A DNA stretch of 40,250 nt, from positions 1 through 40,250 of the forward strand of contig CAKMKD010000127.1 in NCBI GenBank assembly GCA_927439865.1, read 5' to 3'. The stretch's first letter is position 1, and every line of letters starts with the position of its first letter. The DNA is from an uncultured Coriobacteriia bacterium. Lineage in GTDB: Bacteria > Actinomycetota > Coriobacteriia > Anaerosomatales > Anaerosomataceae. Below the pieces are notes generated by a model. That model made no database searches, had not been told where the DNA came from, and worked only from the letters and a program-made list of their open reading frames with translations. Shown piece by piece: positions 1 to 40,250 of the stretch. Both the position numbers and the translations under genes were made by a program.

Positions 1-1209
1 GCCCTCGAGAGTCAGCGCCCGGAGAGCGTCGGTGTCGTCGCCGGGCACGGGGCAGAACTTGTGTGGGACCTGCTCATCGCGAAGAAGCGCAGCGAGGAGC
101 AGGAGAAGATCTTCGTCGAGCTGCAGGTCGCGTACGACAAGATCCGAAGCCACGAACGTCGGCTTCAGTCAAGCAAGGAAGCCCTGGAGACCGCCAACGA
201 GGAACTCGAAAGCCGACTCGCCGAGATTTTCTTCACGCACGAGTTCTTCAAGGCGCTCACCAGCTACTCGTCGGTTGAAGATGTCGCCAGCCTCATCGTC
301 GACGGTGCGAACGGCATCCTCGGCGCAGAGATCTCATGTGTGTACCTCTTCGAGCAGAGCGACTGGACGCTGCGGATGCGCGCGAGCCAGGGCCGCCCGG
401 AAGAGGCATTCCGTCCCGAGGTGCCCGTTTCCGAGACGATCCTCGGCGCGGCATTTCGCGACGGGTTCACCCAGCAAAGCGATGTGCCGCTCGGCTCTGA
501 GCTTGCCGAGTGGTGCGTTCACAGTGACGACATCCGATCGCAGGCCGCGCTTCCTTTGCGCTCAGGTGAGTCGATCATCGGCGTGCTGCTCGTCGCGTCC
601 TCGACGTTCCGCGAGCTCACTCCGGCCGAGCGCGACCGCCTGCAGGTCATCGGCAACCAGTCGTCGCTCGCGCTTCAGAACGCGTTGCTTCACGAAGAAC
701 TCGAGCGCCTGTCGGTCACCGATCGTCTCACTGAGCTCTACAACCATGGCTACTTCCAGCAGAGACTCGAGGAAGAGCTTGGCCGAGCTGCCCGATTCGG
801 CCATACGCTCTCGGTGATCATGCTGGACATCGACGACTTCAAGCAGTTCAACGACACGTACGGACATCCCAAGGGTGATAAGGTCCTGCAGGCCGTGAGT
901 GCGATCATCCGCCAGAACCTCCGCGAGATCGATGTCGCGGCCCGGTACGGCGGTGAGGAGTTCATTCTGGCGTTGCCGGAGACAGATATTGGCGGAGCCC
1001 TTGCGGTTGCCGAGCGCATCCGCAAGAGTATGTCTCAGTTCGAATTCTTCACCGGCGAGGGGAATCGGCCTGTGACTCAGACCGTGTCGCTCGGAGTGTC
1101 AACGTTTCCGGCGCACGCTACGACGCCGGCCCGTCTCGTCGAGACTGCGGACAAGGCCATGTACGAGGCCAAGCGGTACGGGAAGAATCAGGTGAAGGTC
1201 GCCAGCTGA
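1..1209 (+). CDS. GAF + GGDEF diguanylate cyclase (5' truncated by the window edge)
   Basis: Frame is open from base 1. Protein contains a coiled coil, a GAF-like region and a GGDEF-type domain with RYGGEEF, DIDDFKQFNDTYGHPKGD and DKAMYEAKRYGKN. Confidence 0.93.
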   Translation, partial: ALESQRPESVGVVAGHGAELVWDLLIAKKRSEEQEKIFVELQVAYDKIRSHERRLQSSKEALETANEELESRLAEIFFTHEFFKALTSYSSVEDVASLIVDGANGILGAEISCVYLFEQSDWTLRMRASQGRPEEAFRPEVPVSETILGAAFRDGFTQQSDVPLGSELAEWCVHSDDIRSQAALPLRSGESIIGVLLVASSTFRELTPAERDRLQVIGNQSSLALQNALLHEELERLSVTDRLTELYNHGYFQQRLEEELGRAARFGHTLSVIMLDIDDFKQFNDTYGHPKGDKVLQAVSAIIRQNLREIDVAARYGGEEFILALPETDIGGALAVAERIRKSMSQFEFFTGEGNRPVTQTVSLGVSTFPAHATTPARLVETADKAMYEAKRYGKNQVKVAS

Positions 1210-1238
1210 GAGCAGCCTGTGGTGACGCCGCAGGCGGA

Positions 1239-1592
1239 ATGGAGGTGGACGTGAGCCTTGCACGCGCGCTCTCGCGTCTACCCGACGACCACGACACCGT
1301 CGCTGTTCTTCGCGATGCCGTCACGTTCTTCTCGCACCATCCGGATGAGTGGGTCCCCGTTGCGGACCTCGCCAGAAGAACCGGGAATCTGCTGCTGCAG
1401 GTTCGACCGGTCTTGAACGCGCTCCGCGATGCCTACGTGCTAGACTTCGATGACGTGCCGGAGGCGTACCGCTACCGCTACGACGTGGGCGTTGCCATCG
1501 AGTTCGATGCGTTCCTGAACAGGAGCCGCGCTCACGAGAACCACATGCAGACGAACGTCGCCCGATTCAGAGAGCGCTACGGCGCTTCCTGA
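1239..1592 (+). CDS. Hypothetical protein, possible winged-helix-like domain
   Basis: 117 aa ORF on the strand of its neighbours; 'FFSHHPDEWVPVADLARRTGNLLLQVRPVLNALRDAYVLDFDD' looks like an HTH. No confident family. Confidence 0.65.
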   Translation: MEVDVSLARALSRLPDDHDTVAVLRDAVTFFSHHPDEWVPVADLARRTGNLLLQVRPVLNALRDAYVLDFDDVPEAYRYRYDVGVAIEFDAFLNRSRAHENHMQTNVARFRERYGAS

Positions 1593-1622
1593 TCTTCGGG
1601 TCGGCGGAACGGAGTACCACCG

Positions 1623-2537
1623 TTGAGAGCACCCATCGAACGCGGGGCCAGGGGCCCCGGCGTCGAAGACATCCAGCAGCGGCTGCGGCGGCTTGGCTAT
1701 GACCTCGGCCCGTCGGGTGTCGACGGCGTATTCTCAGGCGCAACGCTCGAGGCGGTGCAGCGTTTTCAGCGCTCGCGTGCGCTCGGCGAGGACGGCGCAG
1801 TGGGACCCGAGACCTGGGCAGCTCTCGTGGATGCGACGTTCGTCCTGGGTGACCGACTCCTGTACCTCAGGTTCCCGCATTTCCACGGCGCCGATGTTGC
1901 AACGCTCCAGGGTGCGCTCAACGCGCTCGGATTCGCGTGCGGGCATCCTGATGGCATTTTCGGCGCATTCACCGAGCGCGCGGTACGCGAGTTCCAGCTC
2001 AACACCGGGTATCCTGCCGACGGTATCGTCGGGTCCGATACGGTGCGGGCCGTGGTGCGTCTCAGGCACGTATGGGAGGACAAGGATCCCACATCGCCGA
2101 TAGAACTGGCTGTCGCGCCGGCGCGAGCCGCTGACGTGCTTTCGCGCTCGCGTATTCAGCTTCACTACCTTGATGAGCGCGGCCGGGCGGTTGCCGAGCG
2201 GTTCGCCAATCTCGCAATGGCCACCGAGCCGAGCGCTCGCGTCACGGTGGGTACCGACGCGCCGACCGACACCGACGTGCTGCTCCATCTGGGTGGCTGC
2301 GAGCACCCCGGAGATACGTTCCCGGGAGTCCCTGTGGTGCGCGTAGGCCGCGCCCTACAGGAGGCCGTCGAGGCCCGGCTCATGACGGCTCTCGCCGCAG
2401 CGGAGGGGTGTCGTGAGGCGCTCGTGGACCTCGGCGATGTTGCCGAAGATGAGCAGGCGATGCAGCGCCTCGCAGTCCGTCTGCTCGATGCTGTGTGCCT
2501 GGCGCTCACCCCGGGTCCACCACCTGTGGTATCATAG
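1623..2537 (+). CDS. Peptidoglycan-binding protein with two PG_binding_1 repeats and an uncharacterised C-terminal domain
   Basis: Two repeats: 'GPGVEDIQQRLRRLGYDLGPSGVDGVFSGATLEAVQRFQ' and 'DVATLQGALNALGFACGHPDGIFGAFTERAVREFQ'. Confidence 0.85.
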   Translation: MRAPIERGARGPGVEDIQQRLRRLGYDLGPSGVDGVFSGATLEAVQRFQRSRALGEDGAVGPETWAALVDATFVLGDRLLYLRFPHFHGADVATLQGALNALGFACGHPDGIFGAFTERAVREFQLNTGYPADGIVGSDTVRAVVRLRHVWEDKDPTSPIELAVAPARAADVLSRSRIQLHYLDERGRAVAERFANLAMATEPSARVTVGTDAPTDTDVLLHLGGCEHPGDTFPGVPVVRVGRALQEAVEARLMTALAAAEGCREALVDLGDVAEDEQAMQRLAVRLLDAVCLALTPGPPPVVS

Positions 2538-2582
2538 CGAGGCTTTTTGCCCTTCCGAGAACCGGTGTAGGAGGCGTTCGCC

Positions 2583-3599
2583 CTGCACAGCAGATACATA
2601 CGAGCAGTCGTGCTCATCCTGACAATTGCGTTGGTAGCGGCCGTTCCGGTCCGCGCTTTCGGCGCGCCCATCGACGATAAGCGTGCACAGGCGATCAAGG
2701 TCAAGGCGCAGGTCGAGGAACTCGATGCCAAGGTCGAGATCGCGGCTGAGGAGTACAACGAGGCGAACTCGGCGTACAAGCAGGTCACTGCGAAGGTCAG
2801 CTCCACAGAGAAGAAGCTCGCCGAGCTTACCGCGCACCAGGCGAAGCTCCAGAAGCACCTCGACACGCGCGTTGAGGGCATGTATCGGACGGGGCCACTC
2901 GGCTTCTTGGAGATTCTCTTCGGTGCGAGCAGCTTCGAGGAGTTCTCAACGAACTGGGATCTCCTCAAGTCGATGAATGAGCAGGACGCCGAGGCAGTTG
3001 CCGACATGAAGAAGACGCGCGCCGAGGTCTCCAAGACCAAGGACGAGCTCAAGGCGACGCAGGCCCAGGCAAAGAAGGAGCGCGACGCGCTCGCGGGTCG
3101 CAAGACATCCATCGAGAAGCAGCTTGCCGAGCGCACGAAGCTTCTGACCGGTCTGGAGTCCCAGATCTCGCAGCTGCAGGCAGAGGCCGAGGCGGCGGCG
3201 CGCCGCACGTACCGGCCACCCGCGCGCGACGAAGGCGGCGATCCCGGGACGCAACCCAAGTCAGGCATTGTGAGTATCGCCAAGTCGAAGCTTGGCAGCA
3301 GGTATGTCTGGGCAGCGTCGGGCCCGAACACGTTCGACTGCAGCGGGTTCACGATGTGGGTGTACCAGCAGGTCGGCGTGAGCCTCCCGCACAGTTCGCG
3401 CGCCCAGTACAACAGCGGACCGCGCGTCTCGCGTGCGAATCTCAAACCCGGTGACCTGGTGTTCTTCGGAAGAAGCGTTATTCATCACGTTGGCATCTAC
3501 GTCGGCGGTGGCATGTACATCCATTCGCCCAGGACTGGCGATGTCGTGAAGATCTCGAGTCTCAACCGGAGTGACTACGTGGGGGCGTGCCGACCGTAG
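2583..3599 (+). CDS. Secreted coiled-coil NlpC/P60 endopeptidase (track start GTG 2610; CTG 2583 preferred)
   Basis: Signal peptide, long coiled coil, and C-terminal NlpC/P60 with 'GSRYVWAASGPNTFDCSGFTMWVYQQVGVSLPHSSRAQ' and 'HVGIYVGGGMYIHSP'. AGGAGG lies 8 nt before CTG 2583. Confidence 0.9.
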   Translation: MHSRYIRAVVLILTIALVAAVPVRAFGAPIDDKRAQAIKVKAQVEELDAKVEIAAEEYNEANSAYKQVTAKVSSTEKKLAELTAHQAKLQKHLDTRVEGMYRTGPLGFLEILFGASSFEEFSTNWDLLKSMNEQDAEAVADMKKTRAEVSKTKDELKATQAQAKKERDALAGRKTSIEKQLAERTKLLTGLESQISQLQAEAEAAARRTYRPPARDEGGDPGTQPKSGIVSIAKSKLGSRYVWAASGPNTFDCSGFTMWVYQQVGVSLPHSSRAQYNSGPRVSRANLKPGDLVFFGRSVIHHVGIYVGGGMYIHSPRTGDVVKISSLNRSDYVGACRP

Positions 3600-3659
3600 G
3601 GAAAGTGCGGTATTCTCATAGCGCAACTGGGAATCCCGAATCGGATATGGTGGCTCCGC

Positions 3660-4763
3660 ATGGCAGAGATCGACTCGCTCCTCAAGCTCATGGCCGATCG
3701 TGGCAGCTCCGACCTGCACCTCAAGGTCGGTAGTCCTCCGGCTATTCGGCTCAATGCGAAGCTGGTAGTCCTGAGGGATCTGCCAACGATGACGCCGGAT
3801 GCTACATCGAAGCTCGCTCTCGGCATGATGGATGAACGTCAGCGGCAGTCATTCGAGAACCATCGTGAGATCGACTTCGCCTACTCGGTTTCGGGTGTGG
3901 GGCGCTTTCGGGTCAACGTGTTCCACCAGCGCGGTAGCGTCGGCCTCACGCTGCGACGGGTCTCTACCGAGCGTTCATCCATCGAGGGGCTCGGACTTCC
4001 ATCAGTCGTTCGCCGCCTTGCCGATGAGCCCCGCGGCCTCGTGCTTGTGACTGGCACTGCCGGGTCCGGCAAGACCACCACGCTCGCCGCGATGATCGAC
4101 CATATCAACCACACACGCGACGGGCACATCGTGACCATCGAGGACCCGATCGAGGTCCTTCACCAGGACGACAAGTGCATCATCAACCAGCGGGAGATCG
4201 GCATCGACACGGAGAGCTACGCCGACGCGCTGCGCCACGTTGTCCGCCAGGATCCCGATGTCGTCCTTATCGGCGAGATGCGCGACCACGAGACCGTCTC
4301 GGCGGCACTGACCGCTGCTGAGATCGGCAACCTTGTCTTCTCAACGCTCCACACCATCGACGCCACCGAGACGATCAACCGAATCATCGACTTCTTCCCG
4401 CCGTACCAGCAGAAGCAGGTTCGCCTCATGCTGGCGTCAACGCTCAAAGGAATCGTCTCGCTTCGCCTCATCCCGTCCATCAACGGGGGGCTCATGCCTG
4501 CCGTTGAAGTGTTGGTCATGACCGGGACGGTCCGGGAGTTCATCCTCGATCCCGAGCAGACCTACAAGATCAGAGATGCGATGGATGAAGGCGAGTACTA
4601 CGGTATGCAGACGTTTGATAAGAGTCTGCTGTCGCTCTACCAGCAGGGCAAGATCACCTTGGACGATGCGACGTCGATGGCCGCAAACGCCCACGACTTC
4701 AAGATCAAGGTGCGGCAGCTCGGTGTTGCCCCCGAGCAAGCCGCGCAGTCCGGTATCTACTAA
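3660..4763 (+). CDS. pilT: PilT-type twitching motility ATPase
   Basis: Walker A 'GTAGSGKTTTLAAMIDHIN', 'IVTIEDPIEVLH', 'LIGEMRDHETV', 'STLHTIDATETINRIIDFFPP'. Confidence 0.95.
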   Translation: MAEIDSLLKLMADRGSSDLHLKVGSPPAIRLNAKLVVLRDLPTMTPDATSKLALGMMDERQRQSFENHREIDFAYSVSGVGRFRVNVFHQRGSVGLTLRRVSTERSSIEGLGLPSVVRRLADEPRGLVLVTGTAGSGKTTTLAAMIDHINHTRDGHIVTIEDPIEVLHQDDKCIINQREIGIDTESYADALRHVVRQDPDVVLIGEMRDHETVSAALTAAEIGNLVFSTLHTIDATETINRIIDFFPPYQQKQVRLMLASTLKGIVSLRLIPSINGGLMPAVEVLVMTGTVREFILDPEQTYKIRDAMDEGEYYGMQTFDKSLLSLYQQGKITLDDATSMAANAHDFKIKVRQLGVAPEQAAQSGIY

Positions 4764-4837
4764 CGATCCCGAGGTCTGCAACCACGGCGATGCGGTAGTG
4801 TCGCCGATGCACACGGGACAGCCGAGAGCGAGCGTTG

Positions 4838-6310
4838 ATGTCAAAGATCCTCTGTATCGCCCCGCCATACCAATGTTGGGGCGTCCAGGTCATAGGCACG
4901 TGGCCGCCGCTGCAGCTGGCGTACCTCGCCGGAGCGGCGCTCGATGCGGGACATGAAGTCCGCCTCTGCGATGCGATGAATAACGGATTCACGTTCGATG
5001 ATGTTCGCACCGAGATCGAGGCGTACGGCCCCGACTATGTGGTCACGCTGGATTATCTGCCGGTGTCAGGCGCGATCAGCACAGCCACAGTCCCGGCGGC
5101 GCTGCGCACCCTCGGCATCGCGAAAGAGGTCTCGCCTGACATCATCACGATCATCGGCGGGCCGCACCCCACGTTCCTCTACGAGGACATGCTGCGGGAG
5201 CCCGGTTGGCCGGTCGACTACGTATTGCGGGGCGAGATGGAGCAGACGCTGCCAGCGCTGTTGGCCGCGATTCCCGCCGGCGCGGCCTCTGACGTTGAAG
5301 GTGTCGCGTTTCGCGACGGAGATTCTATCGTCGCCACGGCCATGCGTCCGCACATCGAAGACCTCGACAGCATCGAACCCGCGTGGCACCTGCTCGACTG
5401 GACGCTCTACCATTACAACATCGAGCCCTGGGGTCGGATGGCATCGATCCTGACCACCCGCGGATGCATGATGGGCTGCTCCTTCTGCGCGCATAGGAAG
5501 TTCTGGCGTGGTGATTGGCGCGCGCGCAGCCCCCGAGGCGTTGTCGAGGAGATGCGGCTGCTCGTCGAGAAGTACGAGGTCGAGTTCATCACCTTCATCG
5601 ATCCGTACCCCACCAACGACCGTGAGCGGTGGGAGCAGCAGCTCGACTTGATCATCGAGGCGAATCTCGATGTGAAGCTGCTTATGGAGACCCGTGTCGA
5701 GGACATCATCCGCGATGAAGAACTGCTCCCCAAGTACAAGGCGGCTGGCATCATCCACATGTACCTCGGGGCCGAGAGTAGCTCAGACGCAATGCTCGAG
5801 AGCCTGAACAAAGGCACCGACGTTGACATGAACAAGCGCGCGATCGACCTGCTACGCGATCACGACATCATGACCGAGGCCTCGTTCATGGTCGGGTTCC
5901 CGAACGAGACGTGGGAGTCCATCGAGCAGACAGCCGCCGAGGCGGTACGGCTCAACCCCGATATCGCGGTCTTCCCTGTGATCACCCCTATGCCATTCAC
6001 TCCATTGCACGAGGAGATGAAGGACCGCATACGAGTCACCGACTACTCGAAGTACAACCTCATGACGCCCATCATCGAGCCGTATGCGATGTCCCTCGAT
6101 GACGTCTACCGGGCACTCGCGACGTGCTATATGACGTTTTACGGGCACAAGATGCGCGAGGTCGCGGAGCTCGAGGACGGTTTCAAGAAGCGTTACATGA
6201 TGAGCGCGTTCGAGCAGATGATGAAGGACTACGGGAAGCAGTTCGACTTCCTTGGCGGGCAGATGCCCGAAGCGATGAAGAAGCGCATGGGCGAGCACGC
6301 GGGCCGATAA
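4838..6310 (+). CDS. B12-binding-domain radical SAM protein (BchE-like architecture)
   Basis: N-terminal cobalamin-binding-like fold, then 'TTRGCMMGCSFCAHRKFW' (CX3CX2C) and a radical SAM barrel. ATG 4838 is preferred to TTG 4835. Confidence 0.9.
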   Translation: MSKILCIAPPYQCWGVQVIGTWPPLQLAYLAGAALDAGHEVRLCDAMNNGFTFDDVRTEIEAYGPDYVVTLDYLPVSGAISTATVPAALRTLGIAKEVSPDIITIIGGPHPTFLYEDMLREPGWPVDYVLRGEMEQTLPALLAAIPAGAASDVEGVAFRDGDSIVATAMRPHIEDLDSIEPAWHLLDWTLYHYNIEPWGRMASILTTRGCMMGCSFCAHRKFWRGDWRARSPRGVVEEMRLLVEKYEVEFITFIDPYPTNDRERWEQQLDLIIEANLDVKLLMETRVEDIIRDEELLPKYKAAGIIHMYLGAESSSDAMLESLNKGTDVDMNKRAIDLLRDHDIMTEASFMVGFPNETWESIEQTAAEAVRLNPDIAVFPVITPMPFTPLHEEMKDRIRVTDYSKYNLMTPIIEPYAMSLDDVYRALATCYMTFYGHKMREVAELEDGFKKRYMMSAFEQMMKDYGKQFDFLGGQMPEAMKKRMGEHAGR

Positions 6311-6312
6311 CC

Positions 6313-6687
6313 CTACACTCGCTCGCTCGCCCTTCGGGCGATGACAACTCTCCATAGCCACCCGAGCACTGCTGCGCCGACAAGAGCGCCGAGCGTGTCG
6401 ACGAGCCAGTCAACGGGATCTGCGCAGCGACCCGGCACGAACAGCTGGTGTATCTCGTCGGTGACTCCATACGCGGACGCGAGCGCCACGGCAGGCAGCA
6501 GGCGATCCGGCGCACCAAGCGCCAGCAGTAGGAGCGCGCCGAGGATCGCATACTCGCCGAAGTGACCGAGCGATCCGAAGCGACCCGGAACCTGTGACCC
6601 CGGCAGGCTCGAAAACCAGAAGATCACGCTCGCCCACGAGGCGACTGCAATCCAAGGGGCCATGCTCGCTATCCGCTTGTGCGCCAT
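6313..6687 (-). CDS. VanZ-like family membrane protein
   Basis: 'FWFSSLPGSQVPGRFGSLGHFGEYAILGALLLLAL...GVTDEIHQLFVPGRCADPVDWLVDTLGALVG' is typical of VanZ-like proteins. Confidence 0.88.
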   Translation of the reverse strand: MAHKRIASMAPWIAVASWASVIFWFSSLPGSQVPGRFGSLGHFGEYAILGALLLLALGAPDRLLPAVALASAYGVTDEIHQLFVPGRCADPVDWLVDTLGALVGAAVLGWLWRVVIARRASERV

Positions 6688-6809
6688 TCCCGAACCCTTC
6701 GCGGTCGACAATGGGCGAAGTCTACCATGCGAGAAGCAGCGCTCGGCTTGACCCGCGCGCGCCGTCATGCGACCGTGACCGTTCAGAATGTCGTCCGTCG
6801 GGGGGTCGT

Positions 6810-7724
6810 GTGGAGCGTCGGGTCTCGCTGGTCGCGGTCATCATATCTGCCGCCTGCTTCGGCACGCTTGGCGTGTTCACGCAGCTCGCCTACAAGGAGG
6901 GTGCGTCGCCGCTCCCTCTGCTTGCGTGGCGTTTCGCCCTGGTGTCGCTGCTCATGGCCGCGTACCAGCTGATTCGCGATGCCGGCGCGCTCAAGGCCGG
7001 GCTGCGCGACATCGGCAAGTACGCCGCGCTGTCGCTCACGGGCTACGGTGCCGCCTCGGTCTGCTACTTCTTCGCCCTCAAGTTCGCGAGCGCGTCTGTC
7101 GTCGCAGTGCTGCTGTACACGTATCCCGCGATGGTCGCCGTGCTCAGCGCCATCTTCCTCGGTGAACGGCTCACGCGCCCGAGGATCATCGCGATAGCGC
7201 TGACCTTCGCGGGCTGCGCGCTCGTGGTGGGACTGTTCTCGGACGACATGCAGGCCTCGGCAACAGGTATCCTTCTTGGCTTCGGTGCCGCGCTCGGGTA
7301 TTCGGTGTTCAACATGCTTTCGTACCGTTGGATGGGTTCCAAGCCGAGAATCGTGCTGATGACCTATACGTTCGGCATCTCAGCGGTCGCGATCGGGCTC
7401 ATCACAGTCGTCACCGGGGGTTCGCTCGCGGTCGCGGCGTGGACGTCGACGCTCTGGGGCCTGCTCGGCCTCATTGTTCTGCTGCCGACGTTCATCGCCG
7501 TCTTGCTCTACCTCAACGGTATTCGGCGGCTCGGCCCGGCGCAGGCCGCCATCGTCTCGACCACTGAGCCGCTGTTCACGATCGCGCTGGCAGCAGCCAT
7601 CCTCGGGGACCGGCTGACGCCACTGCAGATGGTGGGCGCGGCGCTGGTGGTGCTCGGCGTGATTGCTGCCGAGTGGCGCGTGCCCGGCGAGGCCGTGCAC
7701 CCCGACGAGCTTGCAGTTGTCTAG
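6810..7724 (+). CDS. EamA/DMT-superfamily transporter
   Basis: About 10 TM segments with two EamA-like halves ('FGTLGVFTQLAYKEGASPLPLLAWRF', 'AAIVSTTEPLFTIALAAAILGDRLTPLQMVGAALVVLGV'). GTG 6810 start inferred. Confidence 0.88.
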   Translation: MERRVSLVAVIISAACFGTLGVFTQLAYKEGASPLPLLAWRFALVSLLMAAYQLIRDAGALKAGLRDIGKYAALSLTGYGAASVCYFFALKFASASVVAVLLYTYPAMVAVLSAIFLGERLTRPRIIAIALTFAGCALVVGLFSDDMQASATGILLGFGAALGYSVFNMLSYRWMGSKPRIVLMTYTFGISAVAIGLITVVTGGSLAVAAWTSTLWGLLGLIVLLPTFIAVLLYLNGIRRLGPAQAAIVSTTEPLFTIALAAAILGDRLTPLQMVGAALVVLGVIAAEWRVPGEAVHPDELAVV

Positions 7725-8581
7725 AGCACCGAGATGATCGCTGCGATGCCGCCGCGCAGTAGCCACCCAAGGGCGATGACAGCGGCCTGACCGCCGAATG
7801 CCCACAGCACCATCGTACGGGCCCGTCGCGGCTCGAGAAGTGCCGAGAGCGCGCCGAGGCACAGCCACGCGGATGCGATGAGCGCCAGGAAGCGCAGGCC
7901 TTCAGTGGCTCCGAGTACGAAGGGGATGAGTGCGCAGGCCCATGCGGCGTAGGTCGCGAGCCCGCTCGCCCGATCGCGCGGAGCGAGCGCGAGGAGGATC
8001 GCGAGCCTCGCGCCAGCCCAGATGATCATGCTGAGCGCCCGCGCAAGCGGAACCCCGAGTGCACCGGCCGTCAGCCATCCAACAGCGATGCCTGCGAGAG
8101 CACCGACGAGAAGCGATCGCACGCCGAGAGCAGCGATGCTGTCGACCGAGGACGCGCTCATGTCGGCCAGGGTCCCGGGTTGCCGCGCGTACACCACGGC
8201 TGCTTCCCCCGTAGCGCGTGCGCGCCTGACGTGTGTGCGCGCGGTGTGTGCGCGAACGGCAAGGGCGCTAGCGACGCGGGCGAGGAAGCGTCGCCATCCG
8301 CCGAACATCCATCCCAGACTGTCGGTGAACTCGCCAGCCGTTCGCTGTGATGTCGCCACAGCAGCCCGGGCAGTCCGCCCGGGTGCGGCAAGCGCCACGT
8401 CGGCGGCCTTGCGAGATGTGTCGCCTACGGCTGATGCACCGCGGCCGATGGCATCGGCTAGCAGTCCGGGTGTCCGCTGTGCCTTCCGAAGGACTGTGGT
8501 CAGCAGCCTGCGCCAGGCCAGGAACCATCCCGAGACGGCCCCGGGACGTGCCACGTTGCCGGCGCCTTCGCGTGCTACCAT
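7721..8581 (-). CDS. Hypothetical membrane protein
   Basis: Basic/Ala-rich N-terminal half, then several hydrophobic segments. ATG 8581 fits better than 8674 because the upstream part would approach the divergent PBP gene. Confidence 0.7.
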   Translation of the reverse strand: MVAREGAGNVARPGAVSGWFLAWRRLLTTVLRKAQRTPGLLADAIGRGASAVGDTSRKAADVALAAPGRTARAAVATSQRTAGEFTDSLGWMFGGWRRFLARVASALAVRAHTARTHVRRARATGEAAVVYARQPGTLADMSASSVDSIAALGVRSLLVGALAGIAVGWLTAGALGVPLARALSMIIWAGARLAILLALAPRDRASGLATYAAWACALIPFVLGATEGLRFLALIASAWLCLGALSALLEPRRARTMVLWAFGGQAAVIALGWLLRGGIAAIISVL

Positions 8582-8697
8582 GTGCGTGAGCTGCTTCCTG
8601 GCATGTCGGCATGTTTCATGCAGACAGCATACCGGAGAAGCTTCTTCGCATGTTCTCGGCTTTACGGACGTCACCGCATGCCGACGCTGGAGGCCGC

Positions 8698-10683
8698 GTG
8701 AATCCGTCCCGCCTTGCCCGCATACTGAAAGTGCTCGCGGGTCTGCTCGCGGGCTTTTGCCTGCTCTTCCTCGGCATCGGGGCGTATCTCTACTACCTGT
8801 CGACGACGCTTCCTGACCTCGGCGTCGACCAGTCAGCCTTCAGGCCGGCCGAGACCTCCGTTGTGTATGCCTCCGATGGCAGTGTGCTGGCCGAGTGGCA
8901 CGGCGAGCAGGACCGGACCGTCATCGCGTTCGACAAGATTCCCGGCAGCATGCGCGACGCCGTCGTTGCGATCGAAGACGAGCGTTTCTACAGTCACACG
9001 GGGGTCGACACCGAGGCGATCATGCGTGCGCTCAAAGTGAACGCCGAGAAGGGTGAGATCCGGCAAGGGGGGAGCACCATCACGCAGCAGGTGGTGAAGC
9101 TGCTCTTCACCGGTGGTGAGCGGACCATGACCCGCAAGATCCGCGAGGCTCTGATGGCGTATCAGCTGGAGACGAAAGCCGACAAAGAGAAGCTCCTCGA
9201 GACGTACCTCAACCTCGTCTACTTCGGCCAGGGGTCATACGGCGTGGAGAGCGCGGCTCACCGTTACTTCGGCAAGACGGCCACAGATCTAACGCTTTCA
9301 GAATCCGCGCTGCTCGCCGGCATCATTCAGTCGCCCACGCGCTTCAGTCCGACGGACAACATAGAGTTCTCGACCGAGCGCCGCAACGTCGTCCTCAAGA
9401 AGATGCTCGAGCTCGGTTACATCACACCGCAAGAGGAGCAGCGTGCCCGGAGCGTCGAGGTAACCCTTGCCCCATCCGCCGAGGAAGCAGCGATCGCGCC
9501 GTACTTCGTCGAGTACGTGAAGCAGGATCTCATCGACGCGCTCGGCTCGGAGCTGGTATTCCAGGGCGGCCTGCGAGTGCAGACGTCGCTCTCTCCGCCG
9601 GTGCAGCGCGCCGCAGAAGAGGCCGCGAGTGCGCTGCTTTCAGCGAAAGGTGACCCGGCGGTGGCGCTGGTGTGCCTCGACCACACAACCGGAGACGTAA
9701 TCGCGATGGTGGGCGGACGCAACTTCGACACCGACAAGTTCAATCTCGCCGTACAGGGGCGGCGCCAGCCCGGCTCGGCATTCAAGCCGTTTGTGCTTGC
9801 GACGGCGCTGAGCCAGGGTGTTCGGCCCACCGATGTCTTCTCTGCAGCGCCGTACTCCGTCGAGGTCACGGACGGGGTGTGGAACGTCCAGAACTACGAG
9901 AACGCGGTGACGAGCGGTTCGATGACGCTGTCGGCCGCCACCAACTGGTCAGTGAACGCCGTTTACGCCCGTCTCATCATGAAGGTCGGTGCCGCGAACG
10001 TCGTGAAGACAGCGGCAGCGATGGGCATCACGACACCGCTCGACCCGAATCCTGCCATCGCGCTTGGCGGTCTCAAGACGGGTGTCTCGCCGCTTGAGAT
10101 GGCGTCTGCCTACGGGACCATCGCCTCGGGTGGTATCCGCCGAAACCCGTCTGGGATCGTGCGTGTCACAAACGGCGCGGGTGAGACGATCTACGCGCCC
10201 GAACGTACCGAAGTACGCGCGATTGACGAGCGCGTTGCCAAGACCACAAGCGCGATGCTCCACGATGTCGTCGAGACCGGGACAGGGCAGGCCGCCCGGA
10301 TCAGCACGTGGTCGGCGGGGAAGACGGGCACCACGCAGGCACACAGGGATGCCTGGTTCGTCGGGTATAGCGCTCGGCTATGTACGGCAGTCTGGGTGGG
10401 TCACCCCGAGGGACAGGTCTCGATGACGAACGTGCACGGCATCAAGGTGACAGGCGGGAGTTACCCCGCGAAGATATGGCAGCGATTCATGCAGAAGGCC
10501 CTGGTGGTGCGCGGTACCGTCGATCCGCCGACCGGTACCGCCGAAGACGCCCCTCCGGGCTCGCAGGTGCGCGTGATCATCTGCACGGATAGCCTTCTGC
10601 TTGCCAATCTGCGCTGCCCGAGCACCATCGAGATGTACCTTGAGTCGGAGCTGGCCAAGCGCAGTACCTGCACGGTGCACTGA
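8698..10683 (+). CDS. Class A penicillin-binding protein (PBP1A family)
   Basis: GT51 motifs 'EDERFYSHTGVD', 'GGSTITQQVVKLLF', 'RKIREALMAYQLE' and transpeptidase 'GSAFKPFVLATAL', 'SVNAVY', 'SAGKTGTT'. GGAGG then GTG 8698, giving N-term MNPSRLARILKVLAGLLAGF. Confidence 0.95.
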   Translation: MNPSRLARILKVLAGLLAGFCLLFLGIGAYLYYLSTTLPDLGVDQSAFRPAETSVVYASDGSVLAEWHGEQDRTVIAFDKIPGSMRDAVVAIEDERFYSHTGVDTEAIMRALKVNAEKGEIRQGGSTITQQVVKLLFTGGERTMTRKIREALMAYQLETKADKEKLLETYLNLVYFGQGSYGVESAAHRYFGKTATDLTLSESALLAGIIQSPTRFSPTDNIEFSTERRNVVLKKMLELGYITPQEEQRARSVEVTLAPSAEEAAIAPYFVEYVKQDLIDALGSELVFQGGLRVQTSLSPPVQRAAEEAASALLSAKGDPAVALVCLDHTTGDVIAMVGGRNFDTDKFNLAVQGRRQPGSAFKPFVLATALSQGVRPTDVFSAAPYSVEVTDGVWNVQNYENAVTSGSMTLSAATNWSVNAVYARLIMKVGAANVVKTAAAMGITTPLDPNPAIALGGLKTGVSPLEMASAYGTIASGGIRRNPSGIVRVTNGAGETIYAPERTEVRAIDERVAKTTSAMLHDVVETGTGQAARISTWSAGKTGTTQAHRDAWFVGYSARLCTAVWVGHPEGQVSMTNVHGIKVTGGSYPAKIWQRFMQKALVVRGTVDPPTGTAEDAPPGSQVRVIICTDSLLLANLRCPSTIEMYLESELAKRSTCTVH

Positions 10684-10973
10684 TGAGTCACGCAGACCAC
10701 TACCGCGAGCTGCAGGTGTCGCGAGATGCCGAGCTCGAGGTGATTGAGAAGGCGTACAGGGCGCTGGCGCTCAAGTATCATCCGGACACCGGCGTCTCGG
10801 GCGACGCCGTCCGCATGCAACGCATCAACGCTGCGTACCGGGTGCTGCGCGAACCGTCAGAGCGCGCCCGTTACGACCACACCCTCTTCGGTGAGGTTCC
10901 CTCCGGGTGGGACGTGTTCTGGGACGCCGGGCTGGTGGGCCTGTACCGCCAGAGACATCGGCGGAGAAGCTGA
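10683..10973 (+). CDS. Short DnaJ-domain protein
   Basis: 'HYRELQVSRDAELEVIEKAYRALALKYHPDTG...MQRINAAYRVLREPSERARYD' has the HPD motif. Coupled to the PBP gene by TGATG overlap. Confidence 0.92.
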   Translation: MSHADHYRELQVSRDAELEVIEKAYRALALKYHPDTGVSGDAVRMQRINAAYRVLREPSERARYDHTLFGEVPSGWDVFWDAGLVGLYRQRHRRRS

Positions 10974-10999
10974 ACGGCCCGGGCATGTGCCCGGGCCGT
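10974..10999. terminator. Intrinsic terminator-like hairpin between convergent genes
   Basis: acggcccgggca-tg-tgcccgggccgt: perfect inverted repeat between the dnaJ-like stop and the convergent minus-strand selenoprotein candidate. No strong T-tract. Confidence 0.65.
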
Positions 11000-11024
11000 C
11001 TGTGTTCGGGATGCTCGTGCGTCG

Positions 11025-11357
11025 CTAGCAGGCGCTATTGAGCTTCGTCTGGACGGCCCGAAGAATGGCCGGGTACGAGACGGCTCCTTCGTACATGGGC
11101 TCACCGTCGATGACCGTGACCGGGTACACGAGGCCCTGGTCCCTGATCTGCTCGACCAGCTCGGTGCGTTCCGTCACCGTTTCTGCTCTGCTGGTGTCGT
11201 AGTAGAGAATCCGCGCGGCATCGCCGAAGCGGTTCTCCATTTCGGAGCGGATGATCTCGGTGATCTCCTCCGGAGACCACGTGGGACCTCAACCGCCGCT
11301 GTAACAAGTGCTCTCGGCCGGGAAGTCGAACACTTCGACGGTGACGATCTTGTCCAT
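11025..11357 (-). CDS. Putative selenoprotein: small ArsD-like thioredoxin-fold protein with CX4U motif (in-frame TGA at 11289-11291 read as Sec)
   Basis: Track ORFs 11289..11510(-) and 11025..11240(-) are in the same frame, separated by one TGA. Read-through gives MDKIVTVEVFDFPAESTCYSGGUGPTWSPEEITEIIRSEMENRFGDAARILYYDTSRAETVTERTELVEQIRDQGLVYPVTVIDGEPMYEGAVSYPAILRAVQTKLNSAC (110 aa). RBS AAGGGGG precedes ATG 11357. Confidence 0.8.
11260..11280 (-). promoter_or_regulatory. Candidate bacterial SECIS element
   Basis: mRNA after UGA: GGUCCCAC-GUGGUCUCC-GGA-GGAGAUCAC. 9-bp stem (one G-U), apical loop GGA starting 18 nt after UGA with G in the first two loop positions. Confidence 0.7.
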
Positions 11358-11367
11358 GGTGCCCCCT

Positions 11368-11571
11368 TTATCCAAGGTTGACAGCCCCTCCGGGGCAGAC
11401 TCTGGCGCAGATTCCGCATCCCACGCACAACTCTTCTCTAACGGTGTAGCCGTTTGAACCAGGGTACACCCCGCCCGGAAGAGGCACGATCGCATCTCTC
11501 GGGCACACACGTCGAGCTGGACAAGCAGGTGACCTGTCGCAGGCCGCGCTATTGATGCTCACGCTCTGCAC
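11368..11571 (-). CDS. Small 4Fe-4S ferredoxin-like protein with one canonical cluster motif and an atypical first Cys cluster
   Basis: [28 protein letters not shown]...[22 protein letters not shown]. Second motif CX2CX2CX3CP is canonical; first is CX5CX5CP. GTG start with AGGGAG upstream. Stop lies 10 nt from the selenoprotein start. Confidence 0.88.
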
Positions 11572-11610
11572 TTTGTATCGCTCCCTGTTCTTCGGATGAA
11601 CCGTCGAGCG

Positions 11611-11640
11611 ATTGTATACCCCATGGGGTATCTATTGCAA
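11611..11640 (-). promoter_or_regulatory. Promoter of the ferredoxin/selenoprotein operon with palindromic operator in the spacer
   Basis: Minus strand: TTGCAA (11640-11635), 18 nt, TACAAT (11616-11611). The 16-bp perfect palindrome ATACCCCATGGGGTAT (11616-11631) fills the spacer. Confidence 0.7.
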
Positions 11641-11774
11641 CAGTCTGTGCCCGGAGGATTCCACCCGGTACTCCATATTCATGCCGCATCTGCACGGGCG
11701 AGCACGGGTCGGATACTATGGAACCGAAAGCACCGTCGCTTGGCGAGTGTGCACATGGCGAGACAGGAGTTGCC

Positions 11775-12935
11775 GTGAGTGAGGAAACGAGGCTCGGGGG
11801 AACCGGTCGCAACATGCTGCGGCTTATGCTTGGCGCTGGCCTGATAATCGGTCTGGCGTTCCCCCTGTTCGCCCGGTTGTTCGTGGACCCCAAGAGCACC
11901 GTCGCCTGGTGGCTGTTCTTCTTCTCGTGCATTGGTGCGGGTCTGGGTATGGGCGCGCTCTGTCACCTGGCGGCATTCCGGCTCTCCGAGCAGGTGCTCG
12001 CCCGGGTGCTCGGGGTCGCCGGGCGTTCGTTAGGTGTTGCAGTGCACGATATCAAGGGACTTGATCCTCTAGCAGGTGAATTACAGCGCGTGCTATCGAA
12101 CGCTTCCAGCCTGCTCGATCAGATTCGTGCGGCGAACACGAACATCCGTTCACTTACGGCCGAGGTTCTCGCCGCCACCGAACAGCAGGCATCGGGCGCG
12201 GCGGAGCAGGCAGCAGCGGTGACGCAGACCTCGGCAACGGTCGAGGAACTCGCGCAGACCTCAAGCCAGATCGCCGACAACTCCGAGTCCGTCGTACGCG
12301 TTGCCGAGCGAACGCTTGCGAGTGCCGAGGAGGGCATGGACGCCGTTCACCAGACGAGCGCCGGCATCGAGGACATTCGGCTGAGCACGCAGCAGTCCTC
12401 GGATCGTATCCTTGCCCTTGGCGAGCGGAGCCAGGAAATCGGACGGGTCCTCACGATCATCGACGAGATTGCCGAGCAGACGAAGATTCTGGCGCTGAAC
12501 GCTGCGATCGAAGCAGCGCGAGCCGGGGAGGCGGGCAAGGGCTTCTCGGTCGTCGCCGAGGAGATTCGCAAGCTGGCCGAGTCGGTCACAGAGTCAACAC
12601 AGGAGATCGGCCGCGTGGTGCGCGAGATCCAGGCGTCGACGGCAGCGCTCGTCATGCAGACCGAGAAGGCGGCGAACAAGGTGCAGGAGGGGCTTCAGCT
12701 CGCCTCGCACACCCAGAACGCGCTTGAGCGCATCGTCTCTCAGGTCGAAGAGACCACCGACGCGGCGAAGCAGATCTCTATCGCCACGCAGCAGCAGAGG
12801 ACGGCCTCCGATCAGGTGGTCATTTCGATGAAGGAAGTCGCCACCGTCTCGCAGCAGGCAGCCCAGGCGTCGAGGCAGATATCTGCGGCCATCGTCGAGC
12901 TTAATACGCTCGCCGACAGCATGGTTGTGCGCTGA
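11775..12935 (+). CDS. Methyl-accepting chemotaxis protein
   Basis: Two hydrophobic segments, then an MCP signalling domain with the hairpin tip '[42 protein letters not shown]'. AGGAG precedes GTG 11775; the track's ATG 11718 lacks an RBS. Confidence 0.95.
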
Positions 12936-13402
12936 TGTCCGGCCTGAAGGAGCGACTGCTCGAGCTGGGTCTCGTGCTCCCGGATGTCGCAGCAGCGCTT
13001 GGCTCGTACGTGCCCGCGGTTAGGACCAGTGCTCTCGTCTTCACATCCGGACAACTGCCGCTTCGTGAAGGCGAGCTGCTCGCGCGCGGCAAGGTTGGGG
13101 ATGAGGTTTCCGGGGATGTCGCCAGAGAGTGCGCTCAGCGATGTGCTCTCAATGCGCTCGCCGCTGCCGCTACGGTGTGTGACCTTGATACCGTGTGTCG
13201 CGTCGTACGTGTGACAGGATATGTTGCATCAGCACCATCCTTCACCGGGCAGCCTGCGGTCGTGAACGGTGCGAGCGATTTGCTTGTCGAGCTCTTTGGC
13301 GAGGCGGGCCTCCATGCGCGTGAGGCCGTAGGTGTGGCGGCATTGCCGCTCGATGCGCCCGTAGAGATCTCGCTGGTGCTTGAGCTCGCACCGACTGCGT
13401 AG
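12935..13402 (+). CDS. RidA/YjgF-family protein
   Basis: '[16 protein letters not shown]', '[71 protein letters not shown]'. TGATG overlap with the MCP stop. Confidence 0.9.
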
Positions 13403-13799
13403 AGGGCTTATCGCTGCGCGTGGCCCTGATATGACCTCGCCGCCGTATTGTCCATTCATGGAGGTTCATTTAGAGTTACCACGGTGGGCGGCTGAGGGGC
13501 TGCCCGTAGCGGCCTGTCGGACTCGGGATGCAAAGAGGGAGAGATGCGCAGGTCAGGGGTTCCCTGGCCGGGTTCAAGGACCGCTTCCGCGCGCTTGTCG
13601 CGCGCCGGTCATCGTGGGAGCAGTCCCACGCTCCAGGAGCGATGCAACGATTTGCTGTATCCATGTCTGGAATCTTGCAGGGGAGTGGGCGCCGACGGCG
13701 AACACCCAAGAAGGGACGTAGAAGCCGTCTCTCGTTCGTGCTGCGCGTCAGGCGCGAATAGGTGCGGCTCTGGGAGTGGGCAGGGAAGGTAGGGAGGCT

Positions 13800-15893
13800 A
13801 TGGCAAAGCTGTCATTGGCAGGGTTCAAAGACCCGGTTCGACGGCCTCGGTACATCATCTGGAGTGGTGCTGTACTTCTCGGATTGGCCGCGTTCATCGT
13901 CGTCGCATTCACTGCGACGTCGACGTACTGGTTCTGCAACTCGCTGTGCCACTCGGTTCAAGACGACGCCATGCGGACGTATGACAGGGGCTCGCACAAC
14001 ATGGTCTCGTGCCTGTCGTGCCATGAGCCGGTCAATGCGGATCCGCTGACGTTCGCGTACTACAAGGCCAAGGCCGGCGTGATCGGTGCGTATGAGTTGT
14101 ACACGAAAACAAACCATACACCGCTCAACGCCGAGAGCAAGCTGGCCCTGAACCCGAAACACATGGGTTCCGAGCAGTGCACGCAGTGCCACTCGGAGAA
14201 CCGCGTGATCACGCCCAGTGCGGGCATCCTGATCGATCATGAGGTTCATGACGAGAAAGAGATCCACTGCACCGTTTGCCACAACCGTGTTGCTCATCCC
14301 GAGCGCGACTACGAGATGATCAACAAGAGTCCGCGTACCGGCGAAATCTCGCCCAAGCACGCGGACTTCATGACGATGACAGCGTGTTTCCGCTGCCATA
14401 CCCTCACTGACGAAGCTCCGCCCAAGGGTATCAAGGCGCCGGGCAAGTGCTCGTCGTGCCACCCCGCCGACTTCAAGCTCAAGCCATCGAACCACGAGGC
14501 CGCCGATTTCTACCCCAAGGGCCACGCGGAGCTCGCGGAGGCTCGTGTCGACCGGGCGACTGGTCTTCCCACCTTCGAGCTTATGGGCGAAGAGGAGTCG
14601 GCAACGCACGCCGCGGAGTTGGCTGAGGAAGAGGGCGCTGCAGAGGGCAAGGCTTCCGATTACGGCGGCTCCTCCGCAAAGCATGACGTCTTCGAGATCT
14701 CGAAGGTCGAGTCCATCAACTACTGCAGCACCTGCCACGTCGTCGACAAGTTCTGCGGCGACTGCCACGGCATGGGCATGCCGCACTCTGAGGAGTTCAA
14801 GACCAAGTCGCACCCAGAGGTCGCCAAGACCAAGATGGACAAGTGCGACCTGTGCCACCAGGTGAAGAAGACGGACTATCTGTTCTGTAACAACTGCCAC
14901 CACGGCAGCGCGTCCAAGTGGACGTACGATCCCAAGGTCAAGTGGGCGACGCAGCACGCGAAGGCGGTGACCACGAACGGTGTGGCCGGTTGCCTCGGGG
15001 CGTGCCATGATCAGAAGTTCTGCGTGGACTGCCACACCAAGACCAAGCCGGTTCCCACGTCCCACAAAGACGCGAAGTGGCTGCGCGACAAGCTGACGGT
15101 GACCAAGTACGGTAGCGCGGCCGCTGAGCCGTCTGGCAAGCATGCGCTTGCCGCCGTTAAGGCCATCGACAGCTGCGAGGTGTGTCACGGTTCAGGTGGC
15201 ACCGGTTCGAAGTTCTGCAAGGGCTGTCACGGCATGGATATGCCGCACCCCGACACATTCAAAAAGAACCACGTGTCAGGAGCTAAGACGCCCAAGCTCT
15301 GCTCGAACTGCCATACGTTCAAGGAGCTCTGCTCGGACTGCCATCACACTGGTGCGAAGAACGGTGTCGCGTGGCAGAAGCAGCACCCGGTTCCGGTCGC
15401 CGCGAGTGGCGCAGCTCCGTGCTTCGAGAAGTGCCACGAGGACAAGCAGTTCTGCGTGAGCTGCCACACGAAGCTCAACGCCCTGCCTAAGTCACACACC
15501 GCCAAGGACTGGACGCGGAACCTCGCGCTCGGGAAGGCCGCTGGCCACAGCACGTCGTTCAAGGCCCAGGCCGATAGCTGTGAGTACTGTCATGGAACGG
15601 GCGGAGCAGAGGCCAAGTTCTGCAAGAGCTGTCACGTCTTGCCGATGCCGCACCCCGGCACGTTCAAGGACACGCACAAGGCCGACTTCGTAGCGAAGAA
15701 GCTGACCGAGAAGTCCTGCCAGAACTGCCACAACCAGTTCTTCTGCGACAACTGTCACCATCCCGGTGCCAGCGCAAGCCAGGCGTGGCGCACGTACCAC
15801 CCGAACCTTGTGAAGAAGGACGGTGCGGAACCGTGCTTCAAGTGCCACAAGCCGACGTCTTGCTCGTACTGTCACGTGCGACTGAACAGGTAG
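13800..15893 (+). CDS. Membrane-anchored multiheme c-type cytochrome with 24 predicted heme-binding motifs
   Basis: N-terminal TM (YIIWSGAVLLGLAAFIVVAFTATSTYW), then 21 CX2CH and 3 CX3CH motifs. NapC/NirT-like N-terminus. Confidence 0.95.
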   Translation: MAKLSLAGFKDPVRRPRYIIWSGAVLLGLAAFIVVAFTATSTYWFCNSLCHSVQDDAMRTYDRGSHNMVSCLSCHEPVNADPLTFAYYKAKAGVIGAYELYTKTNHTPLNAESKLALNPKHMGSEQCTQCHSENRVITPSAGILIDHEVHDEKEIHCTVCHNRVAHPERDYEMINKSPRTGEISPKHADFMTMTACFRCHTLTDEAPPKGIKAPGKCSSCHPADFKLKPSNHEAADFYPKGHAELAEARVDRATGLPTFELMGEEESATHAAELAEEEGAAEGKASDYGGSSAKHDVFEISKVESINYCSTCHVVDKFCGDCHGMGMPHSEEFKTKSHPEVAKTKMDKCDLCHQVKKTDYLFCNNCHHGSASKWTYDPKVKWATQHAKAVTTNGVAGCLGACHDQKFCVDCHTKTKPVPTSHKDAKWLRDKLTVTKYGSAAAEPSGKHALAAVKAIDSCEVCHGSGGTGSKFCKGCHGMDMPHPDTFKKNHVSGAKTPKLCSNCHTFKELCSDCHHTGAKNGVAWQKQHPVPVAASGAAPCFEKCHEDKQFCVSCHTKLNALPKSHTAKDWTRNLALGKAAGHSTSFKAQADSCEYCHGTGGAEAKFCKSCHVLPMPHPGTFKDTHKADFVAKKLTEKSCQNCHNQFFCDNCHHPGASASQAWRTYHPNLVKKDGAEPCFKCHKPTSCSYCHVRLNR

Positions 15894-15922
15894 CACGCGA
15901 GTACGCGTGATCGTTAGGCAGG

Positions 15923-15953
15923 GGCGCCCGGCCGAGTCAATCGGCCGGGCGCC
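15923..15953 (+). terminator. Rho-independent-type terminator after the multiheme cytochrome gene
   Basis: ggcgcccggccga-gtcaa-tcggccgggcgcc (13 bp perfect stem), then ttctcgttat. Confidence 0.8.
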
Positions 15954-16036
15954 TTCTCGTTATCGTCAGGAAGTTCCAGACGACCTTGCCAAATGCTTTG
16001 CTCTCGAGGGTGTGACCATGTATCATAGCGGCTCGT

Positions 16037-16113
16037 CGGGATGTGGCTCAGCTTGGTAGAGCGCTGCGTTCGGGACGCAGAGGTCGTGGGTTCGAATCCC
16101 GCCATCCCGACCA
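16037..16113 (+). tRNA. tRNA-Pro (anticodon CGG), CCA encoded
   Basis: Cloverleaf: cgggatg/catcccg acceptor, anticodon arm ctgcg-ttCGGga-cgcag, T-arm gtggg-ttcgaat-cccgc, encoded CCA. Confidence 0.97.
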
Positions 16114-16174
16114 TCGAAATCCCGCGGCAGGTGCGACCTATGGTCGACCTGCCGTTGTCGTTCTTGGAGGCACG

Positions 16175-16858
16175 ATGTTGTCGACGGTGTTCCATTGGGT
16201 CGGCTACGGGTTGTGTCATCAGCTGCCGGAGCGCTCGCTGTTCTCCGGGGGCTTCCAGCTCCCCGTGTGCGCGCGCGACACCGGCATCTATGCAGGGTTC
16301 GTCCTGGCCCTCATCGCGATTTCGCTGTTGGAGCGAGGCCGACGTCCTTCCGGGCTGCCACGAGCTTGGGTCATTGCCGTGGGCGCACTCCTCTTCAGCA
16401 CGATGGTGATTGATGGAGTGTCGTCGTACGCGGGTTGGCGTGAGACCACCAACGACATTCGCCTCATAACCGGGCTTGCCGCGGGGTATTCGATGACGTT
16501 GATCGTCGTTCCGATGCTGAACGGGCAACTCTGGACCACGGTGTCTCGCGCGCGCTTGCTCGACGGCTGGCGGGGAGCGGCCTGGCTCGGCACGATACCG
16601 CTATCCTTTGCGATCCTCCGTTGGGTTCTGCCTGCAACGGGTGTGCTGTACCCGATCCTGCTGACCGTTGCCGTGATTGGCACGTACATGGCCGTGAACC
16701 TGGTTCTGGTTTCGCTCATTCCTTCTCTGGAGCGGAAGATGACCTCGCTCCTCAGCGCCCCGATTCTTCTGGGCGCCGCGCTTGTGTTGACAGTGGCTGA
16801 ACTGGCCCTGGCTTCTCTGTTGCGTTCTGCGGCCGAACGATTCGCATCGGGGTTGTGA
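16175..16858 (+). CDS. DUF2085-like membrane protein
   Basis: 'GLCHQLPERSLFSGGFQLPVCARDTGIYAGF' resembles the DUF2085 signature. Multiple TM segments. GGAGG precedes ATG 16175. Confidence 0.82.
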   Translation: MLSTVFHWVGYGLCHQLPERSLFSGGFQLPVCARDTGIYAGFVLALIAISLLERGRRPSGLPRAWVIAVGALLFSTMVIDGVSSYAGWRETTNDIRLITGLAAGYSMTLIVVPMLNGQLWTTVSRARLLDGWRGAAWLGTIPLSFAILRWVLPATGVLYPILLTVAVIGTYMAVNLVLVSLIPSLERKMTSLLSAPILLGAALVLTVAELALASLLRSAAERFASGL

Positions 16859-16935
16859 TGCCCGTTTCCACGACGCCGTCGATGCGGTAAGGTTCTTCTT
16901 GATTGATGGCGGTGGGGCCGGCAGGAGGGTCGTCC

Positions 16936-17178
16936 ATGGTGTACACGAACAAGAATGCCATCCGCGTGATGATCATCACGAAGGATCATCGGATAGAAGG
17001 CGAGATGTACATCCTGGAGGGCAGTCGGCTCACGGACGCCCTTAATTCCAAGAGCAAGGACTTCTACGCGCTGACCGGTGCGAAGATATGGCGAGTATCC
17101 GACGAGACGCTCATCGCATCTCCTGAGTATGTCGCCATCGCCAGAGAAGCGATTACAGCAATCTTCCCTGTGGAGTAG
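16936..17178 (+). CDS. Small conserved-looking hypothetical protein
   Basis: MVYTNKNAIRVMIITKDHRIEGEMYILEGSRLTDALNSKSKDFYALTGAKIWR...; AGGAGG precedes ATG 16936. Confidence 0.8.
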   Translation: MVYTNKNAIRVMIITKDHRIEGEMYILEGSRLTDALNSKSKDFYALTGAKIWRVSDETLIASPEYVAIAREAITAIFPVE

Positions 17179-17243
17179 CCATTTCAGTTCGTGTCAGACC
17201 TCGGTAGTAATCTTTCCTCGAACACCCGTTCGAGGAGGAAACC

Positions 17244-17642
17244 ATGCAATCTGCCACGACGTCATGCACGCATACCACGAGCATTCGCTCAACGCTCGCG
17301 GACCTGGTGAGCGACGCGGTTCGAGTCCACGGAGCCGAGCCCGAGACGGCGCGCATCGCAGCAGCAGCCACAGAACGCGCACTCATTGGTCGGATGCGGA
17401 CGCAGACGTTCGGTCCTGACGAAGTCCGGAGGGTGCGGGCCTACTTCGGTGCCGTTCTCCGCTCACAGTCCTTCAAACGAGCGCGACGTGGCGATGCCCA
17501 CTACCGGAACCGGATCAAGGTTGCAACGCTTGTGGATGATCTGCGATCGGTTGGGATGCCGGCGGAGAGAATCCGCGAGGAGGTCGCATCCTTCTTCGGC
17601 GAGCAGGGACTTCAGCTGCTTGAGGTCGAGGCGGTGGCCTAA
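17244..17642 (+). CDS. Hypothetical protein
   Basis: 132 aa ORF with GAGGAGG 5 nt before ATG. Alpha-helical composition; no family recognised. Confidence 0.72.
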   Translation: MQSATTSCTHTTSIRSTLADLVSDAVRVHGAEPETARIAAAATERALIGRMRTQTFGPDEVRRVRAYFGAVLRSQSFKRARRGDAHYRNRIKVATLVDDLRSVGMPAERIREEVASFFGEQGLQLLEVEAVA

Positions 17643-18088
17643 CGGAACGAAGACGATCCGATAATCTCGAGCGTCTCTTTGTCGAGGACCCACAGTCGTC
17701 GATGCACGAGGGTACCGCCCTCGTCACCCCACGCCTCCACGACAAGCCAAGCCGTTCTCCCGTCCACTGTTGCGGACTCAACGAGGACCGGGACAGCAGC
17801 TGTCTCGGTCGGGAAGTCCTTGGTGAGGACGTCCGCAAGCGCTGATGCGCCGGGACCCTTCGTTCGCAGTTCTTCCAGGCGCTTGCCCCGCATCTCCGGG
17901 GCATCCGCCGTCAGAACGTCCTTGACGTCGTCGATATTCGCCGTCAGCGCTGCTTCCTGCGCCGACTCCATCGTGTACTCACCGCCGGTGGGTATGTACT
18001 CGACGCCGGTATTGCTGCATCCGGAGATAAGACCAAGGAGCGCCAGCAGTGCTGCCAGCAGGACTGTCTTGCTTCGAGTACCCGGCAC
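17639..18088 (-). CDS. Putative lipoprotein
   Basis: Signal peptide with lipobox 'LLGLISGC'. Remainder soluble. Confidence 0.82.
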   Translation of the reverse strand: MPGTRSKTVLLAALLALLGLISGCSNTGVEYIPTGGEYTMESAQEAALTANIDDVKDVLTADAPEMRGKRLEELRTKGPGASALADVLTKDFPTETAAVPVLVESATVDGRTAWLVVEAWGDEGGTLVHRRLWVLDKETLEIIGSSSFR

Positions 18089-18162
18089 AGTGACCTCCCT
18101 GAGTTTTCTGACTCAATAGTAAAGTAACACGCAGTGGAGCACAGTCGCCGATCGGGGGTTCC

Positions 18163-18969
18163 ATGCAGGCCATCATATGCTTCACCTCAGATTTCGGAAT
18201 GGGCGACACGTGGGTCGGCATGTGTCACGCGGTCATCTACCGCGCGTGCCCGCAGGCTCGCGTTGTTGACCTTGCGCATGACGTCCCCCCGTATGACATC
18301 CGCAAGGCAGCGGCGGTGGCGGCCTCGGGCGTCTGGCAGCTTCCTGAGGCCATCCATCTCGTGGTCGTGGATCCCGGAGTGGGAGGAGGTCGGCGCGACC
18401 TGTGCATCGTCACCTCCGGCGGGACTGTCCTTGTGGGTCCGGATAATGGCGTTCTGATTCCAGCTACGTGGCGAGCGGGGGGCATCTCGGAGGTATTCGT
18501 CATCGATCCCGAGGCTCTGACGTTCCGTTCGCCTCTTGCGACGTTCCACGCTCGAGACGTGCTTGCCCCTGCCGCCGCGGCACTGGCGTGTGGCGTCGAC
18601 CCCGCTGTCGTGGGTTTGCCAGTCGAGCCCGATTCTCTTGCGGGTGCCCCGTTCGCACGTGCTGACACCTCCAACGGCATTGTGAGCGCAGAGGTCGTCG
18701 ACGTGGACAGGTTCGGCTCGGTCCGTCTGGCTGTCTCCGCGCACGATCTCGACCAGATGGGACTTCGCCGTGCCACCCTGGAGATGAGATTCGAGCACGT
18801 AGCCATCGTCGCTCCGTTCGGAGCTACCTTCTCCGACGTGCCCGAGGGAGACCCCGTGGCCCTCATCGATTCGTCGGGCTGGCTCACGCTTGCGATACGG
18901 ATGGGAAGCGCAGCCGAACGGTACGGCATCGAGCCGGGGCACCACGTCCTGGTAGAGCAGCAGACGTAG
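18163..18969 (+). CDS. SAM hydrolase / SAM hydroxide adenosyltransferase (DUF62)
   Basis: 'CFTSDFGMGDTWVGMCHAVIYRACPQARVVDLAHDVPPYDIRKAA', 'VVDPGVGGGRRDL', 'GPDNGVL', 'TFHARDVLAPAAA' match DUF62 motifs. Confidence 0.93.
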   Translation: MQAIICFTSDFGMGDTWVGMCHAVIYRACPQARVVDLAHDVPPYDIRKAAAVAASGVWQLPEAIHLVVVDPGVGGGRRDLCIVTSGGTVLVGPDNGVLIPATWRAGGISEVFVIDPEALTFRSPLATFHARDVLAPAAAALACGVDPAVVGLPVEPDSLAGAPFARADTSNGIVSAEVVDVDRFGSVRLAVSAHDLDQMGLRRATLEMRFEHVAIVAPFGATFSDVPEGDPVALIDSSGWLTLAIRMGSAAERYGIEPGHHVLVEQQT

Positions 18970-19037
18970 CACGGGCGCACCATGTCAGACCGCCGAGCGA
19001 CACTGTTCACATGCAGGACGTCGAGTCGGAGGTCGGG

Positions 19038-20042
19038 ATGAAAGCCACATACGTCGCTTCTCTCAAGGAAGGCATGAAGGTCGATTCTGCGTTTGCCCTC
19101 CGATCGAAGGAGCTTCGGGCTACCCGTTCTCGAGAAGCGTACCTGTCGCTTGAGATCGCTGATCGTACCGGACGAATCGCAGCTGTCATGTTCCAGCCAA
19201 ATAGGGCAGCTGAAGCGGTGCCTAGTGGCTCAATCGCGCGAGTGCGAGGGACCGTCACCACATATAGGGGTATCCTGCGCGTTTCGGTGGAGTCCCTTAC
19301 ACCTGCCGCGGAGTACGCAGCGTCGGACATGCTGCCTTCTGGTCCCCGCGATGCCCAGGAACTCGTAGCCGAATTGCGGGCACTGGTGCGTTCAGTGCGC
19401 AATCCTGAACTCTCGCGGCTGCTGCGAGGCGTCTTCGGCGACAAGGCGTTCTTCGCGCGATTCAAGGAGTGCCCCGCAGCGCAGACGAATCATCACGCGT
19501 ACATCGGCGGGCTGCTTGAGCACACGGTCTCGGTGGCGACGATGTGTGGCGCTCTCGCGGCGCTCTATCCTGAGATAGACCGTGACCTTCTTGTGTCGGG
19601 TGCGCTGCTGCATGACATCGGGAAGGTCGACGAGCTCGCCTATGGCACATCCATCGAGTACACCGACGAAGGCAGACTCCTCGGCCATGTGGTGCTCGGC
19701 GAGCGTCGACTGTGGAAAGCCATCACTGCGCTCGGAGATGATCTCCCCGGCGCCCTGGCGACGTCGCTGTCCCACCTCATGATCTCTCATCACGGCGAGC
19801 TGGAGTGGGGAGCTCCGAAGCGTCCTAGCATGCTCGAGGCGCTCGTTCTCCACCACGCTGACAACATGGACGCGCAGGCCGCAGGATTCGTTGCGGCAGC
19901 CAACGTCGCCGCACGTATCGATGAACCCTGGACCGACGCCACGAATCTGTTCCGGCGTCCACTGTATGCGCCGAGGTCCGAACGGGACAGTCGGAATGAG
20001 GATGTGGCGGAAGCTGAGATCGAGCTTCGTCGGGGTGCGTGA
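19038..20042 (+). CDS. HD-domain 3'-5' exoribonuclease, YhaM-like (OB fold + HD)
   Basis: OB-fold region, then 'HHAYIGGLLEHTVSVATMC', 'LVSGALLHDIGKVDEL', 'LSHLMISHHGELEWGAPKRPSMLEALVLHHADNMDAQ'. GGAGG precedes ATG 19038 (track 19011). Confidence 0.88.
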   Translation: MKATYVASLKEGMKVDSAFALRSKELRATRSREAYLSLEIADRTGRIAAVMFQPNRAAEAVPSGSIARVRGTVTTYRGILRVSVESLTPAAEYAASDMLPSGPRDAQELVAELRALVRSVRNPELSRLLRGVFGDKAFFARFKECPAAQTNHHAYIGGLLEHTVSVATMCGALAALYPEIDRDLLVSGALLHDIGKVDELAYGTSIEYTDEGRLLGHVVLGERRLWKAITALGDDLPGALATSLSHLMISHHGELEWGAPKRPSMLEALVLHHADNMDAQAAGFVAAANVAARIDEPWTDATNLFRRPLYAPRSERDSRNEDVAEAEIELRRGA

Positions 20043-20119
20043 GGCGACTGACTATGGGCTACAATCCCTAGGAGCCGGACACGCGCCGTCGCAGGCGCCC
20101 GAACGATTCGAGGAGCACG

Positions 20120-20914
20120 ATGCAGTACCCACAAGCAGAGATCGGCGTCTTTGGCGGAAGCGGATTCTACTCCCTGCTCGAAGACCCCACCGAGTTCAAG
20201 GTAGATACACCTTACGGGGCACCGTCCTCCCCGGTGATGTTCGGCGAGATCGGCGGTCGCAAGGTGGCCTTTCTACCGCGGCACGGTAAGGATCATCAGT
20301 ACCCCCCGCACATGATCAACTACCGCGCCAATGTCTACGCAATGAAGATGCTTGGCGTGTCGCGCATCATCGGCCCGAACGCCTGCGGCTCGCTGCAGCC
20401 GAATGTGAAGCCGGGTGACTTCGTCATATGCGACCAATTCGTCGACCGCACTTGGGGTCGGACAGATACGTTCTATGACGGTCCGACCACCACGCATGTT
20501 TCCTCGGCCGATCCGTACTGTCCTGAGATGCGCACCGTTGCCATCGAGCGAGCGAAGGCTCTGGGCATCACCGTTCACGAGCAGGGAACGGTCGTGGTCA
20601 TCCAGGGTCCGCGCTTCTCAACACGCTCGGAGTCGAAGTGGTTCGCATCCCAGGGATGGGAAGTCATCAACATGACGCAGTATCCCGAGTGCTACCTCGC
20701 CCGGGAGCTGGAGATCTGCTACTGCAACATCTCGCTCATCACGGATCATGATGCAGGGACCGAAGGCGCGGAGCCCGTGTCGAACGAAGAGGTCGTTCGC
20801 GTTTTCGGCGAGAACAACGACAAGGTCCGTGCGTTGCTGCATGCGATGATCCCTGCGCTTCCGGCCGCGCGTGACTGCGTGTGTTCGCACGCTCTTGAGG
20901 GTGCGGCCTTCTAG
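20120..20914 (+). CDS. mtnP: S-methyl-5'-thioadenosine phosphorylase family protein
   Basis: 'IGVFGGSGFYSLLED', 'VAFLPRHGKDHQYPPHMINYRANVYAMK', 'VIQGPRFSTRSESKWF...NMTQYPE'. Confidence 0.93.
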   Translation: MQYPQAEIGVFGGSGFYSLLEDPTEFKVDTPYGAPSSPVMFGEIGGRKVAFLPRHGKDHQYPPHMINYRANVYAMKMLGVSRIIGPNACGSLQPNVKPGDFVICDQFVDRTWGRTDTFYDGPTTTHVSSADPYCPEMRTVAIERAKALGITVHEQGTVVVIQGPRFSTRSESKWFASQGWEVINMTQYPECYLARELEICYCNISLITDHDAGTEGAEPVSNEEVVRVFGENNDKVRALLHAMIPALPAARDCVCSHALEGAAF

Positions 20915-20967
20915 GCCACGGTGTGCGGGGCGGCCGTGAGCTGTCGTCCCGCTGAGAGGCGGCGGGT

Positions 20968-22089
20968 GTGTTCGGGCTTCGGTCGTTCACGATAGGTCGG
21001 TTCTTCGGGATTCCGCTCGAGGTCAACTCGAGCTGGTTCCTCGTGTTCTTTCTCGTCGCCTTTACGCTGAGCACCAGCTATCTCCCCGCAGCCCTGCCGG
21101 ACCAAAGCTCCACGATGCACGTGTTCATAGCACTGGTGATGACTGCCGCGTTCTTCGCTTCAATAGTCATCCACGAGTTCGCACACTCGCTCGTGGCGCG
21201 AGCCGGCGGACTGAAGATATCGCGAATCACGCTCTTCATCTTCGGCGGCGTGTCCCAGATGGACGATGAACCAAAGAGCCCCGGCCTCGAGTTCCTGATG
21301 GCTGCTGCCGGTCCCGGGATGAGCCTGGTTCTTTCGGGCATCGGCTTCGGCGCGCTCGCTTTCCTGCGCGGGGCCGGTGCAGGGCAGGTCCTGATCATCC
21401 CCGTGGAATACCTTACGTTCATCAACCTGTCCGTCGCCATCTTCAACATGCTGCCGGGGTTTCCGCTCGACGGGGGTCGGGTGCTTCGCTCGATACTCTG
21501 GGCGATCACGCACGACATGCTCAAGGCGACTCGCTGGGCAAGCCGGATGGGGCAGCTTCTCGGCTACGGGCTCATCGCGATTGCAGTCATCGGCGTGCTC
21601 AACGGGTCACTCGACCTGATCTGGTTCGCAGTCATGGGTTGGTTCCTGTCCACACTCGCGGGTGCCGCGTATCAGCAGCAGCTGCTGAAGGTGCGCCTTT
21701 CCGAGGTGACCCTTGCGTCCATCATGTCCTCACCGGTCGTTACGGTGCCCTCGGATGCAACGCTTGAGGAGATGGCTCACTCCTACTTCCTCGGCGGGCG
21801 TCACTCTCGCTATCCGGTGGTCGCTGAAGGTCGGGTCGTCGGGGTAATCGGGCTGCAGGCGCTTCGGGAAGTCCCGCGGGAGCAGTGGGCTGCGACGTCG
21901 GCGGGAGACGTCGCACACACGGACTTAGCCTCTGTTGTGGCCACCCCGGCGGTCACGGTGGACAGGATACTTCCTCAACTTGAGCCGAGCGGGGCGGGTG
22001 CGGTGCTGATCGTCGATGACGGTCGGCTGTCCGGCATCGTCACGCGTGCGGACGTGATCCGGCTCGTCAGCTCGCTTGATCATCAGTAG
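20968..22089 (+). CDS. Site-2 protease family (M50) metalloprotease with CBS domains
   Basis: 'IVIHEFAHSLVARAGG' (HExxH), 'NMLPGFPLDGGRVLRSILW', C-terminal CBS-like repeats. Confidence 0.93.
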   Translation: MFGLRSFTIGRFFGIPLEVNSSWFLVFFLVAFTLSTSYLPAALPDQSSTMHVFIALVMTAAFFASIVIHEFAHSLVARAGGLKISRITLFIFGGVSQMDDEPKSPGLEFLMAAAGPGMSLVLSGIGFGALAFLRGAGAGQVLIIPVEYLTFINLSVAIFNMLPGFPLDGGRVLRSILWAITHDMLKATRWASRMGQLLGYGLIAIAVIGVLNGSLDLIWFAVMGWFLSTLAGAAYQQQLLKVRLSEVTLASIMSSPVVTVPSDATLEEMAHSYFLGGRHSRYPVVAEGRVVGVIGLQALREVPREQWAATSAGDVAHTDLASVVATPAVTVDRILPQLEPSGAGAVLIVDDGRLSGIVTRADVIRLVSSLDHQ

Positions 22090-22118
22090 GCTTCTTCGCC
22101 CTCATCGCTTGCCGGACT

Positions 22119-22137
22119 TTGTAACAAATGGTTACCA
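22119..22137. promoter_or_regulatory. Inverted repeat upstream of rex, possible Rex autoregulatory site
   Basis: TTGTAAC-aaatg-GTTACCA immediately upstream of rex; only partly resembles known Rex operators. Confidence 0.4.
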
Positions 22138-22170
22138 TTGCGCCACGGCATCTCTGGCGGAGGGCGACTC

Positions 22171-22824
22171 GTGTCGGACAAGCAGGGCAAGCGCATCCCC
22201 GAAGGTGTCATCGAGCGTCTTCCGCTCTACCTGGGCGTTCTCATCCAGCTGCGGCATGACGGACAATCCACCGTGTCCTCGGCTCGACTCGGCGAACTCA
22301 CTGACGTGAACCCGGCGCAGATTCGCCGTGACCTCACCCATTTCGGCTCCTTCGGCAAGCGGGGAGTGGGCTATGACATCGTCACGCTGGTAGATCGCGT
22401 CCAGCGCATTCTGGGCGCGGATCACGTGCACCGACTTGCGCTTGTGGGGGCCGGGAACCTCGGCTCCGCGATTGCGAACTACGACGGCCTTCGCCAGCAC
22501 GGATTCCATGTGACTGCGATTTTCGATGCGGACCCGTACAAAGTCGGCAGCCGTATCGGCGACATCATCGTGCAGCATATCGAGGATCTGACGCGTACAG
22601 TTGCCGACCAGAACATCCGGATCGGGGTCATCGCTGTGCCACCGGAGGCGGCCCAAGAGGTTGCAGACCGCTTCACGGACGCTGGTGTGCGAATCATGCT
22701 CAACTACACGCCCGTGATCGTACGCGTGCCGCCGACGGTCACACTGCACAACACCGACCCGGTACACGAGTTGCTTCATACGTTGTACTACCTGTCACGT
22801 CTCGATGGGGTCAGTAGAGTCTGA
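22171..22824 (+). CDS. rex: Redox-sensing transcriptional repressor Rex
   Basis: 'TDVNPAQIRRDLTHFGSFGKRGVGYDI', 'LVGAGNLGSAIANY', 'IGVIAVPPEAAQEVADRFTDAGVRIMLNYTPV'. GGAGGG precedes GTG 22171. Confidence 0.97.
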   Translation: MSDKQGKRIPEGVIERLPLYLGVLIQLRHDGQSTVSSARLGELTDVNPAQIRRDLTHFGSFGKRGVGYDIVTLVDRVQRILGADHVHRLALVGAGNLGSAIANYDGLRQHGFHVTAIFDADPYKVGSRIGDIIVQHIEDLTRTVADQNIRIGVIAVPPEAAQEVADRFTDAGVRIMLNYTPVIVRVPPTVTLHNTDPVHELLHTLYYLSRLDGVSRV

Positions 22825-22930
22825 CAGCATCGTCCGTGGCGGTGCGGGTGCTTAGGTGGTACGCTAACCTTCGTTGCATGAGCAGTATCCGGCGGCAGTA
22901 ATCTGCCGGTGTTTTCGATAGGAGGACGGT

Positions 22931-23149
22931 ATGGGAGCATTTGGAATGCCTGGTGGCTGGGAAGTCATCGCGATTCTCGCGGTCGTACTTCTGCTCTTCG
23001 GCCCGAGCCAGCTGCCGAAGCTCGCAAAGACGTTCGGCAAGTCGGCAAAGGCCCTGAAAGACGGCATGGAGGGCAAGCTTGCTGACGACGATGAAGACGT
23101 CAAAGAGTCAGTGAAGGCAGAGAAGTCCGACAAGGACGACAGCGCCTAG
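22931..23149 (+). CDS. tatA: Twin-arginine translocase TatA/TatE family subunit
   Basis: 'GGWEVIAILAVVLLLFGPSQLPKLAKTFGKSAKALKDGMEG'. Confidence 0.95.
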   Translation: MGAFGMPGGWEVIAILAVVLLLFGPSQLPKLAKTFGKSAKALKDGMEGKLADDDEDVKESVKAEKSDKDDSA

Positions 23150-23172
23150 AACTCATTTCGCACAGGTCGTTC

Positions 23173-23196
23173 CGAAGGCGCCCCTGGGCGCCTTCG
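23173..23196 (+). terminator. Terminator-like hairpin after tatA
   Basis: cgaaggcgccc-ct-gggcgccttcg; no T-tract. Confidence 0.55.
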
Positions 23197-23299
23197 CGCG
23201 TTGCGGGTTGTGCGTGGGCGGCATTGTTGTATACTCGCGTGAGCGTTTTGGCGGCCAGTGGCGCTGCCAGACATTGGAGCCTACCAAGTGGGAGCGTGC

Positions 23300-23773
23300 A
23301 TGCAGAAGGAAGTTGCCCTCACCCCCGAAGGACAGGCCCGCCTCGAGCAGGAACTGATCCATCTGGAGACGGTGCGTCGTCGTGAAGTTGGCGAGCGCAT
23401 CAAGGAAGCTAAAGAGTTCGGCGATATCTCGGAAAACTCCGAGTACGACGACGCCAAGAACGAGCAGGCGTGGGTCGAGAGCCGCATCATCGAAGTCAAT
23501 CAGATCCTCGCGCATGCGACTATCATTCAGGCGCCGAAGCGCAAGGACAAGGTGACCCTTGGCTCGAAGGTGGAGCTGCGCGATGCCGAGACGACCGAGG
23601 TGCACACGTATCACCTCGTCGGGTCGGCTGAAGCTGATCCCGTCAATGCGAAGATCTCGAATGAGTCGCCGGTCGGCCAGGCCGTCATCGGCAAGAAGAA
23701 GGGCGACATCGTGCGCGTCACCACGCCGCGCGGCGCCGTCATCGAGTACGAAGTCGTCTCCATCTCAAGCTAG
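23300..23773 (+). CDS. greA: Transcription elongation factor GreA
   Basis: 'LTPEGQARLEQELIHLETVRRREVGERIKEAKEFGDISENSEYDDAKNEQ'. GGGAG precedes ATG 23300 (track 23258). Confidence 0.97.
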   Translation: MQKEVALTPEGQARLEQELIHLETVRRREVGERIKEAKEFGDISENSEYDDAKNEQAWVESRIIEVNQILAHATIIQAPKRKDKVTLGSKVELRDAETTEVHTYHLVGSAEADPVNAKISNESPVGQAVIGKKKGDIVRVTTPRGAVIEYEVVSISS

Positions 23774-23779
23774 CCGCCG

Positions 23780-25285
23780 ATGACCGACGGCGAGCTGACA
23801 TCCTCGGAGCGACTACCCGTCGATGACCCCATCGAGGTGCGCAGGGCGAAGCTCGATGCTCTGCGCGACGTGGGCGAGCAGCCGTACAAGGACCGATTCG
23901 ACCGAACGCACACGGCAGCTGCCGTCGTCGAGTCGTGGGGGTCGCTCGAGCCGGGCGAGGACGCAGCGGAGACCGTTGCCGTAGCGGGGCGGGTCATCGC
24001 CAAGCGCGACCAGGGCAAGATCATGTTCCTTGTCATTCGCGACGGCGTCACTGACCTCCAGCTGTTCTGCAGGGTGAACATCCTCGGCGCTGACGCCTAT
24101 GCGAGTGCGGCGGATCTCGACCTCGGCGACTGGATCGGAGCGACGGGCACGGTCTCGCGTACGCGCAGAGGCGAGCTCTCAGTGGTACCTACCCACGTCG
24201 TGTTGCTCAGCAAATCACTCCGGCCATTGCCCGAGAAGTTCCATGGGCTCACTGACGTGGAGACCCGGTACCGCCAGCGGTACGTCGACCTCATCGTGAA
24301 CCTTGATGTGCGCCGCACATTCGATGCGCGTTTCAGGATCGTCTCGGCGATCCGGCGCTTCATGGAGTCGCGGGGGTTCATCGAAGTAGAGACTCCCATG
24401 CTCCACCCCATCCCCGGCGGCGCTACCGCCCGCCCGTTCGTGACGCATCACAACGCGCTCGACATGGACCTATACCTTCGCATCGCGCCGGAGCTCTACC
24501 TGAAGCGGCTGCTTGTGGGCGGCTTTGATCGCGTCTTCGAGATCAATCGCTCCTTCCGCAACGAAGGCATCTCGGTCAGACACAACCCCGAGTTCACCAT
24601 GCTCGAAGCGTACGAGGCGTTCACCAACATCGACGGCATGATGGATCTCACCGAGGGCATGGTCGTTGCAGCCGCGAAGGAAGTCCTCGGCACGCTCGAG
24701 CTCGAGTACCAGGGTGCTGCGATCGACCTCACCCCGCCGTGGCCACGCAGGACCATGCTGGAGCTCACGAGCGAGGCCGCGGGTGAGGCCATCTCGTTCG
24801 ACCTCACGGACGCGCACCTGCGCCGGCTAGCCGATCACCACGGCGTCACGCATGACCCGGCATGGGGCAAAGGCAAGCTCATCACCGAACTCTACGAGAA
24901 GCTCGTGGAGGGCTCGCTCGTTCAGCCGACGTTCGTCACCGAGTACCCGCTTGAGACCTCGCCGCTGGCTCGTAAGAAGCCGTCCGATCCGCAACTCACC
25001 GAGCGGTTCGAACTTATCGTGTGCGGCCGCGAACTCGCAAACGCGTTCTCGGAGCTCGTCGATCCCGTTGACCAGCGTGAGCGGTTCGCCGAGCAGATGA
25101 AAGCCAAGGGCGCCGGTGACGACGAGGCGATGGGCTACGACGAGGATTACCTGCGCGCCATGGAGTACGGCATGCCGCCGGCCGGTGGTATGGGAATCGG
25201 CATCGACCGTCTCGTCATGCTGCTGACGGATTCAGCGTCGATTCGCGACGTTCTCCTCTTCCCACACCTGCGCCCCGAGGCGTAG
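23780..25285 (+). CDS. lysS: Lysine--tRNA ligase (class II)
   Basis: 'RYRQRYVDLIVN', 'FIEVETPMLHPIPGGATARPFVTHHNALDMDLYLRIAPELYLKRLLVGGFDRVFEINRSFRNEGISVRHNPEFTMLE', 'GMGIGIDRLVMLLT'. Confidence 0.98.
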   Translation: MTDGELTSSERLPVDDPIEVRRAKLDALRDVGEQPYKDRFDRTHTAAAVVESWGSLEPGEDAAETVAVAGRVIAKRDQGKIMFLVIRDGVTDLQLFCRVNILGADAYASAADLDLGDWIGATGTVSRTRRGELSVVPTHVVLLSKSLRPLPEKFHGLTDVETRYRQRYVDLIVNLDVRRTFDARFRIVSAIRRFMESRGFIEVETPMLHPIPGGATARPFVTHHNALDMDLYLRIAPELYLKRLLVGGFDRVFEINRSFRNEGISVRHNPEFTMLEAYEAFTNIDGMMDLTEGMVVAAAKEVLGTLELEYQGAAIDLTPPWPRRTMLELTSEAAGEAISFDLTDAHLRRLADHHGVTHDPAWGKGKLITELYEKLVEGSLVQPTFVTEYPLETSPLARKKPSDPQLTERFELIVCGRELANAFSELVDPVDQRERFAEQMKAKGAGDDEAMGYDEDYLRAMEYGMPPAGGMGIGIDRLVMLLTDSASIRDVLLFPHLRPEA

Positions 25286-25445
25286 CACTCGCGACTGCGG
25301 AAACATCTGAGCGCACCCCGCTCATATCCTGTGGCACTTTCCTTGCTTCATGAGCCTGCATCCTCCCCGTGTCGCAGCGAGGGAGTAGAATAGGCATCGT
25401 GCAGCATCCGCCGTTGACCGGCGCGGACGATAGAGAGGCGATACC

Positions 25446-28010
<2,565 letters not shown>

Positions 28011-28015
28011 CGGGG

Positions 28016-29359
28016 ATGGCGAAGCCGCGGACCGAATGGCGCTGCCAGCAGTGCGGCTACGCCGCTCCTAAGTGGCTCGGCCGGTGTCCCGACTGCGGAG
28101 AGTATGGCACCTTCGTTGAGGAGGTCTTCTCTCCGATGGGTTCCGCTGCTCTTACCGGGGTTGCGCGCAAACCTGTGCGCCTTGGCGATGTCGTGGCCTC
28201 GGGCGCGTCCCGCACACCCACCGGGCTTGCCGAGTTCGATCGCGTTCTCGGCGGCGGCCTTGTACGTGGTTCACTCGTCTTGCTCGCTGGCGAACCGGGC
28301 ATCGGCAAGTCGACTCTGCTGCTCCAGGCGGCCGCGTCGCTGAGCACGAGCGGGCATTCGGTGTTGTACGCGTGCGGAGAAGAGTCCGCTGAGCAAGTGA
28401 AACTCCGTGCCGAGCGAATCGGCGCTGCGGATGCGATCATGCTGCTGCCTGAGGTCGATGCGGCGGTCATCGAGGCCACGGCGCTTGCCGAGCGGCCCGA
28501 TGTTCTCGTCATCGATTCGATTCAGACGATGGTCGAGCCCTCGCTTGACGGGGTCGCTGGCAGCGTCGGACAGGTCCGGGCATGCGCAGCACGTCTCATG
28601 CGCCTCGCGAAGGGCGAGGGGATGACCGTCCTCGTCGTCGGCCACGTGACCAAGGAAGGCACCGTCGCCGGTCCGCGTGTGTTGGAGCACACGGTCGACG
28701 CCGTGCTGTCCTTCGAAGGTGACCGCGACCATGTCTTCAGAATCGTGCGGGCCACAAAAAACCGCTTCGGCTCGGTAAGTGAGATCGGCGTCTTCGAGAT
28801 GGCCGAGGATGGCCTGGCCGGAGTCTCGAACCCCTCGGCGGTGCTCCTGGCCGATCGAGCGACCGACGTGCCGGGCTCATGCGTTCTGGCAACGGTAGAG
28901 GGCACACGACCGCTGCTCGTCGAGGTCCAGGCGCTCGTCACTCCCACATATCTGCAGATGCCGCGGCGCCTTGCAGTCGGTGTGGACACGGCGCGCGTCT
29001 TGCAGGCGCTCGCGGTGCTTGAGCGCCGTGCGGGACTCGCGTTCGGCCAACACGATGTGTATGTCTCTGTCGCAGGGGGCGTCAAGATCACGGAGCCCGC
29101 TGTGGACCTGGCTCTCGCGCTGGCCCTGTCCTCGGCGCGTCTGGACAAGGCGTTACCGGGTGGCACCGTGGCCTTCGGCGAGATCGGCCTCACTGGCGAA
29201 CTCCGTAGCGTGCGCCAGACGGCTCCTCGCCTTGCCGAGGCGGCCCGAATGGGTCTCGGCCCCGTGTACATCGCTGCGCCCTCCAGAGGCGCGAAGGTTC
29301 CGGTCGGTGCCCGGTCGGTTTCCTCCGTCCGTGAACTGGCCGAGATCATCGGCGCGTAG
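28016..29359 (+). CDS. radA: DNA repair protein RadA
   Basis: Zn finger 'CQQCGYAAPKWLGRCPDCGEYGTF', 'GEPGIGKSTLLLQAA', 'KNRFGSVSEIGVFEM'. Confidence 0.98.
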   Translation: MAKPRTEWRCQQCGYAAPKWLGRCPDCGEYGTFVEEVFSPMGSAALTGVARKPVRLGDVVASGASRTPTGLAEFDRVLGGGLVRGSLVLLAGEPGIGKSTLLLQAAASLSTSGHSVLYACGEESAEQVKLRAERIGAADAIMLLPEVDAAVIEATALAERPDVLVIDSIQTMVEPSLDGVAGSVGQVRACAARLMRLAKGEGMTVLVVGHVTKEGTVAGPRVLEHTVDAVLSFEGDRDHVFRIVRATKNRFGSVSEIGVFEMAEDGLAGVSNPSAVLLADRATDVPGSCVLATVEGTRPLLVEVQALVTPTYLQMPRRLAVGVDTARVLQALAVLERRAGLAFGQHDVYVSVAGGVKITEPAVDLALALALSSARLDKALPGGTVAFGEIGLTGELRSVRQTAPRLAEAARMGLGPVYIAAPSRGAKVPVGARSVSSVRELAEIIGA

Positions 29360-29441
29360 CACCAGGTAGCAGGCGGCGGTGCGTCGTGGCACAATCGGGG
29401 AGCGGTCTGTACCAGCACAGCAGTGTCTCGAGGGGATGCCG

Positions 29442-30506
29442 ATGGAAGCCAAGTTCGTTGACCCCACCCTCGAGTCCCTCTCGGCGGTTGCGCCGGGAAC
29501 GATTCTTCGCGAGGGACTCGAGCACATCATCTCGGCTCGCACCGGGGCGCTGATCGTCATCGGAGACGAGGCAGGCGTCCGTGAGATCAGTAACGGTGGC
29601 TTCATCGTGAACGTCCCGTATACGCCTCAGCGGCTCTTCGAACTCGCCAAGATGGATGGCGCCATCATCCTGGGCGAAGGTGCGAGTCGCATTCTCAAGG
29701 CGAACGTGCACCTGGTGCCCGACTCGTTGCTGCCCACCGCCGAGACCGGCATGCGCCATCGAACCGCCGAGCGGGTCAGCCGGCAGACGTCCGCCCTGGT
29801 GATCTCCATCTCACAACGTCGCGACGTCGTCAGCCTCTACCGTGGCGGCTCCAAGCTTATCCTCCAGGATATCGAGGTCGTTCTCGCGAAGGCGAACCAG
29901 GCACTCCAGACGCTGCAGCGGTACAGGAGCAGCCTCGACGAGCAGGCGGCTCGACTCACGATGCTCGAGTTCGAGGGCGTCGCCACCCTGGTCGAGGTCG
30001 CCACCGTCGTTCGACGCTCGGAGCTGGTTCTTCGGGTGGCGCGCGATGTGGGGCGTCTGGTCGTCGAGCTTGGCTCCGATGGTCGACTCGTACGGATGCA
30101 GGCCGAGGAGCTCGTTGCCGGGGTAGAGGACGACTACGTGATGCTGCTCCGCGACTACCTCAAGGAAGGCAACGCTCGCAAGGGCGCGACGGTTCGGAAT
30201 CGTATAGCGTCACTCACGCCCGAGCAGCTCCTGGATACCTCGCTCATCGCACAGACCCTTGGCTACTCGGCGTCGGTAGAGACGACCGAGCTCCATGTTG
30301 AGCCTGCGGGATTCCGCATGCTGCGGCACATCCCCATGCTTCCGGGCACTGTGATCAATCGCCTGGTGGAGCGCTTTGGGACACTCAAGACGCTGCTTGA
30401 GGCGTCGGAGACCCAGCTCGACGATGTCGACGGGGTCGGCAGCAGGCGTGCCCGCGCTATCCGAGAGGGGCTACGCCGGATGAGGGAGCACGCGGCCGTC
30501 GTCTAG
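29442..30506 (+). CDS. disA: DNA integrity scanning diadenylate cyclase DisA
   Basis: 'GALIVIGDEAGV...FELAKMDGAIILGEGASRILKANVHLVPD', 'ETGMRHRTAERVSRQTSALVISISQRRDVVSLY', C-terminal HhH. Start ATG 29442 by RBS spacing. Confidence 0.97.
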   Translation: MEAKFVDPTLESLSAVAPGTILREGLEHIISARTGALIVIGDEAGVREISNGGFIVNVPYTPQRLFELAKMDGAIILGEGASRILKANVHLVPDSLLPTAETGMRHRTAERVSRQTSALVISISQRRDVVSLYRGGSKLILQDIEVVLAKANQALQTLQRYRSSLDEQAARLTMLEFEGVATLVEVATVVRRSELVLRVARDVGRLVVELGSDGRLVRMQAEELVAGVEDDYVMLLRDYLKEGNARKGATVRNRIASLTPEQLLDTSLIAQTLGYSASVETTELHVEPAGFRMLRHIPMLPGTVINRLVERFGTLKTLLEASETQLDDVDGVGSRRARAIREGLRRMREHAAVV

Positions 30507-30633
30507 GGGCCGTATGATAGAATCCGCCCGAGGTGCCCATCACGGCGCACTCCCGGGCAACGATCCGGTCGCCTACTACTTGAGGAGGTGAAGGCGCTCA
30601 GGCGGAACATCCGTCCCCACGGCGTCGAACACC

Positions 30634-31683
30634 ATGATGGTTCAGCTTGCACGTATGGTGCTGCTGACAGCTGGTGCGCTCGGGGGTTTCGCGGTTTCCC
30701 GACTTGCCGACTGGACCCACCAGACAGGCCTCTCGCCCGAACTCGTCATCTTCGTCTTCATTATTCTCGGGGCCTCGATGGGATATCTTCTCGGCGGCAT
30801 CATCGGTCGCGAACTCACGGAACAGTACCTGCGCATCGAACGTCAGATTCACGATTTCGACACGACCGACCTGCTCCTTGGAGCTTTCGGCCTCGTCGTC
30901 GGTCTCGTCATCGCATTCCTCATCTCCAATCCGCTCAGGCTGCTGCAGCCCACGTGGCTGGGGTTCCTGGCGATCGTTCTTGTGTACGGGCTCGTCGGCT
31001 ACGGCAGCACCCAGCTGTTCATGACGAAGCGAGGCGACGTGCAGCGCCGATTCGGCGGACCGCTCGCGAAGTCGGTCGCCGAGGAGCCGTCAGCGGTGAA
31101 GTTCCTCGATACAAGTGCGGTCATCGACGGTCGCTTCCAGGAGTTGGTGGAGGCTGGGATACTCGAGGGTCGACTTGCCGTGCCGAGGTTCGTCCTGGTC
31201 GAGCTGCAGACGCTCGCCGACTCGGCCGATGATCTTCGACGCGCACGAGGCCGACGCGGGCTTGACCTACTGACGACGCTCTCGGTCGGGACGAACGCCG
31301 TGCAGGTGTTCGAAGCCGACTTTCCCGAGATCCCAACCGTCGACGCGAAGCTCGTCAGGCTCGCCGGCACCAGCGGCGGCGCGATCGTGACGGTCGACCA
31401 TAACCTGACCCAGGTGGCCCGGGTCGAGGGCGTGCGCGTCGTGAACATCAACGAGATCGCCTCGGCGGTACGACCGCTCTTCATCCCCGGTGATGCGTTC
31501 CGAACCCTCGTCGTCAAGGCGGGCAAGGAGCCGGGCCAGGGAGTCGGATACCTCGAGGACGGCACGATGGTCGTGATTGCGGACGGCAAGAGCGCGGTCG
31601 GATCTGAGAGCATGGTCGAGGTCACCTCGGTCCTGCAGACATCAGCCGGGCGCATGATCTTCGCGAAGTTGGCGGGCTCGTGA
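30634..31683 (+). CDS. PIN/TRAM-domain integral membrane protein (YacL-like)
   Basis: N-terminal TM region, 'KFLDTSAVIDGRFQELVEAGILEGRLAVPRFVLVELQTLADSADDLRRARGRRGLDLL', C-terminal TRAM. Confidence 0.95.
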   Translation: MMVQLARMVLLTAGALGGFAVSRLADWTHQTGLSPELVIFVFIILGASMGYLLGGIIGRELTEQYLRIERQIHDFDTTDLLLGAFGLVVGLVIAFLISNPLRLLQPTWLGFLAIVLVYGLVGYGSTQLFMTKRGDVQRRFGGPLAKSVAEEPSAVKFLDTSAVIDGRFQELVEAGILEGRLAVPRFVLVELQTLADSADDLRRARGRRGLDLLTTLSVGTNAVQVFEADFPEIPTVDAKLVRLAGTSGGAIVTVDHNLTQVARVEGVRVVNINEIASAVRPLFIPGDAFRTLVVKAGKEPGQGVGYLEDGTMVVIADGKSAVGSESMVEVTSVLQTSAGRMIFAKLAGS

Positions 31684-32375
31684 GCACTGCCGCAATCATA
31701 GTCGCGGGTGGCGTCGGCGCGCGCTTCGGGCGTTCGGGAGGCAAACAGCTTGCCGCGGTCGTCGGTATCCCGGTGCTGGCGCACACGCTCGCGGCGTTCG
31801 AGCGGGCATCCAGCATCGACGAGGTCATCGTCGTCGTGCATCCGGAACGGGTTGGCGAGTATGCGGCTCAGGTCAGCGAATCCGAGAAGGTCTCGGGAAT
31901 CGTTGCTGGCGGAGACACGAGGCAGGCATCGGTGGCTGCGGGGCTCGAGGTGCTCTCCGACGGTGTCGATGTGGTCGTCGTGCATGACGGTGCCCGGCCC
32001 CTGGTGACGCCGGAGACCATCGACGCGTCGGTCGCCGCGCTTGATGACGCGGCCGCAGACGGAGTGGTGGTGGGCCACCCGTCGTATGACACGATCAAAC
32101 GTGTGAACGCGGATGGCGCAGTTGTCGGCACCGAAGATCGCTCGGCGCTCTGGGTCGCTCAGACGCCACAGGTCTTCCGCGCTGCGCGGTTGCGAGCAGC
32201 GTACGCGTCTGCCTGGCAGGCCGGGTTTCTCGGCACGGATGACGCGTCGCTCGTCGAACGCGATGGTGGACGCATCGTGATGCTGCTCGGGCCGAGAGAG
32301 AACCTGAAGGTCACGGTGCCCGAGGACCTGCTCGTCGTCGAGCGAATCCTGCAGTCGAGATCGGAGAGGACATGA
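31680..32375 (+). CDS. ispD: 2-C-methyl-D-erythritol 4-phosphate cytidylyltransferase
   Basis: 'AAIIVAGGVGARFGRSGGKQLAAVVGIPVLAHTLAAFE', 'VVVHDGARPLVTPETID'. GTGA overlap with the previous gene. Confidence 0.97.
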   Translation: MSTAAIIVAGGVGARFGRSGGKQLAAVVGIPVLAHTLAAFERASSIDEVIVVVHPERVGEYAAQVSESEKVSGIVAGGDTRQASVAAGLEVLSDGVDVVVVHDGARPLVTPETIDASVAALDDAAADGVVVGHPSYDTIKRVNADGAVVGTEDRSALWVAQTPQVFRAARLRAAYASAWQAGFLGTDDASLVERDGGRIVMLLGPRENLKVTVPEDLLVVERILQSRSERT

Positions 32376-32860
32376 GCGATCCGAGAATCGGCATCGGGTA
32401 CGATGTGCACGCGTTCCAGGCTGGTCGCCGGCTCGTGTTGGGCGGTGTCGAAGTCCCGTCGGAGCGTGGATTGCTCGGCCATTCCGATGCCGATGTGCTC
32501 GTGCACGCGGTGATGGACGCCATCGTCGGCGCGATGCGCGAGGGCGATATCGGGCGGCTCTTTCCCGATGACGATCCCGAGTTCAGCGGCATCAGCAGTA
32601 TCGAGCTGCTCAGGCGCGTCGCGGAATTGTGCCATTCTCGCGGGTTCCGCATCATCGACCTCGATAGTACGCTCGTCCTGCAGTCCCCCAAGGTGGCGCA
32701 GTACCGCGAGGACATGCGAGAGAACATAGCCCGTGCGCTCGGCTTGCCGGTGAACGCGGTCGGCGTCAAGGCGACGACTACTGAAGGCCTCGGCTTCGTC
32801 GGGCGTGAAGAGGGGGCGGCCGCGTATGCGGTCGCGTTGCTCGAGCGAACCTGGGCGTAG
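32372..32860 (+). CDS. ispF: 2-C-methyl-D-erythritol 2,4-cyclodiphosphate synthase
   Basis: 'RIGIGYDVHAFQAGRRLVLGGVEVPSERGLLGHSDADVLVHAVMDAIVGA', 'GVKATTTEGLGFVGREEGAAAYAVAL'. Confidence 0.98.
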   Translation: MSDPRIGIGYDVHAFQAGRRLVLGGVEVPSERGLLGHSDADVLVHAVMDAIVGAMREGDIGRLFPDDDPEFSGISSIELLRRVAELCHSRGFRIIDLDSTLVLQSPKVAQYREDMRENIARALGLPVNAVGVKATTTEGLGFVGREEGAAAYAVALLERTWA

Positions 32861-32973
32861 GTGGGTGTCCTCGTGTCTGACATCGTGTATGCACGTTGCA
32901 CTGGCGGCCTGGGGAAGAGATAGTATGCGGGCTCTGTGATGTTCGTCAGCTGTGTTGAGGAGGCCGAGAAGTA

Positions 32974-33675
32974 GTGTTCGCCCGTATGCGTGCGGACATA
33001 GCCGTCATCAAGGATCGCGACCCCGCGTGCACGTCGACGTTCTCGGCGCTCACGAACTACCCGGGGTTCTGGGCCGTGTGGTGGCACAGGATCACCCATC
33101 GGCTCCACGGAGCCGGCAGGGTGTGGCTCGCGCGAGCGATCAGCCAGTCGGTCCGGCGTCGAACGGGCATCGAGATTCACCCGGGCGCCACCATCGGCCC
33201 CGACTTCTTCATCGACCACGGAATGGGCGTGGTGATCGGCGAGACGACCGTCATCGGGCGCTGCGTGACGATCTACCAGGGCGTCACCCTCGGCGGTACA
33301 GGCAAGGAGCGCGGCAAACGTCACCCCACCATCGAGGACAACGTGGTCATCGGCGTCGGGGCCACGATACTCGGCAACATCGTGATCGGCCACGGGTCGA
33401 AGGTGGGCGCGGGAGCTGTCGTTGTGACGGCAGTGCCGGCTACCTGCACCGTTGTCGGCATTCCCGGTCGCGTCGTGGTCCGCGAGGGCCAGCGCGTGGA
33501 GACGGTCGATCTGCATCACGAGGAGCTCCCGGACCCCGTGGTGGAGATGTTCCACACCCTGCAGCACCGCATCGACCGGCTTGAACACCGGCTGTCGCGG
33601 CATGAGGACTCGGCACAAGAGGATGGCACTGAGACGGTCCCGCATCTGGCGGGCGACGCAGAACCGAAAGGGTGA
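32974..33675 (+). CDS. cysE: Serine O-acetyltransferase
   Basis: 'DPACTSTFSALTNYPGFWAVWWHRITHRL', hexapeptide repeats 'IEIHPGATIGPDFFIDHGMGVVIGETTVIGRCVTIYQGVTLGGTGKERGKRHPTIEDNVVIGVGATILGNI'. Confidence 0.96.
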   Translation: MFARMRADIAVIKDRDPACTSTFSALTNYPGFWAVWWHRITHRLHGAGRVWLARAISQSVRRRTGIEIHPGATIGPDFFIDHGMGVVIGETTVIGRCVTIYQGVTLGGTGKERGKRHPTIEDNVVIGVGATILGNIVIGHGSKVGAGAVVVTAVPATCTVVGIPGRVVVREGQRVETVDLHHEELPDPVVEMFHTLQHRIDRLEHRLSRHEDSAQEDGTETVPHLAGDAEPKG

Positions 33676-33679
33676 CCGC

Positions 33680-35191
33680 ATGGCAATTCGCGTCTACAAC
33701 ACCATGACGCGCACGAAAGAGGCATTCGTACCCCGCGATCCGGAGAAGGTCGCGATGTACGTGTGCGGTCCCACGGTCTACAACCACATCCACATAGGGA
33801 ACGCCCGGACCTTCCTCACATTCGATATCATCCGCCGCTATCTCACGTGGCGGGGGTATGACGTGACCTTTGTGCAGAACATTACCGACGTCGATGACAA
33901 GATCATCAACCGCGCCGCCGAGCAGGGCATCCCGGCGATCGAGCTTGCCGAGACGTTCACCGCTGCGTTTCGCTCGGCGATGGCGGAACTCGGTATCGAG
34001 AAGCCGTCGAGGCAGCCGATGGCAACGCAGACCATCCCGCAGATGATTGGCATGGTCGAGCGCCTCATTGCGACCGGTCACGCGTACGAGGTCGACGGCG
34101 ACGTGTACTTCTCGGTGCGGTCATTCCCCGGCTACGGCAAGCTTTCCGGCCGCGACATCGATGACCTTGAGTCGGGATCCCGGGTGGAGGTCGACACGCG
34201 AAAGAACGATCCGCTCGACTTTGCCCTCTGGAAGACCGCGAAGCCTGGTGAGCCCCGTTGGCCGAGTCCGTGGGGCGAGGGACGTCCGGGGTGGCACCTC
34301 GAATGCTCCGTGATGTCCGAGGAGGAACTCGGCCTGCCGTTCGATATCCACGGCGGCGCGAGCGACCTGATCTTCCCACATCACGAGAATGAGCTTGCGC
34401 AGTCCGAGGCGGCCACCGGCGAAACGTTCGTGAAGTACTGGCTGCACGGAGGCCTTCTGCAGGTGAACGCCGAGAAGATGAGCAAGTCGCTCGGCAACTT
34501 CATGCTTCTCAAAGATGTGCTGGCCGTGTACCCCACGCCTGTGGTGCGCCTGTTCATGATGCAGACGCACTATCGCAGCCCCCTTGAGTTCTCGACGGAC
34601 CGCCTCGACGAGGCCCGGACTGCGTATGAGCGCGTGGCGGGGCCGCTTCGCGATCTTGAGATCGCCAAACGCAGCCGCGCTCGCGAGCGGGTTGCAGGCG
34701 ATGACGGCACCGGAGTCTGGGTCACCCGGCTCACGAAGGCCATCGCGGATTGTCGGGCCAGGTTCACCGAGGACATGGACGACGATTTCAACACCGCGGG
34801 CGCACTTGCCGCCGTCTTTGGGCTGGTTCGCGAGATGAATGCGTTCATCTGGGAGGGACCGGGTATCGGGGCCCATGGCGAGAATCTGCCGCTGCTTGAG
34901 CGGGCTGCCGCCGGCATCAAGGAGCCGCTTGCGGTCCTCGGCATCGAAATCGACGCCCATCCCGTCAGGGTTGCCGAGTACCCCGAAGAAGTCATGCAGC
35001 TCGCCGCCGACTATGCGGGCTACGCTGGCAGCGATAGCTCCGAAGCCGTTGATGCACTACGCAAGGCGCGCGACGTGGCGAGAAGCGAGCGCAACTGGTC
35101 GGTTGCCGACGGCATGCGCGACCGGCTACAGGAGCTTGGATTCGTCGTCGAGGACAAGCCTGACGGCACACACATCACATACGGGAGGTAG
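33680..35191 (+). CDS. cysS: Cysteine--tRNA ligase
   Basis: MAIRVYNTMTRTKEAFVPRDPEKVAMYVCGPTVYNHIHIGNARTFLTFDIIRRYL; 'WHLECSVMSEEELGLPFDIHGGASDLIFPHHENELAQSEA'; 'KMSKSLGNF'. Track start 33452 is too far upstream. Confidence 0.98.
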   Translation: MAIRVYNTMTRTKEAFVPRDPEKVAMYVCGPTVYNHIHIGNARTFLTFDIIRRYLTWRGYDVTFVQNITDVDDKIINRAAEQGIPAIELAETFTAAFRSAMAELGIEKPSRQPMATQTIPQMIGMVERLIATGHAYEVDGDVYFSVRSFPGYGKLSGRDIDDLESGSRVEVDTRKNDPLDFALWKTAKPGEPRWPSPWGEGRPGWHLECSVMSEEELGLPFDIHGGASDLIFPHHENELAQSEAATGETFVKYWLHGGLLQVNAEKMSKSLGNFMLLKDVLAVYPTPVVRLFMMQTHYRSPLEFSTDRLDEARTAYERVAGPLRDLEIAKRSRARERVAGDDGTGVWVTRLTKAIADCRARFTEDMDDDFNTAGALAAVFGLVREMNAFIWEGPGIGAHGENLPLLERAAAGIKEPLAVLGIEIDAHPVRVAEYPEEVMQLAADYAGYAGSDSSEAVDALRKARDVARSERNWSVADGMRDRLQELGFVVEDKPDGTHITYGR

Positions 35192-35194
35192 CGG

Positions 35195-35932
35195 GTGTCC
35201 GCGATCATAGAGGGCAGGAATGCGGTAGCCGAGGCGCTCCGTGCAGGGCAAGCCATCACGCAGCTCAGAGTGGCGAAGGGTATGCGCTCAGATCCGCTCG
35301 TCGACGAGATTCTCGTCCTGGCGAGGGACGCAGGCGCAAGCATCACCTATGTCGATCGGGCCGAGCTCGACAGCGACAGTGAACGCGGCAGGCATCAGGG
35401 AATCGTCGCGTACGCCTCCGAGTTCCACTACACGCCGCTTAACGTGGTGCTGTCCAGGGCCGCCGAGAAGGAGCGCAGTCTCGTGGTCGTGCTCGACCAT
35501 GTCACCGATCCCGGCAACTTTGGGGCGGCTGTGCGCTCGGCAGAAGTAGCTGGCGCGGACGGCCTGATCGTGGCCGACCGTCGCTCGGCGCCGGTCACCG
35601 CGGTCGTGCACAAGGCAGCAGCAGGTGCGACCTCGCACCTGCCCATCGTCAAGGTGACCAATCTAGTGCAGACGCTCGGCCTGCTCAAGGACGCTGGCTT
35701 CTGGATCGCGGGTGCCGATGAGCGCGGTCGCGACTCGCTGTGGAAGGCGCCGCTCGATGGCAAGCTCGCGCTCGTGCTTGGCTCGGAGGGCTCCGGGCTC
35801 TCGCGACTTGTTGCCGAGAACTGCGACTTCCTGGTGCGAATCCCTGTCGCCGGCAAAGTCACTTCGCTCAACGTGGCCCAGGCGGCGACGCTCCTGGCCT
35901 TCGAGTGGATGCGGCGCGGCGAGGACGTCTGA
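35195..35932 (+). CDS. rlmB: 23S rRNA (guanosine-2'-O-)-methyltransferase RlmB (TrmH family)
   Basis: 'IEGRNAVAEALRAGQ', 'DHVTDPGNFGAAVRSAEVAGADGLIVADRRSAPVTAVVHKAAAGATSHLPI', 'LGSEGSGLSRLVAENCDFLVRIPVAGKVTSLNVAQAATLLAFEW'. Confidence 0.96.
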   Translation: MSAIIEGRNAVAEALRAGQAITQLRVAKGMRSDPLVDEILVLARDAGASITYVDRAELDSDSERGRHQGIVAYASEFHYTPLNVVLSRAAEKERSLVVVLDHVTDPGNFGAAVRSAEVAGADGLIVADRRSAPVTAVVHKAAAGATSHLPIVKVTNLVQTLGLLKDAGFWIAGADERGRDSLWKAPLDGKLALVLGSEGSGLSRLVAENCDFLVRIPVAGKVTSLNVAQAATLLAFEWMRRGEDV

Positions 35933-36441
35933 TGCGCCGCCTGATCGTCGATGGTTACAACGTCTTGCACGCCGATGAGACGTACCGACGTCTCGCCGAC
36001 GATGATCTCGATGGCGCCAGAGCACGACTCGTGGAGGATGTCGCTGCGTACTGCACAGGCGAGCTTCGTGGAACGGTCGTGTTCGATGGCGGTGGCAATC
36101 CGTCCTCGGACGGATCGCCGCATCACGTTGCGGGTGTGACCGTGCTGTTCTCCCGGGGAGGGGAGAGCGCCGACTCGGTCATCGAGGGGCTGGCGCTCAG
36201 GTCGCGCGAGCGCGGGGAGCGCCTGATCATCGTCACCTCCGACGCGGCAACGCAGTGGACGGTCATGCGCGGGGAGGTCTCCCGGATGTCCTCTGCGGAG
36301 TTCGTCCGCGCCGTTCGTGAGACGAGCAGCGACTGGACCGGGCACAACCCGACCGGAGCCCGGAAGGGTGCGCTTCAGGACCGGATCGACACAAGTGTGC
36401 GAGACGTCCTTTCACGGTGGGCGCGAGGGACAGCGGACTGA
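35932..36441 (+). CDS. YacP-like NYN-domain protein
   Basis: 'RLIVDGYNVLHADETYRRLADDDLDGARARLVEDVAAYC', 'VVFDGGGNPSS', 'VLFSRGGESADSVIEGLA', 'IIVTSDAATQWTV'. TGATG overlap with rlmB. Confidence 0.93.
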   Translation: MRRLIVDGYNVLHADETYRRLADDDLDGARARLVEDVAAYCTGELRGTVVFDGGGNPSSDGSPHHVAGVTVLFSRGGESADSVIEGLALRSRERGERLIIVTSDAATQWTVMRGEVSRMSSAEFVRAVRETSSDWTGHNPTGARKGALQDRIDTSVRDVLSRWARGTAD

Positions 36442-36509
36442 GAACGCTGAACGCAGATTAACTGCAGCACGACTCGCTTATCAGGCTTCTTCAGGGTGGG
36501 TCTGTGGCG

Positions 36510-36537
36510 TTGACACGGCGTTGTCGGATGCTATCTT
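36510..36537 (+). promoter_or_regulatory. Sigma70-type promoter upstream of sigH
   Basis: TTGACA (36510-36515), 16 nt, TATCTT (36532-36537), with extended TGc before the -10. Confidence 0.6.
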
Positions 36538-36630
36538 CGTCATGGGGCAAGCAAGTGCGGGGATTCACAAGAGCGTTCATAGAGCGCCATTCCTCTCCTC
36601 TATTCTGGGGGAAAGCGGGAGGGAAACCAC

Positions 36631-37281
36631 ATGCAAAGCCAGGCAGAAGCTCAGCGACGTAGACTCGGACATCCCGAGAACGAACTGGCGCTAATCAGTG
36701 CGGCACAAGCTGGGGATGAGCAGGCAAGCGCCGTGCTCGTTCATCGGTATCGAGGCTTCGTGCGATGCAAGGCGCGGTCGTACTTCCTCGCGGGCGCCGA
36801 TCGTGACGACGTGATCCAGGAAGGCATGATCGGTCTGTTCAAGGCCATTCGTGACTATGATCCCGGCCGTCAGGCGAGCTTCCGTTCCTTCGCTGAGCTG
36901 TGCATCACGCGGCAGCTCATCACGGCCATCAAGTCCGCCACCCGGCAGAAGCACTCGCCGCTCAACACGTACGTGTCGCTGAGCCGGTCAACGTCTATCG
37001 AGGAAGAAGGCGACCGCGTCCTCGCCGACATCCTCGCTGCCAAGGAAGTCTGTGACCCCGCCGAGATCGTGATCTCGGCCTGGGAGACCGCCAACATCAA
37101 GCAGGGCTTCATGCAGGTGCTCTCGCCATTCGAGTCTGAGGTACTGCGGCTCTACGTTGACGGCAAGTCCTACCAGGAAGTCGCGGTGCTGCTCGACCGT
37201 CACGTCAAGGCCATCGACAATGCGCTCCAGCGTATCAAGCGCAAGGTCGAGTTCCAGATTGAGCGCTGCAGAGCCTGCTAG
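36631..37281 (+). CDS. sigH: RNA polymerase sigma factor SigH (sigma-30 type)
   Basis: 'NELALISAAQAGDEQASAVLVHRYRGFVRCKARSYFLAGADRDDVIQEGMIGLFKAIRDYDPGRQASFRSFAELCITRQLITAIKSATRQKHSPLNTYVSL', C-terminal HTH. GGGAGGG precedes ATG. Confidence 0.96.
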   Translation: MQSQAEAQRRRLGHPENELALISAAQAGDEQASAVLVHRYRGFVRCKARSYFLAGADRDDVIQEGMIGLFKAIRDYDPGRQASFRSFAELCITRQLITAIKSATRQKHSPLNTYVSLSRSTSIEEEGDRVLADILAAKEVCDPAEIVISAWETANIKQGFMQVLSPFESEVLRLYVDGKSYQEVAVLLDRHVKAIDNALQRIKRKVEFQIERCRAC

Positions 37282-37334
37282 GCACATCCACTGTTGGCGG
37301 CAGCCGCGCCTCAAGCTTACAATGGGCGAGTTTC

Positions 37335-37409
37335 GCCGACGTAGCTCAACGGTAGAGCAATCGCCTTGTAAGCGATAGGTTGTGGGTTCGATTCCCTCCG
37401 TCGGCTCCA
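37335..37409 (+). tRNA. tRNA-Thr (anticodon TGT), CCA encoded
   Basis: Acceptor gccgacg/cgtcggc, D-arm gctc/gagc, anticodon arm atcgc-ctTGTaa-gcgat, TTCGATT T-loop, CCA encoded. Confidence 0.95.
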
Positions 37410-37419
37410 CTATAAGAAT

Positions 37420-37450
37420 GTAGGCCCGGACCGCTCAGGTCCGGGCCTAC
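37420..37450. terminator. Terminator-like hairpin after tRNA-Thr, between convergent units
   Basis: gtaggcccggacc-gctca-ggtccgggcctac, 13-bp perfect stem. Confidence 0.75.
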
Positions 37451-37470
37451 TCATACGCGTTCGGCCCTGC

Positions 37471-38985
37471 TCAGTACCGAACGTCCGTCACGCTCACCGC
37501 AGTCTGGATGTTCTTCAGCTCGAAGACGCCGAGGTCCACCCGGTCTTCGGCGGCCAGGCCGGCCTCGTCCGCAAGGTCGGAGGTCGTCATGATGCTGCCG
37601 CCATCAGCCAGGTCCATCACCCGTGCGGCGAGGTTCAGCGCGGCCCCGATGAACGGGCGGCCCCCCTTGTCGAGGACTACCTCGCCCCTGGCGATTCCGA
37701 TGCGGATCATGATGCGCTCGGTAGCCCGCCCCGAGTTGCAGTACTCGCTAAGTGCTCGCTGCATGCCGATCGCGGCTGCGATCGCATCAGCTGCCGAGTC
37801 GAACGCAGCCACGAGGCCGTCTCCGCCGGTGGACTTCCCGTGACCGTTGTGGTGGTCGATGATCGGGATGAGCAGGTCGCGCTGCCGCTGCACGAGTTTG
37901 GCCGAGGCCATGCTGCCGACCTCCTCGGTCATAGCCGAGAACGCTTTCATGTCTGTGAGCATGACGACCTTCTCGGTCGTGTGGCGCGAAGCGAGCTCGT
38001 CTTCGGCGGATGCGATCAGCCGCAGCAACTCATCCACGTCAGCATCCTCGGCGCGCACCCCGTGCACTCCTGGTGCGGAGGCGTCTTCGACGGGCCGCCG
38101 TGCCGCGCTGAGGTAGAACAGCAGCTCTGTCACAACGCCCACACCAGCAGCCAGCACTGCCGAGACAATCGTTGCCACACCGAGTGTGGCGAGCGGGATT
38201 TCTGCGCCAAGTAGCTCAAACGCGAGCGCAGTGGTTGCAGCGAGTATCACAGTCACACCGGCGAGTCCGGCCGCCGCTGTGAATCGGTTCGCCCCCTCGT
38301 GGGGCCGGTGGAAGATGCCACCGAGCGCGGCGCCGGCGCCCCAGAGCAGTGGTTGCACCACGAGCAGGGCGACAGGTTTCACCGAAACGATCGCCGAGAC
38401 CACCCGGGAAGGGGCCGCCGCAGCGATACTGCCGGCGAGCCACTTGAATGTCAGCGGTGCGTCGGGCGCTGATTCGAATGACACAACGCCCGGCTGCATG
38501 CCGCCGGTGAACACGCCGCCGAGGTGTTGCTGCCCGAGGAGTGCCCCTGCGAACTGTATGAGCAGGCAGGCCAGAAGTGCGGCGATGGCGCCGGGACCAG
38601 CACCAAGGAGGTAGCCGGCCAGCACTGCGATAGCCCACTCGGCATGAACGGCGACGGCCACGCATGCGAGTGTGATGATGACGAAACCCTGAGCGCGATC
38701 CGCTCCAAGGTACTGCGTTGCGCTGAACCCGACGATCAAGAAGAGCGCACCTACAACGAAGTCCGCAGCGAGCACCGGCGGTGCGACAACTCCCACGAGG
38801 AGGAGCGCAGCAATCGAGGGTGCGACGAGCGCGAGCGCACCCACAGCCAGAGCGAGGATCACCGAGAGGTAGGCAGGGTAGAACGGCATGGCCGCGAGTG
38901 CAGCAGCCGTCGCGCCACCGAGCGCGAACGCACGGAGCCAGGGGAGCAGCTTCGCGTTGTGTCGCACCAGCCTGGGCTGCGGCAT
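37471..38985 (-). CDS. Integral membrane class III adenylate/guanylate cyclase
   Basis: N-terminal multi-TM region; C-terminal 'TEKVVMLTDMKAFSAMTEEVGS...DHHNGHGKSTGGDGLVAAFDSAADAIAAAIGMQRAL...IRIGIARGEVVLDKGGRPFIGAALNLAARVMDLADGGSIMTT'. GAGGAGG precedes ATG 38985; the track start 39339 overlaps the next gene. Confidence 0.9.
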   Translation of the reverse strand: MPQPRLVRHNAKLLPWLRAFALGGATAAALAAMPFYPAYLSVILALAVGALALVAPSIAALLLVGVVAPPVLAADFVVGALFLIVGFSATQYLGADRAQGFVIITLACVAVAVHAEWAIAVLAGYLLGAGPGAIAALLACLLIQFAGALLGQQHLGGVFTGGMQPGVVSFESAPDAPLTFKWLAGSIAAAAPSRVVSAIVSVKPVALLVVQPLLWGAGAALGGIFHRPHEGANRFTAAAGLAGVTVILAATTALAFELLGAEIPLATLGVATIVSAVLAAGVGVVTELLFYLSAARRPVEDASAPGVHGVRAEDADVDELLRLIASAEDELASRHTTEKVVMLTDMKAFSAMTEEVGSMASAKLVQRQRDLLIPIIDHHNGHGKSTGGDGLVAAFDSAADAIAAAIGMQRALSEYCNSGRATERIMIRIGIARGEVVLDKGGRPFIGAALNLAARVMDLADGGSIMTTSDLADEAGLAAEDRVDLGVFELKNIQTAVSVTDVRY

Positions 38986-39002
38986 GGGTGGGTCCTCCTC
39001 GG

Positions 39003-39776
39003 TCAGGGTCGGGCTGAAGTAGCGAGTACGATCAGGAGCCATGTAACCGAACAGATGGCGAGCCCGACCGCGGCGTCGATGAGGTGGCTCGTGCGACCCG
39101 GCGTCTCGTGCGTGAGCGCGTACGCCGTTCTCGGCACGAACACCAGAATGCCAAGTGGCGCGAACGGAGCCACAAGGCCGGCGCCCAAAGCGAGGCCCCG
39201 CTCGGCGAAACCGAGGATACGATTGGCGTCGAGTCGGAGAATCGGACCGGCCGGGCCTGCATCCGCAGCGCCAAGCGCGACCACGCGTACCTCGAAGGCG
39301 AGGATCGAGCCGAGGAACATCACCCCAAGCAGTCCGCATGTGACCGCGAGCGTGGTGAGACTAACGTGCCATGGTCCCAGGTGCGCCTGGCCCCCGCCGC
39401 TTATCACCGCGGCGATGATCGCAAGCGACACGATGTGGAGGGCCTGGTCGAGCACGAAAAGCGCGAGGCCGCTGGCTTCCATCATGCGTCGAGCCCGGAT
39501 GGTCAGGTACTCGATGCCCAGGTGGGCAGTTCCGACGAGCACAACTGCCGGCCACACCGTGGCGATTTCGCCGAGGACGGCGAGTGCCGTACAGAGGGTG
39601 ACGATGGCTGTATGCAGCACCACGCCGCGTGTGTGGTGTCGCTTCGCGACCACGAGGCGCCCGGGCTGAAACACGAAGTCACCAAGCAGGTGACCGAGGA
39701 GCAGAGCAAGAAAGAGCGCCACACAAACCTCCAGCAGGTCGATGTCTGCGCCACCAGGAACCACCGATGGTGCCAT
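39003..39776 (-). CDS. DUF3307-like membrane protein
   Basis: 'LALLLGHLLGDFVFQPGRLVVAKRHHTRGVVLHTAIVTLCTALAVL...HLGIEYLTIRARRMMEASGLALFVLDQALHIVSL' is typical of DUF3307. Confidence 0.82.
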   Translation of the reverse strand: MAPSVVPGGADIDLLEVCVALFLALLLGHLLGDFVFQPGRLVVAKRHHTRGVVLHTAIVTLCTALAVLGEIATVWPAVVLVGTAHLGIEYLTIRARRMMEASGLALFVLDQALHIVSLAIIAAVISGGGQAHLGPWHVSLTTLAVTCGLLGVMFLGSILAFEVRVVALGAADAGPAGPILRLDANRILGFAERGLALGAGLVAPFAPLGILVFVPRTAYALTHETPGRTSHLIDAAVGLAICSVTWLLIVLATSARP

Positions 39777-39855
39777 TGTGTACCATCAGGTGGTCAAACG
39801 CACCCGCGCGCTGTGCGAAGATGAGCTCTGTCCGCCCACGACGATATGGGAGCGC

Positions 39856-40250
39856 GTGAAGAACAGGCGACTGCTCATCATCTTCGCGGTGGTGCTCGTG
39901 GACATGCTGTCATTCAGCATAGTCCTCCCGCTGCTCCCATATCTTGCGAAGTCGATCGGCGCCTCGGCCACTCAGATCGGGCTGCTCACCGCGATGTACC
40001 CGCTTGCACAGATGGTCGCGGCGCCGCTGCTCGGCCGTCTCTCGGACAGAGTTGGTCGGAAGCCCGTTCTCATCCTGAGCATTCTGGGGACAGCAGGCGG
40101 ATTCGTGGTCCTCGCGGTCGCTCAGTTCCTGCCGATTCTGTTCATCAGCCGGTTCGTCGATGGCATCACCGGAGGCAACATCAGCGTCGCGCAGGCCTAT
40201 ATCGCCGACGTGACAGAGCCAAAGGATCGCGGAAAGGCACTCGGTCTGAT
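39856..40250 (+). CDS. MFS transporter (TetA-like), 3' truncated by the window edge
   Basis: Open to the window end: VKNRRLLIIFAVVLVDMLSFSIVLPLLPYLAKSIGASATQIGLLTAMYPLAQMVAAPLLGRLSDRVGRKPVLILSILG. Start uncertain (GTG 39856 or in-frame GTG 39790). Confidence 0.88.
   Translation, partial: MKNRRLLIIFAVVLVDMLSFSIVLPLLPYLAKSIGASATQIGLLTAMYPLAQMVAAPLLGRLSDRVGRKPVLILSILGTAGGFVVLAVAQFLPILFISRFVDGITGGNISVAQAYIADVTEPKDRGKALGL

Follow-up and report, generated by a model that had tools for sequence, protein, structure and literature searches.

Which regulator holds a selenoprotein operon whose promoter carries a perfect 16-bp palindrome, and what signal might release it? The window, a 40,250-nucleotide stretch of DNA from an uncultured Coriobacteriia bacterium, contains such an operon, and a sequence-only reading had proposed that the palindrome is an operator of the CsoR/CstR type. 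The relatives named below are Actinobacteria or Coriobacteriia metagenome genomes. The order is an uncultured order of Coriobacteriia-like bacteria, from which 63 orthologous selenoprotein operons were compared. The most likely answer, judged from these sequences, is that a CstR-like repressor silences the operon in the absence of thiol or sulfur stress.

The selenoprotein operon and its promoter

Two genes on the minus strand form the operon: a 4Fe-4S ferredoxin-like protein of 67 aa with a GTG start (11368–11571), kept in 52 of 64 relatives' loci, and the selenoprotein selP (11025–11357), 110 aa long with selenocysteine at codon 23. The in-frame TGA (11289–11291, minus strand) occupies the same codon in all 65 homologues, which come from 65 of the 401 genomes of the class, and the aligned sequences hardly vary near it. 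A SECIS-like hairpin follows the TGA directly (11253–11288, minus strand); its stem is conserved in relatives, with a folding z-score of only −1.2. The third hallmark of a bacterial selenoprotein, SelB, was found in 24 of 29 relatives tested, among them all four further genomes of the genus. A search of the window's own assembly, which is 86.5% complete, did not find it: the hits to SelB proved to be pieces of EF-G and EF-Tu, and what looked like tRNA-Sec was a tRNA-Ser(tga).

The 110-aa protein scores above the cut-off of PF07315 (DUF1462) and below that of ArsD. Its AlphaFold2 model (mean pLDDT 86.9) has a thioredoxin-like fold and matches S. aureus SA0789, a DUF1462 protein (PDB 1xg8), thioredoxins and ArsD, with SA0789 and ArsD among the best or near-best structural matches. 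It differs from them in the selenocysteine of its C-x4-U-G-P motif, and ArsD is a match in sequence only below threshold.

Divergent from the operon lies an MCP-like chemoreceptor gene (11718–12935, plus strand), a neighbor in 50 of 64 loci and a possible second target of the operator. Farther along, at 13776–15893, the window encodes a large multihaem cytochrome with a NapC/NirT-like N-terminus and many CXXCH motifs.

The palindrome, ATACCCCATGGGGTAT (ATACCC-N4-GGGTAT), spans 11616–11631. On the minus strand it lies between a predicted −35 element, TTGCAA (11635–11640), and a predicted −10 element, TACAAT (11612–11617), separated by an 18-nt spacer, which confirms the placement originally proposed. 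Transcription is predicted to start at about 11605. The window's TATACAAT permits either TACAAT or the overlapping alternative TATACA as the −10 element. In most relatives the −10 is TATAAT or TATACT, beginning inside the last three bases of the palindrome, 16–17 nt past TTGnnn. Of 62 promoters, 57 have a TTG at a distance of 7–14 nt from the palindrome, and 46 have TTGC at the −35 position, against a background of 4%. The only Rfam matches were two tRNAs elsewhere; neither a riboswitch nor any other RNA element was found near the palindrome.

Symmetry alone is weak evidence, because perfect 16-bp palindromes, whatever their sequence, should number about 1.5 per window under a first-order Markov model, and three are present. 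The other two (14690 and 16965) fall within the chance expectation and were set aside. The reality of the palindrome rests instead on conservation of its specific sequence. Within the window, ATACCCCATGGGGTAT has no other match at up to three mismatches (0.03 expected).

Conservation of the site and its probable regulon

A perfect ATACCC-N4-GGGTAT lies upstream of the selenoprotein gene in 60 of the 63 operons of the order, and a copy with one mismatch in two more. The inner four bases vary among orthologues and the outer bases are constant; the reversed control pattern occurs in none of the order's 69 genomes. Operons without the ferredoxin gene keep the site, 77–181 nt from the selenoprotein gene rather than about 260–320 nt. 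Thus the site tracks the promoter, since it moves nearer the selenoprotein gene when the intervening gene is lost. On this comparison, the palindrome is a strongly conserved and presumably regulatory site of the selenoprotein operon promoter across the order.

The window's genome (1.93 Mb) holds exactly four ATACCC-N4/5-GGGTAT sites and no reversed pattern; one further site (C76:10507, three mismatches) was discarded, one of its ATACCC/GGGTAT ends being incomplete. The four sites lie before the selP operon, before a thioredoxin gene (trx), between csoR and a divergent cation-efflux (CDF) gene, and before ccdA, which adjoins an ORF with a heavy-metal-associated (HMA) domain. Here csoR is the single CsoR-family gene (PF02583, DUF156) of the genome, at C21:24090–24320, the coordinates of the regulator itself being C21:24063–24365. 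A genome lacking such a gene would have spoken against the proposed operator; exactly one was found. The genome scan suggested along with that proposal also bore it out, with one site in the promoter of csoR itself and two more nearby, the fourth being that of the window. Across the order, 41 of 43 csoR promoters carry such an autoregulatory site.

These observations agree with a type 2 DUF156 operator. The site is an inverted repeat with TAC and GTA outside two G/C tracts (TAC-X8-GTA), it overlaps the sequence-predicted promoter of the operon, and the genome encodes a DUF156 protein with a site of the same type in its own promoter. The arrangement of −35, palindrome and −10 is common to the selP, trx, csoR and most ccdA promoters. 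Together with the conservation between −35 and −10 in 62 of 63 orthologous promoters, the regulator gene and its own-promoter site support the CsoR/CstR-like reading, and the palindrome is almost certainly the operator of a CsoR-family repressor.

The length of the operator varies with the gene: it is 16 bp at each of the 60 perfect selP sites and of the 20 trx sites examined, 17 bp at all 41 csoR sites, and mixed at ccdA. This split may reflect tuning of affinity or a fit to promoter spacing (TTGnnn to TATAAT of about 16 versus 17).

Regulator and site also tend to occur together. All 64 genomes of the order with PF02583 have sites, and two of the five without it (G063 and G089) have none; because the genomes are related, the Fisher p of 0.004 is indicative only. 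G089 provides the one site-less operon among the 63. It keeps selP and ccdA with a site at neither, and its ccdA still adjoins the HMA ORF. Its value as a clean control, with regulator and site lost together, is weakened by the location of its selP, apart from the ferredoxin and MCP genes. No PF02583 gene was detected in the other three (G113, G135 and G137; 73–91% complete), yet each has two to five sites. Two further genomes (G001 and G019; L130 and L131) encode distant selenoprotein homologues of another family, with neither the site nor a CsoR-family gene.

Additional sites in relatives precede genes for rhodanese (one genus, g4, only), SBF/ACR3-like and ArsP_1-like permeases, a SufC-like ABC ATPase and others, and a DUF305 gene adjoins one site. 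The permeases (L159, L171, L172, L176 and L181) hint at a link to metalloids or sulfur anions. The trx site is shared by a divergent gene whose product is ferrochelatase/CbiX-like and has membrane segments at its N-terminus (L035:3980–5320, minus strand; L175:748–1983, plus strand).

The regulator and its probable signal

The CstR family senses reactive sulfur through two cysteines, and its classical targets are SQR, persulfide dioxygenase (PDO) and TauE. The sensor positions of the order's regulators read Cys-Ser-Cys in 37 of 43 and Cys-Ala-Cys in six; none of the 43 has a histidine. In contrast, all 19 regulators from other orders of the class have Cys-His-Cys, the copper site. The order's regulators thus carry the x-C-x-C fingerprint of CstR, with cysteine at X and Z and no histidine at Y, and their cysteine spacing is the same as in PDB chain 7mq1, which is entered under the name CsoR and which we take to be a CstR. 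The regulator of the window's genome shows Cys-Ser-Cys in place of the Cys-His-Cys of copper CsoR; we therefore regard it, like its counterparts in the order, as CstR-like, and it probably senses thiols or sulfur. The subgroup models score the regulator far under their curated cut-offs (RicR, an NCBIfam model, 52.4 of 175 bits; FrmR, 40.7 of 133; RcnR, 39.2 of 138). Among the candidate ligands originally listed (Cu(I), Ni/Co, formaldehyde or persulfide), the sensor residues would favor, on sequence grounds, persulfide or another thiol-directed ligand, as in CstR, over the other three.

We propose that the single CstR-like DUF156 repressor of the genome sits on the palindrome between −35 and −10 and would thereby block RNA polymerase at the ferredoxin–selenoprotein promoter. 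Modification of its two interface cysteines, either through di- or polysulfide bridges that reactive sulfur species form, the mode of CstR, or through persulfidation, as in S. coelicolor CsoR, would cause the repressor to leave the DNA and so induce a thiol-redox regulon. The predicted regulon consists of thioredoxin, CcdA (a membrane carrier of thiol electrons), the regulator with the divergent cation-efflux gene, and the ferredoxin with the thioredoxin-fold selenoprotein. The selenoprotein may serve to reduce persulfide, polysulfide or disulfide substrates. Given the thiol-redox character of the regulon, reactive sulfur or another thiol modifier appears the likeliest signal. As a whole, we estimate the probability of this explanation, with promoter occlusion relieved by cysteine modification, at about 0.68.

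The principal alternatives keep the operator and the repressor and change the signal. Cu(I) or another metal could be bound through the two cysteines, perhaps with another ligand, in which case the regulon would shield thiols from copper. The operator is identical in type to that of the S. lividans copper CsoR, a CDF efflux gene shares the csoR site, the HMA-domain ORF stands beside ccdA, and the DUF305 gene beside one site points the same way. However, the histidine of the copper site is replaced by Ser or Ala in every regulator of the order and kept in every one from the other orders, the RicR model falls far short, and no P-type ATPase motif, including that of the copper ATPases, occurs in the 86 site loci and their neighborhoods, so that a metal signal seems unlikely. 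A thiophilic metalloid (arsenite, selenite or tellurite) attacking the cysteines as the main signal is less probable again. It would suit the ArsD-like, DUF1462-type selenoprotein, the ACR3-like and ArsP_1-like permeases beside sites in relatives, and the modification of S. aureus CstR by selenite and tellurite, as cited in PMC5016687. The matches to ArsD and ACR3, however, lie under the curated cut-offs, no arsenic gene follows any of the four sites in the window's genome, and the sites beside permeases lack order-wide conservation.

It is very improbable that the palindrome is bound by another regulator family, or is a promoter element only, and that its link to the CsoR family is coincidental. 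The three incomplete genomes with sites and no detected PF02583 gene would fit such a case, but it would leave unexplained the autoregulatory copies in the csoR promoters, the match to experimentally defined CsoR operators, and the fact that G063 and G089 lack both the gene and the sites. A functionless chance palindrome, which the expected number per window would allow, is refuted because the site is conserved across the orthologous promoters while its inner bases vary, and because the reversed pattern is absent throughout the order; the probability of such a palindrome is negligible.

Relation to known systems

The CstR-like thiol or sulfur sensor that we favor can be compared with several characterized repressors. 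The nearest resemblance is to the CsoR of S. coelicolor (ScCsoR, SCO0620), an actinobacterial DUF156 sensor of sulfane sulfur with two cysteines, which represses its own gene and binds the operator ATACC-N6-GGTAT, 16 bp long and with the same ends as the palindrome (PMC7533328). It differs in its targets, which form a single cluster encoding a persulfide dioxygenase, a rhodanese and a sulfite transporter (PMC7533328), whereas the predicted targets here are trx, ccdA and the ferredoxin–selenoprotein operon, and the regulator here has an extra C-terminal cysteine. S. aureus CstR and B. licheniformis YrkD are likewise DUF156 proteins with two sensor cysteines and no metal-site histidine that repress genes of sulfur or thiol stress (PMC9918477). 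Their regulons differ from the present one, in which the examined sites show no SQR, PDO or TauE and a selenoprotein is included; trx and ccdA carry sites near csoR, and a rhodanese gene has a site in g4 only.

The copper CsoR of S. lividans has the operator consensus ATATACCCCTNAGGGGTATAT, ATACCC-N5-GGGTAT, TAC-X9-GTA being usual for type 2 (PMC3902906); the csoR (17-bp) and ccdA sites here have this same N5 form with its G-tracts. In M. tuberculosis, the CsoR site overlaps −35 and −10 like the site described here (PMC3902906). The differences lie in the ligands (Cys-His-Cys there, Cys-Ser-Cys here), in the selP and trx sites, which are 1 bp shorter (N4), and in the targets, no copZA having been seen among them. 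The operator sequence therefore identifies the family and not the ligand, because a sulfane-sulfur sensor and a copper CsoR both match it. T. thermophilus TTHA1953 is also a cysteine-reactive CsoR-family repressor of scattered sulfur genes, including thioredoxin, but its operator, TACNNTACNNNNGTANNGTA, lacks the G-tracts and it controls the Sox pathway (PMC10318464).

What appears to be new in the present system is a CsoR/CstR-family regulon that would include a selenocysteine-containing thioredoxin-fold protein, together with an operator of gene-dependent length (16 or 17 bp) and a sensor that carries an extra conserved cysteine. A literature search whose coverage left out most subscription journals found no paper joining DUF1462 with selenoproteins, and none of the top-ranked matches within that coverage dealt with a CsoR-controlled selenoprotein operon. 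If the prediction holds, control by the CsoR/CstR family extends to a selenoprotein. The uncharacterized DUF1462-like selenoprotein family, present order-wide, gains a probable regulator and probable co-regulated partners; these would place it in a physiological setting that can be tested, stress by thiols or reactive sulfur. The operator is short, exact and conserved enough for the regulon to be mapped throughout the order's genomes, and the split between 16 bp (selP, trx) and 17 bp (csoR) amounts to a natural experiment on how spacing is read by the repressor.

The extra cysteine lies in the C-terminal tail (KYSSCV/I-K/Q) of 28 of 29 CstR-like proteins, for example L035:6064–6366 (minus strand). 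Speculatively, a three-cysteine CstR-like sensor could answer mixed reactive sulfur and selenium species and induce a selenocysteine-containing thioredoxin-like protein with the ferredoxin as electron donor, that is, a SelB-dependent branch of reactive-sulfur detoxification; we consider this extended scheme rather doubtful. G081 also seemed to have another CsoR-like gene, one that contains an in-frame TGA, but an assembly gap breaks it and no site accompanies it. Three other genomes (G042, G085 and G131) carry two DUF156 domains in one ORF of the CstR-like gene (L143:9315–9908, L144:9731–10336 and L145, about 8299–8814).
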